A stretch of 60,124 bases of DNA from Ignavibacterium sp. Lineage in GTDB: Bacteria > Zixibacteria > MSB-5A5 > GN15 > PGXB01. Shown one piece after another: positions 1 to 60,124 of this stretch. The stretch lies in the NCBI GenBank assembly GCA_020724775.1, contig DYGG01000012.1, positions 1 to 60,124 on the forward strand, given 5' to 3'. A program made the translations under genes and the position numbers. Numbering within the stretch: position 1 is the first letter of the stretch; every line of letters starts with the position of its first letter. A model generated the notes under the pieces. The model did no database searches, had not been told where the DNA came from, and was given only the letters and a program-made list of their open reading frames with translations.

Positions 1-80
1 ATCAAAATCAGGATATGCTTATTAATCAATTTACACAACCTTCTTGACAGAATCCTATCCCGCCTGAGCCTATTTCCTTC

Positions 81-108
81 TTGACAAATGAGATAATAAT
101 GGTATTCT
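81..108 (+). promoter_or_regulatory. Candidate promoter for the 216-3211 gene group
   Basis: A TTGACA at 81-86 and TATTCT at 103-108 are separated by 16 bases. Transcription would start near 115, leaving a leader of about 100 bases before the first gene. The call rests only on match to the sigma-70 consensus and on position; bases 1-80 show nothing else I can support. Confidence 0.45.
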
Positions 109-215
109 TAAGTGATATTGTGTGATATAGATGAACTAAGTGTAAAGGTACTGCGTCCTTCCTACTGAATAAATATACCTCTTTATAGCAGCCATATACT
201 GGGAGTAGAGCATTG

Positions 216-659
216 ATGAGCAGTTTACGAGCACAAACCGCCTTCTTATTATGCCTGATGGGACTGATTTTTCTTTTCGGCTCCCCATCTTTGACCGCCG
301 AGCCAGGTGAGACTCCTTTTGTTGACCTTGATGGTGACGGATTTGATGACGATATCACCGACAGTAACAATGACGGCATTCCTGATTTCAAGGATTCCCC
401 ATCTCCGGCCGCTTCCAATCCGTCTGACAGTGACTCCGATTTCAAGCCTCTGGCAGATTTTTCGGTTCCCGGCTCGAGTGCCGCGCAAGAAACCACCGCC
501 TCCTCCAGATTCAAAGGTCTGCAGTTTTCCGCCCGTTCCCTGATGCGCAATCGATGCAGTCTCGACTCTGATGCCGCTTTTGGTCCCGGAAACGGTATCG
601 GGATGGGAAGCATGTCGGGTGGAATGGTTTGTGTCGGAGGGGTATGTCAACCTCGTTAA
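216..659 (+). CDS. Small secreted protein with acidic Asp-rich segment
   Basis: This encodes about 147 residues. The ATG at 216 is preferred over the TTG directly before it because GGGAG at 201-205 is well spaced. An N-terminal hydrophobic segment (about residues 8-28) looks like a signal peptide, so export is likely. Next comes an Asp-rich stretch containing DLDGDGFDDDITDSNNDGIPD, which resembles the calcium-binding loops of thrombospondin type 3 repeats. The rest is low-complexity and Ser/Pro rich, ending in a Gly/Met-rich tail with two cysteines. Its 3' end overlaps the barrel gene at 644, suggesting translational coupling. I do not recognise the family. A calcium-binding envelope protein working with the downstream barrel is an inference from content and context. 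Confidence 0.6.
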   Translation: MSSLRAQTAFLLCLMGLIFLFGSPSLTAEPGETPFVDLDGDGFDDDITDSNNDGIPDFKDSPSPAASNPSDSDSDFKPLADFSVPGSSAAQETTASSRFKGLQFSARSLMRNRCSLDSDAAFGPGNGIGMGSMSGGMVCVGGVCQPR

Positions 660-1789
660 AAAGTTATCGAAAATATCTCCGTTCAATTTTGCTGGTGGCG
701 ACCTTAAGTTTACTCGCCGTTGATGCTTTCGCCGATCTGAAAATAGATTTCAGCAGCAGCGGCGGCTACACCGAAAATCTCCTGAGCGATTCCAGCGCCA
801 TTGAGGATTCTTATTCTACTATTCGCGCCTCGGTCAACTATTATCCCCTCTCCAGACTGGAACTGAATATCAATAACGGTTATACTTACTACGGCAAAAC
901 CACCGACCTGAGCAATTTTGTCGGCGGTGTTGGGGTGCGCTTCATTCCGACCGCAGCCAATTCCCGCTTCTCACTTCTGGTCAACGGGACCTTTTCTTCC
1001 CAGGCGTACCGCGATTCTTACTCCCAATTCAATACCGACAACTATGATTTCGGTCTCGCTATAGGATACCGCCTTTTCTCGCGGCTTCAACTCCGCAGCG
1101 GAGTCTCTTACAATTCGCTGATATATACCAATTATGTGGGAGCCGATAAGAAGACTTTTAAACTCTTTGCCGGCTTCAATGCCACCCTTCCGGGAGAGAT
1201 CAGCCTCGACCTTGAATCGGGCTACGCCACCATGGGATATAAACGGATTCGGGAATCGATCCGCTTTATTTATATCTATAATCCTTTTACGCCGATAGAT
1301 TCCTCCTGGACCGATGACCGTCTGAAGTCGTTTTATATCTCTCCCCGTCTTTCACGTCAAGTCGCCGCCGGGACCGGGGTAAGCCTAATGTACACCTACC
1401 GCGATTTCTCCAATTTCGACGGCCGCGTTGTTTGGGGAATAGCCACCGGATTTATCTCTCCGTGGGCCTCCATTTATGACGGGCAGGCGGTTTCCGCCAC
1501 TGTTAAGACCTACCTTCTGCCGCATTTTATCACCAGTTTCGGCGCCGGATATTGGGATAAGAACTTCTTCACCACCGCCGAAAACGGGACCTATATAAGA
1601 GGTCGCGCCAAACCGCGACGTGACTTTCAGAGTCGCTTCTATTTCAGCCTGCAGAGACCGATAGTATTTCGTTCCGGGCTGATCCTGGAGCCGAATCTGC
1701 AGTTTGAGTACGGTGATAACCGCTCAACCCATGGACTCTATAATTATAATCTGACCGCCGTTACTCTCGGATTTAATATCAAACTTTAG
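644..1789 (+). CDS. Predicted outer-membrane beta-barrel protein
   Basis: The protein is about 381 residues from the ATG at 644, which sits just after GGAGGGG at 636-642; a TTG at 629 is an alternative start. A signal peptide ends near AFA-DLK. The mature part alternates short amphipathic strands with turns, is rich in Tyr, Phe, Ser and Asn, and ends in a strand (TLGFNIKL) typical of barrels inserted by the BAM complex. No plug domain or substrate motif is visible, so the channel or anchor function is unknown. It overlaps the preceding small secreted gene by 16 bases and lies 45 bases before the thioredoxin-like dockerin gene, so the three probably form one operon. Confidence 0.7.
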   Translation: MSTSLKSYRKYLRSILLVATLSLLAVDAFADLKIDFSSSGGYTENLLSDSSAIEDSYSTIRASVNYYPLSRLELNINNGYTYYGKTTDLSNFVGGVGVRFIPTAANSRFSLLVNGTFSSQAYRDSYSQFNTDNYDFGLAIGYRLFSRLQLRSGVSYNSLIYTNYVGADKKTFKLFAGFNATLPGEISLDLESGYATMGYKRIRESIRFIYIYNPFTPIDSSWTDDRLKSFYISPRLSRQVAAGTGVSLMYTYRDFSNFDGRVVWGIATGFISPWASIYDGQAVSATVKTYLLPHFITSFGAGYWDKNFFTTAENGTYIRGRAKPRRDFQSRFYFSLQRPIVFRSGLILEPNLQFEYGDNRSTHGLYNYNLTAVTLGFNIKL

Positions 1790-1834
1790 AGGAAATTTGA
1801 CCAATTGCATAAATCAACATGTGAGGGAAGAGCG

Positions 1835-3211
1835 ATGACCTTCAAACACGCTAATTGGCTTCTTGCCGCCATCCTCTGTCTCCTTCTGCCGGCCGCAGCC
1901 GTGGTGGCGGAAGAAAACTATTGTTTGGCGAAACCGCGACCGGCTTTTGAACCGGCGCCGCCGCTGGCAGACCTTCTGGCGGAAACTATGGGACATCCCA
2001 ATTATCAGGGACGTCTGCGCATTTACGTTGCAGAGCCATTGTCCCGCTGGGAAGCCTATGACTTTCAACCGTATCATTACGGTTTCCTTGATTTCGCCCT
2101 CGATATCCCGATATCGCTGGCGTACAACCAATCGCTGGCCGATACGATTCGCTGGGATGGTAATGCTGCCGGGTTCAACAATCTTTCTGCCAGTAATCTG
2201 ATTGTAATTGCGGCTATTTTCAACGGCGCCGGGTACACCGCCTATTCTTATTCCGGTTATCCGTTCACCGCCTATAATGTCGATGCCGCGGCGGCCGCTA
2301 AAGTTGACAGCCAGTGGAGCAACACGGTCAATGCCAACTATTCTCATACCGTTTTTATTGAAGAAGGGACCGGCACCTGGTGTCCATACTGCCCGCCCAT
2401 GCGCGACGCCCTGAGCCAGATATACGAATCGCAGCAGTACCCCATGTTCTTTGTGGCGATGGTGGAAGACAAAAACGCCAAAGCCCATGCCCGGGTCTAT
2501 AATGACTACAATATTGGCGCTTTCCCCTCGGCGTTTTTTGACGGCGGGTACCGAATCTATGTCAACGGCGACCCATTCCCCTCGCAGTACATCCAGCGAA
2601 TCGCCCAGTGCGGCGCCCGCGATGCACATCAATTCGACCTTTCGGTCTCGATGGACTGGGTCAGCGCCGGCGTCATAGATGTCGGTTACGTTCTAACCAA
2701 CCAGGAGATAATCAACACTAAACCGACCACTCCTGAAACTCCGACCGGAATAGCGCAGGGCGCCATAAATAAATCATATAGTTTCAAAACGGTTGGCAAC
2801 GACCCCGATGGGGACCGTTTGGAGTACCGTTTCTACTGGCAGACCGGCGATACGTCGGGCTGGTATGTAATGCATAACCCGCTGGATACCTGCACGGCAA
2901 CGCACTCCTGGGGTTCCACCGGAATTCAGTACGTGGCGGTGCAGTCCCGTGATGAATATGGCATGTTGAGCAACTGGTCGGCAACCAAGCAGATTCAGAT
3001 ATTTCCGTATGTTGCCGGTGACGCCAACGGGAATGGGACGGTCAATATTCTCGATGCCACCGCTATTATTTCATATCTTTATAAGCAGGGTCCTGCGCCC
3101 AATCCACTGGAAGCGGGAAATGCCAACGGAGTCGGCGTCATTAATATTCTGGATGCCACCTACCTGATAAGTTTTCTCTATAAGGGGGGCATGCCGCCGG
3201 TTTACCTGTAA
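1835..3211 (+). CDS. Secreted thioredoxin-like protein with C-terminal dockerin
   Basis: The start ATG at 1835 follows GAGGGA at 1823-1828, giving 458 residues with a signal peptide ending near VVAEEN. A thioredoxin-like region around residues 170-260 carries a CPYC motif (C183, C186), followed by GAFPSAFFDGG, which resembles the cis-Pro region of thioredoxin folds. An Ig/fibronectin-like domain follows at about residues 290-390. The C-terminus (about 395-455) is a two-repeat dockerin-like module with GDANGNGTVNILDATAIISYLY and a second NILDATYLISFLYKGG. Family knowledge suggests extracytoplasmic thiol-disulfide exchange, with the dockerin acting as a docking or anchoring label. The fold assignment is by motif only. 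A strong hairpin terminator follows at 3232. Confidence 0.75.
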   Translation: MTFKHANWLLAAILCLLLPAAAVVAEENYCLAKPRPAFEPAPPLADLLAETMGHPNYQGRLRIYVAEPLSRWEAYDFQPYHYGFLDFALDIPISLAYNQSLADTIRWDGNAAGFNNLSASNLIVIAAIFNGAGYTAYSYSGYPFTAYNVDAAAAAKVDSQWSNTVNANYSHTVFIEEGTGTWCPYCPPMRDALSQIYESQQYPMFFVAMVEDKNAKAHARVYNDYNIGAFPSAFFDGGYRIYVNGDPFPSQYIQRIAQCGARDAHQFDLSVSMDWVSAGVIDVGYVLTNQEIINTKPTTPETPTGIAQGAINKSYSFKTVGNDPDGDRLEYRFYWQTGDTSGWYVMHNPLDTCTATHSWGSTGIQYVAVQSRDEYGMLSNWSATKQIQIFPYVAGDANGNGTVNILDATAIISYLYKQGPAPNPLEAGNANGVGVINILDATYLISFLYKGGMPPVYL

Positions 3212-3231
3212 GCCGGGCAATCAAAATGTAA

Positions 3232-3261
3232 AAAGGGAGCATCGTTTTTGATGCTCCCTTT
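3232..3261. terminator. Bidirectional hairpin terminator
   Basis: A perfect 12-bp stem (AAAGGGAGCATC pairing with GATGCTCCCTTT) with a six-base loop lies between the converging genes that end at 3211 (+) and 3297 (-). The A-rich and T-rich flanks allow it to serve both directions. Confidence 0.85.
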
Positions 3262-3296
3262 CTCTTCTTCCAACCAGGCGAATATGGAGTCAGGCG

Positions 3297-3956
3297 CTAT
3301 CCCCGCTCTTTCCCCTTCCCTTTCCCTTTCGATTTTTCTTTCTGCTTGTCGGAGGAGTCTTTTTCCTTATTCTTTTCCTTCTTATTCCCCTCGCTTTTTG
3401 CCTTCTTAATTTCCTTATGAATGGCGACAAAGTTTTTACCTTCACCGCGCCATTTGATTACCTGTTCCGGCGACAGTTTATAATACTCGGACGCCAGACG
3501 AAGATTGACAAGATTGATGATATCGGCATCATTGAGAACAATGGTTCCCCAGCGCGATTTCTCCCGATTCCGGAAATGCCCCAGTGCCCGGCCATACGGC
3601 GGACCGGGGTCCTCTTTAACCTTGACATAATATATCTCCGGACTCAGTTTGAAATGCAAGGTGATATCCATCCAGGGCCGCCCCAGGAGTCTCATATCGA
3701 TAATTATTGACGGATGAACATCGGCTTTTCGGGCGAGATAAAAGATAATCGGGAGTTCCTCATCAGGAATCCTTCGTTCGCGCGCCGCTATAATCTCTTT
3801 GTCCGGCACACGGTAATGGTCGCCAACCGCAAGATAGAAACTCTTCAAGCCTTCATCATCGGCCGTTATGCCGAAACTGACATCGGCATTTATACCGGAT
3901 GACAGAAGCGGTATTAGCACCAGATTGAGAATGGCGGGAATGAATAATCTTCGCAT
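3297..3956 (-). CDS. Exported protein of unknown function with Lys-rich tail
   Basis: This gives 219 residues, starting at an ATG with AAGGAGTAAGAA upstream. Residues 1-24 form a signal peptide (NADVSFG region). The body, to about residue 175, is rich in charged residues and looks mostly helical; I do not recognise a named domain. The last 40 residues are almost entirely Lys, Glu, Ser and Gly (KEKNKEKDSSDKQKEKSKGK), a highly basic disordered tail. It is transcribed alone, convergent with the upstream operon across the hairpin at 3232. A periplasmic or surface protein whose tail binds polyanions is conceivable, but nothing shows it directly. Confidence 0.6.
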   Translation of the reverse strand: MRRLFIPAILNLVLIPLLSSGINADVSFGITADDEGLKSFYLAVGDHYRVPDKEIIAARERRIPDEELPIIFYLARKADVHPSIIIDMRLLGRPWMDITLHFKLSPEIYYVKVKEDPGPPYGRALGHFRNREKSRWGTIVLNDADIINLVNLRLASEYYKLSPEQVIKWRGEGKNFVAIHKEIKKAKSEGNKKEKNKEKDSSDKQKEKSKGKGKGKERG

Positions 3957-4115
3957 TTCTTACTCCTTATAGAAAAACAGCTTTGGCAATGCTGGCGACA
4001 ACGTCGTTGGTCAAGAGATTGCCGTCATATATATTATATCGGTATCATCCGCTTGTGATTGGAGAGAAATTATGAAAATCTTGATGAAGTCTAACTTGTT
4101 GAATTAGGGGAAGTT

Positions 4116-4460
4116 ATGGAAAAATCGAGAAGCCTTTCCTGGGAGGAATTTGCCCGCGTAGAACTGCGGGTCGGCACCGTGGTCAGGGTGGAGGATTTTC
4201 CGGAAGCGCAAAAGCCGGCATATAAGATTTGGGTTGACCTTGGCCCGGTCGGGCTCAAACAATCGAGCGCCCAGCTAACCAATTTGTACAGCAAAGAGGA
4301 TCTAATAGGCCGCCAGGTCATCTGTGTGGCAAATTTTGCTCCCAAGCGAATAGCCGGATTTAAATCTGAGGTTCTGGTGACCGGTTTTGTTTTCGATAAC
4401 GGCGATGTAGTTCTGGCGCAACCGGAAAGAGATGTTCCCAATGGAACCTTGCTTGCGTAA
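4116..4460 (+). CDS. csaA: CsaA-type tRNA-binding-domain protein
   Basis: The protein is 114 residues, the usual size of CsaA, and starts at an ATG behind AGGGGAAG. It matches the EMAP/tRNA-binding OB-fold family: the [20 protein letters not shown] opening, then [19 protein letters not shown], and the closing VLVTGF. CsaA is described as an export-related chaperone and has been shown to bind tRNA; its physiological role is not settled. It stands alone between divergent or convergent neighbours, with no partner gene visible. Confidence 0.9.
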
Positions 4461-4480
4461 TTCAAGCCCGTGACGGACTC

Positions 4481-7183
4481 TTAATACAGTTCCTTTTCGA
4501 CTTCCACTGTGGAATCGCCCGGGTCAATAACTATTTTGAATCCCCGCTTCTCGAAAACCGAAACCATGGGTCGATTATCGGCAGTGGTCTGTGCCACGAT
4601 TTTTTTGAGTTTCCACTTGCGGGCTATTTCCATGCAATAATCGGTCAGCATGCTCCCCAGTTCTTTTTTCTGCCAGGCATCGGTGATTAAGACCGCGTAT
4701 TCGACTGTCTCATGCTCGGGGTCGGCAATCAGACGGCCCACCCCCAGAAGTTTCCGCTCCCCTTTCTCTTCGATTTCGGCGACTATCGCTATTTCGCGGT
4801 CATAGTCGATATAGCAGAAACGGGTAGCGACTTCATGCGAATTCCAATGGAATGAATAGCGGAATCGGGAATAGATGGTTTCCTTGGAGCAGGAGGCAAG
4901 AAGAGCCATCCAGAGCGGTTCATCCTCCGGTTTAATAGGTCTGAATACCACTTCTGTGCCGTCCTTCAAAGTGACTTTTTTCAGATATTTTTCCGGATAG
5001 GGACGAAGGGCCAGATGGGAATATGGCTCCACCCTTTTTCCGGAGATTTCATGGTCGAAAACAACGCGGGCATCAAGCGCCATTATCTCTTGGGGTGAAG
5101 CCAGAAGCGGGTTAATATCCAACTCCTTAATCTCTGGATAGTCGGCGGCAAGGTAGGAGAGGCGAATGAGAACTTCCACCAGTTTCTCGATGTTGACCGC
5201 CGGGCGGCCGCGGTATCCGCTAAGGAGGGGCCAAATCTTGAGCCCTTCGAGCATCCGCCGCGCCAGACGTTCATTAAGTGGCGGGAATCCAAGCGTTTTG
5301 TCTCCCAGGAGTTCTGCGGTAATTCCCCCCATACCGACCAGCATCACCGTTCCAAAGACCGGGTCTTTTTTTATGCCGGCGATTAATTCGACCGCGTCGC
5401 GGACGGCTACCATCGGCTGCACCGTGACTCCCGCAAGGCGCGCCTGAGGCATCCGGCTCTTAACCGCACCAACAATCTTCTCAAAAGCGGCGCGGACCAT
5501 ACTCTCATCTTCGAGGTTGAGCGCCACTCCGCCGACTTCGGTTTTATGGGTAATATCCGGAGAGAAAATCTTTAGCACCACCGGGTAGCCGATTTTATTT
5601 GCTATCTTCACTGCTTCATCGGATGTCGCCGCCGACAGAGGTGGTGTTGTAGCAATGCCGTAGGTTTCCAGCAGCGATTTGGAGATTTCTTCAGACAAGA
5701 CTTCATTTCTTCCAAAATGCTTGGAGACAAATGCCTCCCGATTCTTCTCCCGGTCGGCAAGAAACTGAATGTTGATATCCCGGGGAGTTTCATATAGAAT
5801 TTCCAGATTTCGTCCATATTCGACCAGAGTCATGAACGCCCGTACCGCCTGCTCCGGGGTCTGATAAGTAGGCACTCCGCAATCGATAAGAATCTGAATC
5901 CCCTCTCGCATCGAGCCGCCTCCCAACCATGCCGCTAAAACCGGCTTATTCTGCTCTTGCGCCAATTTTCCTACCGCTCGGGCTGTTGCCGCAGGGTTGG
6001 TCATCGCTTGCGGAGTCAGAATAACCAGCGCCGCATCAACCCCGACATCATCCAGAAGAATCTGCATCGCCTTCTCGACCCGTTTGGAATTGGCATCCCC
6101 CAAGACATCGACCGGATTTCGATGCGACCATGCCGGCGGGAGAATTTCGTTCAATCTTGTTATGGTTGCATCGGCAAGAGTCGCCAGTTCTCCCTTTGCC
6201 TGAATCAAGGCATCGGTTGCCATCACTCCCGGTCCGCCGGCGTTGGTGATAATTCCCAGTCTTGAGCCGCGAGCGACTTTGTTTCGACCCAGAAGTTCGG
6301 CGCAATCAAAAATCTCCCCGATATCATAGACCCTTGTTACTCCGACCCGCTGAAAGGCGGCGTCAAAGACAGCATCTTCTGATGCCATCGCTCCGGTGTG
6401 GGAGGCGGCGACCTGCGCCGATTCGGGAAATCGTCCCGCTTTATACGCCAGTATCGGTTTGGTTCGGGCGAAAGCCCGCGCCGCCGTCATAAAGCGACGC
6501 GCAAAACTTATCGACTCGATATACAGAATTATCGCCTTGGTGTTGATATCCTCGCCGAAATAGTCAATCAGGTCGCCGAAGCCGACATCGAGGGTATTCC
6601 CGATAGAGACAAAATGAGAAAATCCGATTTTTCCTTCAATCGCCCAATCGAGAACCGACGTGCACAGCGCGCCCGATTGCGAAATGAAGGCGACATTTCC
6701 GGCTCTGGGCATGCCCGAAGCAAAACTGACATTCAATTTCAGGCCGGGGACAATAAAGCCGAGGCAATTGGGACCGATGATTCGCATACCGTCATACCTG
6801 GCTGCCTCCTGTCTGACCTGCTCTTCCAGCGCCCGCCCGGCAGGACCGGTCTCCTTGAATCCCGCAGACATAATGATTACTCCCCGAATTCCGGCTTCAC
6901 CCGCTTCTTTGACCGCTTGAGGGACTTCTTCTGCCGGAGTGCAAATTACCGCCAGGTCGGGGACTTTAGGGAGCGATTTAACGTTTGGGTAGCATTGAAT
7001 CCCCAGCACCGCTTCACTGTCAGGATTGACCGGATAAACGACTCCGCGAAATCCGCCGCCCACCAGATTGCTCAGTACTTTTCCCCCGACACTGTTGGGG
7101 TTGATGGTGACGCCGAGCAGGGCAATGCGCCTGGGGTTGAAGATGCGGTCGAGTTTATGTATATTCTCGGACACTTGAGTCAT
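4481..7183 (-). CDS. ADP-forming acyl-CoA synthetase fused to GNAT acetyltransferase
   Basis: This encodes 900 residues. The order is CoA-binding Rossmann domain (about 10-140), succinyl-CoA-ligase-like domain with the conserved SHTGA histidine (about 150-460), ATP-grasp domain (about 490-705, with YPVVLKIFSPDITHKTEVGG) and a C-terminal GNAT domain (about 735-900). This architecture is widespread: the synthetase half interconverts acyl-CoA, ADP and phosphate with acid, CoA and ATP, and in Pat-type proteins the GNAT half acetylates lysines of target proteins such as acyl-CoA synthetases. Because the SHTGA histidine is present, the ligase part may be active rather than only regulatory. The annotated ATG has GGAGA almost touching it; a GTG three codons downstream (7174) has better spacing, so the start is uncertain by a few residues. 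Confidence 0.88.
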   Translation of the reverse strand: MTQVSENIHKLDRIFNPRRIALLGVTINPNSVGGKVLSNLVGGGFRGVVYPVNPDSEAVLGIQCYPNVKSLPKVPDLAVICTPAEEVPQAVKEAGEAGIRGVIIMSAGFKETGPAGRALEEQVRQEAARYDGMRIIGPNCLGFIVPGLKLNVSFASGMPRAGNVAFISQSGALCTSVLDWAIEGKIGFSHFVSIGNTLDVGFGDLIDYFGEDINTKAIILYIESISFARRFMTAARAFARTKPILAYKAGRFPESAQVAASHTGAMASEDAVFDAAFQRVGVTRVYDIGEIFDCAELLGRNKVARGSRLGIITNAGGPGVMATDALIQAKGELATLADATITRLNEILPPAWSHRNPVDVLGDANSKRVEKAMQILLDDVGVDAALVILTPQAMTNPAATARAVGKLAQEQNKPVLAAWLGGGSMREGIQILIDCGVPTYQTPEQAVRAFMTLVEYGRNLEILYETPRDINIQFLADREKNREAFVSKHFGRNEVLSEEISKSLLETYGIATTPPLSAATSDEAVKIANKIGYPVVLKIFSPDITHKTEVGGVALNLEDESMVRAAFEKIVGAVKSRMPQARLAGVTVQPMVAVRDAVELIAGIKKDPVFGTVMLVGMGGITAELLGDKTLGFPPLNERLARRMLEGLKIWPLLSGYRGRPAVNIEKLVEVLIRLSYLAADYPEIKELDINPLLASPQEIMALDARVVFDHEISGKRVEPYSHLALRPYPEKYLKKVTLKDGTEVVFRPIKPEDEPLWMALLASCSKETIYSRFRYSFHWNSHEVATRFCYIDYDREIAIVAEIEEKGERKLLGVGRLIADPEHETVEYAVLITDAWQKKELGSMLTDYCMEIARKWKLKKIVAQTTADNRPMVSVFEKRGFKIVIDPGDSTVEVEKELY

Positions 7184-7519
7184 TCTCCGTTACGAAATCG
7201 AGATAATCTAAATAAATCGGCGAGGATTAGCAAATAGGGGGTGGACATTTCTATCCTACTCCCGCTGGGAGGAGGAGCCTCTTTACCTCCTGGTGTAATA
7301 TGCTGCTTTACACTTGCCAACGGCATCTATGAAGAAGGTGGCTTGCGGGTCGGTATGGACTTTGTCACTTGACAAAATCGCGCCTTGGGCCGTTATTATA
7401 TTAAAGGGCCGAGCACCGGGGAAATCATTACAAAAGTCGGCAATGCCGTTATTCTAGTTACGGGCGCCTTTGAGCTATATGAGGCAATCAACTCAGAATC
7501 TTCTGGAAGGAGCAGAACT
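7184..7519. other. Intergenic region with no supported gene
   Basis: This stretch separates the ligase-GNAT gene from the propeller-like gene. It holds the candidate promoter at 7369-7399. The open frame from 7385 to 7519 is not credited because it overlaps that promoter and has no ribosome-binding site. Nothing else was seen. Confidence 0.5.
7369..7399 (+). promoter_or_regulatory. Candidate promoter for propeller gene and subtilase
   Basis: TTGACA at 7369-7374 is followed, after 18-19 bases, by TTATTA/TATTAT at 7393-7399. Transcription would begin near 7406, which supports translation starting at GTG 7520 rather than at 7385. Confidence 0.5.
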
Positions 7520-8569
7520 GTGGATACCAGGAATCACTTGTCAGTCATTTCACTATTATTAGTCGTTGCCTGGCTATTCCATCTTCAGTGTGATGACGGG
7601 CCGAGTAAACCCTGGCCGTATGTGTCTGATTATGATATCTATGTCAGAGGATTTTTGACTGCGGAGGATGATTTCCTCATTTACAATACCAAGACAGAGA
7701 CTATTATCGACTCGTTTCCGATGGCATATTCCAGCCACGATCCGCAGGTATCTGCCGATGGCCTGCTCTTATTCCTGCCCGGCTTCCACCTCACGGAGCA
7801 GTTGGCCGTCGCAGATACCAGGACCAAATCAATTCTACGTACAGTCGACATTAAGGGAAGTTATATGGCTGTTTCTCCCAATAATAGGAATATTGCGATT
7901 TTCGGAGACAGCATCCATATCGTAGATATCACGACCTTTGGGGTAGTCTATTCCGACACTACTCCTGTCCAGCCCGGCCGCTTCAATCTAAAGGGAGACA
8001 AGTTGCTTTGCGCTACCAGCCAATGCGATATACTGATTCTGGACTTGGCGACCGACCCAGTCACTCGGACAATCATAGATTATCCCGGGTACTGCCCATA
8101 TATGGTTTCATCATCAATTGACGACAAGATTCTATTCGTTTTGAGCTATTCCGGGAGCCGGTACCGGGGTTTTTTCGAAGTCTATGATACGGAAAGTGAT
8201 ACGATCCTCTTTCAACATGAGCTTCTGACTCTCTACGGACATTTGGAGATTACTCCCGACGGCAATTACGCCGTTTTTGCGGAAATTCAGGAATATATTA
8301 GTCCGCCGGAGGATCCCCCTTCACCGCGTACGGTCAACATTTACGATGCGAGGAACCTCCGGATGAAAACCATCATCCCAACATATGGGGTAGACCCGGC
8401 ACATCCTGACGGACTGGCGCAATACAAATTCATTATCACGCCCGATTCCCGGTGGTATATCGGAAGCGGAGAGGGTATTACTGCCATAGATCTCGGCAGT
8501 TTCCAATTGAAACAAATAATTGAAGGCCGGTGGACTTACCCTATATCATGTAGAAAAATCATTAAGTAA
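7520..8569 (+). CDS. Secreted beta-propeller-like protein, possible lipoprotein
   Basis: GTG 7520 is chosen because GGAAGGAG lies seven bases upstream and a promoter sits inside the longer reading frame. The product has about 349 residues. Its N-terminus has a hydrophobic segment followed by LQCDDG; the cysteine may be lipidated, but HLQC is not a canonical lipobox. The body repeats a pattern seen in YVTN/WD-like propellers, such as DFLIYNTKTETIIDSF, LAVADTRTKSILRTVD, IHIVDITTF, ILDLATDPVTRTI and FEVYDTESDTILF, suggesting five to seven blades. No catalytic residues are apparent. It is 14 bases upstream of the subtilase and probably co-transcribed, so a binding or accessory role at the cell surface is plausible. 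Confidence 0.65.
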   Translation: MDTRNHLSVISLLLVVAWLFHLQCDDGPSKPWPYVSDYDIYVRGFLTAEDDFLIYNTKTETIIDSFPMAYSSHDPQVSADGLLLFLPGFHLTEQLAVADTRTKSILRTVDIKGSYMAVSPNNRNIAIFGDSIHIVDITTFGVVYSDTTPVQPGRFNLKGDKLLCATSQCDILILDLATDPVTRTIIDYPGYCPYMVSSSIDDKILFVLSYSGSRYRGFFEVYDTESDTILFQHELLTLYGHLEITPDGNYAVFAEIQEYISPPEDPPSPRTVNIYDARNLRMKTIIPTYGVDPAHPDGLAQYKFIITPDSRWYIGSGEGITAIDLGSFQLKQIIEGRWTYPISCRKIIK

Positions 8570-8583
8570 GGAGGGAGGTACTT

Positions 8584-10401
8584 ATGGGAAGAGCAGTTCT
8601 CATTGCTGCGGTGGTTTGTGCCGTAGTTTTCTGCGAGTCAGTGTGCCGGGCCGAGCACTACATATACCAGGGGGGACAAATGGTCGAACTCGGTATCGAT
8701 TCGACTAAGTGTCTGATTCTACCACTGGATACCAGTGAAAATCTCGATGAAGGGTCTCGACTGCCGACCATCGATGGCGTAGTCGGAATCATCACTCGAT
8801 TGCGCGCACCCGACAGTTTTCTTGTATGCTCCTTGAGCATCAGGTCGGATTACTTCGAATTCTTGGACAATCTCAACCAATCTGGGGTAATTGAGATGGC
8901 CGTCCCGTTCTATACGATTGAGGATCCCATTCCCTATCTGATCGGGCGAACTCTTTGGTGCAAACAGAAGCCGGTTGAAAATAGAGAAATCTTTGACAGC
9001 CTGGAAAATCTCTATGAGCTGGAGCGAGTGCGGGCGGACAGCGCAACGCGTGAGTATCTGCTTGCAGCCGCGAGTGTTGACAGGGGAAACGTTGTTGAAA
9101 TCTGCGCAGAACTCTATGAAAGTGGGTATTTTGAGTATGCCCAGCCAAATATAACCGTTTTTGTTGAACCCTGCGCGTACAGGGTCTACGATGATTTGGT
9201 AGGTGCACAAGGCAATCTGAAACAAATTATCGGGAGATTTGACACGGCCACCGCCTGGGACATAACTGATGGGGATACGTCCATCATTGTGGCTGTGCTC
9301 GACCAGGGCATAGACATAGACCATTTTGACCTGGACAGCACCAATGTTGCGCCGGGTTATGATTTTGGCGATTATGACCCCGACCCCCGCCCTTGGGACA
9401 CAAGTGCGCACGGCATGGCCTGTGCCGGATTAATCGTTGCAAAAAACACAACTGACTCATCACAAATCCCATATTTCACAGGTATGGCGTCAGTCTCACC
9501 ACGCTGCAAATTGATGCCCATCAAATTCTATCGGGACGCGTTGCCCCACGGTAACATCCAAGCAGGGCAAGTGCGTGATGCAATCGATTATTGCTGGCAA
9601 AATGGAGCCTCCGTCTTATCATTTAGCAATGCAATTACACCCAAACAGGGGCGTGAAATGATTGACAGCGCAATGCAAAGAGCGTACGAGTTGGGGCGAC
9701 AAGGCAAAGGTTCGGCTATCATTTGCGCGGGTGGTAATACAGGCTTCGGCACGACATACCCAGCATCATCGCCATACACTATCGCAGTTGGCGCTACAGG
9801 ATGGAACGACATGCTGTGGGACTATTCGCCTCGTGACGGAAAAATCGATGTGGTAGCGCCAAGTGCCCAGACCGGCTGGAGCGGCTATATATGGTCGCTT
9901 GATCAGAAGTTTTCTCTTGGAGTTAACCCGCTCTATGGCACTTGTGGAGACGAGACATGGAAAAGGAATTCATGGGTTTGTACATTTGGTGGTACTTCAG
10001 CAGCTTGCCCGCTTGCAGCCGGCACAGCTGCCTTGATTCTTTCAAGAAGGCCCGAACTCAATGTCGAGGAAGTATACGATATTATTCGGTATTCCGCCAA
10101 AACGCAGTTGGCTCTCGATACTATCGTTCCCCCTGACCCCGGCTATGGTTATGGCAAACTCAACGCTTTGCGAGCACTGCTGGCCGTCTGCAGAGGAGAT
10201 GCCAACAATAATCATGTCATCAATATACTTGATGTGACATATATCATCGCGTTCATTTACAAAGGCGGTCCGCCACCCACGCCCGAACTGCTAATGGGTG
10301 ACGCAAAGTGCGACGGAGTTGTCAATATATTAGACGTGAATTATCTCATTCAGTATTTATGGTATTCAGGTCCCAAACCGGAGATTTGTTTCGAGTACTA
10401 A
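8584..10401 (+). CDS. Secreted subtilisin-like (S8) peptidase with dockerin
   Basis: The protein has 605 residues from an ATG behind AGGGAGGTACTT. A signal peptide (about 1-23) is followed by a prodomain-like region to about 210. The S8 catalytic domain carries all key residues: Asp240 (VAVLDQGID), His276 (SAHGMACAG), Asn385 (CAGGN, oxyanion hole) and Ser472 (GGTSAACPLAAG). Residues about 538-600 form a two-repeat dockerin-like module with GDANNNHVINILDVTYIIAF and NILDVNYLIQYL. The enzyme should be an exported serine endopeptidase attached to a surface partner through the dockerin. It follows the propeller-like gene by 14 bases. The prodomain assignment is inferred from position, not from a recognised motif. 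Confidence 0.9.
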   Translation: MGRAVLIAAVVCAVVFCESVCRAEHYIYQGGQMVELGIDSTKCLILPLDTSENLDEGSRLPTIDGVVGIITRLRAPDSFLVCSLSIRSDYFEFLDNLNQSGVIEMAVPFYTIEDPIPYLIGRTLWCKQKPVENREIFDSLENLYELERVRADSATREYLLAAASVDRGNVVEICAELYESGYFEYAQPNITVFVEPCAYRVYDDLVGAQGNLKQIIGRFDTATAWDITDGDTSIIVAVLDQGIDIDHFDLDSTNVAPGYDFGDYDPDPRPWDTSAHGMACAGLIVAKNTTDSSQIPYFTGMASVSPRCKLMPIKFYRDALPHGNIQAGQVRDAIDYCWQNGASVLSFSNAITPKQGREMIDSAMQRAYELGRQGKGSAIICAGGNTGFGTTYPASSPYTIAVGATGWNDMLWDYSPRDGKIDVVAPSAQTGWSGYIWSLDQKFSLGVNPLYGTCGDETWKRNSWVCTFGGTSAACPLAAGTAALILSRRPELNVEEVYDIIRYSAKTQLALDTIVPPDPGYGYGKLNALRALLAVCRGDANNNHVINILDVTYIIAFIYKGGPPPTPELLMGDAKCDGVVNILDVNYLIQYLWYSGPKPEICFEY

Positions 10402-10475
10402 AATTTTGGCCATAAGAATGTCAGATCGACCCGGCGGCGTCGGTATTCAGCGAGACTCAGCCCCGGCGGGCAAGA

Positions 10476-12419
10476 CTATTTTCCTTTGAGACCGGTCTTT
10501 CGTGTATAGGTCAAAAGCCCGCCCAGTTTAAGCAGTTCTTTTTGACGGGCGGTGAGGTTCACCTTGGCCTTAAATGTGAATCCTTTTGACTTGTTGGTGA
10601 TGGTGAAGTTCATCTTATCCACGGAGTCAAGGCAATCAGAGATTTCCAGAACATCTCCCGGGCTCAAACGGTCATAATCTTTCTTGTCTTCGAACAGTAA
10701 CGGCAGTAAGCCGAAATTGACCAGATTGGAGTGATGAATCCGCGCAAAAGATTTGGCAATCACTCCCTTGATACCGAGATACATCGGCGCCAGGGCGGCA
10801 TGCTCGCGCGAGGAGCCCTGCCCGTAGTTCTCACCCCCGACAATGAACCCGCCGTTTTTCTCTCTGGCGCGGGCGCTGAAGGTCGGGTCGAGCCGATAAA
10901 AAACGAACTCGCTGATTTTCGGGATATTGGAGCGGAACGCCAGAATCTCCGCTGAGGCCGGCATTATATGGTCAGTGCTGATATCATCTTCGACTTTTAT
11001 CAGTATCTCGCCGCTGATTTGGTCCTGAAGAGTATCTTTGGGAGCAGCCGGTACAATATTGGGACCTCTTCGAACCTCCAATCTGGCGGCTTCTTCTGCC
11101 GACGCCGGCGGCACCAGATTGGGATTGTCTTGATTAATTCGTGACGGCAACTCCGACTCCGGCGCTTTCAAATTTATCGTCCTCGGGTCGGTTATGACAC
11201 CGGCAATAGCGGTGGCGGCGGCGGTTTCGGGGCTGACCAGATAGACCTGGTCGTCTTTCAAACCGCTTCTTCCGCGGAAATTTCGATTAATCGCCCGGAC
11301 CGATATTGTGCCGGGCGCCGGGACATGCCCGGTCCCGATACAGGCGCCGCAGGTCGGCTCAGCGACATTGACACCGGCTTTAAGTAAATCGGTCAGAAAA
11401 CCTTCTTCCGCCAGAAGTTCCAGAGCCATCCGACTTGCCGGATGAATGATAAAATTGATATCAGGATGAACCTGCTTTCCTTTCATTATCTTCGCCACCG
11501 CCTTGAGGTCGGCATAAGCGCCATTAGTGCAACTCCCGACAATCACCTGCTCCACTTTGGTTCCGGCCACCTGATTAACGGGAACAACTTTGTCGGGCAG
11601 CGAAGGCAACGCTACTAACGGTTCGATGCGGGAAAGGTCAAGTTCAATCCGGTCATCATAGAAAGCATCTTTGTCCGGAAGCATCTCTCTCCATTCCCCG
11701 GGACGTCCGATGCGGGTAAAAAAATCGCGGGTGATTTCGTCACTGGGGAAAATGCTGGTAGTGGCGCCTAATTCTGTCCCCATATTGGTGATAGTGACTC
11801 TTTGCTGGGCATTGAGGGTTTTAACTCCGGGACCGGAAAATTCATAAATATTGCCCAACCCTCCGCGAATGGTGATTCTTCGGAGCAACTCCAGAATGAT
11901 ATCTTTTGCCGATGACCAGGGCTTCAGTTCTCCGGTAAGGTAGATGTTGACGATTCTCGGCATGACGAAATTGTAGGCGCCGCCTCCCATAGCAACGGCG
12001 ACATCCAGCCCGCCGGCGCCGATGGCAATCATGCCGACTCCGCCGCAGTGAGGGGTATGACTGTCGGCTCCGACTGCCGTTTCCCCAGGAACCGCAAAAT
12101 GCTCCAGATGAATCTGATGGCCTATTCCGTTAGCCGCCTTGGAATACCAGGCGCCGAATTTCTTTGCGGCCGACTGCAGATAGAGATGGTCTTCCATATT
12201 CTCCGGCTTGACCTGAAGAACATTATGGTCGGCGTAGCAGACCGCCAGACGGGCCCCAATACGGTTGATACCGATCGCCTCAAAATGGAGAAATACTTGC
12301 GTACCAGTGATGTCCTGCACCAGCACCTGGTCGATTTTGATACCTATTTCCGACCCGGGCTTCATCTCGCCCGATACCAGATGCGACTCAACAATTTTAT
12401 GCGCTAAAGACTTGCCCAT
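10476..12419 (-). CDS. Aconitate hydratase (monomeric, Aquifex/mitochondrial-like)
   Basis: Aconitase converts citrate to isocitrate in the TCA cycle using a [4Fe-4S] cluster. The product is about 647 residues from the ATG at 12419 (upstream GAGG); a TTG six codons earlier is an alternative. The length fits the shorter putative aconitase subfamily rather than the ~890-residue AcnA. Cluster cysteines appear in VGSCTNGAY and PTCGACIGTG, and the catalytic swivel domain is marked by GGENYGQGSSREHAALAP. ADSHTPHCGGVGMIAIGAGGLD is the expected substrate-site region. Homoaconitase or isopropylmalate isomerase large-plus-small fusions are related, so exact substrate specificity is inferred. It is transcribed alone. 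Confidence 0.88.
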   Translation of the reverse strand: MGKSLAHKIVESHLVSGEMKPGSEIGIKIDQVLVQDITGTQVFLHFEAIGINRIGARLAVCYADHNVLQVKPENMEDHLYLQSAAKKFGAWYSKAANGIGHQIHLEHFAVPGETAVGADSHTPHCGGVGMIAIGAGGLDVAVAMGGGAYNFVMPRIVNIYLTGELKPWSSAKDIILELLRRITIRGGLGNIYEFSGPGVKTLNAQQRVTITNMGTELGATTSIFPSDEITRDFFTRIGRPGEWREMLPDKDAFYDDRIELDLSRIEPLVALPSLPDKVVPVNQVAGTKVEQVIVGSCTNGAYADLKAVAKIMKGKQVHPDINFIIHPASRMALELLAEEGFLTDLLKAGVNVAEPTCGACIGTGHVPAPGTISVRAINRNFRGRSGLKDDQVYLVSPETAAATAIAGVITDPRTINLKAPESELPSRINQDNPNLVPPASAEEAARLEVRRGPNIVPAAPKDTLQDQISGEILIKVEDDISTDHIMPASAEILAFRSNIPKISEFVFYRLDPTFSARAREKNGGFIVGGENYGQGSSREHAALAPMYLGIKGVIAKSFARIHHSNLVNFGLLPLLFEDKKDYDRLSPGDVLEISDCLDSVDKMNFTITNKSKGFTFKAKVNLTARQKELLKLGGLLTYTRKTGLKGK

Positions 12420-12574
12420 ATTATCCTCTGAATTCAATTCTATACAATATTATACCGTGGCTACAGTTTTACGCATCCAGGTACTTCAGGATTGAAAATT
12501 ATATTCTGACCATCGCCGTAATTCAAGATCTGAATCGGGGCGGTTTAACTATCTTTGACTTGTGACCCCAAATT

Positions 12575-14155
12575 CTACCGCAAGAGTATCATCTTTTTGG
12601 TCAGACTGAATTCATCCGATGACAGGCGATAAAAATAGATTCCGGAAGGAAGAGGTTTTCCGAGAAAGTCGTGGGCATCCCAACTGATACGATTCAAACC
12701 GCGCGCCGGTATGCCGGCAAACGGGGCTGCCACTTTCTGCCCCAGAAGATTGAAGATTGCCAGTTCAACCGTATTTGGTCTTATTATCTCAAATTCTATG
12801 ACAGTTTCGCCATTGAATGGGTTGGGATGATTCTGGCACAGAGCAAATCCTTCAGGTAGCGTTCGCGAAATATCCGGCAGGTCGAGGTACAGGGAGTCGG
12901 GAAGATTTAGAATATATTTGAGATCGGTGATGGAACTGAGACGGTCGCTCCCTTGTCCGATACCGAGTTTCACCAGTACATACTGACTGTCGCCGGCGGG
13001 AAAATCAATCGGGCCGAACGTCCCGACAAAATGCGGATTCCCGGCGATAGTCTGCAAATCGCCTGTCCCGGTGACCGGGTCGCCGGGGTAACTGAATTTG
13101 GTCCCGTTGGCTAAAGGCAGCCCATTCCGTCGCAATCCCAGCATCAGGTTATAACTCTCGTCGGCGCTCTGCGGGTCATCGCCGTTGGGATAACTGATAA
13201 ATGAACTGATAGGAAGATTCTTGTATCCCGGCACTCTGGTTCCAAAGAAATAGGCGGTATCGCCAGGAGAACTGACCATCGGTCCATAGGTCATCTTTAC
13301 CCCGATAGCCGGAGGCGCGCTGCCATAGACGACGTCGCTGTTGGTGGCATTATACGAATATATGATGCCCGACAGAGTGTCGCAGCCGGTGAGGTCATCC
13401 TGAGTTCCTCCGATATCCGGGTCGAGAAATATTGAAACAAAGAAATCAGAGATATTTTCCATTGACTTATTGAACAGGCGATACTCCAGATAGATAATTC
13501 TTGAGCGAGAGGTTGACTCTGAAGCCCAGGTCAACTGACGCACTTCAATGCCCAATGGCGCGCTGGAACCGGCCGGAAGATTATGCGTGGAGGGATTGGC
13601 ATCATTGTAAACGGAAAATAGGGTTTGTTTTCCCAGAAGCAGCGGGTTGCCGCTTCCGTCCACCGGCGCCCCTTGAGTCAGAGGCCATTCCAGAAAATCA
13701 GTGTTCGGGTTTCCCTGCAGGCTGTCAGAATACAGTTTATAAACGCGGTAGGCGGTCACAGTGTCGGCGTCGGCAATAAATGTGTCACCATTCATCGGTC
13801 CGGGCCAGAATTCGGTGCCGAATTCTGCAACGACCACGCGCGTTTCCCCCGAAACTTTACCTCCCATCCAGAGTCCCCCGGAATAGAGGGGCGACTTGAT
13901 TTCGGTGCCGTTTTCTATCTGAGCAATACTGTAATAAGGATAAAAGGTGCCGTAATCATAACCAAAATGTCCGGCAATATCTCTTCCGAACAGCCCCCGG
14001 TTGGTGACAAACATTAAGATGGAGTTAGCATTGATAAATGCGCTATTGTCGAATAAATACGCTTCGGACGGCACAATATCGGAATTGTCGGAAGCGACGC
14101 CGATTGCCGTGAACAATAGTGCCAAAAATAAAATTGGTACACTCCACTGCCGCAT
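12575..14155 (-). CDS. Secreted protein with FlgD/Por-type C-terminal sorting domain
   Basis: The protein has 526 residues and starts at an ATG behind GGTGGAGT. A signal peptide ends near GVAS. Residues about 25-430 form a large exported domain of unknown function, with several Gly/Asn-rich turns and motifs such as ASESTSRSRIIYLEYRLFNKS and DFFVSIFLDPDIGGTQDD, suggesting beta-structure. The last 85 residues are a sorting domain (NHPNPFNGETVIEFEI, then SGIYFYRLSSDEFSLTKKMILLR). In the FCB group, related tails direct proteins to the surface through the type IX or a similar pathway. No dockerin is present. The same KKM(V/I)LL(K/R) ending occurs in three proteins at 51.6-59.2 kb. Confidence 0.75.
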   Translation of the reverse strand: MRQWSVPILFLALLFTAIGVASDNSDIVPSEAYLFDNSAFINANSILMFVTNRGLFGRDIAGHFGYDYGTFYPYYSIAQIENGTEIKSPLYSGGLWMGGKVSGETRVVVAEFGTEFWPGPMNGDTFIADADTVTAYRVYKLYSDSLQGNPNTDFLEWPLTQGAPVDGSGNPLLLGKQTLFSVYNDANPSTHNLPAGSSAPLGIEVRQLTWASESTSRSRIIYLEYRLFNKSMENISDFFVSIFLDPDIGGTQDDLTGCDTLSGIIYSYNATNSDVVYGSAPPAIGVKMTYGPMVSSPGDTAYFFGTRVPGYKNLPISSFISYPNGDDPQSADESYNLMLGLRRNGLPLANGTKFSYPGDPVTGTGDLQTIAGNPHFVGTFGPIDFPAGDSQYVLVKLGIGQGSDRLSSITDLKYILNLPDSLYLDLPDISRTLPEGFALCQNHPNPFNGETVIEFEIIRPNTVELAIFNLLGQKVAAPFAGIPARGLNRISWDAHDFLGKPLPSGIYFYRLSSDEFSLTKKMILLR

Positions 14156-14290
14156 GCATACTCCACCCTGAATAAGACAAACGCGACCTCATTTCGGTCG
14201 CGACACTCCAGATTAGATATATCGATTGTTTTATACAGCATCAAGAGCTTTTTGAGCTTCCGGTGTGGGCGCCGCGGCCCCATAGCCCAT

Positions 14291-15343
14291 TTAAGTGGGG
14301 AAATATTTCTTGCGAAAATAGAGCGCTACTTTGACCAATCCGATAAGCACCGGTACCTCCACCAGCGGTCCGACCACCGCAGCAAAAGCAACGCCTGATT
14401 TTATTCCGAAAACTGCCACCGCCACCGCTATAGCCAGTTCGAAATTATTGGAAGCGGCGGTGAAACTAAGAGTGGTGGCAATACTGTATTTCGCTTTTGC
14501 CTTACGGCTAAGGTAGAAACTGACAAAGAACATCGCCACGAAATAGATGAGAAGAGGGACAGCAATAAGAAGGACATCGAGCGGAATCGTGACAATAAGT
14601 TCTCCTTTGAGCGAAAACATCACGAATATCGTGAAAAGCAACGCTATCAATGTGAGGGGGCTAATTCTGGGAATGAACTCCCGATGATACCACTCTTTCC
14701 CTTTCGCCTTGACCAGAATGAGACGGGTCAGCATTCCGGCGACAAACGGTATTCCCAGGTAGATGAAGACCGATTCGGCGATTTCGCCGATGGTGATATC
14801 GACGGCTACCCCCTGCAGACCGAACAGCGGGGGAAGTTTGGTGACGAAAACCCAGGCGAAGACAGAATAAAAGACGACCTGAAAGACGGAATTGAAGGCG
14901 ACCAAACCGGCGGCATATTCCGGGTCGCCTTCGGCCAGATCGTTCCAGACAATCACCATGGCGATACACCTAGCCAGACCGATTAAAATCAGCCCGACCA
15001 TATATTCGGGTTGATTGTGAAGGAAAACTATGGCGAGAAGAAACATCAGTATCGGTCCAATAACCCAGTTCTGAAGAAGACTCAAGCCAAGTACTCTGAT
15101 ATCGCGGAAAACCTGCCCCATCTCTTCATACCGGACTTTCGCCAGTGGGGGATACATCATCAGAATCAGCCCGACCGCAATCGGGATATTAGTAGTCCCG
15201 ACCGAAAACCTGTCCCAGAATCCGGCGATTCCGGGGTAGAAATGCCCGGTACCAACCCCTATACCCATAGCAAGGAAAATCCAGACGGTCAGATACCGGT
15301 CGAGAAAGGCGAGGCGCTTGTTGCTCGATGCAGTTGGAGACAT
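14291..15343 (-). CDS. acr3: Arsenite efflux transporter, ACR3 family
   Basis: ACR3 exports arsenite across the inner membrane using the proton gradient. The product has 350 residues and about ten hydrophobic segments, the normal size. Diagnostic stretches include [36 protein letters not shown] with the conserved essential cysteine, and [15 protein letters not shown]. It is the last gene of the seven-gene ars operon, starting two bases after the arsC stop, so its expression should follow ArsR control from the promoter near 18940. Together with arsC it gives complete arsenate resistance. Confidence 0.93.
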
Positions 15344-15345
15344 CT

Positions 15346-15792
15346 TCAGATTCTCTTTTCTATCTTGTCCAAGATTTCCGGAAACCCCTTCACAAACTCC
15401 CTTATCTCATCGCGAACCCGGCGATAGATATCAAGAATCTCCTCTTCCGATTTCGCCTCTTTCGCAAGGCGCGGCGGGTCATCAAAACCATGATGAATCT
15501 TCTTTGTCTTTCCGACAAAAACAGGGCAGTTCTTATCGGCATCGCCGCAGACAGTAATCACGTAATCGAATTCTATTCCGTTGAGGTCGCGGAGATATTT
15601 TGAGCGATGTTCGGAAATATCTACCCCCGCTTCCGCCATCACTCTGACAGCAATAGGATTCAAGCCATGCGGCTCGGTGCCGGCCGAGTAGGGCTCGAAA
15701 ATTTCGCTTTTAAGATGACGCGCCCACCCTTCGGCCATCTGGCTCCGGCAGGAGTTACCGGTGCACAAGAAGAGAATCTTCAGTTTGCTCAT
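15346..15792 (-). CDS. arsC: Thioredoxin-coupled arsenate reductase (LMW-phosphatase type)
   Basis: This 148-residue enzyme reduces arsenate to arsenite for export by ACR3. It has the low-molecular-weight phosphatase P-loop CTGNSCRS with Cys10 and Cys15, and the downstream pair Cys82 and Cys89 (VCGDADKNC) that relays the disulfide to thioredoxin, as in S. aureus pI258 and B. subtilis ArsC. FDDP near 103-106 supplies the acid. Two bases separate it from acr3. It follows the ArsG-like gene by 20 bases. The operon's own mini-thioredoxin could be its electron donor, but that is inferred. Confidence 0.93.
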
Positions 15793-15812
15793 ATCTCATT
15801 AATGAAACGGCA

Positions 15813-16508
15813 TCAAATCATCATTCCAAATATATAAATCAGAGAATAATATATCCCCACGGCAACAAAAATGACTCCCGTAATCCGCCGCACCCATTTA
15901 TCAATCAGGGTCATTTTGTTGAACAGTTTTCCCAGCGAGCCGGCGCTGAAGGCTATTACGAAGGCAAACACCAGAACCGGAAGGCCTGTCGCGATGCCGT
16001 AGATTGAGGGAAGAAGGAACGTCGAGCTATGCTTAACGGATAGGGGGATTAGACTTCCGAAAAATAATGCCGCTGAGACCGGGCAGAGAGAAAGGGCAAA
16101 GATAAATCCAAGCGCGGCCGCGCCCCAGAGCCCGCCTTTCCGGGCCAATCTTTCAGATTTTTCCCCGGCGCTGATGCCGGGCAGGCGAAGCGGTATTATT
16201 TCCAAAAGAACCAACCCTACCAGAATCAGAAGCGGCCCCAGAATCTTGTTCATATATTCTTGAAGAAAATTCGATATGCCGGGGATAGATAGGATTCCGG
16301 CGATGACGATAACCGCCAGAAGCAGGTAGGCAAGCATCCGTCCGACCGTATAGGCGGTGCCGCTTAATAAGACTTTGTGGCTATCTCCGACTTTTCGACC
16401 AATAAACGAAATCGCCGCTATGTTGGTCGCCAGCGGGCAGGGGGAAAGAGAGGTCAATATCCCGAGCCAGAAGGCGGAGCCGAGCGCCACCCAGAAAGTA
16501 TCCATCAC
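15813..16508 (-). CDS. ArsG-like permease of the DsbD/CcdA fold
   Basis: The product is about 231 residues with six predicted membrane segments and the DsbD/CcdA-type LSPCPLATN at the end of helix 1 and SLCPVSAALFFGSLIP later, each carrying the characteristic membrane cysteine. Proteins of this shape beside ArsF are annotated as ArsG, an aromatic-arsenical efflux permease. An electron-relay role (cytoplasmic thioredoxin to periplasmic ArsF) fits the DsbD family equally well. It overlaps the end of the ArsF-like gene; the start is either GTG 16508 or the ATG directly after it. Confidence 0.78.
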   Translation of the reverse strand: MMDTFWVALGSAFWLGILTSLSPCPLATNIAAISFIGRKVGDSHKVLLSGTAYTVGRMLAYLLLAVIVIAGILSIPGISNFLQEYMNKILGPLLILVGLVLLEIIPLRLPGISAGEKSERLARKGGLWGAAALGFIFALSLCPVSAALFFGSLIPLSVKHSSTFLLPSIYGIATGLPVLVFAFVIAFSAGSLGKLFNKMTLIDKWVRRITGVIFVAVGIYYSLIYIFGMMI

Positions 16509-16975
16509 TCCTCTTTCAGAAAATCGTTAACTTCGTCTCGGATATAGATGCCAAACGAGGTTTTGCTGTTCAGGTACTCCCAGACTTTCTCGAGATTTTT
16601 CCAGCGGACCTGTTGGCCGTCATGTATATCGACCAGCACCACCGACTTGGTGTAGAGTTGGTAATCCTTCAAAAAATGCTGATTGCTGTCAACGTCGGTG
16701 TTGACCACCTGCCAGAGTACCCGGCCTTCGTTCTGCTCTTTCTCGAAGAGGCTGTCGAGCGTTTCCTTGGTGTAATTCTCGATTTTGATGCACGACGCGC
16801 ACCGGCGGTTGCCGTGAAAATAGTACGCCAGCAGTTGATGCGATGAATCGGCCGGAATAACTGTCGAATCGACCGGAGCCGGAGCGATTACTTTCTCATT
16901 TTCCTGAGCCAGAGCCATTCCCGATACGGCCATAAGGAAGATGGCGAGGGTGAAAATTAGCACGTTGTATTTCAT
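16505..16975 (-). CDS. ArsF-like exported thioredoxin-fold protein
   Basis: The protein has 156 residues, with a signal peptide ending near ALAQE. The mature domain contains YYFHGNRRCASCIKIENYTKE, a CxxC redox motif in the position expected of a thioredoxin-like fold, and a C-terminal helix. It resembles the family annotated as the nitrophenyl-compound nitroreductase subunit ArsF. It lies between the CPKC mini-thioredoxin and the ArsG-like permease, with a four-base overlap to the latter, so a redox relay across the membrane is the most economical reading. The aromatic nitroarsenical substrate is family lore, not shown here. Confidence 0.75.
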   Translation of the reverse strand: MKYNVLIFTLAIFLMAVSGMALAQENEKVIAPAPVDSTVIPADSSHQLLAYYFHGNRRCASCIKIENYTKETLDSLFEKEQNEGRVLWQVVNTDVDSNQHFLKDYQLYTKSVVLVDIHDGQQVRWKNLEKVWEYLNSKTSFGIYIRDEVNDFLKEE

Positions 16976-16997
16976 AATGGTTCCCTTTCCCAGTATT

Positions 16998-17231
16998 TTA
17001 AGCGATTAATTTCTTTATCTCATCCACCGATGGCACCTTGCCGGAAAGTTTGACAACCCCGTCAACGGCAAGCGCCGGGGTCATCATGACGCCAAATTTC
17101 ATTATCTCCTGAATGTCGGTTACCTTCTCCAGCGAATATTCAATCCCTAAATCTTTTGCCGCTTTTTCGGTCTCTTCCGCCAACTTTTTGCATTTGGGGC
17201 ATCCGGTGCCGAGAATCTGAATTTTCCTCAT
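16998..17231 (-). CDS. Mini-thioredoxin with CPKC motif (ArsE-like position)
   Basis: This is 77 residues, typical of the small redox-active disulfide proteins found in ars operons and beside UPF0718 permeases. The motif GTGCPKCKKL places the cysteines at 11 and 14; MMTPALAVDGVVKLSG gives the cis-proline (Pro52 region). It has no signal peptide, so it acts in the cytoplasm, perhaps passing electrons to the membrane cysteines of the ArsG-like or ArsP-like permease, or to ArsC. It lies 22 bases upstream of the ArsF-like gene and 23 downstream of the permease. Confidence 0.82.
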   Translation of the reverse strand: MRKIQILGTGCPKCKKLAEETEKAAKDLGIEYSLEKVTDIQEIMKFGVMMTPALAVDGVVKLSGKVPSVDEIKKLIA

Positions 17232-17254
17232 AAAGAATCCTCACATTATATATA

Positions 17255-18547
17255 TCAAAATAGCGCGCCATAAATCATGCCGCTGATCGTTGCCATTACA
17301 ATCACCAGGAAAATATAAGCGAGAGTCTTTCTTGTCCCAATAACGGAGCGTATTACGAGCATACTGGGAAGCGACAGCGCCGGGCCTGCCAGAAGAAGCG
17401 CCAGAGCCGGTCCTTTTCCCATGCCGCTTCCTATGAGCCCTTGAAGTATCGGCACCTCGGTCAGGGTGGCAAAATACATGAAAGCGCCGACCACCGAAGC
17501 GAAAAGATTCGCCCCAAGTGAGTTTCCACCGACCAGTGAAACAATCCAGGAGGAAGGAATCATCCCTTCATTGCCCGGACGTCCCAGCAGTGCTCCGGCA
17601 ATCAGGACGCCAAACAGAAGTAGGGGAAGAATCATCTTGGCGTATCCCCAGGTTGACTCGAACCAGTCGCGCGCTTCGCCTTTGGATGTTGAACTGATAA
17701 TAGCGAGTCCAATCGCCGCGGCGCCGAAGGGAATCATCGGCTCATCTCGGAAAATGACAGCGAGGATGGCGGTCGGAACGCCGACAAGAGCAATTTTCCA
17801 CCATTCAATCCTGAACCAGATTATCATTACCACCCCTAAACCAACGGCCAAAAGCCCGGTGATTATCCACTTCACCGAGAAAATCATCTCATAGAAACCG
17901 TTCTCCCCTTTTCCCCAGTTGGCGAAGACGAGGATACCAACGAGCAATCCGAAATAGATAATATTCTGCCAGAGGGGACGACTGTCGTCAGCCTCAGGCA
18001 TTACCATCCGATTATTAGCCTTTTCTGCCTCTTCTTTGCGGAAGAGAAATTGCATGAAAAGTCCAATGATGATGCTGAATAAAACCGCTCCGACCGCCCG
18101 GGCGATTCCCATCTCCATTCCGAGGACACGGGCTGTCAGGATTATTGCCAGAACATTAATCGCGGGTCCGGAGTAGAGAAAAGCGGTTGCCGGACCTATT
18201 CCGGCCCCCATCTTATATATTCCGGCGAAGAGTGGCAGTACGGTGCAGGAGCAGACCGCCAATATTGTGCCGGAAACCGAAGCGACGCCATAGGATAAGA
18301 TTTTATTTGCCCTCGCGCCGAGATATTTCATCACTGAAGCCTGGCTGACAAATACCGAAATCGCGCCAGCGATGAAAAAGGCAGGAATCAGGCAGAGAAG
18401 TACATGCTCGCGGGCGTACCACCTCACCAGATAGAGCGCTTCTCTAATAGCGTTATCGAATCTAAAATTCCCGACGGGGAGATAAAATGCAGCCAGAAAA
18501 ACGACCACAATAAGGGTCAGCGGTTTCCATTCATTCTTCCATTCCAT
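17255..18547 (-). CDS. ArsP/UPF0718-family permease
   Basis: The 430-residue product has about ten hydrophobic segments. The family signature is clear: AVCSCTVLPLFAGIYKMGAGIGPATAFLYSGPAINVLA in the first half, and TEVPILQGLIGSGMGKGPALALLLAGPALSLPS in the second, forming an inverted duplication. Members include ArsP, which exports trivalent organoarsenicals, and the CSC cysteines are thought to bind the metalloid. A long linker (about 170-250) separates the halves. It is the first structural gene after arsR (14-base gap). With ACR3 and an ArsG-like permease, this operon has three different export systems, pointing to inorganic plus organic arsenicals. Confidence 0.85.
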   Translation of the reverse strand: MEWKNEWKPLTLIVVVFLAAFYLPVGNFRFDNAIREALYLVRWYAREHVLLCLIPAFFIAGAISVFVSQASVMKYLGARANKILSYGVASVSGTILAVCSCTVLPLFAGIYKMGAGIGPATAFLYSGPAINVLAIILTARVLGMEMGIARAVGAVLFSIIIGLFMQFLFRKEEAEKANNRMVMPEADDSRPLWQNIIYFGLLVGILVFANWGKGENGFYEMIFSVKWIITGLLAVGLGVVMIIWFRIEWWKIALVGVPTAILAVIFRDEPMIPFGAAAIGLAIISSTSKGEARDWFESTWGYAKMILPLLLFGVLIAGALLGRPGNEGMIPSSWIVSLVGGNSLGANLFASVVGAFMYFATLTEVPILQGLIGSGMGKGPALALLLAGPALSLPSMLVIRSVIGTRKTLAYIFLVIVMATISGMIYGALF

Positions 18548-18561
18548 AGATTAATACCGCG

Positions 18562-18888
18562 CTATCGAATCTTGATGACCTGAAGATGTTCATCGGCGGT
18601 AGTGCGAAGCACCTGCTCGACGCAGCCGAAAAAGTTCAGTATGCAGGGAACCTTGAGACTGTAGAAAACCTGCGCGCCGCGCCGCTCATCGCGGACTATT
18701 CCGGCGTTGCGAAGCACCGCCAGATGTTTCGAAATCGTAGAAACATCATCGCCGACCATTTCTGTCAATTCATTCACCGACCGCTCTTTTTTTGCGAGTT
18801 GGTCAACGATAAACAGACGGGTAGGATGAGCCATCGCCTTGATGATTACAGCCCGGGCTTCATATTTTGAGAGCGTTTTACTGTCCAT
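18562..18888 (-). CDS. arsR: ArsR-family repressor of the arsenic operon
   Basis: The start at 18888 (MDSKTLSKYE) follows AGGAAAATAAAG and gives 108 residues; the longer open frame would run into the promoter. The winged-helix region is recognisable: MAHPTRLFIVDQLAKKERSVNELTEMVGDDVSTISKHLAVLRNAGIVRDERRGAQVFYSL. The classical CVC site in the recognition helix is absent (that position reads DDVSTIS). Instead two cysteines, C-x6-C, occur near residues 85-92 (VPCILNFFGCVEQ), similar in placement to ArsR types with C-terminal As(III) sites. It should repress its own operon until arsenite binds. Confidence 0.9.
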   Translation of the reverse strand: MDSKTLSKYEARAVIIKAMAHPTRLFIVDQLAKKERSVNELTEMVGDDVSTISKHLAVLRNAGIVRDERRGAQVFYSLKVPCILNFFGCVEQVLRTTADEHLQVIKIR

Positions 18889-18928
18889 CTTTATTTTCCT
18901 TGTTTGGTCATTTTGCCAAATTGCCAAT

Positions 18929-18957
18929 ATAATAATAAATCTCGGGAAAATTGTCAA
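18929..18957 (-). promoter_or_regulatory. Near-consensus promoter of the ars operon
   Basis: Read on the minus strand, TTGACA (18952-18957) and TATTAT (18929-18934) are separated by 17 bases, an almost perfect sigma-70 promoter. The start would fall about 30 bases upstream of arsR. Just downstream, TTGGCAATTTGGCA and TGACCAA form imperfect TTGG/CCAA arms, a plausible ArsR operator overlapping the start site. Confidence 0.75.
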
Positions 18958-19078
18958 GCGGCAAGGGAGACTATCCCATAAGCCCAAGAACGAAATAATC
19001 TTGCCGGGGATTTACCCAAAACATATTGGAGTTGAAGTGACGCGAAAAAACGAATCAGCGGATTAAAGGCGGAGACGG

Positions 19079-22000
19079 TTAAGCCTCCACCTCTGTTTTC
19101 TTTCCGAAGGTCAAATATAGCGCGGGAAGCACCAGCAAAGTCAGGGCGGTGGAAGTTAGAATACCTCCGATAACAACTGTCGCCAGAGGACGCTGCACTT
19201 CGGCGCCAACCCCCGTCGATATAGCCATCGGGATAAACCCGAAGGCGGCAACCAGGGCCGTCATCAGAACGGGCCGCAGGCGGGTAAGAGCGCTCTGACG
19301 AATGGCATTGAGTATCTCTTCGCCATCGGAGCGGTAACGTTTGATAGTCGAGACCAGCACCAGGCCATTAAGCACGGCGATACCGGATAGTGCTATAAAT
19401 CCTACCCCGGCAGAGATTGAAAACGGCATCCCCCGGAAAAGCAGGCTGAGGACACCTCCGAGCGCCGCCAGGGGAACGCCCGAAAAAATAAGCAAAGCAT
19501 CGCGTGCCGATTTATATGTCCAGTAAAGAAGCCCGAATATCAGCAAGAGCGCCACAGGAACCACTATCATCAGTCGTGTCCTTGCCCGCTCCAGATTCTC
19601 GAACTGTCCGCCAAGCCGAACAAAATACCCCTGCGGCAGAGTAATATCTTCACGCAACCGCTCCCGTAATTCCGAGACAAAAGAGCCAATGTCCCGCCCG
19701 CGGACATTGCACTGTATTACTATCCGACGGCGGCTCCATTCACGGGTGATGCTGCCGGGACCTTCATCAAGCGTTATCGACGTTACCCGGTCAAGCCCGA
19801 CAAGACTCCCGGCGCCGGAGCGAAGGACAATTTTTTTGATATCTTCTACCCCTTGAAATCGCGACGTATCAAGTCGCACCACAATATCGAACCGCTTTTG
19901 CCCTTCGAAGAGGTCACCGACGGTAATGCCGCCAATGGCTTCAATGGCGGTCAGGACCTCATTGGCGGTCAGCCCGAATCGGGCGAGCCGTTGACGGTCA
20001 ACTTCCAACCGAAGTTGCGGCTGTCCGGTCAATTGCTCCACGGAAACATCAGCGCTTCCCGGGATAGTCTCCACCAGGGCGGCGATTTCTTCCGCTCTTT
20101 CCTCCAGAATCATTAATGAATCACCGAAGAGTTTTATTCCGATATCGGAGCGGATACCGGCAATCATCTCATTGACCCGCATCTCAATCGGCTGGGTGAA
20201 AATCCGATTCTGACCCGGCAGGTCGGACAGTTCTTTATCGATAGCGGCAACCAGTTCTTCCTGCGTTTTCGCCTTGGTCCAGTTTTCTCGCGGATGGAGC
20301 GCCATGAACATATCGGACAACTCCAGCCCCATCGGGTCGGTCGAAAGTTCTGCCGAGCCGGTGCGGGTCCAGATATGTTTGATTTCATCGGGGAATTTAG
20401 CCAGAAGTTCTTTTTCAATGCGGCTATTGAAAGCAATTGACTCTTCAAGCGAAATTCCGGCAAGTCGCACGAGGTTGATGACGATGGTCCCTTCACCCAG
20501 GCGGGAAACGAATTCGGCCCCGAGACGGGTAAAAATCAGAAGTCCGACGATGATAAATCCAGCGGCAGCGACCAGAATCTTCTTGCTGTGACGAAGAGCA
20601 AAATCGAGAACCGGGGTATATATCTGTTTAAGCCAGCGAAGGAAAAAAGGCTCGCCGGTATGGCGGGTTCTTTTCAAAAGAACGCCAATAAGGGCGGGAA
20701 GAACGGTAAATGATAGCAGAAGAGAGCCGCTCAGAACAAAAACCACTGTCAGCGCCATCGGGCGAAACAGTTTACCCTCGATTCCCTGCAGCGTGAGAAT
20801 CGGCAGGTAAACTGTAATGATTATCAGTTCGCCGAAGAGTGTCGGCTTGCGGACTTCGAGAATGGCATCGCGAATCACTTCAAGACGATTCGCGGATTCC
20901 CCGCTCAGGGACAACCGCCGCACCGAGTTCTCCACCTGGATGACAGCATTATCGACGGCCAGCCCAAAATCAATCGCCCCCAGGCTCATGAGGCTTCCGG
21001 CGATACCGGCGCGGGACATCAAATCAAATGCAAAAAGCATCGAAAGCGGGATTGCCGATGCCACAATCAGACCGGCGCGAAGATTCCCCAGAAAGACAAA
21101 AAGAACCGCTATCACCAGAAGAGCGCCGTAAGTCAGATTATGCTCAACTGTGCTCAGGACATGTTTGACCAGTTCCGTTCTCTCATAAACCGGGATGACG
21201 TCAATATCGGGCGGGAGGGTCGCCTTGGATTCCTCAAGACGTTGCGCCAGTTGCCGGGTGATGTTCGCCGGATTCTCGCCGGTTATCATGAAGCCAAGCC
21301 CCAGAACCGCCTCCCCCTTTCCATCAAAGGTGGTTGCCCCCAACCGGATTTCATGTCCCACCGCCACTTCGGCTACGTTCTTGACGGTTATCGGTATCCC
21401 GTTACGGCTGGCCACGACAACATTCTCGATATCGACGATATCTTCGGCAACGCCGATACCGCGAACCAGAGTCATTTCGCCGCCGCGGGAAATCTGTCCG
21501 CCCGGAACATTCCGCATCTCCTCCTGAATGGTCGCAACAACATCTTCAATCGTCAATGAATATTGCGCCAGGCGGGAGGGTTCAATTATGACCAGATACT
21601 GTTTCTCAAAACCGCCCCAACTGTTTATTTCGGCGACACCGGGGACCGATAATAATTGCGGTTTGACGTTCCAGTCCTGGGCGGTCCGTGCCGAGGTAAT
21701 GTCGTCTGACCTGCTGAGAACTATATAGTGAAAGATTTCTCCCAGACCGGTTGAAACCGGGCTGAGTTGCGGGGCGCTGACTCCGTCGGGGAGGTCCACC
21801 GCGATCAGACGCTCACTTACCTGCTGGCGCGCCAGATAGAGGTTGACGCCATCCTGGAAGATGGTCGTCACCTGGCAGAGCCCATACTTGGTGACAGAGC
21901 GGACTTCCTCCATCCCGGAAAGACCGGTCAGCGCCTGCTCGATAGGGAAAGTCACCAGCCGTTCAATATCTTCCGGGGCCCATCCCGGCGCCGCAACGTT

Positions 22001-22147
22001 TACCTGCACCAGGACCGGAGTGGTATCGGGGAAGGCGTCAAACGGGAGATTCCAGAGAGCCACCAGCCCTATAAGGCAGAGCAGTCCGGCCAATGCAAGG
22101 ACGGCATAACGGTACCGAAGAACGAATTCGACAATATATGAAAGCAT
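19079..22147 (-). CDS. RND heavy-metal efflux pump, inner-membrane subunit (CusA/CzcA type)
   Basis: The product has about 1022 residues, the usual length of HME-RND pumps. The first helix and AFPDTTPVLVQVNVAAPGWAPEDIERLVTFPIE opening are typical; GAIDFGLAVDNAVIQVENSVRR marks the proton-relay helix TM4, and the second half repeats the topology. It exports metal cations or organic compounds from periplasm or cytoplasm through an outer-membrane channel. The ATG at 22147 starts eight bases after the adaptor stop; a TTG at 22159 overlapping that stop is possible. No TolC-like gene is nearby, so the channel must be encoded elsewhere. Metal specificity (Cu, Zn, Co or Ni) cannot be fixed by eye. Confidence 0.9.
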   Translation of the reverse strand: MLSYIVEFVLRYRYAVLALAGLLCLIGLVALWNLPFDAFPDTTPVLVQVNVAAPGWAPEDIERLVTFPIEQALTGLSGMEEVRSVTKYGLCQVTTIFQDGVNLYLARQQVSERLIAVDLPDGVSAPQLSPVSTGLGEIFHYIVLSRSDDITSARTAQDWNVKPQLLSVPGVAEINSWGGFEKQYLVIIEPSRLAQYSLTIEDVVATIQEEMRNVPGGQISRGGEMTLVRGIGVAEDIVDIENVVVASRNGIPITVKNVAEVAVGHEIRLGATTFDGKGEAVLGLGFMITGENPANITRQLAQRLEESKATLPPDIDVIPVYERTELVKHVLSTVEHNLTYGALLVIAVLFVFLGNLRAGLIVASAIPLSMLFAFDLMSRAGIAGSLMSLGAIDFGLAVDNAVIQVENSVRRLSLSGESANRLEVIRDAILEVRKPTLFGELIIITVYLPILTLQGIEGKLFRPMALTVVFVLSGSLLLSFTVLPALIGVLLKRTRHTGEPFFLRWLKQIYTPVLDFALRHSKKILVAAAGFIIVGLLIFTRLGAEFVSRLGEGTIVINLVRLAGISLEESIAFNSRIEKELLAKFPDEIKHIWTRTGSAELSTDPMGLELSDMFMALHPRENWTKAKTQEELVAAIDKELSDLPGQNRIFTQPIEMRVNEMIAGIRSDIGIKLFGDSLMILEERAEEIAALVETIPGSADVSVEQLTGQPQLRLEVDRQRLARFGLTANEVLTAIEAIGGITVGDLFEGQKRFDIVVRLDTSRFQGVEDIKKIVLRSGAGSLVGLDRVTSITLDEGPGSITREWSRRRIVIQCNVRGRDIGSFVSELRERLREDITLPQGYFVRLGGQFENLERARTRLMIVVPVALLLIFGLLYWTYKSARDALLIFSGVPLAALGGVLSLLFRGMPFSISAGVGFIALSGIAVLNGLVLVSTIKRYRSDGEEILNAIRQSALTRLRPVLMTALVAAFGFIPMAISTGVGAEVQRPLATVVIGGILTSTALTLLVLPALYLTFGKKTEVEA

Positions 22148-22155
22148 AGGGCGTC

Positions 22156-23649
22156 TCAACTGGTAGGCTCAAGGCCACAGCATCCGGCGCCAATGCTTGA
22201 TTTCTTCAGTTCGGTCTTCAGCAGAAACGCTCCATCTACGACTACCTCATCGCCCGGCTCAACTCCGCCGCTCAACTGGTAGAAAGGACCTTCCGCTTCC
22301 ATCGGAATCACTTTCCGGGGGCGATAGCGGTCAACCGCCTCTTTGACAAAAACGACATTGCAGCACCCTTCCCATTGCACGGCATCTTTCGGCACCAGCA
22401 CCACATTTTCCTCACCGGACTGAATAATGGAAGCGGTGCCGAATTCGCCGGCGCGAAGCGGCATGGACGGGTCGGTTACGCGGGCGCGCACCGTTCCGGT
22501 CCGAGTTTCCGGGGCAAGATAATTTGAAACCCAGATAATCCGGGCGCCGACATGCTTCAAGCCTCGACCGTCAGAGGAGAAAGTTAAGTCCCCTCCGACC
22601 CGCGCCGTTCGCAACTGCTCTTCGGTGAGACGGGCTTCAATCCAGACGGCGGAAGGGTTTGCCAACAGAGCATACGGTCGTCCCGGCTCCACCAGGTCGC
22701 CATGCTGGGCAATTCTCTCCACCACCAATCCCGATGAAGATGCTCGGAGCGCAAACTGATTCGAAATCGCGCCGCTGCCGGTCAGATTGTCGATGTCGTC
22801 ATTGGCGATTCCAGCCGCCTGCAGAAGTCCGCGTGCCGCAACATATTCCGCCCGCACTGTTTCATATTCGGCCTGAGCCTGCTCAAACTCGCCATCACTA
22901 ATAAGCGCGCGCGATTTCAATTCCTCAAAGCGGGCAAAACTTTTCTCCTGCGCCTCCAGAGCCGCTTTTTTGCTGAGAAATTCCCCCTGCCAATGAGCGA
23001 TTTCCGATGAACTCAAAAGCGCCAGAATCTGTCCCGACGTGACCATATCACCCGGAGAAACCAACCAACGGGTTACCGTAGCCGGTACCGTAGTCGTAAT
23101 CACCCGCGACTCGGTCTCGTCAAAGACAACCTCCGCAGGCGCTTCAAAGGCGACAACTCGCTTTGTCTCGCGAACTGTCTGGAACGTCAGACCGGCGCGC
23201 TGCGCTGTCTCCACGGTGGCAAACTGGATAATGGCATCATTGGTAGCGCAGATATCCCGATTGGGGCGAAAGAAGAGTGAGACAGTGATATCGTCCTTTC
23301 TCTGGTCGCGAAGTCGTTCCTGAAGCGCCAGTTCCTGCGGAAATTGCAGGCGCGGATTGCAAAGCCGACACTGGGATTCAGGCAAGTCGTGCTCCACGCA
23401 CCAGTCCCCTTTGGCTTTGAACTGCTCGATTAAGGATGGGTTGCAGCGGGTGCATCCTGATTCCGGCACCGCATGTTCCGGGCACCAATCAAGCGTTCCG
23501 GATTCCGCCGGAAAATTCAGGGTATCCGTGACGGCGGCATGGCTGCTATGGTCGTGAGGCTCATCCTCTTTTGTGGCAAGATTCAGGACCACCGCGATTA
23601 TCGCCACACCGGCAACGGAAAACAGCATATATCTGAAGTTCGTTTTCAA
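22156..23649 (-). CDS. RND periplasmic adaptor with duplicated Cys/His metal-binding modules
   Basis: Translation probably starts at TTG 23649, which follows GAGGAGG by seven bases, giving about 497 residues. A membrane anchor (about 5-26) is followed by a His-rich stretch (EPHDHSSHAA) and two tandem copies of W-C-x-E-H-x-x-P-E-S-x-C-x-x-C-N-P near residues 50-95. Then come the usual barrel-sandwich, alpha-hairpin and beta-barrel domains of CusB/CzcB adaptors (DMVTSGQILALLSSSEIA, LVEPGRPYALL). The Cys/His modules look like small zinc-ribbon-type sites that could capture or sense the metal. The C-terminus ends CCGLEPTS with another CC pair. It is coupled to the pump gene. Confidence 0.88.
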   Translation of the reverse strand: MKTNFRYMLFSVAGVAIIAVVLNLATKEDEPHDHSSHAAVTDTLNFPAESGTLDWCPEHAVPESGCTRCNPSLIEQFKAKGDWCVEHDLPESQCRLCNPRLQFPQELALQERLRDQRKDDITVSLFFRPNRDICATNDAIIQFATVETAQRAGLTFQTVRETKRVVAFEAPAEVVFDETESRVITTTVPATVTRWLVSPGDMVTSGQILALLSSSEIAHWQGEFLSKKAALEAQEKSFARFEELKSRALISDGEFEQAQAEYETVRAEYVAARGLLQAAGIANDDIDNLTGSGAISNQFALRASSSGLVVERIAQHGDLVEPGRPYALLANPSAVWIEARLTEEQLRTARVGGDLTFSSDGRGLKHVGARIIWVSNYLAPETRTGTVRARVTDPSMPLRAGEFGTASIIQSGEENVVLVPKDAVQWEGCCNVVFVKEAVDRYRPRKVIPMEAEGPFYQLSGGVEPGDEVVVDGAFLLKTELKKSSIGAGCCGLEPTS

Positions 23650-23779
23650 TTCAAATCCTCCTCGTAACAAAGGGTGTTACCATAGTACCGCGAAAGTCCC
23701 CTGAATGAATCAGAAGACAAACGCTCCCGGAAATAATGTCTCTGGAAAAAGCCGCCTCTCCACGCGGCGCGTTCATGAA

Positions 23780-24094
23780 CTAAAGGATGTTCTGAGGGGG
23801 ATGAAATACTGAGCCATACCATTCCTGACGGCATTCGGAAAACGCCTCTAATGAAGTCCAGGAATGAAGAGCCGGCGCGGCGGCTAAAGATGTAACATTC
23901 GATTCAGTCATTGTCAGCGTCGGCGGGCAACTGACACACCCGCATCCAGGGAGACATTCCCCCTGACAGCAATCATGGCAGTCATCACCGGCAATCTCTG
24001 TCATTCCTGCGAAAAATAGAGTCAAGAATAGCAGTAATATTATCAGATGAGACTTCTTTTGATTCTCTATTTTCGGCTGACGATACAACTTCAT
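23780..24094 (-). CDS. Small Cys-rich exported or anchored protein ahead of the RND operon
   Basis: From ATG 24094 the product has 104 residues. A hydrophobic segment (about 18-35) is followed by DDCHDCCQGECLPGCGCVSCPP, eight cysteines and one histidine in 22 residues, a dense potential metal-binding cluster on the periplasmic side. The C-terminal half is not conserved-looking. It lies about 130 bases upstream of the adaptor gene in the same direction and is likely part of the same transcript. I do not recognise a named family; a periplasmic metal chaperone or sensor for the pump is an inference from composition and context. The ribosome-binding site is weak, so start confidence is moderate. 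Confidence 0.6.
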   Translation of the reverse strand: MKLYRQPKIENQKKSHLIILLLFLTLFFAGMTEIAGDDCHDCCQGECLPGCGCVSCPPTLTMTESNVTSLAAAPALHSWTSLEAFSECRQEWYGSVFHPPQNIL

Positions 24095-24229
24095 GCCCAA
24101 TCTTTTAATCGGTAGTCAAAAATGGTATGGTCTAATCTATTATACCAAGTATAACAATATTTGTCGTCTTTTTCAAGCAATAAATTAGAGTTTGCGGGAA
24201 AGGACTGCGGGGTTGTATTTGGAACGGTA

Positions 24230-24312
24230 AGATTTTAGGGGACAATCGCTTATCTGAAAGGGCGGCGGCTCGGAAGCCGTCATAGGGCTAAATCTCCCCG
24301 GCCGCCGCCATA
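24230..24312 (-). terminator. GC-rich inverted repeat, possible terminator
   Basis: GGCGGCGG (24262-24269 region) and CCGCCGCC (about 24302-24309) face each other around a loop that itself contains a smaller GGCT...AGCC-type pairing. It sits downstream of the gene ending at 24343 on the minus strand. There is no clear T-run, so the assignment is tentative. Confidence 0.35.
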
Positions 24313-24342
24313 AACGGAACAGTCACCGTGACTGTAATAAAC

Positions 24343-24567
24343 TCATTTGACTCCGGAGTGGAGTGACTCTCTTATCTGCCGCAATAGGAGCGCGATAACA
24401 AAGATTATCAGAATCGCGGAAAATTCGAGGAGTCGTCCCGGCTGATACGGCAGCCAGGAGAATTTATATCCAAAGATATTCAAAATCCAGTCGCAGATGG
24501 CAATGATAAAAAGGACCGATGCCGCTATGAAAAATAGCCGCGACAGAAAACTTGAGAACTTATCCAT
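24343..24567 (-). CDS. Small two-helix membrane protein
   Basis: ATG 24567 is chosen because GGAGGTAAAAGG precedes it, giving 74 residues. Two hydrophobic helices (about 8-28 and 45-66) flank a short loop (GYKFSWLPYQPGR). No known family is recognised. It follows the small lipoprotein gene by about 15 bases in the same direction, so the two probably share a transcript upstream of the RND genes. Role unknown. Confidence 0.6.
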   Translation of the reverse strand: MDKFSSFLSRLFFIAASVLFIIAICDWILNIFGYKFSWLPYQPGRLLEFSAILIIFVIALLLRQIRESLHSGVK

Positions 24568-24582
24568 ACCTTTTACCTCCAA

Positions 24583-24867
24583 TCAAAGTCCGGTTCTGGG
24601 AATAGTTATAATGTCAGGATGCATCTGTCTTGATACCCATTTTACCCGCACCATTCGAACCGTTCCGGCATCGTCTTGGAACCATAACTGTGCCCAGCCG
24701 GGGTATTGCTCGGTGCTGGTCACCCCGCGTAGCGAACCGTATTCAATCGGGATATTGCCGAGCGGTACCAGTCCGCTCGTTTCCAGGTCGGGATTGGCTT
24801 TTTCACAGCCGGTCAGCGCCAGAAGGGTCACCACGACGAGCAAAAGCATCGCAGAAGAACCTTTCAT
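24583..24867 (-). CDS. Small lipoprotein
   Basis: The ATG at 24867 follows ATGGAGGTCC and gives 94 residues. The signal ends in a lipobox (ALTGC, Cys near residue 20). The mature part of about 75 residues contains YGSLRGVTSTEQYPGWAQLWFQDDAGTVRMVRVKW, suggestive of a small beta-barrel, but I cannot name a family. It is the first of three small genes upstream of the RND pump and may be unrelated to metal efflux. Confidence 0.7.
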   Translation of the reverse strand: MKGSSAMLLLVVVTLLALTGCEKANPDLETSGLVPLGNIPIEYGSLRGVTSTEQYPGWAQLWFQDDAGTVRMVRVKWVSRQMHPDIITIPRTGL

Positions 24868-25326
24868 AAGGACCTCCATTTTTTTGAAGAGAAAAGATGA
24901 TTTCTTGAGAAAGCGGTCAAATTCAGATTGACGCGGCCCGCCTAAGATGACAGGGACCTCTTCGCCTCCGAACGCCTGGGAATTCGGCTGTCAGATAATA
25001 GACCTCGCTGCTCGGCGAATGCCAGTTTATTCAGATGACCATACTTAACGCCGCTGAATTTGAGCCGTGATTTCTCAACCTACCACCAATTAATACGGTT
25101 TCAAGATTCGGTCAAGGGGAAAATAATCGAGGATTCCGCGTTGCACGGTTCCCATTCTCCTGCAATACTATCGGTTCACCGAAAGGCTCGCGTCGAAACG
25201 GCAGAGGGACACTTTTCTCTTTTTCTTAAGAATTCACTGCCTCAAAGGCGGATGCGAAAAATTTAAAACGATTTTATTTATGCCCGTTGAGTCAAACCGA
25301 GAAATCGTTTATAATGGAGATTAGTC
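24868..25326. other. Intergenic region without a supported gene
   Basis: This separates the leftward small-protein genes from ada. A 68-codon open frame at 25060-25266 has no ribosome-binding site and no recognisable features, so it is not called. The only element seen is the promoter-like pair at 25287-25315. Confidence 0.5.
25287..25315 (+). promoter_or_regulatory. Candidate ada promoter, very close to the start codon
   Basis: TTGAGT at 25287-25292 and a perfect TATAAT at 25310-25315 are spaced by 17 bases. The start site would be around 25322, only about five bases from the ATG, implying a nearly leaderless message unless a different promoter is used. GGAGA at 25316-25320 could be the ribosome-binding site in that other case. 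Confidence 0.5.
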
Positions 25327-26397
25327 ATGAAGCAATTGCCATCTGCATCCACGATGTACCGGGCCGTCCTCTCCCGGGATTCCAAATTTGAAGGGGTCTT
25401 CTTTATCGGGGTCAGGACTACCGGAATCTTCTGCCGCCCTACCTGCGGCGCCAAAAAGCCGAAAGCCGAGAATATTGAATATTTCGGGACGCCTCAGGAA
25501 GCGCTTTATGCCGGCTATCGCCCCTGTCAGAGATGTCAGCCTCTCGAGAAAAACGGGAAGGTTCCGGAGTTGGTGCGAAGGCTCAGCGATATGATTGACC
25601 AGTCGCCGTCTGAAAAGATTACGGGGGCGCAGTTACGAAATTCAGGCATCGACCCGTCAACCGCCCGCCGGCAGTTCCAAAGGTACTACGGGATGACTTT
25701 CCATGCTTATCATCGCGCCCGCCGCATGGGGGCGGCCTTGCAACAAATTCGGAACGGGGAATCGGTAATTGGGGCACAGATTGACCACGGTTTTGAATCG
25801 GCCAGCGGTTTCTGGGAAGCCTTTAAGAGTGTCTTTGGCGCTCCCCCTAAGGAAGCCGAGAAAGTAAACTGCCTGTATGCGAAATGGGTTGAGACTCCCC
25901 TGGGAGCAATGCTGGCGCTGGCTGATGCAAGCGGGCTTCATCTTCTCGAATTCGTGGACCGTCGGGGATTGGAAAAAGAGATACTGCAACTGCGAAAGAA
26001 AACCGGCGCTTATATTGTACCAGGCAACAACCGCTATCTGGATGAAATATCTTCCGCATTGAAAGATTACTTTGAAGGCAGGTCGGTCCGGTTTAACATT
26101 CCTCTGGTAATCTCCGGGTCATTATTTGAGAAGGAGGTCTGGAGACTTCTGCAACAGATTCCGCCGGGAGAAACCTGGTCATATTTAGAGATGGCGAAAC
26201 GATTGGGGAATCCGAAAGCGACCCGGGCGGTGGGGCGCGCCAACGGCCGTAACCGTCTTGCTATTGTTATCCCGTGCCATCGGGTAATAGGGGCAGATGG
26301 CAGTCTCAGCGGATATGGCGGCGGTGTCTGGCGGAAGAAATGGCTTTTGGAGCATGAACGGAAATTTGTCGAGGCGGTGAATTCCACCAAGCAGTAG
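25327..26397 (+). CDS. ada: Bifunctional Ada: methylphosphotriester sensor, AraC activator and O6-alkylguanine transferase
   Basis: Ada directly removes methyl groups from DNA and, once methylated, activates the adaptive response. The 356-residue length equals classical Ada. Residues about 8-75 form the zinc-bound sensor with Cys36, Cys40, Cys67 and Cys70 (FCRPTC and PCQRC). An AraC-type helix-turn-helix covers about 80-180. The C-terminal transferase has the active-site VIPCHRV (Cys317) and GYGGGVWRKKWLLEHE. All catalytic residues are intact. No alkA or other alkylation-repair gene lies beside it; the next genes belong to a separate operon. Confidence 0.95.
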   Translation: MKQLPSASTMYRAVLSRDSKFEGVFFIGVRTTGIFCRPTCGAKKPKAENIEYFGTPQEALYAGYRPCQRCQPLEKNGKVPELVRRLSDMIDQSPSEKITGAQLRNSGIDPSTARRQFQRYYGMTFHAYHRARRMGAALQQIRNGESVIGAQIDHGFESASGFWEAFKSVFGAPPKEAEKVNCLYAKWVETPLGAMLALADASGLHLLEFVDRRGLEKEILQLRKKTGAYIVPGNNRYLDEISSALKDYFEGRSVRFNIPLVISGSLFEKEVWRLLQQIPPGETWSYLEMAKRLGNPKATRAVGRANGRNRLAIVIPCHRVIGADGSLSGYGGGVWRKKWLLEHERKFVEAVNSTKQ

Positions 26398-26470
26398 CCG
26401 TCTCTAAATTAGGTTTGGAAAATCACGGCGGCTAAAAATCTCAAACAAGTCCTCTACGGTTACGTATAAT

Positions 26471-26492
26471 TATTACATTATTTCATGTAATA
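26471..26492 (+). promoter_or_regulatory. Inverted repeat, likely operator of the ArsR/SmtB-type repressor
   Basis: TATTACAT and ATGTAATA form a perfect 8-bp dyad around a 6-base centre, 26 bases upstream of the repressor ATG. AT-rich 12-2-12-like dyads are typical of SmtB/ArsR operators, and TATAAT at 26465-26470 immediately before it could be a -10 box. Autoregulation of the four-gene operon is the natural inference. Confidence 0.6.
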
Positions 26493-26517
26493 GAATAATA
26501 TGTGAAAGGTTTATAAT

Positions 26518-26880
26518 ATGGCCACAAGACTTTCTTCCTGTCCACCGAAACCGGAACTACAGAGGCGGAAACTTCTGACAAGAAATCAGGCTGAGGAATT
26601 GGGAGAAATCTTCAAAATCCTTGCCGGTGATACGCGGCTGATCATGCTTCATGCCCTATCTAAAAACGATGAACTTACCGTGACAGAACTAGCCGATGCG
26701 GTCGGGCTCGGACCCCAAGCGGTATCCAATCAACTTCAACGGCTGGTGGACAAAGGGATAGTTGACCGGCGACGCAACGGGGTTCAGATGCTGTATCGGA
26801 TAATTGACCCCTGTGTCATAAATCTGCTGGAGCAGGGGCTTTGCCTCTCTGAAGACGCCCGGACAAGGCGGCGACAATGA
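26518..26880 (+). CDS. ArsR/SmtB-family repressor heading the corrinoid-protein operon
   Basis: The protein has 120 residues. The winged helix is clear: EIFKILAGDTRLIMLHALSKNDELTVTELADAVGLGPQAVSNQLQRLVDKGIVDRRRNGVQMLYRI. Cysteines occur at 8 (SSCPP), 98 (DPCVIN) and 108 (GLCLSE), so a sensor site built from the N-terminal Cys and the C-terminal helix, as in some CadC and ArsR-like proteins, is possible. Its stop overlaps the next start (ATGA, 26877-26880). A perfect dyad lies just upstream. The effector is unknown; metal, metalloid or organometal are the family choices. Confidence 0.85.
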   Translation: MATRLSSCPPKPELQRRKLLTRNQAEELGEIFKILAGDTRLIMLHALSKNDELTVTELADAVGLGPQAVSNQLQRLVDKGIVDRRRNGVQMLYRIIDPCVINLLEQGLCLSEDARTRRRQ

Positions 26881-28040
26881 GTGGTCCCAATCCCAAAATG
26901 TCATTGGCGGCCGAACAGTTGATGAAAGCCGCGAAAGCCAAAAAGTGCTGGGCTTGTGATTGCTTGCGAAGCACTCTGATGACAGTCGACGGGGGTATAC
27001 CGGCGGAAAAGCAGACAGCGAAATTGCGGCAGGCTGTGATAGCCGCAAAGGATAGACTTTTACCCCCCGAAATTGATTGTCGGGGTTGTCCTATTTGCTA
27101 CCCGGCGATCGCTATGAATGCCCTGGCTGAAGGCGTCGAGCCTGAGACTCTCGACCCTGCCGTCTGTCCGGCAGAAGAAATTCATCCGCGGGAAGGCTGG
27201 CCCCCTCTGGCTGGAGATTATACCGCGCTGGGATATCATAGGCCGGTTGCCGTCTGCACTCTGAACAGTGAAAACCTCTGGAGACAACTGATCCAATTAT
27301 CGCCCCGACACGTTTCTATCTGCGGTATCCTGCATACCGAGAATCTCGGGATTGAACGACTTATAAAAAATATCACGGCCAATCCTAATATCAGGTTTCT
27401 GATTCTTTGCGGGGAAGATTCTCGTCGCCAGATTGGCCATCTGCCGGGTCAGTCTTTAAGTGCACTCAATAAGAACGGTATTGACGAGCGCGCCAGAATT
27501 ATCGGCGCTAATGGGAAAAGGCCGGTATTGCGCAATATTGACCCCGAAATGGTAGAGCATTTCCGAAAAAGCGTGGAGATTGTCGACCTGATCGGGACTG
27601 TTTCCCCGGTAGATATTATAGATATTGTCGAAAAACTGGCTCAAAGAAATCCGGGGCCGGGCGAGCCTTATATGTCGGCGCCGGTGATGCCGGCCGTGCG
27701 AGGATATATTCCCGATAAAATGATATCTGACCCCGATGGCTATTTTGTGATCTATCCTGACGCGTTGCGGGGAGCCATCTATCTGGAGCATTATGGGAAT
27801 AACGGTGTACTGACTACCATTATCGAAGGAAAAACGGCGGCCGAACTTTATCATCCGGCCGTCGAAAAAAGACTATTATCTCGTCTTGACCATGCCTGCT
27901 ATCTCGGCCGGGAACTCGCACGGGCAGAGCAGGCGATCCTGAAGGGTGAACTATATGTACAGGATGCGGCGCCGGAAAAACAAACACCTAAAGCATTGTC
28001 GGCATTCACCGATGCCTGTTGCGGAGGAAAGCGGTCATGA
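26877..28040 (+). CDS. Soluble MtrA-like corrinoid protein with N-terminal Cys clusters and DUF4346 tail
   Basis: The product has 387 residues. Residues about 105-270 match MtrA, the corrinoid subunit of methanogen methyl-H4MPT:CoM methyltransferase: GDYTALGYHRPVAVCTL, ILHTENLGIERLIKNITANPNIRFLILCG, GHLPGQSLSALNKNGID and VEIVDLIGT. His153 in LHTENLG corresponds to the histidine that ligates cobalt in MtrA. The membrane helix of methanogen MtrA is missing; instead residues about 285-365 resemble DUF4346 (DPDGYFVIYPDALRGAIYLEHY ... SRLDHACYLGRELARAEQAIL). The N-terminus has CWACDC (Cys24, 27, 29) and CRGCPIC (Cys68, 71, 74), likely an Fe-S or metal site, and the tail ends DACCGGKRS. It probably carries a methyl group on cobalamin; donor and acceptor are unknown. 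It overlaps both neighbours by four bases. Confidence 0.82.
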   Translation: MSGPNPKMSLAAEQLMKAAKAKKCWACDCLRSTLMTVDGGIPAEKQTAKLRQAVIAAKDRLLPPEIDCRGCPICYPAIAMNALAEGVEPETLDPAVCPAEEIHPREGWPPLAGDYTALGYHRPVAVCTLNSENLWRQLIQLSPRHVSICGILHTENLGIERLIKNITANPNIRFLILCGEDSRRQIGHLPGQSLSALNKNGIDERARIIGANGKRPVLRNIDPEMVEHFRKSVEIVDLIGTVSPVDIIDIVEKLAQRNPGPGEPYMSAPVMPAVRGYIPDKMISDPDGYFVIYPDALRGAIYLEHYGNNGVLTTIIEGKTAAELYHPAVEKRLLSRLDHACYLGRELARAEQAILKGELYVQDAAPEKQTPKALSAFTDACCGGKRS

Positions 28041-28456
28041 AATCGGGATTATTGGCAATAGGTTTGCTCTTATTACTACCATTGATTCTGATAATAGATG
28101 GATGTAATACTCGGAAAGAAAATGAATCCGCCGCCATATCGAAATCCTCAACTCCAATGGAAGTCGATGAGGCGATGCGTAACCTGAAAGAGGACACGAC
28201 CACAATTGCGGTGCAGGGTGTGGTACAATCGGTAATGCCCGACAAACATCTTCTGGCTCTGGTTGATATTGAAGAATATCGCAGATGCGGAATCAATGAA
28301 TGTTGCTTGTATATGCCGGTTCGATGGCCGGGAACCATGCCGGCGGTCGAAGATTTCGTGGTAGTCACGGGGGCGGTTGCGTCAAGTGATTCGGGGTTGG
28401 TATTCTTAGCACGCGAATTGGCACATATGCAAGTAAGCGCAGGTCGTGCGGAGTGA
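28037..28456 (+). CDS. Lipoprotein with Cys-rich loop, third gene of the corrinoid operon
   Basis: ATG 28037 overlaps the previous stop (ATGA) and has GGAGGAAAG upstream; the product is 139 residues. A signal ends in a lipobox (IDGC, Cys near 23). The mature domain (about 60-130) reads like a small OB-type barrel: IAVQGVVQSVMPDKHLLALVDIEEY, then RRCGINECCLYMPVRW with three cysteines, and FVVVTGAVASSDSGLVFLA. The CGINECC loop could bind a metal or metalloid outside the cytoplasmic membrane. I do not know a named family. Its GTGA overlap with the next gene makes joint function with the membrane protein likely. Confidence 0.72.
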   Translation: MKSGLLAIGLLLLLPLILIIDGCNTRKENESAAISKSSTPMEVDEAMRNLKEDTTTIAVQGVVQSVMPDKHLLALVDIEEYRRCGINECCLYMPVRWPGTMPAVEDFVVVTGAVASSDSGLVFLARELAHMQVSAGRAE

Positions 28457-28965
28457 TTAAAATTCAAAATGGCCAAGGCCTCCAAAGGGCGGCGCCGGTC
28501 GCAACTTTTGTCACAGTCCTCATCATCCATTTCATTCTGGTCAATGTTTTCCCGGGAATCGACCCGATTCAAGAACAGTGGCGAAAAGTCCCGACAGCCG
28601 AGCCCTCGGGATGGTGGGATTATTACCTGACAGGTCAGCATTTCTGGCTCGGTTACTCCTATGCGCTGGCATTCGGCTTTGCCGTTTACGCCTTACTTCA
28701 ATATCTCAGCCTGAGATTTAGAGCCTCCGGCAATCTGGCCGCAGGGGGAGTAACTTACTCGGCATTGCTTTCGGTTTTTGGATGCTTTCTTGTCGGCTGT
28801 TGCGGCTCGCCGATGCTGGGTGTGTATCTCTGTCTTTTCGGAGCATCATTTCTTCCCTTAGCCCAACCATTGGTGGCACTGGTAACGACCGTTCTTATAG
28901 GAAGTTTCTGGCTTCTGCTGACAAAGAAGCGTAAACGTTTTCTTGAATCAGAATGTAAATGTTAA
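28453..28965 (+). CDS. Four-helix membrane protein with CC motif, last gene of the corrinoid operon
   Basis: Translation starts at GTG 28453, overlapping the previous stop (GTGA), for 170 residues. Four hydrophobic segments lie near 14-34, 64-87, 98-118 and 121-156. Helix 3 carries GCFLVGCCGSPMLG with Cys111, Cys116 and Cys117, Cys127 follows in helix 4, and the protein ends ECKC. Membrane-embedded vicinal cysteines recall MerT/MerC-type mercury carriers and arsenical permeases, but the sequence does not match them by eye. A transporter or exporter for a methylated or thiol-bound species is a reasonable hypothesis; it is not demonstrated. Confidence 0.72.
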   Translation: MIKIQNGQGLQRAAPVATFVTVLIIHFILVNVFPGIDPIQEQWRKVPTAEPSGWWDYYLTGQHFWLGYSYALAFGFAVYALLQYLSLRFRASGNLAAGGVTYSALLSVFGCFLVGCCGSPMLGVYLCLFGASFLPLAQPLVALVTTVLIGSFWLLLTKKRKRFLESECKC

Positions 28966-29038
28966 AGATTGTCCGGGTAATCCGGCCTCGTAACCGATTA
29001 CGAAATTATAAATAGATTCAAATATTTGGAGTGACAGA

Positions 29039-29857
29039 TTACATCAAGCCCTCAAAAAGGTCGCTTTCGATTACCCGTCTGCCGTTCACGCGGCTGAAAA
29101 CCCGGTAGAATTCCTGCGTCCCCCAGAGCGCCTTGTGATGTTCGGCCGATAACTCTTTTAGTTTTCCATAAATCGCCAGTTGTGTCTTATGACAACTGAC
29201 CGCTTCCCAGACAATCTCCCAGACGTCCGAGGTATCAATGCGGGCGGTGATACCCCAATCGGGAGCGGGAGTTACCTGCCGTTCCACTCCGTCAACAACC
29301 GTAACCAATTTTCGAAAAGCAGCCTGGTAAGCATCCCACTTCGGCTGTGTCCATGCCATATAATAGAGTTTGGATATGGAGTGGTGCTGTGATGGTACCG
29401 CCAGATAGCCGTTTCCATTAAAATCCGGGTCGGCGGCACATATTGTTGCCGCCGTAGTGTACTGACAGATGGCAATATGGTCGGGGTGACCATAGCCTCC
29501 TTCCGGCCCAAAGGTCACCACAACTTGCGGCCTGTACTTCCGGATATAATAAACGATTTTGGCCATCGCTTCCTGCGGCTCCGCTTTGTCGAGGTCGCCG
29601 TCGATATAATCGAGAAAGTGCACCTCATCTATTCCCAGCCGTTTGGCGGCAAGCCGAAGTTCCGCTTCACGAATTTGGCCTACCGCCTCCAGTCTTGGAA
29701 ATTCTTTCAAGTCGCCGTAGCGGCCCCGTTCGCCGCGGGTGGCGGTTATCAGGTAAGTTGCCACCCCTTCACGGCTGTACTTGGCAAGCGTGCCTCCCAT
29801 CCCCAGCGATTCATCATCAGGATGCGCCAGCACCGTCATAAGACGAAGTTTTGACAT
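29039..29857 (-). CDS. PIG-L/LmbE-family zinc deacetylase
   Basis: These enzymes remove acetyl groups from N-acetylglucosamine-type conjugates (for example MshB and BshB in thiol biosynthesis). The metal-binding AHPDDES motif occurs at residues 11-17 from the ATG at 29857, and the partner histidine in GYGHPDHIAI near residue 130. The length (about 272) fits the family. An earlier TTG at 29881 would add eight residues; neither start has a strong ribosome-binding site. It is convergent with the corrinoid operon and 125 bases downstream of the anti-sigma gene. The substrate is unknown; a role in bacillithiol-like thiol synthesis is only one option. Confidence 0.87.
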   Translation of the reverse strand: MSKLRLMTVLAHPDDESLGMGGTLAKYSREGVATYLITATRGERGRYGDLKEFPRLEAVGQIREAELRLAAKRLGIDEVHFLDYIDGDLDKAEPQEAMAKIVYYIRKYRPQVVVTFGPEGGYGHPDHIAICQYTTAATICAADPDFNGNGYLAVPSQHHSISKLYYMAWTQPKWDAYQAAFRKLVTVVDGVERQVTPAPDWGITARIDTSDVWEIVWEAVSCHKTQLAIYGKLKELSAEHHKALWGTQEFYRVFSRVNGRRVIESDLFEGLM

Positions 29858-29981
29858 CGCTGCAGTAGATACTCCACGCAAAAGTTCCTATCCGGCTTCA
29901 GTTCCGGGACAATTACAAAGGACTATACGGAGGAAATCAGTCCATTATTGACGCTGATCCGATTCCCCGAGAGAATATCGT

Positions 29982-30392
29982 TCAGTTTCCGGAGGGATAT
30001 GTGATTCTGACAACAGTCGCTTCGGACACGATTGGTCCGTATTCCGATTCGGCGGGTGCGCCGGCAACATTGTAGGCGGGCATGACGCAGACCGGCTCGG
30101 AACGATTGATTCCGGCGATGCCAAATCCCAGGCAAGCGCCGAGAATGAGCAGGGCGGCAGTCCTGAGGACCGCCGTCAGGAATGATTCTCTCCGTTTCGG
30201 GAAAGGCATGGGGTACTCGGTGACTTTGGGGCGGATGGAGCCGATGAATTCGAGTTCGCTTTTGATTTTTGAGAGCAAAGTCCGGCATTCCGGGCATTCC
30301 CTCAAATGCGCTTCTGTTTCGGCGCGCATTTTCTCGTCGGCATATATCTCCAGCGCATATTCCAGCAACTGGTCTTCGTTAAGATGTGTCAT
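29982..30392 (-). CDS. Anti-sigma factor with zinc-finger domain
   Basis: The product is 136 residues. The N-terminus carries the anti-sigma zinc motif H-x3-C-x2-C (AHLRECPECRTLL, about 29-37), followed by a single membrane helix (about 73-95, TAALLILGACLGFGIAGI) and a short extracytoplasmic tail. It should hold the ECF sigma factor encoded just upstream at the membrane until a signal arrives. The genes overlap by four bases (ATGA), the classical arrangement for sigma/anti-sigma pairs. Confidence 0.88.
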   Translation of the reverse strand: MTHLNEDQLLEYALEIYADEKMRAETEAHLRECPECRTLLSKIKSELEFIGSIRPKVTEYPMPFPKRRESFLTAVLRTAALLILGACLGFGIAGINRSEPVCVMPAYNVAGAPAESEYGPIVSEATVVRITYPSGN

Positions 30393-30925
30393 TCCAGTAT
30401 TCCTTTTTCTTTGAGTTTCTGGCGGCAGGTTTTGACGGCATAGAAAACGCGCGATTTAGCGGTTCCGACCGGGATATCAAGTTCCCGGGAGATTTCATCA
30501 TAACTGAGATTGCCGTAGAATCTGAGGATAAGGACCTCGCTATGCTCGCGGTCTAATTCCTTAATGGCGCGCTCCAGGATATGCTCCTGTTCATTTTTTA
30601 TAATCGAATCCAGAGGTGAATTTGTACCGTCGGGCGGGTCGAGACCGTCCAGACCGACCGATTTTTCCTGATATTGAGATTCCTTAACTGCCAGGCGAAA
30701 GGCAATGGTTCCGAGGAAGCCGCCAAGAGACCCCGTCTGATGACTTATTTGCGCTCTGATTGCTTTAAACATGGTCTCCTGCGCGATATCATCGGCCGCG
30801 GCAGCCGAGCCGGTGATAAAGTAAGCCAGCGCTTTGAGGCGGGGCAGGTAGGCATAAAGCAGTTCCCGCCATGAGGAGGGGTCGCCATTGCGGGCGCGGC
30901 GAAGTATCTCCCAGTCTGGATTCAC
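30389..30925 (-). CDS. ECF sigma-70 factor
   Basis: The protein is 178 residues from GTG 30925, overlapping the stop of the lipoprotein gene (GTGA). Region 2 is visible in AYFITGSAAAADDIAQETMFKAI (about 35-60) and region 4 in ELDREHSEVLILRFYGNLSYDEISRELDIPVGTAKSRVFYA (about 120-162). It directs RNA polymerase to a specific regulon and is probably controlled by the anti-sigma factor that follows. Its own target promoters cannot be deduced from the window. Confidence 0.92.
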   Translation of the reverse strand: MNPDWEILRRARNGDPSSWRELLYAYLPRLKALAYFITGSAAAADDIAQETMFKAIRAQISHQTGSLGGFLGTIAFRLAVKESQYQEKSVGLDGLDPPDGTNSPLDSIIKNEQEHILERAIKELDREHSEVLILRFYGNLSYDEISRELDIPVGTAKSRVFYAVKTCRQKLKEKGILE

Positions 30926-32199
30926 TTATTTATGCCTTGTTTCCGGCACCACTCGCTAATCTCTTCAATATCTTTCATCCCGCACCAGGCCGGTGCGATT
31001 CTTCCGCGATTTTCCTCGGATTCCACCGGCACGACATACTTAATATACCATTTAAAAAGCGGCTCGACCAGATGCGGGGCGTGCGTTTTCAAGGAGGCGA
31101 GGTTGGTAGCGATATGGAAACCGTATCCCTGCACCAGGTACCGTCCGGCATCAAATCGGGGTGAGTTGCGAAGCCGCCAGCTTTCGAGTCCGGCGGTTCG
31201 GAAAGACTGCAGCCAGGTCTCAAAAGTCTCCTGTAATTGCCGGGCGTACGGTTTTTCCGAGGGGGAGACAAGAACCGTCATCCCCAGGTCTCGCCCGTTC
31301 TCGAAGAGCGGTCTTATCTCATCGGTCATAAAGAGAGTTTTGGAAAAATAGACCGGACGTCCGGCCGTTTTTGCCGATTCGACAATGCGATAAAGCAAGG
31401 TGTCGGAGAAGATGCCGGAAGAAGGTTTTCGCTTGCCGGCTTTGACAGCCTCGAGGATGTAATTCCGTATGCTGTCAATCTGCTTTTCTTCGACAAAACG
31501 GGGCAATCCCTGTTCGATTACATAAAGCGGATACCACTCGGTATTGAGAAGGCTGCGGTTGACCACGGCGACATCGGGGCGGAAGTTGAGGATGCGCGAT
31601 AGTATCCACCCGGGAAAGGTATCATTGTCGCCGTTGGTTATCAGAATGGCATTCGGCTCCAGAGTGCTTATCATATTGTAATTGAAGTCAAAAACCTCAT
31701 CGGCGATAGCGCCGCTCTCGAGAATACGGCGGAGGGCGAGATTGAGACGTTCTTCGTCGCGGATATCCATGTAATTGGGTATCAGGGCAAACCAGGGGTC
31801 GATATAGCCGGGGTCGAGAGATGCCGCCCGTTCCAGATACCCACGGGCTTCGGTATTGTCATGAGAGCCGGCTCGCTCCAGCGATTTAAGATAGAGAAGT
31901 GTTGGGTTGGCCGGGTATTTTTTGAGTCCTTTATCGAGCAGTTTCCAATAACTGCTGTCATCGGCGTAGTCCGCGGCGCGCATCCAGTGGGCGTAAGCGT
32001 ACTCGGAAGGAAATGCCTTGTAATATTCTTTCCACTGCTCCGCGAGTTTGGCGTAAGTTGGCTTGTCGTACACCACCAGTCGCATACTCTTGATCTCCTC
32101 AGGACGAACAATGTCTTTCGAGGGAAGGTCGGAGCAGGCGGCAAAGAAGATGAAAAAGGAAACCAATAGTGCTGAGATAGGGGTTAGTCGGGATTTCAT
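30922..32199 (-). CDS. Lipoprotein with TPR region and DUF2723-like C-terminal part
   Basis: ATG 32199 follows AAGGAGAATTCA and gives 425 residues. A lipobox (FFAAC, Cys near 22) indicates a membrane-anchored lipoprotein. Residues about 45-190 look like TPR helices (AHWMRAADYADDSSYWKLLDKGLKKYPANPTLLYLKSLERA). Residues about 190-260 (AILITNGDNDTFPGWILSRILNFRPDVAVVNRSLLNTEWY) resemble the soluble part found in DUF2723 proteins of the FCB group. It is coupled to the ECF sigma gene, so it may belong to the signal-sensing pathway or be a target placed upstream. Function unknown. Confidence 0.72.
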   Translation of the reverse strand: MKSRLTPISALLVSFFIFFAACSDLPSKDIVRPEEIKSMRLVVYDKPTYAKLAEQWKEYYKAFPSEYAYAHWMRAADYADDSSYWKLLDKGLKKYPANPTLLYLKSLERAGSHDNTEARGYLERAASLDPGYIDPWFALIPNYMDIRDEERLNLALRRILESGAIADEVFDFNYNMISTLEPNAILITNGDNDTFPGWILSRILNFRPDVAVVNRSLLNTEWYPLYVIEQGLPRFVEEKQIDSIRNYILEAVKAGKRKPSSGIFSDTLLYRIVESAKTAGRPVYFSKTLFMTDEIRPLFENGRDLGMTVLVSPSEKPYARQLQETFETWLQSFRTAGLESWRLRNSPRFDAGRYLVQGYGFHIATNLASLKTHAPHLVEPLFKWYIKYVVPVESEENRGRIAPAWCGMKDIEEISEWCRKQGINK

Positions 32200-32293
32200 T
32201 GAATTCTCCTTGTTTAAAGAGATAATCCGGAAGAGAGGGGTTAGTTCAATGAAATAATAGAGAATCTTGCTTATTTTAAGCGAAAAGGGAGGT

Positions 32294-32830
32294 TCATGGC
32301 TCAAGAGGAACCCTGGTCTTCCCTACCCAGCGCGGGGCAGAGTTGATGTTCTGGCGAAGCAGAAGATTCAATTGTGCCGCGTGATGTTGAACATGACGCA
32401 TGGTGTATATCAATAATTCCACGACGGTAAGTTGCGGACGCTCGAAGGCGGCAGAATTGTGGGCGATCTCATCGGTCAATAAATCTATGCGGATACGGCA
32501 TTTCTGACGTCCATGCTCCAGAAATCCAAGAAGTTCATCTTTGGAGTACACCCTGTCAGGAAGAAGCCCCTCCGGGTCTAACTCGCTTAAGGTGTAAGGA
32601 GCGGGAGGGGAATACCCTTGGTCGGTCTCAGAGAGATAGAAATCGAGAAAGAAGAGGGTATGAAAAACGATATACCAGAATTCCTGCGGTTTGGATTCGC
32701 TGAGGTATTTTTCGCCGTCACGCGCCGGGTCGTGCCAGAGGGAGTCGGGGCAGGCGCGGATAGAGTTTTCGAGCATATCGATGGCGGCGCCGAACTGTCC
32801 CCAGAGGGCGGTTTTCCAAACGGTTTCCAC
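32294..32830 (-). CDS. DinB-family protein
   Basis: DinB proteins are four-helix bundles with three metal-binding histidines, often thiol transferases or uncharacterised. Here the likely His ligands are in IVFHTLFFLDFYL and in MRHVQHHAAQLNLLL. From GTG 32830 the product is 179 residues, typical length; the open frame extends to 32896, and AAAGG before the GTG supports the shorter form. It is 94 bases upstream of the lipoprotein gene in the same direction, so co-transcription is possible. Substrate unknown. Confidence 0.8.
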   Translation of the reverse strand: METVWKTALWGQFGAAIDMLENSIRACPDSLWHDPARDGEKYLSESKPQEFWYIVFHTLFFLDFYLSETDQGYSPPAPYTLSELDPEGLLPDRVYSKDELLGFLEHGRQKCRIRIDLLTDEIAHNSAAFERPQLTVVELLIYTMRHVQHHAAQLNLLLRQNINSAPRWVGKTRVPLEP

Positions 32831-32996
32831 AAAGCACCTTTCGCTTTTTGTCGCAGACAACAAAGCATAAGCAACCATTCCCTTCGTCGCAATCACTTAA
32901 TTGGCGCGAAAAGCGGCAACCGGAAAGCGGAAAGCGGAATTGGAACCCCCTTCTGCGAAAATCTTCGTGAAGGGGGAACATGTCGTCGACTAAGAA

Positions 32997-33488
32997 TTAA
33001 TATTTCCCTTTGCCTGCCATTACGATATCAGCCTTGGTCGTTCCCACAATATCCAGAAGTTCCTGGGTTTCTTTGGCGGGCACCTTATGCCTGGCAAGAA
33101 TCTCCTTGAAAATTGTCACCATCCTGTCCCATTCTTTGTCGGTGATATTCAAGTGTGTGTGCGACTCTTTCATACCTCTACCATGGTACTGACAGGGTCC
33201 TCCCGTCGCCTGGCAGACCATAGCCGTCACATGATACTTGAGATATTCGGCCGGGACTCGTTTGCGGGCGGCATCAATTGCCGGATTTTGATTCAGAATC
33301 GAATCCGGCACAAGGGCATCGATAAAATCACTCACCACCACTGAAATCGGCATCAAACCGCCCAGCCGGTCATAAAGGGACTTCGCCTTCGCCCCTTCGC
33401 TGCCCTGCGCCGGCGCCAATTGAAATCCGGCAAGGAAAATGACGGCAATGATTCCAGTCACACCCAGGTTTGAAAATCTTCTGGTCAT
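32997..33488 (-). CDS. Exported group 1 truncated hemoglobin
   Basis: The product has 163 residues and starts at an ATG behind AAGGAGGTCAAT. A signal peptide (about 1-28, APAQG) precedes the globin domain, so the protein is exported, which is uncommon for this family. Globin features include SLYDRLGGLMPI, VVSDFIDALVPD, and the proximal-histidine region GPCQYHGRGMKESHTHLNIT. Truncated globins bind O2 or NO and can detoxify NO; the nitrogen-oxide cluster at 41-47 kb makes this attractive but is not adjacent. It is a single gene. Confidence 0.88.
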   Translation of the reverse strand: MTRRFSNLGVTGIIAVIFLAGFQLAPAQGSEGAKAKSLYDRLGGLMPISVVVSDFIDALVPDSILNQNPAIDAARKRVPAEYLKYHVTAMVCQATGGPCQYHGRGMKESHTHLNITDKEWDRMVTIFKEILARHKVPAKETQELLDIVGTTKADIVMAGKGKY

Positions 33489-33844
33489 ATTGACCTCCTT
33501 TCCTTACGGGGAAGGAGTCAAACTCCCCGTCGTTAGAATTGGTTCGCCCTGTAATAGATCCATCTAAGAAATGATTTTCCGAGATCACTAATGATTGAAT
33601 TGCAGAAATCCCAGCGGCACAATTGTAACCGGATTTCTAATTTAAAACGGCAGCGAATTCGAATCTGTTTGAACCGAAATCAATTTTAACCGTGTACTAT
33701 TACCGTTTGAAAGAGATTGGCGGATAAAACAATTCAGCCCGAGTTAGCAATCATTCATTTTCCTGAATCAAGCAGGACTGAAGGTTTGTCTTTCAATTCG
33801 TGAAACTCACATATTAGAGATGGCGGCGGTAGAAGAAGAGCGGT
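33489..33844. other. Intergenic region, nothing recognised
   Basis: About 356 bases separate the truncated globin gene from the downstream end of the NTF2-like gene. No coding potential, clear terminator or repeat was found. Confidence 0.5.
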
Positions 33845-34345
33845 CTATTGCTTTCTCTCGGCCGCCTCGGAAAAATGCATCTGAACAATCACCCAGCGCC
33901 CGTCACGTTTCTCCAGCACGCCGGTCCAGCGGACATCCTCCCAATTGGCCGGTTGGCCTTTCCATTCGTTGAAATCATCAAGGCGTGCATGATACCAAGC
34001 GACATCGCCGGACCGGGAGAGAATTATCCGGAGGTCTCTGACTTCAAATTGGACCGCTTTGAATTCATCCTTCATGAAGAAATTCTCGACCTGGTCGGTG
34101 AATTCAGAGAATCCGTGGACGGTACCATCGTCGCGGGGAGAAAACCAGAACAGGTCGGAATCATGGGGGAAACATTGGTATAGGAGTTCTTTATCCTTAC
34201 TGGCGGCCCAGCCGATACTGCTATGAATGACTTTGGTGATTATGTCAATTTCTGCGGACAAATCGTACGGCTGCTTCATATCAGCGCCTCCTCCTGCCGC
34301 CAATAAAAGAATTGGCAGGACAATTAGAAGTGATAATCTCGTCAA
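33845..34345 (-). CDS. Exported NTF2/SnoaL-like protein
   Basis: Translation appears to start at TTG 34345, preceded by GGGAGGGTCAA, for 166 residues. An N-terminal hydrophobic stretch (LSLLIVLPILLLAAGG) is a signal peptide or anchor. The rest has the NTF2-like cone pattern: IDIITKVIHSSIGWAASKD, DLFWFSPRDDGTVHGFSEFTDQVENFF, DVAWYHARLDDF, and the closing WTGVLEKRDGRWVIVQMHFS. Such domains bind small ligands or act as enzymes; nothing identifies the ligand here. It is a single gene, separate from its neighbours. Confidence 0.82.
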   Translation of the reverse strand: MTRLSLLIVLPILLLAAGGGADMKQPYDLSAEIDIITKVIHSSIGWAASKDKELLYQCFPHDSDLFWFSPRDDGTVHGFSEFTDQVENFFMKDEFKAVQFEVRDLRIILSRSGDVAWYHARLDDFNEWKGQPANWEDVRWTGVLEKRDGRWVIVQMHFSEAAERKQ

Positions 34346-34373
34346 TTGACCCTCCCTTAGAAAACGGTGTCAC

Positions 34374-35101
34374 TTATCTGATTATACTGGAATAAATAAT
34401 CGATGTTTCGCGAAAAAACAGTTGCCGGATAAATGCCTCTATGATATGAAGCCTCAGACTGTTTTCCCAAAGACTGAGGCTCATGAAACAATGTTGCGTT
34501 GGAGTATTGGTCTCTACGGCGGCTGGATATCCGGCGCTTTCGAAAGCGAGTTTGAGCCAGCCAATCAGTTCTTTATCAACCTGCGAGACTTCGGTCAGCC
34601 TGACTTTGTAGTTGCACATACCGCCGGGGGGGATTGCTTCCAGGCGGCCGGCCGCTTTCAGTCCTTTGACATTCAAGCCGACTTCAACGCAACTGTTGGT
34701 GGCCGGACCAATCATGGCGAATTGCTTTTTCCGGCGCAGGCTGACATACCCTTTTTTGGGGCGATTTCGAATTCGCCAAAGCCTTTGATTTGTTTCATGA
34801 GGGACTCATGAATGGGACGGAGAGCCTCTTTGGGACCGGAATAGATACCGGAGATGACATCATCTTCAGATATTGCATTCGCTTTGGCGGCCGACGCGCC
34901 GTCACTCTTGAGTACATAATGCACGAGCGTGTTGGCATTACCATACCCCATCCCGAGTTTTTCCTGAAGCATGGAACGGAGTTCGCCATGTTTGGTCAGT
35001 CCGCTATCGCGAATGATTTTTACCAGTTGCTCCAGGGTCTTGCCGGTTCTGGTCTGGATATTCTTCAGTTGGGTTTGAATAGCCTGTTCGGGAGTCGCCA
35101 T
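34374..35101 (-). pseudogene. DUF4287/DUF5655 gene interrupted by a frameshift
   Basis: Residues 1-115 of the first frame (34712-35101) match a DUF4287 opening (QLKNIQTRTGKTLEQLVKII ... KHGELRSMLQEKLGMGYGNANTLVHYVL) and lead into the DUF5655-like half, which continues in the -1 frame (34374-34715: MIGPATNSCVEVGLNVKGLKAAGRLEAIPPGGMCNYKVRL). The frames join exactly at A-AAA-AAG (34751-34757), where one missing base in the A run, or a -1 slip, restores PKKGYVSLRRKKQFAMIGPA. After the conserved end near 34530 an unrelated tail of about 50 residues runs through a hairpin, suggesting the natural stop was also lost. Pseudogene or sequence error is likeliest; programmed frameshifting is possible. Function unknown. 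Confidence 0.75.
34450..34481. repeat. Inverted repeat inside the tail of the frameshifted gene
   Basis: AGCCTCAG (34450-34457) and CTGAGGCT (34474-34481) form an 8-bp stem, extendable past one mismatch. It probably was a transcription terminator beyond the original stop of the DUF5655-like gene, now inside its extended open frame. Confidence 0.45.
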
Positions 35102-35191
35102 AAAGATATTATTCTTCCATTTTCTGGTAATACGTCATGGAAACTGTATAAAGTTGAGATGTATTCGCCGACCGTTGCAGGTCAAATCGAT

Positions 35192-35959
35192 TTACAACTT
35201 CAGGCAGGCTTCCATGCTAAGCCAGAAAAGCCGCTCTTTGGTTGGGAGCCGCAAGTTTTCTCCTCTTGTGTCCCACTCTTCTCCAGAGACATCATCACCG
35301 CCGGTAAGTATGTACCCCAGTTTGACCTTGCGGAATTGCGCTACCGCCAGGAGAGCCGCTGCTTCCATCTCGACTGCCACGCACCCCTCTTTCTTCCGTA
35401 ACGCAATTTTGGAAACCGTTTCTCGGAATAAGCCGTCGGTAGTCCAGACTTTTCCCGTCCGATATGATTCACGGTGGCTCTCGAATACGGTTGTTATCGC
35501 TTTGATTACTTTCTTGTTCACATCTATTTCGCGGGAAGGTTCCAGATAGTGATATGATGTCCCTTCGTCTCGAACTGCCGCGCTGGGGACAACAAACTCG
35601 CCACGTGGAATACTCTTGTCAAGGACGCCGGCGCTTCCGCAGGCGATGAATTTCCTGCCACCAAGACCGATGGCTAACTCCAGAAACGCGGCGGAGACTG
35701 ATGCCCCTATCAAGGGGAAAAAGAAGACTATCGGACAGCCTTTATATTCCATCCTATAGAATGGATTGGTGCCGTAAACTCCCCGGTCTTCGAATATTTT
35801 CTGGGCGCCGGTATTATTCGCAACCTTCTCCACAACATCCTTGAAAAAGCAGATAATACAGCGTTCCCAATTCGCAATCTTACTGACGAAGTGCCGCGGT
35901 TCGATTATTGCCGCTGTCGACCGGTCATACTCCAGAATGGGAAATCTTCTTTTACGCAT
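35192..35959 (-). CDS. Nucleoside phosphorylase (PNP/UDP family)
   Basis: The family cleaves nucleosides with phosphate to free base and ribose-1-phosphate in salvage. The 255-residue product has the expected landmarks: GGRKFIACGSAGVL, VPSAAVRDEGTSYHY, the substrate-binding VAVEMEAAALLAVAQF and LTGGDDVSGEEWDTR. The size and EMEAAAL motif fit uridine phosphorylase-like enzymes, but purine specificity cannot be excluded. The ATG at 35959 has GAGGGAGAAATGTA before it. It stands alone. Confidence 0.85.
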   Translation of the reverse strand: MRKRRFPILEYDRSTAAIIEPRHFVSKIANWERCIICFFKDVVEKVANNTGAQKIFEDRGVYGTNPFYRMEYKGCPIVFFFPLIGASVSAAFLELAIGLGGRKFIACGSAGVLDKSIPRGEFVVPSAAVRDEGTSYHYLEPSREIDVNKKVIKAITTVFESHRESYRTGKVWTTDGLFRETVSKIALRKKEGCVAVEMEAAALLAVAQFRKVKLGYILTGGDDVSGEEWDTRGENLRLPTKERLFWLSMEACLKL

Positions 35960-36009
35960 TACATTTCTCCCTCCCTCAATTCAACAGATAACGAGAGTCA
36001 GCCTCTTTT

Positions 36010-36957
36010 TTATTCTTTATATATCGATGTCTCTATTTGTTTTCCCTGAAGATAGTGCCCGCGGTACATCCCGGGGGTGTTGAAGGGGAGAGCGATATTG
36101 CCCCTCCGGTCGATGGCGACCAGACCACCGGTGCCGCCGAGTTCCTGGAAACGCCCGAATATTACCTTCTCCGCGGCCTCGACGAGAGTCAGTCCGCGGT
36201 ATCGCATCAAAGCGGAAAGGTCATAGGCGACGACGGCGCGAATGATAAACTCTCCGTGACCGGTGGCCGACACAGCGCAGGTCTGGTTGTCGGCATAGGT
36301 TCCGGCGCCGATAAGCGGCGAATCGCCGATTCGTCCGTGGCGGCTGTTGGTCATACCGCCGGTGGAGGTTGCCGCGGCAAGATTACCCGATTGGTCGAGC
36401 GCGACCGCGCCAACGGTGCCGAATTTCTGCTCGCTATCAGATTCCGAACCGGAGCGACTTCGCTCATTCCTTTTCTTCTCGAGTTCTATTGCCTTCTGAA
36501 GTTGCTGCCATCGGTTTTCGGTGAAAAAGTATTCATCCGGCATCATTTCGAGTCCGTTCAGACGGGCGAACTCCTCGGCGCCGTCACGAGCCAGCAGAAG
36601 ATGCGGAGTTTTCTCCATCACCAGTCGGGCCAAATCTATCGGATTTTTGATATTCCGCACCCCAGCCACGGCTCCGGCTTTGAGCGTAGCGCCCTCCATG
36701 ATAGCGGCATCCATCTCATTTCTTCCGGCATTGGTGAAGACCGCGCCCCGGCCGGCATTGAAGAGAGGGGAATCCTCCATAACATTGACCGCCTTTTGCA
36801 CCGCATCAAGGGCGGTACCCCCCGACTCGAGAATCTTATATCCCGCCGTCAGCGCTTCGCGCAGGCCGTCATGATACCTCTTTTCCAGTTCCGGGGTCAT
36901 AGCGCTCTTCGCGATCGCCCCGGCCCCGCCATGGATGACGATTCCGAAGGAAGGCAT
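36010..36957 (-). CDS. Isoaspartyl peptidase / plant-type L-asparaginase (Ntn hydrolase)
   Basis: This enzyme self-cleaves to expose an N-terminal threonine that hydrolyses isoaspartyl dipeptides or asparagine. The 315-residue precursor starts MPSFGIVIHGGAGAI, with the activation site GTVGAVALDQ (nucleophile Thr near residue 182) and TGGMTNSRHGRIGDSPLIGAGTYAD. The linker before the Thr is Ser/Arg rich (RNERSRSGSESDSEQKFG), as expected for the flexible cleavage region. GTGGLVAID near the end completes the active site. It follows no operon partner. Confidence 0.9.
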   Translation of the reverse strand: MPSFGIVIHGGAGAIAKSAMTPELEKRYHDGLREALTAGYKILESGGTALDAVQKAVNVMEDSPLFNAGRGAVFTNAGRNEMDAAIMEGATLKAGAVAGVRNIKNPIDLARLVMEKTPHLLLARDGAEEFARLNGLEMMPDEYFFTENRWQQLQKAIELEKKRNERSRSGSESDSEQKFGTVGAVALDQSGNLAAATSTGGMTNSRHGRIGDSPLIGAGTYADNQTCAVSATGHGEFIIRAVVAYDLSALMRYRGLTLVEAAEKVIFGRFQELGGTGGLVAIDRRGNIALPFNTPGMYRGHYLQGKQIETSIYKE

Positions 36958-37092
36958 GCCCTAAGATAATTGCCTGGGGAGCGAGAGTAAAGAGGCGATA
37001 TTCACACAATGAGCGACCCCTGTCACGGATGGCTATCTGTGATTAAAGGTCAAGGTCGGGCGGATGAAGGAAATCTGCCGCACACAGAATGG

Positions 37093-37680
37093 TCAGAAAT
37101 AGCAGGGGGAATTTCCTTCGGGAGAAGCAGTTGTATATGCAAGACCTAAATATGTATAAATTTTCTGCCAGAACAGAGGGTCATTAGACCCGATGCCCCT
37201 GCAATAATTCCCGAACGATTCAATTGTTTCTAACTCATTGAAGCGGTCATCCTTGAACCGCATTTCCCGCGAATCAATCGGTGTCGGCATTATCTCGATG
37301 ATGACTTGCTGAAATTGCAGAGTACCAGGCTCTAAATCTTTCAGTCTAGCCATTTTTTCATCATCAACGAATGAACTCAGAATCATGAGCGGGATATTCC
37401 CATACGACCGCAAGCTTTTCTCGAATTCTTGATCAAAATCTTGTCTGCCAGAAAGAATGAGGAATTCATTAGCAATCCGGAGTTTTAGTGCTGTGTCAAT
37501 TTGGAAGACATCATGTCCTTGAAGGGCGGATGTGGGGTGAAATCGCGGGTAAGACCTCTCTTGAAGCGCGAGACTTACGATTTCAAGTATGTGTTCAGCT
37601 TCGCTTATTGTCATCGTCTGGATCAAAATGTGACCATTGCTCCACCAGAAGAGAAATGCACAATTCTGCAATACAAGCAA
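37093..37680 (-). CDS. Unknown gene beside the CBS-HEPN gene
   Basis: The open frame of 195 codons begins at TTG 37680, nine bases after the CBS-HEPN stop; an ATG at 37614 would give 173 residues. Neither has a convincing ribosome-binding site. The product is acidic and soluble, with TISEAEHILEIVSLALQERS, FQQVIIEIMPTPIDSREMRFKD and SFGNYCRGIGSNDPLFWQKIYTYLGL; I do not recognise a family. Its base composition is visibly AT-richer than the chromosome around it. Position and composition suggest it is co-inherited and co-transcribed with the HEPN gene, perhaps as a partner or antidote, which is inference. Confidence 0.6.
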   Translation of the reverse strand: MLVLQNCAFLFWWSNGHILIQTMTISEAEHILEIVSLALQERSYPRFHPTSALQGHDVFQIDTALKLRIANEFLILSGRQDFDQEFEKSLRSYGNIPLMILSSFVDDEKMARLKDLEPGTLQFQQVIIEIMPTPIDSREMRFKDDRFNELETIESFGNYCRGIGSNDPLFWQKIYTYLGLAYTTASPEGNSPCYF

Positions 37681-37688
37681 GCAGGGTT

Positions 37689-38843
37689 CTAAATCACTCC
37701 AATCCCCACAAGTTTTCGCATGAAATGCGCAAATTTCCTCAATGTTTCTAAGTCGGATTCAACGATGCCATCCGGGTCAAAGTGCATCACTTCGTTTCTG
37801 ATCTGCCTAATTTTGTCGAGTTCTTGGATGAATAACTTTCTGTCAATTCTTAATTCTAATATATTCCATCGTTCTTCATTCTCCAGGAGACGAACATATT
37901 CACCAAACGTCAGGTCATTGCTCGAATCAATTGTTCTATCCGTGTCATCTGGGTCTTTCACTGCGGCGAGGTCTTGCTGACCGAATTTATTATCTATTAA
38001 CATTCTCAGATGGTTCTCAATTTCGCCAATGAGAAGAAACGGTTCGGCTAATTGACGGAACTGCATACTGAGGTCTGCTGTGGTAACCATTCCAGTAACA
38101 ACTTTCCTATCATCACGAACTAGAACGTAATGATTTGCTACTATGGTATCAATAGATTCGAACAAAGATGTGTCAGACTGGACTTCGACATGTCTATCCA
38201 TACAATCTCTGACAAATTCGCACTTAATACCATTAGCTAAACGCTGACCGATTGAGTACCAGCTAATGACACCTTTCACGTCTCTATCAGAAGTCATCAC
38301 CGGCAGATGACTACATCCATTGACCATCATGATTGTTATCGCTTCTTTAATCGTTGCATGCGGGCTAATTTGATTATGTAACATGTTGGCTTCCTTCAGC
38401 TTTCCAATCCTATATGTCGGGTCAGAATGCTTTTCCGCTAACATGTTATCATATGCCATTCCTTCTGAAGTCTGGGTATCAGCAATTTCGGATAACTCAG
38501 TTCTCAAGAGCTCAAACGTAATCGGTCCGTCAATATACGTTGAGTCAAAATCAGGTTTAGTTACCAGCCCAAATCTCTCCAGCACTTTTCTAATATTAAT
38601 AACTACCCAATTCCCTCGCCTTTCAGCTTTAAACCACCGAAGAAAATCTCTTACTCTTACACTTTCGACTTCCTTACCTGCCTTGAGTTGTTCCGCAATG
38701 TCACTCAATCTCTCATTGTACTTTCCATACCATAGGATACCATCCGAAAGTATGGGGAGCGTCCTAGCAATTTCTGCGTACTGCTCAGAATAAGATTTTC
38801 CCTCTAAAGTCTCCTTGTCTTTGTCATCGCCTTGTTCTTGCAT
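37689..38843 (-). CDS. CBS-pair protein with C-terminal HEPN domain
   Basis: The 384-residue product starts at an ATG behind GGAGAG. An N-terminal region (1-130) of unknown type precedes two CBS motifs (about 150-210 and 215-265: HATIKEAITIMMVNGCSHLPV, then TSLFESIDTIVANHYVLVRDD), which usually bind adenine nucleotides. Residues about 275-384 resemble Swt1-type HEPN domains (FLLIGEIENHLRMLIDNKF ...), with the Rx4H signature R349-N-E-V-M-H354 of HEPN ribonucleases. A nucleotide-gated RNase toxin or defence protein is a fair reading. It is AT-rich relative to neighbours and lies 138 bases from the 3' end of ssrA. Confidence 0.78.
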   Translation of the reverse strand: MQEQGDDKDKETLEGKSYSEQYAEIARTLPILSDGILWYGKYNERLSDIAEQLKAGKEVESVRVRDFLRWFKAERRGNWVVINIRKVLERFGLVTKPDFDSTYIDGPITFELLRTELSEIADTQTSEGMAYDNMLAEKHSDPTYRIGKLKEANMLHNQISPHATIKEAITIMMVNGCSHLPVMTSDRDVKGVISWYSIGQRLANGIKCEFVRDCMDRHVEVQSDTSLFESIDTIVANHYVLVRDDRKVVTGMVTTADLSMQFRQLAEPFLLIGEIENHLRMLIDNKFGQQDLAAVKDPDDTDRTIDSSNDLTFGEYVRLLENEERWNILELRIDRKLFIQELDKIRQIRNEVMHFDPDGIVESDLETLRKFAHFMRKLVGIGVI

Positions 38844-38980
38844 ATGTCTCTCCAGTCAAAGTAATTCGGAAGTACTGTGGACACGAACTAACATTTTTAG
38901 ATTTGAAGCACCCTGGGACTTGTGTCCACTTACATCCCCCTATAGTAACGAAGCCGAACACACCTAAAAATCCTCAAATA

Positions 38981-39347
38981 TGGTGGAGGTGGGGGGAGTC
39001 GAACCCCCGTCCGAAATAAGCGCCAGACCATCCTCTACGTGCGTAGCCGTCTCTTTATTTCTCGCCGCCTTACCTGCCGAGCGGCAGGCCAGTAAGACGG
39101 CCAGCCTTTGATTTTAAGCCGGCCTTAAAGGCGTCAACCAGCCGAGCCTTCCTGTCCGACGCTCCACATCAGCCCGGAAAGACAGCAGGCTGAGGAAGCG
39201 GGTCACCTAAGAGTTAAACTCGATTAGGCAGCCATGGCGTAGTTGTATTCGCCACTTGTTGTGGTTACCGGATGTTTAACGAGCAATCCGGAGTCCCTCG
39301 GCACGCCAACAATCCCACACTTACCCCGTCGAAACCGGTACACCCCC
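38981..39347 (-). ncRNA. ssrA: tmRNA
   Basis: tmRNA rescues stalled ribosomes by acting first as tRNA-Ala and then as a short mRNA. The 5' end GGGGGTG (39347 downward) pairs with CACCTCC before the encoded ACCA at 38981-38984, and TTCGACGGGG follows as in other tmRNAs; the 3' T-arm reads GGGTTCGACTCCC. The 367-base length is normal. The tag frame ends at TAA 39224-39226 and reads GEYNYAMAA if resumed at Gly (39251-39253), close to Bacteroidetes tags such as GETNYALAA. The Gly resume codon is inferred by alignment of pattern, not proven. Confidence 0.93.
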
Positions 39348-39368
39348 AAAAAACTGTCAGCGAACTAT

Positions 39369-39386
39369 CCCACTGCAAGCAGTGGG
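39369..39386. repeat. Inverted repeat in the ssrA leader
   Basis: CCCACTGC and GCAGTGGG form an 8-bp stem with a two-base centre, about 20 bases upstream of the mature tmRNA end. It could help processing of the precursor or be a protein site. Confidence 0.4.
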
Positions 39387-39442
39387 GCACCATTCTGGCG
39401 CCGGAATTCATACCGAGAAGTTGAGCGTTGGTTCCGTTTAGC

Positions 39443-39470
39443 AATATATATAATCGGTCAGAATAGTCAA
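39443..39470 (-). promoter_or_regulatory. ssrA promoter
   Basis: On the minus strand TTGACT (39465-39470) and TATATT (39443-39448) are 16 bases apart, about 95 bases upstream of the mature tmRNA 5' end. Strength and position fit a constitutive stable-RNA promoter. Confidence 0.65.
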
Positions 39471-39834
39471 TTGTTTCAGGAAATCGTCGAGGGGAAAAAG
39501 AATCGGCCGGACGCCGACATATGCGGCTCCTTCCCGTCCGCGTTCATCGACATGTAAAGCGGTTGCTTACCGGTTTGCCTTGCGACAGTCTTCGCGGATC
39601 TCCCGAAAGTGTACAAATCCCCCAAAAACCATATCATTCGGTAGCCGTTGAAGTTACTTTTTGGCCTTTAGATGGTTGTAATATTAACTGCAGTTTCGCT
39701 TCTTATTCCTGATAGTCAAAGGCCAATTTTTGTGTCGCAGCGTCGAAAAGAGTGGATAGTCAAAGCGAGAGTTTCGTCTTTAATGATGGTAAATCTGTCG
39801 AAGAGCCATTATTTTAACTGTTAACCATATAAGA
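39471..39834. other. Intergenic region upstream of ssrA and the 39.8-kb lipoprotein
   Basis: Apart from possible promoter elements for the gene to its right, I see no gene, repeat or structured element in this stretch between the two divergent transcription units. Confidence 0.45.
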
Positions 39835-40509
39835 ATGGAGACAATGATAAGGAGAATCATAATTACATTGGTGATTTTTACGGCCGCAATAATCATCGGC
39901 AGTTCGTGCGATGATGACAGTCAGAAACCGCCCGAAGTCAATACCTGGATTTACCCTAATGAAGTCGGTGACTGGTGGGTTTACCAGGTGGCTGATTCGC
40001 TCAGTTCCGATATCGATACAATTCGAGTCAGGATAGAAGGTAGAGACACCCTGAATACCGGTGACTCCGTAACTGTTTGGGTTCTTAACGATGGCGATGA
40101 AACCGACACCAATTATCTTCATATCGGATACGGTTTCCTTACCACCGACTCCGGACCGGTAATACGTTATGACACTGTTTTCGTATACCTGAGCAAGAAT
40201 CCGACCAGCCTCAGCGACATCATGATTTTCCCCCTGCGAGTTGGTGACTTCTGGGGCGGCGTGATGGCAGGGGATACGGTCAGAGTGGTAGAAAAGAAGA
40301 GGATTCAGACCCGGGCGGGGGATTTTGATGCCTATCTGGTGCAGACCACGAGGCATCAATTCGAGAACGTAATCGATTCCAAGAAATGGGTGGTGCATTA
40401 TCTGGGTATGGCACGATGGGACTTTGTCTGGCTGAGCGGAACGATGCAGGGGCATGAGGGTTGGGAACTGCTCAACTGGCTTCCGGAAGGGGCTTTCTCG
40501 ACTCCTTAA
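39835..40509 (+). CDS. Lipoprotein of unknown function
   Basis: The product is 224 residues from ATG 39835, or 221 from ATG 39844, which has GGAG four bases upstream. The signal ends at GSSC (lipobox), followed by DDDSQKPP. The mature domain begins WIYPNEVGDWWVYQVADSL and contains several beta-strand pairs (TIRVRIEGRD, VTVWVLNDGDET, DTVRVVEKKRIQTRAGDFDAYLVQTTRHQF). The NEVGDWWVY ... AGDFDAY pattern recurs in uncharacterised lipoproteins of this phylum group. No operon partner is seen. Confidence 0.7.
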   Translation: METMIRRIIITLVIFTAAIIIGSSCDDDSQKPPEVNTWIYPNEVGDWWVYQVADSLSSDIDTIRVRIEGRDTLNTGDSVTVWVLNDGDETDTNYLHIGYGFLTTDSGPVIRYDTVFVYLSKNPTSLSDIMIFPLRVGDFWGGVMAGDTVRVVEKKRIQTRAGDFDAYLVQTTRHQFENVIDSKKWVVHYLGMARWDFVWLSGTMQGHEGWELLNWLPEGAFSTP

Positions 40510-40615
40510 AGAGGACTCTTGATGTTTGGTTTGACAATAAACGAACTGGCCTGAAACTTAAATTGTCGCTGACACGTAAAAGAGAGTACCCCATCCAGTA
40601 TGCAGAAGATTGCGC

Positions 40616-40645
40616 TTGACAAAAATGGATGGGACGCGATATTAT
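40616..40645 (+). promoter_or_regulatory. Promoter of the TonB-domain gene
   Basis: TTGACA at 40616-40621 and TATTAT at 40640-40645 with an 18-base spacer lie about 70 bases before the ATG at 40717. The match to consensus is good, with a GGGAGG ribosome-binding site downstream. Confidence 0.65.
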
Positions 40646-40716
40646 TAATAGACTAAATCTCCCACGAGCGACATCCGATAAAAGAGTAAACTAACTTTCT
40701 CATTTGGGGAGGTGTT

Positions 40717-41115
40717 ATGCTGAAGCGAATCGTGGCAGTGGCGGCCCTCCTGATACTCTTTTTGTTCCTTACTCTTCCGACTCTCTACGCCAAGGACAAA
40801 AAATACCCCGGCGAGGATGATTTTGTGGTGGCGGAAGTGCCGGCCGTTATGACTCTTAGCACTCCGCCGGTCTATCCCGATTCCGCCAGGAACCACAAGG
40901 TCGAGGGGATAGTCTGGGTCAAAGCCCTGGTTGACGACAACGGAGCGGTAGTCGAAGCGAAAATTGTGAAGTGCTCCGCCAAGGATTGCGGATTTGAAGA
41001 AGCGGCGCTGGAAGCGGCAAAACGATGTCAATATACTCCGGCGATGCAAAATGGAAAGCCAGTTGCGGTCTGGGTTACCTATAAGGTAGAATTCGCACTT
41101 GCCGACGGTATGTAA
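40717..41115 (+). CDS. Exported TonB C-terminal-domain protein
   Basis: The product has 132 residues: a signal or anchor helix (about 4-25) and a TonB C-terminal domain (about 45-128) with the pattern STPPVYPDSARNHKVEGIVWVKALVDDNGAVVEAKIVKCS and AALEAAKRCQYTPAMQNGKPVAVWVTYKVEF. Full TonB proteins have a long Pro-rich linker that is absent here, so this is a short form, perhaps an adaptor rather than an energy transducer for outer-membrane receptors. Two cysteines (KCSAKDCGF) may form a disulfide. A perfect terminator follows. Confidence 0.85.
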   Translation: MLKRIVAVAALLILFLFLTLPTLYAKDKKYPGEDDFVVAEVPAVMTLSTPPVYPDSARNHKVEGIVWVKALVDDNGAVVEAKIVKCSAKDCGFEEAALEAAKRCQYTPAMQNGKPVAVWVTYKVEFALADGM

Positions 41116-41149
41116 GAAGAGATTAAAAACGCCGCATACTCCAGCCATA

Positions 41150-41176
41150 AGCCCCGACCGAGTCGGGGCTTTTTTT
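41150..41176 (+). terminator. Intrinsic terminator of the TonB-domain gene
   Basis: AGCCCCGAC (41150-41158) pairs perfectly with GTCGGGGCT (41162-41170), with a three-base loop and a run of T beginning at 41170, a textbook Rho-independent terminator. Confidence 0.95.
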
Positions 41177-41261
41177 GGGCGGCAGCGTTGGAATGTTCAA
41201 TCGCCTTTTCGAAGAGTTAAGTTTCCGCTTGTCTCCCTCAATATCTCAGTTTGGCCCTCAC

Positions 41262-42494
41262 TTATTTCTTCTGATGCCTCAATTCTGCCGCCATCTCCTT
41301 TATTTCGGCCAGGTCACGCACCATCTCACTCCAACCGTACCAGAGTGCGTAATCAGGATTGGCATGAAATGCCCCCTGAAACGCTCTCATCCTGTGTTTC
41401 AAATGCATCTCAAAAAGGGTCTGCTCGATAACGGTCGGGGCATCATGAAAGGTCAATAAATCGGGGAATGGATAGGCATATTTCTCCGGTTTCGTCAAAA
41501 CGGAGTCCCGGTAGAGGTCGGCAATGACCCGAATCGCCTCGGCGAGGAGATGGTCAGCCGCCTTTATCATGCTGTCCCCCTTGGCAATTTCAGCCCGGGC
41601 AAAATTCTCGGAATGGCATTGGCTGCAGATATTCAGAAGACGAGCCCGCTCCCGCTCAAAACTTTCCTGGTCCAGGCGGGCGACATCAGCCGCCTTAACG
41701 ACCTCAAGCCGCGCTGTCGGCTGACCCTCGGGGTCAAGCACACCCAGAGCCTGAAGAATGGTAACCTGATCGACTTTCCATTGAGGGTCATCAGGCAAGG
41801 GCAGCCGTACCGCCAGAAATCCCCAGGGGGTACGAACCTCATGATTCCCCTCCGGCATATGGCAGGTCTGGCAGGTCGGCGCCGGGGTGGTTTCCGGCAG
41901 AACGCCGGATTGTCTCAACAGAAAACGAACGCCATGTTTGGAGGAAGAATACATCTCCCACTGGGGATGGTCAAACCCCATATGGCAGGTCTGGCAGGCT
42001 TGCGGTTGCTGCGCTTCCTTGACCGAGAAACTGTGACGGGTATGGCAGCCGTCGCAGGAAGCATGACCAAAAACAGAGCCTTCCGCCTTCAATTTCATAA
42101 CTTCTGATTCATCCTTAAGTCCGATTTTATGGCATCCGCCGCACCCTTTCGCCCCCTGTGTCAGGGCCATCGGGAGAGCGTGCGTGGTCGGCATGGCATT
42201 CATCGCCGCCCAGGATAAAGCATGTTTCCCTTTCCCGAATTGCGCGAATTGCACATCGTGGCATTGGGCACAGGTCTGGGCGGTGGGTGTTAGCGCCCGG
42301 GAAAAGTCCTGGGCGGTCTGATGCGCTGTCCCGTGGCAGATATCGCAGCCAACTTCGTTCTTGCTGTGAAGGCTGACCTGCCAGTCCGCCACTATATGGG
42401 GCGTTTCCTTGAGATGACAGTCAAGGCAGATATCGGCAAACGCCGCTGACGACAAAATGAAAATGAAAACAAGAGAGATTGATACTCCGGTCAT
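41262..42494 (-). CDS. Octaheme c-type cytochrome of the hydroxylamine oxidoreductase family
   Basis: Translation starts at the ATG at 42494 behind GGAGGAGTCT, for 410 residues with a signal peptide ending AFA. Eight CxxCH motifs are visible (CLDCH, CDICH, CAQCH, CGGCH, CDGCH, CQTCH, CQTCH, CSQCH). MYSSSKHGVRF matches the HAO-family YxxSxHG region. Relatives oxidise hydroxylamine or reduce nitrite and hydroxylamine. The Tyr crosslink typical of nitrifier HAO is not evident, so a reductive role like epsilonproteobacterial HAO is likelier. It neighbours the nor genes but is separated by a divergent DUF1697 gene. Confidence 0.85.
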   Translation of the reverse strand: MTGVSISLVFIFILSSAAFADICLDCHLKETPHIVADWQVSLHSKNEVGCDICHGTAHQTAQDFSRALTPTAQTCAQCHDVQFAQFGKGKHALSWAAMNAMPTTHALPMALTQGAKGCGGCHKIGLKDESEVMKLKAEGSVFGHASCDGCHTRHSFSVKEAQQPQACQTCHMGFDHPQWEMYSSSKHGVRFLLRQSGVLPETTPAPTCQTCHMPEGNHEVRTPWGFLAVRLPLPDDPQWKVDQVTILQALGVLDPEGQPTARLEVVKAADVARLDQESFERERARLLNICSQCHSENFARAEIAKGDSMIKAADHLLAEAIRVIADLYRDSVLTKPEKYAYPFPDLLTFHDAPTVIEQTLFEMHLKHRMRAFQGAFHANPDYALWYGWSEMVRDLAEIKEMAAELRHQKK

Positions 42495-42722
42495 AGACTC
42501 CTCCTCAGTGCAGATTTTACTTCAACCTTCGGGGAGGAACATAGAAATCCACGTCTCTTTTGTCAAAGGAATTTTGCGACGGTTCCGTTTGATTTCGAAG
42601 AAGCCTGCCCGCGCCATCTTATTCAAAAAAGCGGCATATAGGATGGATTTTTTGCTTTCGATTTGTCAGCCCCGAAATATATTAGAACAGATAGACCGGG
42701 AAAGGTGGCTTCGAAACAATTG

Positions 42723-43259
42723 ATGAAACAGCCTCGATATATCTCGCTTCTGCGCGGCATCAATCTCCTTGGGCACAAAAAAATCGCTATGTCCGAATTA
42801 AGGGCGCTCTATGAATCGCTGGGGTTCAAAAAAGTGCAAACTTACATTCAAAGCGGAAATGTCATATTCAGCGCCGAGGGGAGTAGGATTGCCGGTTTGT
42901 CTCATAAGATAGAAAATGGAATAAAGCAGAATTTGGGGTATGAAGTTACGATTATCATTCGCACCGGTATGGAAATGCGCAAAATTGTTGAAAAAAACCC
43001 GTTTGTGGGAAAAGAGGCAAGCAAACTGCATGTCACTCTCCTTGCCGAGAAACCGGACTTGTTTCCGGCCGCTGAAGTGGATAAGGTCAGGGATAAAGCC
43101 GAAAGATTTCATCATTCTGGACGGGAGATTTATCTTTTCCTGCCGAACGGGTATGGGCGAACCAAGTTGAACAACAATTTTTTTGAGCGAAAACTGAAGG
43201 TAACGGCGACGACACGGAGCTGGCGGACGGTAGTGGCGCTGGCAGAGATGGCGGAGTAA
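42723..43259 (+). CDS. DUF1697-family protein
   Basis: From ATG 42723 the product is 178 residues, the usual length. The start MKQPRYISLLRGINLLGHKKIAMSELRALYESLGFKKVQTYIQSGNVIF is a clear DUF1697 signature, and TTRSWRTVVALAEMAE closes it as in relatives. GTG 42705 is an alternative start; neither has a strong ribosome-binding site. Function of the family is unknown. It is inserted between the HAO-type cytochrome and the nor genes on the opposite strand, and ends just before a strong bidirectional terminator. Confidence 0.87.
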   Translation: MKQPRYISLLRGINLLGHKKIAMSELRALYESLGFKKVQTYIQSGNVIFSAEGSRIAGLSHKIENGIKQNLGYEVTIIIRTGMEMRKIVEKNPFVGKEASKLHVTLLAEKPDLFPAAEVDKVRDKAERFHHSGREIYLFLPNGYGRTKLNNNFFERKLKVTATTRSWRTVVALAEMAE

Positions 43260-43366
43260 AGCAATAGATAAGGCTGAAACCTATGTTGTGATTGAGAGAT
43301 ATGATGAAGGTGCGGTTGCCGGCGGGGCGCAGCATTTGATAACTTAAGAGAAATCAGATCATTTAA

Positions 43367-43392
43367 AACGGCGGGTCCGCAGACCCGCCGTT
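43367..43392. terminator. Bidirectional terminator
   Basis: AACGGCGGGTC (43367-43377) and GACCCGCCGTT (43382-43392) form a perfect 11-bp stem with a four-base loop between converging genes DUF1697 (+) and norB (-). A-rich and T-rich flanks support both directions. Confidence 0.85.
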
Positions 43393-43438
43393 CTCTAACA
43401 GAGTAGCCTCTATTCCTAAGAATCTGGAATCAACATCG

Positions 43439-44782
43439 CTACGCCGCCGCTATCCGCTCTGGTGCCGATTGTTTCATCTTCAAAAGGTCATAGATAATTA
43501 TCACTACGCCGACAAAGAACTCCAGCCCGCTGAATATCGCAATCTTGAACCAGAACTGCATCTGCGCTTGCGCTGTCATAAATCCCAGCCCCAGCACCCG
43601 CTCCAGATACGATTGCAGAACTCCGGCAACGCCGAACGCCAGCCCCAGAGCGAACATCGCCAGACTGGTAATCCAGAATCCCCATTTGCCGAGAGTCTGA
43701 CGGAAATGGGTGACTCCTTTCAACTGCGGGAAGGCATAATAGAAGATGGTGAAATTGAGCAGAGCGTAGGCGCCAAAGAACGCCATATGGCCATGCGAGA
43801 CCGTCACCTGACTTCCGTGAGTATAGTAGTTAATCTGCGGAAGGGTATGGATAAATCCCCAGACCCCGGCGCCGACCAGATGATAAATGGCGCATCCCGC
43901 CGCCAGAAGCCAGACCAGCGGATTTTCGATTTTCTGCTGCCGCTCTTTGACATGGCGGATGGAATCCCAGACCATCAGGATAATCGGCAACGGCTTCAGG
44001 GCGCTGAAAATCCCTCCGACCCAGAGCCAGTAGCGCGGCGCCCCGATTCAGTAATAATGATGTCCCGTGCCGGCAATACCGGTAAAAAGGAACAGCCCGA
44101 TTTCAACATAGAGCCATTTCTCCACCACTCCCCGGGGAACGCCGGTTATCCGAAGAAGAATCCAGGCGATAATCGCTCCGGTCACCAGTTCCCATGCCCC
44201 CTCTACCCAGAGATGGATAACCCACCACCAGTAGTACCAATCGATAGAAAGATTTTTGTAAAAGGGAAGTCCGAAAAGATAGAGCAGGGCAAGCATCACC
44301 GGCCCGCCCAAGAGTGTCCCTTGAATCATGGTCCAGTTTTTCGCCTTAATCATTGTGGCGGCGACATTGAAGAGAAAAATCAGAGCGCCAGCAACGATGA
44401 GTAAATCCAGTTCAAAGGGAATGTCCAGAAGCGGCTTTCCCTGAGTCCAGCCGAAAAGAAAACTGACCAGAGCGGCAACGCCGGTGCCGACCAGAATAAT
44501 CAACTGCAGATAAGCCAGTTTGGTGCTGTATAGTTCCGATTTGCTTTCTTCCGGCACCACAAAATAGGTTCCCCCCATAAAGCACAGAAGCATCCAGAGT
44601 ACCGGAAGGTTGGTATGAAAAGCGCGGGCAGTGGAGAAGGGGAAGATATCAATTAGGCTTTGCGGAAGGGTAAAAGCATAGTTGATTGCCAGCCAGAGCC
44701 CCATGAGGACCTGAAGGACGAAGAGAAGCAACGCCACCACAAAGTAAGGGTAGGCGACTCGCTGAGATTTGTACGGATTCAT
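43439..44782 (-). pseudogene. norB: Nitric oxide reductase large subunit, interrupted by in-frame TGA
   Basis: NorB reduces 2 NO to N2O at a heme b3-FeB centre in the inner membrane. Reading 44782 to 43439 gives about 447 codons in one frame, with a TGA at 44048-44050 (codon 245). Upstream: FHTNLPVLWMLLCF and HLWVEGAWELVTGAIIAW; at the break TGHHYY-TGA-IGAPRYWLWVGGIFSAL, where relatives have Trp; downstream SQVTVSHGHMAFFGAYALLNF with the remaining His ligands. So the catalytic ligands lie on both sides, and only read-through or reversion would give an active enzyme. It overlaps norC by four bases. A sequencing error is possible, but norC is also damaged. Confidence 0.85.
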
Positions 44783-45493
44783 TGCGCCTCTCCTTTCTGA
44801 CGGGCAAGAAATTCAGCCAGGGCCTCCAGATCCGCCGGAGTCATCTCCTGGTATCCCGGCATATTGGTCTGCGGATTTACCGAAGCCGGGTCATATATGT
44901 ACTGACGAATCTGCTCCGGGGTCATCCGCGTGCCGATATCATCCAGAGCCGGACCGGCATCGCCGCCGACACCGCCAATGGAATGGCACGCGATACATCC
45001 CTGTCCCTTTAAAGAGGGCCGCGCCGGGGGTCATCGCCGAGCCTCCGATAAGGCGTTTGCTTTCGGTGGTGCGACGTTTCTTGGAATCTTGCGGAGGCCA
45101 GTCTTGCGTGTCGATATCATTTACCCAGCGGAAGAAATCGACCAGGAGGTCAATTTCTGTCGGAGTCAGGTTCTGATGCGGCATCTTGCGGAAAGAATTA
45201 GCCAGTACCAGTTCCGGCTGCGCCACCACGCCGCGAATATAGTTTTCTCCGCGACGGTCATAGACACGGGTCAGGTCGGGAGCATAATAACCGCCAAACC
45301 CCAGAATGGTGTGGCAGTCATTGCAGTTTTACTTCTGAAAAACCCGCTTCCCTTCCACCACGTCATCTGAGAGACGGTCGACGTTGGTCAGGGCATGCAC
45401 CTGATTGTGAGTATCCCAGGTCAGCGCCAGAAACAGAATCGCCGAACTGAGGGCGCCGACATAGAAAATCGTTTTGGCAAGTCTTGGCGTCAT
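44779..45493 (-). pseudogene. norC: Nitric oxide reductase cytochrome c subunit with stop and frameshift
   Basis: NorC passes electrons to NorB. The ATG at 45493 (behind GGAGAGGACTGT) begins MTPRLAKTIFYVGALSSAILFLAL, then VFQK-TAA-NCNDCHTILGFGGYYAPDL; the TAA at 45329-45331 replaces the Tyr seen in relatives. A second lesion near 45004 is one extra base: the +1-corrected frame reads KGQGCIACHSIGGVGGDAGPALDDIG to the stop overlapping norB (ATGA). Two CxxCH-type sites are present (CNDCH and CIACH). Two separate lesions plus the norB TGA argue for gene decay rather than one sequencing mistake. Confidence 0.82.
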
Positions 45494-45505
45494 ACAGTCC
45501 TCTCC

Positions 45506-46120
45506 TTAATGGCAACCGTGACAACCTTGAGCACCAGATTCATCTTCTGAGACGGCTGCAAAATAATTCGGGGCATATTTTTCCACCAGGCTGTCGGCAA
45601 GAGCATGAAACTTCTCATGCTCGCCGGGGCCTGTTTGCTCTTCTTCAAAGCGCTCAAACCGCTCCCCCATTTTCTCAAGCAGTTCTGGCGGAAGATTCAT
45701 AGCGGCGGCCGGATACAGGATATTATCTTCTTTCATAATATGATTCCGCAGAAGCGCGGCATAAGAATTCGCCGCCTGCGCGATTGCCAGACGGTCTTCC
45801 CCGGTCCACTCCCCGGTCTGCTCCGCCCTCTCGCCCAGGATTCCAATCAGGCGCCGCCCTTCCTGATGCTCCATTAACATCACCGCAACCGGGCCATATT
45901 CGCGGGAGAATCCATGCTCCACCATCGTAGCGAGAAGAATATCCTCTTCTTTGCCGTGATGGCAGGAATCAGCGAAAGTCCGGATAAAGCCGACAAATTT
46001 ATTCAAATCTTCGCGGTCGACTTTTTCGCCGTCATGCACCGCCGCCACATAGTTCTCCAACGCCGCAATCACCTTTTCAATCAGGCGATGCTCATTCTGT
46101 AACATCTGTAAAGGATTCAT
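45506..46120 (-). CDS. Hemerythrin-domain protein
   Basis: The protein is 204 residues. Its four-helix hemerythrin fold is marked by NEHRLIEKVIAALENY, FADSCHHGKEEDILLATMVEHG, LMEHQEGRRLIG and LLRNHIMKEDNILYPAAAMNLP, giving the His/Glu di-iron ligands. Members include Ric/YtfE, which repairs Fe-S clusters damaged by NO. It ends GCHGCH, an unusual Cys/His tail. It sits 12 bases upstream of norC, in the same operon, which fits an NO-stress role. This gene is intact, unlike norC and norB. Confidence 0.88.
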   Translation of the reverse strand: MNPLQMLQNEHRLIEKVIAALENYVAAVHDGEKVDREDLNKFVGFIRTFADSCHHGKEEDILLATMVEHGFSREYGPVAVMLMEHQEGRRLIGILGERAEQTGEWTGEDRLAIAQAANSYAALLRNHIMKEDNILYPAAAMNLPPELLEKMGERFERFEEEQTGPGEHEKFHALADSLVEKYAPNYFAAVSEDESGAQGCHGCH

Positions 46121-46144
46121 CTATTACCTCCAAACCTGTTGGTG

Positions 46145-46774
46145 TTAATGTTTATGCTCGACTTCAGGCTTTCCTGATGCTTCATGGTGTGCCGCCGGCG
46201 TGGTCAGCGCCTGATGCAGCCGCTCGACATAGTGGATAAATTCGATATAAGCGGCAACATATTCCCGGCCGGCTTCGACCGAATGCCCGGCATGCTCTCG
46301 CGTTTCCAGGGCGTGGGCGAATCTTTCATTGATGCCCTTAGTTAAAGCGGCGTTCAGCGATTGGAGAAGGGAACTGGCGGATTTTGACGTCAGCGCATCC
46401 TCCGCTTCTTCTACCCCCGGCTCCAGGGGGGTACCCGACGGTTTCAATCCGGTGTATGGCGCCCCTTCGCCTTCGCGATGCAAACGGACGAGAGTTTCAA
46501 AGAAATATCTTTGTGCTAATGATCTGGCTTCTTCACTCAGTTTGGCGACTGATATCGTCTGTTCAAAAAGGCTTCGAATCTCCGCCTCGTGCTCGGCGCC
46601 AACCCATTTCAGCACTGGAGTGACATCGCTTCTTTCAAGAGCCAGGCGGGCATCCTTGATAACCGGACCATCATATGTGTCGCAGTGCGCTGATGCCTGC
46701 GGAGTCGCCAGCAGAGCGACAAGAATCGCCAAGATAAGCGACACGCAGACCCCGGATAAATTTCGGATTAACAT
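46145..46774 (-). CDS. Exported DUF6448-family protein
   Basis: The 209-residue product has a signal peptide ending ASA-HCDTYDGPVIKDARLAL; the HCDTxDGPV opening is the signature of DUF6448. The rest is helical with several histidines (LKWVGAEHEAEI, ALETREHAGHSVEAGREYVAAYIEFIHYVERLHQAL) and a His/Glu-rich end. It is the first gene of the operon with hemerythrin and nor genes. The motif shared with the Rrf2 gene lies 35 bases upstream. A role in NO or heme handling is inferred from position only. Confidence 0.8.
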   Translation of the reverse strand: MLIRNLSGVCVSLILAILVALLATPQASAHCDTYDGPVIKDARLALERSDVTPVLKWVGAEHEAEIRSLFEQTISVAKLSEEARSLAQRYFFETLVRLHREGEGAPYTGLKPSGTPLEPGVEEAEDALTSKSASSLLQSLNAALTKGINERFAHALETREHAGHSVEAGREYVAAYIEFIHYVERLHQALTTPAAHHEASGKPEVEHKH

Positions 46775-46808
46775 ATAAACCTCCTCACCAGAAAGATTGT
46801 GTGATTAA

Positions 46809-46829
46809 TTGACCGTATATTCATCTATT
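46809..46829 (-). promoter_or_regulatory. Candidate Rrf2 operator upstream of the DUF6448-nor operon
   Basis: This 21-base element reads TTGACCGTATATTCAT followed by CTATT on the plus strand and matches the element at 47309-47329 at 18 of 21 positions by direct comparison, in the same orientation and similar distance to its gene. Confidence 0.6.
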
Positions 46830-46876
46830 CTTCAAAAGTTATTCGTTTGGTAATAGTTACATTTATTCAAAAATAT

Positions 46877-47287
46877 CTATTTATTCTCTTTTGAGGCTTG
46901 CTCCAGGGTCATGGAGCCGATGGTGCGTGTAAATTCTTCCCGGAGCCTTTTCCACTGGTAATGCAGGGCGCAGGAGCCGGTATCGGTGCATTCGCGTAGA
47001 CCGAGAATACAGCGATTCTCCAGATTCTGCAGCCCGTCAATCGCTTCTACTACATTCCAGACCGTTATCTCCGACGACGGCTTCGCCAGCATGTACCCCC
47101 CACCCGGTCCTTTGGTCGCCTTGACCAGTCCTTTGTTGCGAAGGCTATGAAGAATCTTTGAGAGAAACTGCTTTGGGATTGCTTCCGCGGCGGCAATCTC
47201 GGTCACACGGATCGGCTTGGCGCCGTTGTCGCGCGCCAAAAATATCAGCGCTCTAAGGGCATGCTGGGCGGTCGGTGAATATATCAT
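46877..47287 (-). CDS. Rrf2-family regulator, NsrR-like
   Basis: The product has 136 residues. An N-terminal winged helix (YSPTAQHALRALIFLAR ... AIPKQFLSKILHSLRNKGLVKATKGPGGGYMLAKP) is followed by three cysteines, Cys93, Cys100 and Cys106 (C-x6-C-x5-C), in the position where NsrR, RirA and IscR bind an Fe-S cluster. NsrR senses NO through this cluster and represses nor and detoxification genes. The promoter just upstream contains the shared 21-base motif over its -10 box, pointing to autorepression. The exact effector is inferred from context. Confidence 0.85.
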   Translation of the reverse strand: MIYSPTAQHALRALIFLARDNGAKPIRVTEIAAAEAIPKQFLSKILHSLRNKGLVKATKGPGGGYMLAKPSSEITVWNVVEAIDGLQNLENRCILGLRECTDTGSCALHYQWKRLREEFTRTIGSMTLEQASKENK

Positions 47288-47308
47288 TTCAATATAGTTA
47301 TTGAATAG

Positions 47309-47354
47309 TTGACCATATACTCATATATTATACTACTCCTATATCGGCTGTCAA
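47309..47354 (-). promoter_or_regulatory. Rrf2-gene promoter with overlapping operator
   Basis: On the minus strand a perfect TTGACA (47349-47354) and TATAAT (47327-47332) are spaced by 16 bases. The motif at 47309-47329, shared with 46809-46829, covers the end of the -10 box and the start site, the usual place for a repressor. Confidence 0.72.
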
Positions 47355-47404
47355 GGGAAAATTATCATATTTTTGTCATATTTATTTAGCAGGACAGATT
47401 TCTG

Positions 47405-47432
47405 TTGACTTGCCTTAATAATGGACTATTTT
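47405..47432 (+). promoter_or_regulatory. Candidate promoter for barrel protein and cytochrome c
   Basis: TTGACT at 47405-47410 and TATTTT at 47427-47432, spacer 16, lie about 70 bases before the gene at 47501. The gene has a good AAAAGGAG ribosome-binding site. Confidence 0.45.
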
Positions 47433-47500
47433 TGTCGCGCTTAATCCGGGCGTAAGATTAAAAACTGCTTAAACTTAGACAAAGTCTAAAAGGAGTTTAG

Positions 47501-48208
47501 ATGCGCCGCTATGCCTTTTTCCTCGCCCTGCTTTTTTCAACTCTTACGGCCGATTCAATGGCGGACCGAAGAAACTATGTCTGGACTTATCAATATATGA
47601 CAATGCCCAAAAATGCCACGGAACTGGAGTTCTATCAGACCACGATGCTTTCGGAGATTGACAAATGGGAATTCCGTTTCGAGGTAGAGCATGGGCTCAC
47701 CGATTACTGGGACCTCTCCATTTACCAGATTTTCACCCAGACGGAAGGGGAATCGTTTAAGTGGGATGCCGTCCAGTTGCGGACCCGGTACCGTCTCGGC
47801 GAAGAAGGGCGATGGTTCCTTGACCCGCTGTTATACCTCGAGTATAACCGCAAGGTCGATCTCAAACTTCCCAACAAGCTGGAAGGGAAACTGATATTAG
47901 CCAAGACCGTTTCCAATTTCAACCTGGCGATTAATCCGCTATATGAATTGTTCTTTGCCCCCGGGACAAAACATGAACTGGGGGTTGACGGCGGTTTCTC
48001 CTGGCAATTCCATCCTTCATTTGTAGCCGGGATGGAATCGACTTCCCGTATTGAGTTTGAAGACGGCGAGACCGAAACGTCATCGTATTTCGGTCCAACC
48101 GTTTCATTTGCGTCAGGAAACTGGTGGTACACCGCCGGAGTCGCCTTCGGTTTGACCGATGAGTCTGACGACGCCCGAATTCGGTTCCTGATGGGAGTGG
48201 AATTATAA
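47501..48208 (+). CDS. Predicted outer-membrane beta-barrel protein
   Basis: The product is 235 residues with a signal peptide ending SMA-DRRNYVW. The mature protein alternates short amphipathic strands, rich in Trp, Tyr, Phe and Glu (ELEFYQTTMLSEIDKWEFRFEVEHGL, DPLLYLEYNRKVDLKL, SYFGPTVSFASGNWWYTAGVAFGL), and ends RIRFLMGVEL, a terminal strand typical of outer-membrane barrels. A family name cannot be given. Its stop overlaps the cytochrome c start (TAATG), so the pair are co-translated; a role beside respiration or nitrogen-oxide stress is possible. Confidence 0.75.
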   Translation: MRRYAFFLALLFSTLTADSMADRRNYVWTYQYMTMPKNATELEFYQTTMLSEIDKWEFRFEVEHGLTDYWDLSIYQIFTQTEGESFKWDAVQLRTRYRLGEEGRWFLDPLLYLEYNRKVDLKLPNKLEGKLILAKTVSNFNLAINPLYELFFAPGTKHELGVDGGFSWQFHPSFVAGMESTSRIEFEDGETETSSYFGPTVSFASGNWWYTAGVAFGLTDESDDARIRFLMGVEL

Positions 48209-48465
48209 TGAATCGGGCGCTCAAATATGGAGTAGCGCTGGCGGTTGTCCTTATCGGGTGTGGCGGAGCGTATCGCTCTGGCTATCAGATGACCGAAGGG
48301 GAGCGTCTTTTCCGCGCTAACTGCCGCTCCTGTCATGTTCTGCCGCGGCCGGCCAAGTACACCGACGAGGAATGGCCCCGTCTGGTGAAAAGATATGGCG
48401 AAAAGATCCGGCTGGCCGACTCTTCACAAGCGGCGATAATTGAATTCCTGACTGCCAATAACTGA
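48208..48465 (+). CDS. Small c-type cytochrome, probable lipoprotein
   Basis: The product has 85 residues. A signal with a lipobox-like VLIGCG (Cys near 18) precedes a short cytochrome domain with one heme site CRSCH (about 39-43) and a following LPRPAKYTDEEWPRLVKRYGEKIRLADSSQAAIIEFL. The distal Met ligand is not obvious. The ATG overlaps the barrel stop. It would be an electron carrier anchored to the membrane; its partner is not identified. Confidence 0.8.
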   Translation: MNRALKYGVALAVVLIGCGGAYRSGYQMTEGERLFRANCRSCHVLPRPAKYTDEEWPRLVKRYGEKIRLADSSQAAIIEFLTANN

Positions 48466-48476
48466 TTGATTGAAAA

Positions 48477-49400
48477 TCAGCGGAGCAAAAGAATCGCTTC
48501 CAGAACTTGACGGCGCAACTGCTCCGGGTCGGACGGCAGTTCCGCCACCTGCAGAGACTCCGGCGAGGCTTTCTCTCGGAGCGATTTCAACTCCTCCGAA
48601 TTTAACAATTCCGGGTCGGCGTAGAGAATAGTTGGTGCCGCCGGCGGCGCCACCTCATCAGAACCGGTTCTGTCGAAAGGGAATCCGGAAAGTTTCTGGT
48701 ACCACCAGAAATAGACCATCGGATGCAGCGGAATCCAGAGCGCGCCCTGCCTCCGGCGAGCGGCTTCAAGCCAGCGGGAACTTGACAGGTGCGGCGTGAC
48801 GGCGATAACTTCGCTGATTCTTTTGTCTTTTGCGGCCGCTCCCAGGGCGGCATCTGCCCCCAGGTCAAATCCGGCCACCACTACCGGCGGCGGCATTTGA
48901 CTATGAATATTCAGATAGGCAACGACCTCAATCAGGTCGTCGGCTTCATAACTGCCGGCGAAACGGTAAGTGCCGCCCGAAACTCCGGCGGCTCGCTGGT
49001 CATACAGAACAACACTCCACCCGGAGTCAAGTAACGGTTGAATATATGGCATAAAAAAGGTCCGGTCGGTGTCGTCAGGATGAAGTAAAATCACTGTCCC
49101 TCTTGGCGCCAGGCTCCTGTCGGTCGGGGCAAAGCGGACGGCGGCAAGGTACAGGTTATCGTTGGAGGGGACAGCAAAACTGTCCGGGATGAGACCGAAA
49201 GCGACAAATGGCTCGATATTGTTAGCCAGACGGAACTCCGGGTCTTCAAACTGATTTCGCTCGGGGCGGGCAGTTATCTTCGGCACCGTAATCAGAGGGT
49301 AAATTACATAGAAAAAAGCGACCAGAACTATCATCACTATGACCGCCACGGTCAGGATGGTTTCACGGGTCTTTTTAGATATCAATTTTGCCAATCTCAC
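48477..49400 (-). CDS. Membrane-anchored alpha/beta-hydrolase-fold protein with altered active site
   Basis: The product has 307 residues: an N-terminal membrane helix (about 14-38) and an alpha/beta-hydrolase core (about 95-300). The fold is recognisable by VILLHPDDTDR, SGWSVVLYDQRAAGVSGG and the elbow region VVVAGFDLGADAALGAA. The nucleophile position reads GFDLG, with Asp instead of Ser, and no histidine appears near the C-terminus where the catalytic His should be. So it is either a non-catalytic fold or uses an unusual mechanism. It faces the cytochrome c gene across 11 bases. Its substrate is unknown. Confidence 0.75.
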   Translation of the reverse strand: MRLAKLISKKTRETILTVAVIVMIVLVAFFYVIYPLITVPKITARPERNQFEDPEFRLANNIEPFVAFGLIPDSFAVPSNDNLYLAAVRFAPTDRSLAPRGTVILLHPDDTDRTFFMPYIQPLLDSGWSVVLYDQRAAGVSGGTYRFAGSYEADDLIEVVAYLNIHSQMPPPVVVAGFDLGADAALGAAAKDKRISEVIAVTPHLSSSRWLEAARRRQGALWIPLHPMVYFWWYQKLSGFPFDRTGSDEVAPPAAPTILYADPELLNSEELKSLREKASPESLQVAELPSDPEQLRRQVLEAILLLR

Positions 49401-50069
49401 ACTCCCTTTGAGAAATCAGAGGCGAATTTACGGTAAATTAAACTCTGAGCCAAGAGATTTTATGGCGATCACCCCAGAAAATCGACCAAAAAGGAATGCT
49501 TTCCGTTCGGCAAGTTCAATCTTTGAGCAGATGGGAGAGCCCCTTGCAGCGGCATATTCTCTCATAAGGGCAGGCATAGTAGCAGCTATCTAACTTCGGT
49601 ATTGGCAGGCTGGTGCCACGACTCTTGAGCCCGCAGACTGGGCCGGATATGGCCTCTGCGAAATCTAAAAAATCGGCGGAATTCGGCAAAAATACTATTG
49701 ACAGGGAGCGGTTCTCCCCATATATTGTTTATCGGATGATAGGATAAGTGTCCGCAAAAGAACCTTGTTTAAGAGATAAGGTATATAGGTCTTCATTTAT
49801 TTATTCAGAAGTACTTATTCTAAGATTTGTTTTCCACACTGCTTAAGCCGACCGTGGGGGGTCGCTTAAGAAAAAACTGTTGATTGCAGGATTGTAGAGA
49901 CTGGCAAGACTGTAATGTCGGGCGCAAAAGCCGATAGGTGATATAGATATCGTCTATGGCCACTGTCGCCCGCTTAAGCCGGTCAACTCCTTGAGGTTGT
50001 GGTTATAGGTTAGTAGCTAAAAGATAGCTAAAAAAACCGACAGAACCAAACATGATACAGGAGGAAGGA
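49401..50069. other. Long non-coding interval before the cohesin/dockerin protein
   Basis: No credible gene is found here. The notable element is the inverted-repeat-rich leader at 49842-49971. The last 20 bases before 50070 carry a strong ribosome-binding site (GGAGGAAGGA). Confidence 0.6.
49842..49971 (+). promoter_or_regulatory. Structured 5' leader of unknown class
   Basis: First hairpin: CTTAAG + CGACC (49842-49853) with GGTCG + CTTAAG (49860-49870). Second, nested: GGGCG (49920-49924) with CGCCC (49967-49971), inside it GCC/GGC, ATAG/CTAT and GATA/TATC. The second CTTAAGCC near 49973 could compete with the first hairpin. This suggests a structured, possibly switching, leader RNA upstream of 50070. 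It has loose similarity in GGCAA ... GCGCAAAAGCC to c-di-GMP-I riboswitches, but not enough to name it. Confidence 0.4.
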
Positions 50070-51257
50070 ATGTCCTTCAACCCCAAGTTCTTCAGACAAA
50101 GATTTGTCCTTGCCGCGATGCTGGCTATAGTTACGCTTGCGGCGCCAATGACGGCAAACGCCCAGTTCTATGACCTCGAGTTGCAGGTGGGAGACACCGT
50201 AGGATACCCGGCGACCCTCAATTCCGCTATTTCCGTCTATATGAAAAATTACTCCGATACGGTAGCGGGGTTCGAACTCTGGCTTATGCTCGACCGTCCC
50301 GACCGGATAATCTTTCAGACCAACCTCGACACCGTTATCGATACCACCCGATGGCGTTGCATTCAATACAGCGGTCCCAACTGTATCGATTCCGTGGTGG
50401 CATCACTTTATTGGGTCTGCACCCAGTATTCCGGGAATACCTGCATTGACTCCGTGATGCAATACGGCTATTACCGCTGTAACCAGTATCAAGGCGAATC
50501 CTGCATCGATTCCACGTTTATTCCGGGTTGGGACTGGATGAAGATCGATTCCACCGAGGTCTTCACCGGCAACTTCGACACCACGGGAACCTTGACTCGC
50601 GGCTGGGAATATATCCAGAGTCGCTCGCTGGGGGGACAGGGGTTCGATATAAAAATTACGGCGCAAGCCAATACCATACCGCCTCCATATAAGCGCGGTA
50701 TAGGCCCTCAGTACGGAACCACCCCACTCATAAAGTTGCTGGCCGATATCCTTCCGGTGCCGACGACCGATACCGACCGGACGGTGAGAATCATGATTCA
50801 AGCCAACAATCTCGACAACTTTGCCTTCACCGACCAGAAGGGGGACCTTATCGGCGTCTATACCGACACGGTGGCCGATACCGTTCTCTGGCGTTGCCAG
50901 GACTGGGCAGACCCGCCGCAGAATACCATCTGCCTTCTCTGGGAGGTGGTGCCGGAGCCTCCTTATGATTCTATGTCATTCCGTGACATTCTGGTGGGGC
51001 GGCTCGATACCTCGAAAGTTTACCTTGATGACGGCTCCCTTACCGTTTTGCGGGGCAAATGCGGCGATGTGAACAATAACGGCGTGGTGAATATTCTCGA
51101 TGTTACTTTTCTGATTGCCTATCTGTACAAGGGGGGGCCTACGCCGCCGGTCTTATCGCTGGCAAACGCCAACGGCACCTGGCCGGTTAATATTCTCGAT
51201 GCCACTTTTCTGATCGCCTACCTCTACAAGGGAGGACCCGACCCGCGATGCAGTTAG
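50070..51257 (+). CDS. Secreted cohesin-like/dockerin protein with internal Cys repeats
   Basis: ATG 50070 follows GGAGGAAGGA, giving 395 residues; a signal peptide ends NA-QFYDL. Residues about 32-90 resemble a cohesin domain start (YDLELQVGDTVGYPATLNSAISVYM ... FELWLMLDRPDRIIF). Residues 96-155 hold three exact-length 20-residue repeats of the type x-C-x-Q-Y-x-G-x-x-C-I-D-S, with cysteines eight residues apart, and a degenerate fourth copy near 275. The C-terminus is a two-repeat dockerin (GDVNNNGVVNILDVTFLIAYLYKGG and NILDATFLIAYLYKGG). No sorting domain is present. It is preceded by a structured leader. Confidence 0.78.
   Translation: MSFNPKFFRQRFVLAAMLAIVTLAAPMTANAQFYDLELQVGDTVGYPATLNSAISVYMKNYSDTVAGFELWLMLDRPDRIIFQTNLDTVIDTTRWRCIQYSGPNCIDSVVASLYWVCTQYSGNTCIDSVMQYGYYRCNQYQGESCIDSTFIPGWDWMKIDSTEVFTGNFDTTGTLTRGWEYIQSRSLGGQGFDIKITAQANTIPPPYKRGIGPQYGTTPLIKLLADILPVPTTDTDRTVRIMIQANNLDNFAFTDQKGDLIGVYTDTVADTVLWRCQDWADPPQNTICLLWEVVPEPPYDSMSFRDILVGRLDTSKVYLDDGSLTVLRGKCGDVNNNGVVNILDVTFLIAYLYKGGPTPPVLSLANANGTWPVNILDATFLIAYLYKGGPDPRCS
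50355..50534 (+). repeat. Three 20-residue coding repeats with Cys pairs
   Basis: Three in-frame 60-base units encode RCIQYSGPNCIDSVV-, VCTQYSGNTCIDSVM- and RCNQYQGESCIDSTF-type segments. Each has two cysteines eight residues apart, suggesting a short disulfide-stapled surface repeat. Confidence 0.75.
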
Positions 51258-51573
51258 GGCGGCACTAACGTGATTTTTATGGAAGTCTAATATAGTTCGA
51301 ATATGAAGAAAGCATGATTGGAAGAGAATAGAAAAATCTAAAACCCAACATGAGAAAAGAAAGGAGGTGACACTTTAAGAGGTAATTTTGAAAACACGCG
51401 CTCAAAGGAAAGAAACCAACATAGGTCTTCCTGACTTAACCGAAGTAAGGTATTCTGACGGCCTGGTGGCTCTCGCCGGATGAAAAAACCGATTTCGGAT
51501 TCCCGAGGGGGGAAAGGCTCGAAAGAGACCTAAGATGATTAATGATGTTAACGAAACAAAATAGGAGCACAAG
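51258..51573. other. Leader region with a consensus Shine-Dalgarno and a 31-codon frame
   Basis: AAAGGAGGTGA at 51360-51370 is a full match to the 16S anti-SD complement but is not next to a start codon; a TTG at 51388 opens a 31-codon frame ending TGA 51483. Inverted segments such as CCGATTTCGG near 51490-51500 follow. No protein of the next gene begins here; the true start is ATG 51574. Confidence 0.4.
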
Positions 51574-54183
51574 ATGAAACGCAATCTGTTTTTACTTGTC
51601 CTATCCTTAATGCTTCTTTCTTTTGGGCAGATTTCCGCTCAAACGCTGACTATCTCAGCGCAGGTTCCGTCGACTTTTACCTGGTTCGACAACGACCCGG
51701 GTGACATGATCTACAAGGTCATGCCCGGTCCGATGTTTATTGAGATAGTATGGCACTACGACAACGTAGGTGGCATTGAGCTTCTGGGCGGCGCCTTTGT
51801 AGTCCGGGTTGATGGTCCCTTGGCCAAGATTCCCGGAGTCGCCGGCGCCCTTCCTGCCCCGTATGACAACGTTAAGATGAAAAACGGCTTCGAGTTCAAC
51901 AGCATCTACTGGAATACCTTCGGTGGCACTCTTGCGGATTGGCCGTATGCCTGGTTGCAGAATATGAACGGCGTCATGCCGGACACTATGGGCCATGCTT
52001 TCGCCGGCACTGCCGGTCTGCCTGGCAACCTCGATCCGACCGCCTTCTATGAACTGCATTACACGGCGTCAGCAGGGACAATCACCGTTGACTCGGTCGC
52101 CCCCGCCAACGACGCTTTTGACTGGGCGTTCGATTATCCGGCCACATTTGTTCCGCTCTCAATGATAGTCGAGCAGCCGCCGAACCTGCCGCCGTCATTC
52201 ACTAACTGCCCGACGCAGTTGACGACCCAGCATCACGTTGATTTCAACTATGATTTCAACGCTACCGACCCCGAACAGAATACCCTAACATTCTCGAAGG
52301 TTTCCGGTCCCGGCACTATTAACGGCACTACCGGCGTGTGGACCTGGAATCCTCCGTGTGATTCTGTTGGCAAGTCGATGACTCTGGTAGTCTGCGTTAC
52401 CGACCAGTTCAATACCAACTGCACCGGTGGCCAGATTTGCACTGTGGACCTCGTGGTCAACAACCTCCCGCCGGTTATCGCTGGTGACTGCGGCAAGACC
52501 TTCATCGTTGGCGACGCGGGCGGCTCAGCTCAGTTCACCGCTACCGATGGCAACACCGGTGACACTAAGGCTTGGTCTGTAACCGTTGCTCCCCCACCGG
52601 TAGGCACCTACGGCATCGATGCCAATGGTCTGCTGTCTTTCGACCCGGATATGAGTGAATTGGGCACTGACTTCGTCTTTACAGTCACTGTGACCGATTG
52701 TGCTGGAGCAACTGATGATTGCACCGTGACTTTTGAGACCGTTTCGGCTCTGCCGTATGAAATCAAGATTGAGAAGATTCACAACCAGCTTCAGGGCCAG
52801 CATGCTTATGTTCCTGTCATCAAGGTTGAAGGCACTGAAGAGATGTGGGGCTTTGATTTCTTGATCGCGTATGATGCCTCCGCTCTCAATTTCATGGGCG
52901 CTATCAAGGGTCCCCTATATACTATCCCTGGCACCTATGAATGGGAGTATTTCAACTATCGTTTTGGTCCCTTCGGTAACTGCGGCTCCGCTTGCCCGAG
53001 CGGCATGCTTCGTGTCGTAGGTATGGCTGAGCAGAATGATGGTCCGCATCATGCGAAATCCAAAGATGTGCCGAACGACTTCGTTCTCTTCACGCTTGAC
53101 TTCCTTGTTACCAACGACCGGACTATGGAATGCCAGTTTGTACCGATTCGGTTCTTCTGGTTTGACTGCGGCGATAACACCATCGCCTACTGGCCGGCTA
53201 TCAATGACCCGCTCGATATCGAGACTGGTATTTCCGACCAGGTGTTTGAATTCGGCGACCCGCCGTTTGAGATTACTGACCTTGATGGTCCGTTCCCTTC
53301 ATGGGGTGGCGCTCCGAATTCCTGCATGAATCCGCTTCCGGACAAGCCGGATCCGATTCGCTTCATCGATTTCTACAACGGCGGTGTGGACATCATCTGC
53401 GCCGACTCGATTGACGCCCGTGGCGATGTCAACCTGAACGGTATTGCGAATGAAATTGGTGACGCCGTTGTGTTCACCAACTACTTCATCGCCGGCCTGG
53501 CAGCGTTCCAGGTCAATATCGACGGTCAGATTGCCGCTACCGATGTCAACGCTGACGGTATCGTTCTGTCAGTGGCCGACCTGGTTTATCTCATCCGTGT
53601 CATCATTGGCGACGCTGTCCCGTATGCCAAGCTGAATCCGTATGCAATGACTGCCAACTTCAGCCATGACGGCTCGGTTGTCACCGTTGATGCGGAACTC
53701 GGCGCGGCTCTCTTCACCTTCGCCGGTGACGTCAACGTGTCCCTCGCTGAGGGCGCGGCCGGAATGGAGATCAAGACCGGTCTGGTTGAAGGCAACACCA
53801 ACGTTCTGGTTTATTCCTTCGAGAAGAATAAGACCTTCTCCGGCAGTATCCTGAACGCTGAAGGCTCGATGATTAAGGTTGAGGCGGTGGATTACTTTGG
53901 TAACACCTACAAAGTTGGCTGGTTGCCGACCGCGTTCAGTGTTTCCAACTATCCGAACCCGTTCAACGCTCAGACTGTGATTCGTCTCGAACTGCCCAAG
54001 GCTTCCGACTATAGCGTGACGATCTACAACGTCGCCGGTCAGAAAGTCCATGGCTGGAACGGTTACAGTGAAGCGGGCGTCCTCGAACTTAACTGGACGG
54101 CCAACGTTGCCTCCGGTATCTACTTCTACAAAGCAGAAGCCGGCGCCAACTCAGTGACCAAGAAGATGGTACTTCTGAAGTAA
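51574..54183 (+). CDS. Large surface protein: Ig/cadherin-like, cohesin-like, dockerin and sorting domains
   Basis: The product is 869 residues with a signal peptide ending ISA-QTLT. After an N-terminal domain (about 20-205), residues about 210-400 are two putative Ig/cadherin-like domains (FNYDFNATDPEQNTLTFSKVSGPGTING; ATDGNTGDTKAWSVTV). About 405-600 is cohesin-like (KIEKIHNQLQGQHAYVPVIKVEG, GFDFLIAYDASALNFMG). About 615-690 is a dockerin-like pair of divergent type (RGDVNLNGIANEIGDAVVFTNYFIAG). The last 85 residues are a sorting domain (YPNPFNAQTVIRLELP ... SGIYFYKAEAGANSVTKKMVLLK). Codon choice looks strongly biased, suggesting high expression; an abundant envelope component is inferred. 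Confidence 0.85.
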   Translation: MKRNLFLLVLSLMLLSFGQISAQTLTISAQVPSTFTWFDNDPGDMIYKVMPGPMFIEIVWHYDNVGGIELLGGAFVVRVDGPLAKIPGVAGALPAPYDNVKMKNGFEFNSIYWNTFGGTLADWPYAWLQNMNGVMPDTMGHAFAGTAGLPGNLDPTAFYELHYTASAGTITVDSVAPANDAFDWAFDYPATFVPLSMIVEQPPNLPPSFTNCPTQLTTQHHVDFNYDFNATDPEQNTLTFSKVSGPGTINGTTGVWTWNPPCDSVGKSMTLVVCVTDQFNTNCTGGQICTVDLVVNNLPPVIAGDCGKTFIVGDAGGSAQFTATDGNTGDTKAWSVTVAPPPVGTYGIDANGLLSFDPDMSELGTDFVFTVTVTDCAGATDDCTVTFETVSALPYEIKIEKIHNQLQGQHAYVPVIKVEGTEEMWGFDFLIAYDASALNFMGAIKGPLYTIPGTYEWEYFNYRFGPFGNCGSACPSGMLRVVGMAEQNDGPHHAKSKDVPNDFVLFTLDFLVTNDRTMECQFVPIRFFWFDCGDNTIAYWPAINDPLDIETGISDQVFEFGDPPFEITDLDGPFPSWGGAPNSCMNPLPDKPDPIRFIDFYNGGVDIICADSIDARGDVNLNGIANEIGDAVVFTNYFIAGLAAFQVNIDGQIAATDVNADGIVLSVADLVYLIRVIIGDAVPYAKLNPYAMTANFSHDGSVVTVDAELGAALFTFAGDVNVSLAEGAAGMEIKTGLVEGNTNVLVYSFEKNKTFSGSILNAEGSMIKVEAVDYFGNTYKVGWLPTAFSVSNYPNPFNAQTVIRLELPKASDYSVTIYNVAGQKVHGWNGYSEAGVLELNWTANVASGIYFYKAEAGANSVTKKMVLLK

Positions 54184-54198
54184 CCATTTACTCTTTCT

Positions 54199-54223
54199 CA
54201 CGGGGAGGATTTTCCTCCCCGTG
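54199..54223 (+). terminator. Strong hairpin after the 869-residue protein gene
   Basis: CACGGGGAGGA (54199-54209) pairs perfectly with TCCTCCCCGTG (54213-54223) with a TTT loop, 15 bases after the stop. It lacks a clean T-run but should stall or terminate transcription. Confidence 0.75.
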
Positions 54224-54225
54224 GG

Positions 54226-54708
54226 GATAAAATTTAGAGGAGAGTGACTAACGAATCGAAATTGATAATGAATAAATTTGGGCGAAAAAAAAGGATTGGT
54301 TTAGATGGCCCCCAAAATCGATAGTCTGACAGCGAGAACTAAGATTTGGGGATTTTTTGCTTTTATGGCACGGAGTGCCGTTCCCCGCATTTTGCGACCT
54401 GCAAGGTTCTGCATGATTGCTGAACGTCAGGTAATAGGGATTCAGACTTACCCGCCTACCTCACCTAATTTCAATAAAAGACTTTTTCCGGGATTTTTGA
54501 TTTTTGACTTGATAACGACTTAAAAAAGTTTCGCCGGGCAGTTAACCAGTTAAAAAATCCGAACTTAACCGGTCTGCTCAGGTTTTGAACAGAAAAACAA
54601 GGATTCTTTCTGACGGTTGGGGGAGCCGCAGAAAACAGCATGTAATAATGCCTGAAGTTGGTCTGTGAATTGCTCAAAAGAGAGCGGATAAGAGTGTATA
54701 ATTGCCTT
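54226..54708. other. Intergenic region without a supported gene
   Basis: No gene was found. A small hairpin GGCAC/GTGCC is seen near 54368-54380. The start of the next gene has only a weak ribosome-binding site. Confidence 0.45.
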
Positions 54709-56709
54709 ATGTCGCATATGAACTTACAAATCCGGCGCACAATTCTGACGGCGGCTCTGATGGCTGTCCTGCTTGGCGGCGCCGATTCTCTCGCCAATAC
54801 GGCGCCGGTGATTGCGACACTCACTGACCAAACGATTCTGGAAGGAGAGACCTTGACTTTTTCCGTGAGAGTGCTTGATGCTGATGGCGACAATATCGAC
54901 CTCGGCATTGTCTCCTGTCCTGCCGGCGGAAACTTTGAGACCGTCAGTAACGGTCTGGCGACCTTCCAATGGACGCCGGATTTCACCGGTCCGAACTCCT
55001 CCGAGAATTCACCGTTTGTTATGACGGTCTGGGCCGGTGACGGCGCCAGCGCGACCACTCGTCAAATAAAAATAAATGTTCTCAATAACAATCGGCCGCC
55101 CGCATTGAACTCTCCGACCGCTCTGGTCTCGACCGCGGGTGACCGGGTACAGTTTGAAATAACTTCCACGGATCCGGATAACGACCCGGTGCACTGGACA
55201 CCGGTAGCGGTTCCGGCTGCGAATGCTTTCATACCGGGGCAGCCGGCATTATTCGACTGGCAGACAGCTCTCCGCGATTCCGGGAATTATAATATTCTGA
55301 TAGCAATCAGCGACCAGTATGGAGCCTCCGATACCGCCGCTATCGCGCTCAATCTTTCCCCGGCGGTGGTTTATTCGCTCGGTGTCGATACCGTGAGCGG
55401 TTATCCCGGCGAATTGGTGACGGTTGGTATTAATCTCCTGAATCTGGAGCCGGTTTCCGGTTTTGATTTGCTGGTCAACTATGATGTCTCTTCCATGACC
55501 GTTTCCAACATCACCAAGGTCGGGACACGCGCCGCTAATTTTGAATATTTCAGTTACAGTTTGAATTATCGGGCGATGCTCGGTGATATCCGGGTTGTCG
55601 GTACCGCCGACCTTTCCAGCGGCGCGGTCACCCCTGACCTTCCGGCCGGGAATGGTCCGGTGGCGCGGCTTTCATTCTATTTGACCAGCGACCAAAATTA
55701 TGGCGGCTTTGCCGTGCCGCTAAATTTCGTTTTCCGCGACCTGATTAACAACAGCGACAATGTCCTGTTCGATACCGGCGGCGTGCGCGTTGAGCAGAGC
55801 GCTATCATTTATGAGAACGGCTATGTGCTGATTCAAAAACCGGACCTGTCCAATCTGGGGGATATAAATTTGAACGGCATACCGTTTGAAATCGGCGATG
55901 CCGTGGTTCTGACTAACTACTTCATAAATCCGCGCGTTTACCCGCTCAACTCCGTTCAGCGGGCTTATTCTGATGTCAATCAGGACGGCATTATGGCGTC
56001 GGTCTCCGACCTGGTCTATCTGGTCAATAAGATAGTCAATCTTTTGGAGAACAGCGGCAAACTACGGTATGACGGCGCCGGAGCGGAGATAGTGGCGCTT
56101 TCGCAAGGCGGCGGTCTCGACCTGATGTATCGCTCGACTGAAGAGTTAGGCGCTGTGCTGATAACTTTTTCCGGCGCTCCCGAAAGCGGGGAAAGGTTGA
56201 CTTTGTCTTCACCGCTTAGCGAAAGCGGGTTTGATTTCAAATGGGCGCAGGATGGCGCAACCGTGCGGGCTTTGATTTTCAGCGAAACCGGAAAACGTCT
56301 TCCGGCCGGACTGAATACCCTGTTACGGGTTGAAGGAGAAGGGAATCTCAAAATTCAGGCTGTGGAACTGTCATCGACAGAAGGGCTGGCGATGCCGGCG
56401 ACCGTGAAAGATAACTTTGAATTATTGCCGCACGGATATGCTCTTTATCAGAATCATCCCAATCCGTTCAATCCGTCAACGGCGATAACTTTTGATATTC
56501 CGAAAGCAGCCTCAGTGGAATTGAAGATATATAATATTCTGGGGCAGGAAATCTGTCGGCTTGTCAACGCTTTTCTTCCGGCCGGGCGGCATCAGGTAAC
56601 CTGGGACGGTCGCGACCGGGACGGAAGCGTCATGGCAAGCGGAATATATTTCTACACTATAACGGCGGACCGTTTCAACGACCGAAAAAAAATGATTCTC
56701 CTAAAATAG
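54709..56709 (+). CDS. Surface protein with Ig-like, cohesin-like, dockerin and sorting domains
   Basis: Start ATG 54709 (or 54718) gives about 666 residues with a signal peptide ending SLA-NTAPVIA. Residues about 25-120 and 125-215 are Ig/cadherin-like (LTDQTILEGETLTFSVRVLDADGD; ISTDPDNDPVHWTPV). About 220-370 is cohesin-like (YSLGVDTVSGYPGELVTVGINLLNLEPVSGFDLLVNYDVS). About 385-455 is a divergent dockerin (GDINLNGIPFEIGDAVVLTNYF ... YSDVNQDGIMASVSDLVYLV), and about 585-666 the sorting domain ending DRKKMILLK. The module order is the same as in the 51.6-kb protein, so they are probably paralogues. Next gene starts 9 bases later. Confidence 0.82.
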   Translation: MSHMNLQIRRTILTAALMAVLLGGADSLANTAPVIATLTDQTILEGETLTFSVRVLDADGDNIDLGIVSCPAGGNFETVSNGLATFQWTPDFTGPNSSENSPFVMTVWAGDGASATTRQIKINVLNNNRPPALNSPTALVSTAGDRVQFEITSTDPDNDPVHWTPVAVPAANAFIPGQPALFDWQTALRDSGNYNILIAISDQYGASDTAAIALNLSPAVVYSLGVDTVSGYPGELVTVGINLLNLEPVSGFDLLVNYDVSSMTVSNITKVGTRAANFEYFSYSLNYRAMLGDIRVVGTADLSSGAVTPDLPAGNGPVARLSFYLTSDQNYGGFAVPLNFVFRDLINNSDNVLFDTGGVRVEQSAIIYENGYVLIQKPDLSNLGDINLNGIPFEIGDAVVLTNYFINPRVYPLNSVQRAYSDVNQDGIMASVSDLVYLVNKIVNLLENSGKLRYDGAGAEIVALSQGGGLDLMYRSTEELGAVLITFSGAPESGERLTLSSPLSESGFDFKWAQDGATVRALIFSETGKRLPAGLNTLLRVEGEGNLKIQAVELSSTEGLAMPATVKDNFELLPHGYALYQNHPNPFNPSTAITFDIPKAASVELKIYNILGQEICRLVNAFLPAGRHQVTWDGRDRDGSVMASGIYFYTITADRFNDRKKMILLK

Positions 56710-56718
56710 ATAGGCGGA

Positions 56719-59178
56719 ATGAATATGTTCTCACGATGTCAAATTAATGATAAGAAGGTCAATCGGCGGCGCCTTCTGGCGTTGCCTCTGGCTCTGCTGG
56801 TTTGCCTGATGGTTTTTTCAGGCGAGAGCAAGGCGCAGTTGATAATTGACAGTATCAACTACAAAATCGACGTCGGCGATTTCACCGGACTGCCCGGTAC
56901 CATCGTTCGCATGCCGGTTCAGATAAAGAACGCCATCCCGGTCGGTGGTTTCATCATCCGATTCACCTATCCCAAAACCCTGCTGAGACCGATAAAGATA
57001 GATGACGCCGGCGGCGGACTTACCATTGTCTATGACAGTTTGGAGATGGTAGGACGGGGACGCTCCACCATAGTATTTGACACCCTTGGCGTACCTTCAA
57101 TCTGGGATACCACTTATACTGTTTTCGCCCCGCGAGATACGGTGGACACTGTTATCAACGGCAATGCCATTTTTGTTCAATTTCTCCCCCCGTTGCCGCC
57201 CGACCCTCCTCCGCCGGGTTACGTCAGACCACACATTCCGACCAAGGCCGACACGGTGGGAGTGATTCTCAATTTCCTGTTCAGAGTAAGTTCCTCGGCT
57301 ACCACAGGACAGACTGCCTTTATTCAGGTAGAGGATTACAAAGGGACTCTGCCGGAATACCGCATCAACCAGTTCTCCGACACCACCGGAACGATTACGA
57401 TTTATCCCGGCACCGGTACTTATGGTTTTGGAAGATTTACGGTTGGTACTCCTCCGGTCGACCCCTGCCCGACTGATACCTGTCCTGATACCTGCTGCAC
57501 CACTGGACCTCCCGGGAATAATGCCCCCTCGGTGGGAGCAATTGTTCCGTCCAGTTACACCATCAACCAGGGTGACTCTGTTCGATTTACGGTGAATGCC
57601 ACCGACCCTGACGGTGACGACCTTACTCTGCGCGCCATCGGTCTTCCGGCAAACGCCCAGTTCCTGCCGACCAATCCGGTCAGCGGAACTGCCTCCGTTT
57701 CCGGCACTTTCCGCTTTGTGCCGTCCTTCGCGCAGGAGGGAACCTTTATCATAGACTTTCAGGCGACTGATGAATTCAACGCCAATTCTGCCATCCGTTC
57801 TGTCTCGATTACCGTCAACAAATTAGATATTGATAGACTTTTCACCACTTCCACTTATGGCGGCGCCCCGGTGGGAGGTGTTCCCGGCGCCTCACCGGTC
57901 ATCCTGCCGATTGACCTGGTGACATCTAAGACTGTCTATGGTATTCAGTTCGATATGTCCTATCCGGGTCAGGTGGCTGGAATCGATTCCATAGTCGTAA
58001 CCGACCGCACCCCCGAATATGTTGTTTATGAAAATATCGGGCAGTTTCCCGATACTGTCCGCGTGGTCGCATTTGGACTGGCAAATGAGCCGATAGTGGA
58101 TGGGACCTCTTCGGCGATACTGCGCGCCTATATGTCGATAGATTCGGCGTCAACTCCCGGCGATTACTGGGTGAAATTTTATGACGCCTGGGAATCGATT
58201 GACCCCAATCCGCAGGTGCCGTCGCTGTTTCTTCTGACCGACTCCGGTATCATCGAAGTTGACCGGTATGGCGATGTCAACCTCGATAAGAAAATCAACG
58301 TAGCCGACCTGGTTAATATCGTGGCATACATTCTCGGCAACTATGGTCTGCCGCCGCGTAATTTTGCCACCGCCAATGTGGTGCGCGATGCCTTTGTTAA
58401 CGTGGTTGACCTGGTGGGAGTGGTCAATACCATTTTCGGTCTGCCAATCAATCCTTCACCGGCGCCGGTCAATTATGAAGGGCAGGTGGCGTCCTTGCGC
58501 CTGGTGCATGACAATCTCTCTGCCGGGCAGTTGACCAAACTGAATGTTCAGGGGGAATTCCCGGACAATGTCGCCGGTGTCCAGTTGCAAATCGATTATG
58601 ACCCGGCCTCGGTGGAGTTCAATCGTCCCGAACTGGCGGAGATGGCGTCGCAGTTCATCCTGGCGTATAATGACGACCATAACGGGCGAATAAGGCTGGT
58701 GCTTTACAGCAATCAGCCCTGGAAGAAAGAAACCTTGATTCCGTCCGGCATTTCCGATTTTCTGCGGATACCGGCGGTGGTCAAGAAAGATATCAGCGCC
58801 GACGATAAATCGACCATGCGCATAACGCAGGTCTATCTTTCCAACGCCAATGCCAATGAAATACCGGTTGATAATCCCAATCCGATTCTTCCGACCGATT
58901 TCATGCTCTATCAGAACTATCCTAATCCGTTCAATCCGGTAACGCGTATCGATTTTGACATAAGCAAAGCGGGCGGTGAATTTGCCCGATTGAAGATATA
59001 CAACATTCTTGGACAGCATGTCAAAACGCTGGTGGACCGTCATATGGAAACAGGCCGTCATACGGTAACCTGGGATGCCAGCGACCAGAATGGAAGACCG
59101 GTTGCGACCGGTATCTATCTCTACCGACTGGAAGTCGGGGATAAGCATCAGACCAAGAAGATGGTTTTACTGAAGTAA
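56719..59178 (+). CDS. Multi-cohesin-like surface protein with dockerin and sorting domain
   Basis: The 819-residue product begins nine bases after the previous stop; a signal ends SKA-QLIID. Residues about 35-230 form a first cohesin-like domain (SINYKIDVGDFTGLPGTIVRMPVQIKN). A Cys-rich linker (PCPTDTCPDTCCTTGPPG) follows, then an Ig/cadherin-like domain (about 270-370), a second cohesin-like domain (about 375-510), a dockerin-like module (about 515-580, GDVNLDKKINVADLVNIVAYI), a possible third cohesin-like domain, and the sorting domain ending QTKKMVLLK. It likely presents or organises other secreted proteins; which dockerin it accepts is unknown. It is in the same operon as its upstream paralogue. 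Confidence 0.82.
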   Translation: MNMFSRCQINDKKVNRRRLLALPLALLVCLMVFSGESKAQLIIDSINYKIDVGDFTGLPGTIVRMPVQIKNAIPVGGFIIRFTYPKTLLRPIKIDDAGGGLTIVYDSLEMVGRGRSTIVFDTLGVPSIWDTTYTVFAPRDTVDTVINGNAIFVQFLPPLPPDPPPPGYVRPHIPTKADTVGVILNFLFRVSSSATTGQTAFIQVEDYKGTLPEYRINQFSDTTGTITIYPGTGTYGFGRFTVGTPPVDPCPTDTCPDTCCTTGPPGNNAPSVGAIVPSSYTINQGDSVRFTVNATDPDGDDLTLRAIGLPANAQFLPTNPVSGTASVSGTFRFVPSFAQEGTFIIDFQATDEFNANSAIRSVSITVNKLDIDRLFTTSTYGGAPVGGVPGASPVILPIDLVTSKTVYGIQFDMSYPGQVAGIDSIVVTDRTPEYVVYENIGQFPDTVRVVAFGLANEPIVDGTSSAILRAYMSIDSASTPGDYWVKFYDAWESIDPNPQVPSLFLLTDSGIIEVDRYGDVNLDKKINVADLVNIVAYILGNYGLPPRNFATANVVRDAFVNVVDLVGVVNTIFGLPINPSPAPVNYEGQVASLRLVHDNLSAGQLTKLNVQGEFPDNVAGVQLQIDYDPASVEFNRPELAEMASQFILAYNDDHNGRIRLVLYSNQPWKKETLIPSGISDFLRIPAVVKKDISADDKSTMRITQVYLSNANANEIPVDNPNPILPTDFMLYQNYPNPFNPVTRIDFDISKAGGEFARLKIYNILGQHVKTLVDRHMETGRHTVTWDASDQNGRPVATGIYLYRLEVGDKHQTKKMVLLK

Positions 59179-59193
59179 CGAGGCGGGGAATTT

Positions 59194-60124
59194 ATGATAA
59201 AGCGAAGAGCGAATAAGAAAGGATTTCATATTAGAGCATCGGCTTTACTTTTGATGCTCTTTGGGTTGATGGGCGCTGTGGCTCATGCCCAGACGCCGCC
59301 GGTCGTTTCGGATATTCCCGACCAGACCGTCGCCGAGGGCGCGCTTTTTACGACTATCAACCTCGACAACTATGTCACTGACGCCGAAAGCACTCCCGAC
59401 CAGATTACTTGGACTTATTCGGGGAATCTGGAGTTGACGGTTTCTATTGACGTCAATCGCGTAGCCACTATAACTATTCCCAATGCCGATTGGAATGGTT
59501 CGGAGACTATTACTTTTACAGCAACTGACCCCGACCTGCTCAGCGACAGCGACCCGGCGACCTTTACGGTTACCAATGTCAACGACGCTCCGGTGTTTTC
59601 CGATATCCCGGACCAGACTATTGCCGAAGGCTCAACTTTCGCGACTGTTAGTCTTGATGATTATGTTTCTGATGTCGACAATCTCGACTCCGAAATAAAC
59701 TGGACTTTCTCCGGCAACACTGAATTGACGGTGAGCATCGATATCAATCGCGTGGCCACGATAACGATTCCAAACGCCGACTGGTTTGGTTCCGAGACAA
59801 TTACATTCACCGCTACTGACCCCGGTCTATTGTCCGACAGCGACCCGGCGACCTTTACGGTTACCAATGTCAACGATGCTCCGGTGGTTTCCGACATTCC
59901 TAACCAGACCATTAACGAAGGCTCTCTCTTCACTACCATAAATCTCGACATTTTTGTTAGCGATATCGATAACGTTGACACAGAAGTAAACTGGACGTTT
60001 TCCGGTAACACCAGCCTCACAGTCAACATCGATATCAATCGTGTGGCAACGATAATGATTCCGAACGCTGACTGGTTTGGTTCCGAGACAATTACGTTCA
60101 CCGCTACCGACCCCGGACTTCTTT
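59194..60124 (+). CDS. Repeat-rich surface protein (partial, 5' end)
   Basis: From ATG 59194, behind GAGGCGGGGAA, the frame stays open to the window edge, 310 codons. A signal peptide (about 12-34) ends AHA-QTPPV. The rest is tandem units of 97 residues, each with VVSDIPDQTVAEG, a WTYSGNLELTVSIDVNRVATITIPNADWNGSETITFTATDP core and ends TVTNVND, typical of cadherin-like/Ig adhesion repeats. Repeats 2 and 3 are nearly identical at the DNA level over 40-base stretches, a sign of recent duplication. No stop is seen, so the protein is truncated by the window. Confidence 0.85.
   Translation, partial: MIKRRANKKGFHIRASALLLMLFGLMGAVAHAQTPPVVSDIPDQTVAEGALFTTINLDNYVTDAESTPDQITWTYSGNLELTVSIDVNRVATITIPNADWNGSETITFTATDPDLLSDSDPATFTVTNVNDAPVFSDIPDQTIAEGSTFATVSLDDYVSDVDNLDSEINWTFSGNTELTVSIDINRVATITIPNADWFGSETITFTATDPGLLSDSDPATFTVTNVNDAPVVSDIPNQTINEGSLFTTINLDIFVSDIDNVDTEVNWTFSGNTSLTVNIDINRVATIMIPNADWFGSETITFTATDPGLL
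59302..60124 (+). repeat. 97-residue (291-bp) tandem repeats
   Basis: Units begin near 59302, 59593 and 59884, with exact spacing of 291 bases; the third is cut by the window end. Shared blocks include the stretch ending in GACCCGGCGACCTTTACG in copies 1 and 2. Confidence 0.85.

Follow-up and report, generated by a model that had tools for sequence, protein, structure and literature searches.

Probable recent inactivation of norC and norB, which encode a nitric oxide reductase, in an uncultivated Zixibacteria-like bacterium

The window, by which we mean the whole stretch of 60,124 nucleotides of contig DYGG01000012.1 that was analysed, belongs to a draft genome of 3.07 Mb in 87 contigs that is 96% complete. 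On its minus strand, between 43439 and 45493, norC followed by norB forms the 3' end of a gene cluster with the order Rrf2-DUF6448-hemerythrin-norC-norB. The norC TGA and the norB ATG overlap as ATGA, and an identical ATGA is found in the sister species. The features of the cluster are as follows.

43439..44782, minus strand: norB, very likely a pseudogene, encoding the catalytic subunit of a cytochrome c-type nitric oxide reductase (cNOR) in 447 codons; PF00115; matches Pseudomonas aeruginosa NorB 3o0r_B at E=2.3e-109
43994..43996, minus strand: norB missense change Glu263Lys, at the position of Glu280 of P. aeruginosa cNOR in the alignment to 3o0r; Glu in 24/24 homologues and in the sister
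44048..44050, minus strand: norB nonsense codon TGA at Trp245 (HHYY*IGAP), directly after the FeB ligands HH; Trp in the aligned sister DNA
44780..45493, minus strand: norC, very likely a pseudogene, encoding a two-haem NorC with an N-terminal helix and the motifs CNDCH and CIACH; the norC-norB pair is 90% identical in DNA to that of the sister, which is intact and whose NorC first domain matches P. aeruginosa NorC 3o0r_C at E=2.7e-24
45005..45013, minus strand: one additional base in norC, a frameshift ahead of the second haem motif CIACH; from the sister alignment
45329..45331, minus strand: norC nonsense codon TAA at Tyr55, directly before NCNDCH (VFQK*NCNDCH)
45506..46120, minus strand: intact gene for a hemerythrin-domain protein of the same cluster; PF01814; 4 nonsynonymous and 21 silent changes on the window branch
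46145..46774, minus strand: intact DUF6448 gene of the same cluster; PF20046
46877..47287, minus strand: intact gene for an Rrf2-family regulator of the same cluster; TIGR00738; 97% identical to the sister

An earlier note on this DNA had placed two independent lesions in norC and one in norB, and all three are borne out by alignment to relatives. The norC TAA is in phase with the ATG at 45493, and the codon is TAT in the sister and encodes Tyr in 3/3 aligned relatives. The additional base, put near 45004 in the note, lies in TTTAAAGGG (45013-45005), where the sister has one base fewer; a query with the NorC of the sister gives matches in two frames that part at this point, and GQGCIACHS can be read only in the other frame after this point. 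The TAA thus precedes the first CXXCH and the frameshift the second, and no open frame for a membrane-anchored NorC carrying haem c is found in the window, whereas the relatives are intact. The insertion is the least certain of the lesions and could be an assembly error, as it sits among short homopolymers and the contig has a comparable indel of one base near 34750.

A fourth lesion, probably, is the norB change Glu263Lys, which the earlier note overlooked along with the other missense decay of norB. The FeB glutamate and histidine ligands that characterise cNOR NorB are retained in the window's reading (HLWVEG and HH, from alignment to 3o0r_B and 4xyd_A), but the conserved Glu280 is replaced by Lys263. 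Activity and proton uptake of cNOR are reported in PMC3431322 to depend critically on Glu280 and Glu211 (P. aeruginosa numbering), and because Glu263 corresponds to the former, the predicted enzyme would very probably lack activity even with readthrough of both stops. In all, seven missense changes of the window NorB, including L60P, G67C, L161P and E263K, fall at sites where 23 or all 24 of the homologues share one residue, and the sister has 0 such sites.

Comparison with sister genomes, which the earlier note had called for, provides the ancestral state, with one genome representing each species. The sister species (G001, same genus, contig L029) carries the cluster with its gene order unchanged and with norC and norB both open, and both genes are likewise open in two more distant relatives, G007 from the same family and G062 from the same order. 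Disrupted frames in the window beside intact orthologues in close relatives are one hallmark of a pseudogene. Most other members of the family are without this NorB and NorC, and the nearest NorB relatives in named genomes include Zixibacteria. Among the long open reading frames directly beside norCB in the sister no norQ or norD was recognised; NorQD is described in PMC9976466 as essential to the insertion of FeB into the cNOR of Paracoccus. In G007, genes for a MoxR-like ATPase and a DUF58-like protein follow norB at a distance of ~3 to 6 kb (L030:14318-17010).

Substitutions on the window branch and the sister branch were polarised with G007 and G062 as outgroups. In norB the window branch carries 14 missense changes and 1 nonsense change against 19 silent ones, and the sister branch 1 missense against 24 silent (Fisher p = 7.5e-4); omega is 0.25 on the former and 0.013 on the latter, and the corresponding branch lengths of the NorB protein tree are 0.053 and 0.0018. 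Relaxed selection of the kind looked for in a pseudogene is therefore seen on the window branch for norB. The excess in norC is weak (7 nonsynonymous and 6 silent changes in the window, 4 and 6 in the sister). For the control genes, namely hemerythrin, DUF6448, Rrf2 and a nearby hydrolase, the pooled counts are 22 nonsynonymous and 66 silent in the window and 47 and 76 in the sister, with no excess on the window branch. If neutral evolution of norB began at one moment, it would account for about 24% of the branch leading to the window, a rough estimate given how small the counts are.

Disrupted genes are otherwise scarce in this genome. In a 781 kb sample of it, on which the background rate rests, 118 open reading frames of the sister have a counterpart (126 kb), and only two of these are disrupted besides norC and norB; at norCB there are three lesions in 2 kb. 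The reverse comparison yielded one candidate disrupted gene in the sister. The first of the two disrupted genes, at 34530-35101 of the window (minus strand), is open in the sister but frameshifted here by one base near 34750-34760, where a C run beside an A run is one base shorter; it is possibly another pseudogene or an assembly error. The second, on another contig (L081:9283-10101, minus strand), resembles an alpha/beta hydrolase gene; a Trp codon within it is replaced by TGA, an internal stretch present in the sister is missing, and it looks like another pseudogene.

The NorC of this locus joins the usual anchored first domain, which matches 3o0r_C, to a second CXXCH domain. This two-haem form is general in the clade and no peculiarity of the window, because two CXXCH motifs are present in NorC at 21/22 related loci of other genomes. 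The proteins have about 230-240 amino acids (L056-L077, L029:6736-7449, L030:9435-10142) and occur in Zixibacteria, Calditrichota, Myxococcota, Armatimonadota, Spirochaetota and Methylomirabilota and in the archaeon Hydrothermarchaeum. The tree of these reductases mixes phyla, which suggests horizontal transfer. No description of a two-haem NorC turned up in the literature searched, mainly papers available without subscription.

Against the solved P. aeruginosa NorCB (PDB 3o0r), NorB aligns over nearly its full length with the glutamates of HLWVEGxWE and the His ligands in place, and the first NorC domain aligns as well (E values as listed above). The differences are that both subunits are disrupted in the window, that the equivalent of Glu280 is Lys, and that the second cytochrome domain of the clade's NorC lies outside the match to the solved protein. 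A parallel in gene loss is offered by Neisseria meningitidis, in which genes of the NO pathway are likewise disrupted beside intact relatives: among 85 carriage isolates, aniA alone was disrupted or deleted in 23 and both aniA and norB in 1 (PMC6538176). The meningococcal loss affects mostly the nitrite reductase AniA, whereas the Zixibacteria-like lineage of the window, which is uncultivated, has lost both cNOR subunits; the meningococcal enzyme is a qNOR, according to PMC5826923, and in the window lineage nirK was not found and no nirS scored above the cut-off.

Neither a further NorB-like nor a further NorC gene was found in the 96% complete genome, and the one additional haem-copper oxidase that it encodes, on contig C71, is of the cytochrome oxidase type. 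In this genome and in that of the sister, nirK was not found and nirS had no match above the cut-off. NrfA had no match over the cut-off in the window's own genome, a search for Hcp found none, and a search for nosZ gave no match there or in control genomes. A multihaem cytochrome c gene (PF13447, PF13435) at 41262-42494 of the window, minus strand, is 94% identical in the sister; its closest NCBIfam model is hydrazine dehydrogenase, with a score far under the cut-off. Both genomes retain an intact flavodiiron-type protein with an ODP domain, for which a role in NO reduction is putative. Of the earlier proposal that NO reduction was recently lost, the part that concerns cNOR is supported by the intact sister and outgroup copies, by the norB missense excess including the Glu280 equivalent and by the failure to find another NOR; its extension to all NO reduction goes too far in view of the flavodiiron-type protein.

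The same note held that NO-stress sensing and repair remain. The three upstream frames are indeed open, but a role in NO-stress sensing is putative: the Rrf2 protein scores 50.5 bits against the NsrR equivalog cut-off of 182 in NCBIfam, and with the YtfE/RIC models the hemerythrin protein reaches 26.3 bits against a cut-off of 254 and 22.7 bits against one of 204.7. The Rrf2-DUF6448-hemerythrin neighbours, together with the failure to find nirK or a nirS match above the cut-off, suggest that the cluster served NO detoxification rather than denitrification. It is conceivable, if on balance rather doubtful, that Rrf2, DUF6448 and hemerythrin serve a function independent of NO reduction, for example that DUF6448 and hemerythrin sense or buffer NO, and that the lineage lost its only NO reductase while selection maintained the other genes of an NO-responsive cluster.

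The reading that we hold with high confidence is that norCB is a recently inactivated pseudogene pair, broken in this lineage by point mutations and probably one insertion, after which norB came under relaxed selection. The ancestor shared with the sister species would have had a working cytochrome c-type nitric oxide reductase from norC and norB. After the split, the norC TAA, the norB TGA and norB Glu263Lys would have inactivated it, with a probable contribution from the insertion of one base into norC; norB would then have gathered missense changes while the upstream genes stayed open, hemerythrin and Rrf2 under clear constraint. The loss may be fixed in the population, and other factors, perhaps the flavodiiron-type protein, may now handle NO. 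That the lesions are instead sequencing or assembly errors, or a mixed-strain consensus masking an intact norCB in the real population, is improbable; the window is part of one contig of an 87-contig draft and two of the apparent indels on that contig lie in short homopolymers, but errors would also strike silent sites and neighbouring genes, and the ~14 amino-acid changes of norB come with no matching silent rise over the sister and with no such excess in the adjacent hemerythrin or Rrf2 gene, nor are there more than a few lesions in the 126 kb compared.

Less likely still is that reductase activity alone was lost and a truncated NorC or NorB fragment keeps another role. It would accord with the smaller number of missense changes in norC than in norB, but the NorC stop precedes the first haem motif and no haem-bearing NorC could arise from the normal start. 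A working, expressed enzyme produced by recoding, with TGA read as Trp and a programmed frameshift, has a negligible chance of being correct. The TGA does stand at a Trp codon and the alpha/beta hydrolase offers a second change of W to TGA, but that gene also lacks its internal stretch; recoding would demand readthrough of both TAA and TGA plus the frameshift, and it would yield a protein with Lys in place of a critical Glu. Stop codons at the ends of neighbouring genes are normal, TAA and TAG and in one case TGA, which speaks against recoding. Reassignment of TGA to Trp was likewise rejected.

Inactivation of norCB is ordinary gene loss, an event of a known kind. It places the loss of a capacity to produce N2O on a branch within an uncultivated lineage, and it carries a caution for marker-gene surveys, as norB in a metagenome does not equate to NO reduction and PF00115 still scores 215 bits here. 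The intact sister and the window species form a matched pair in which the role of the remaining cluster may be tested.
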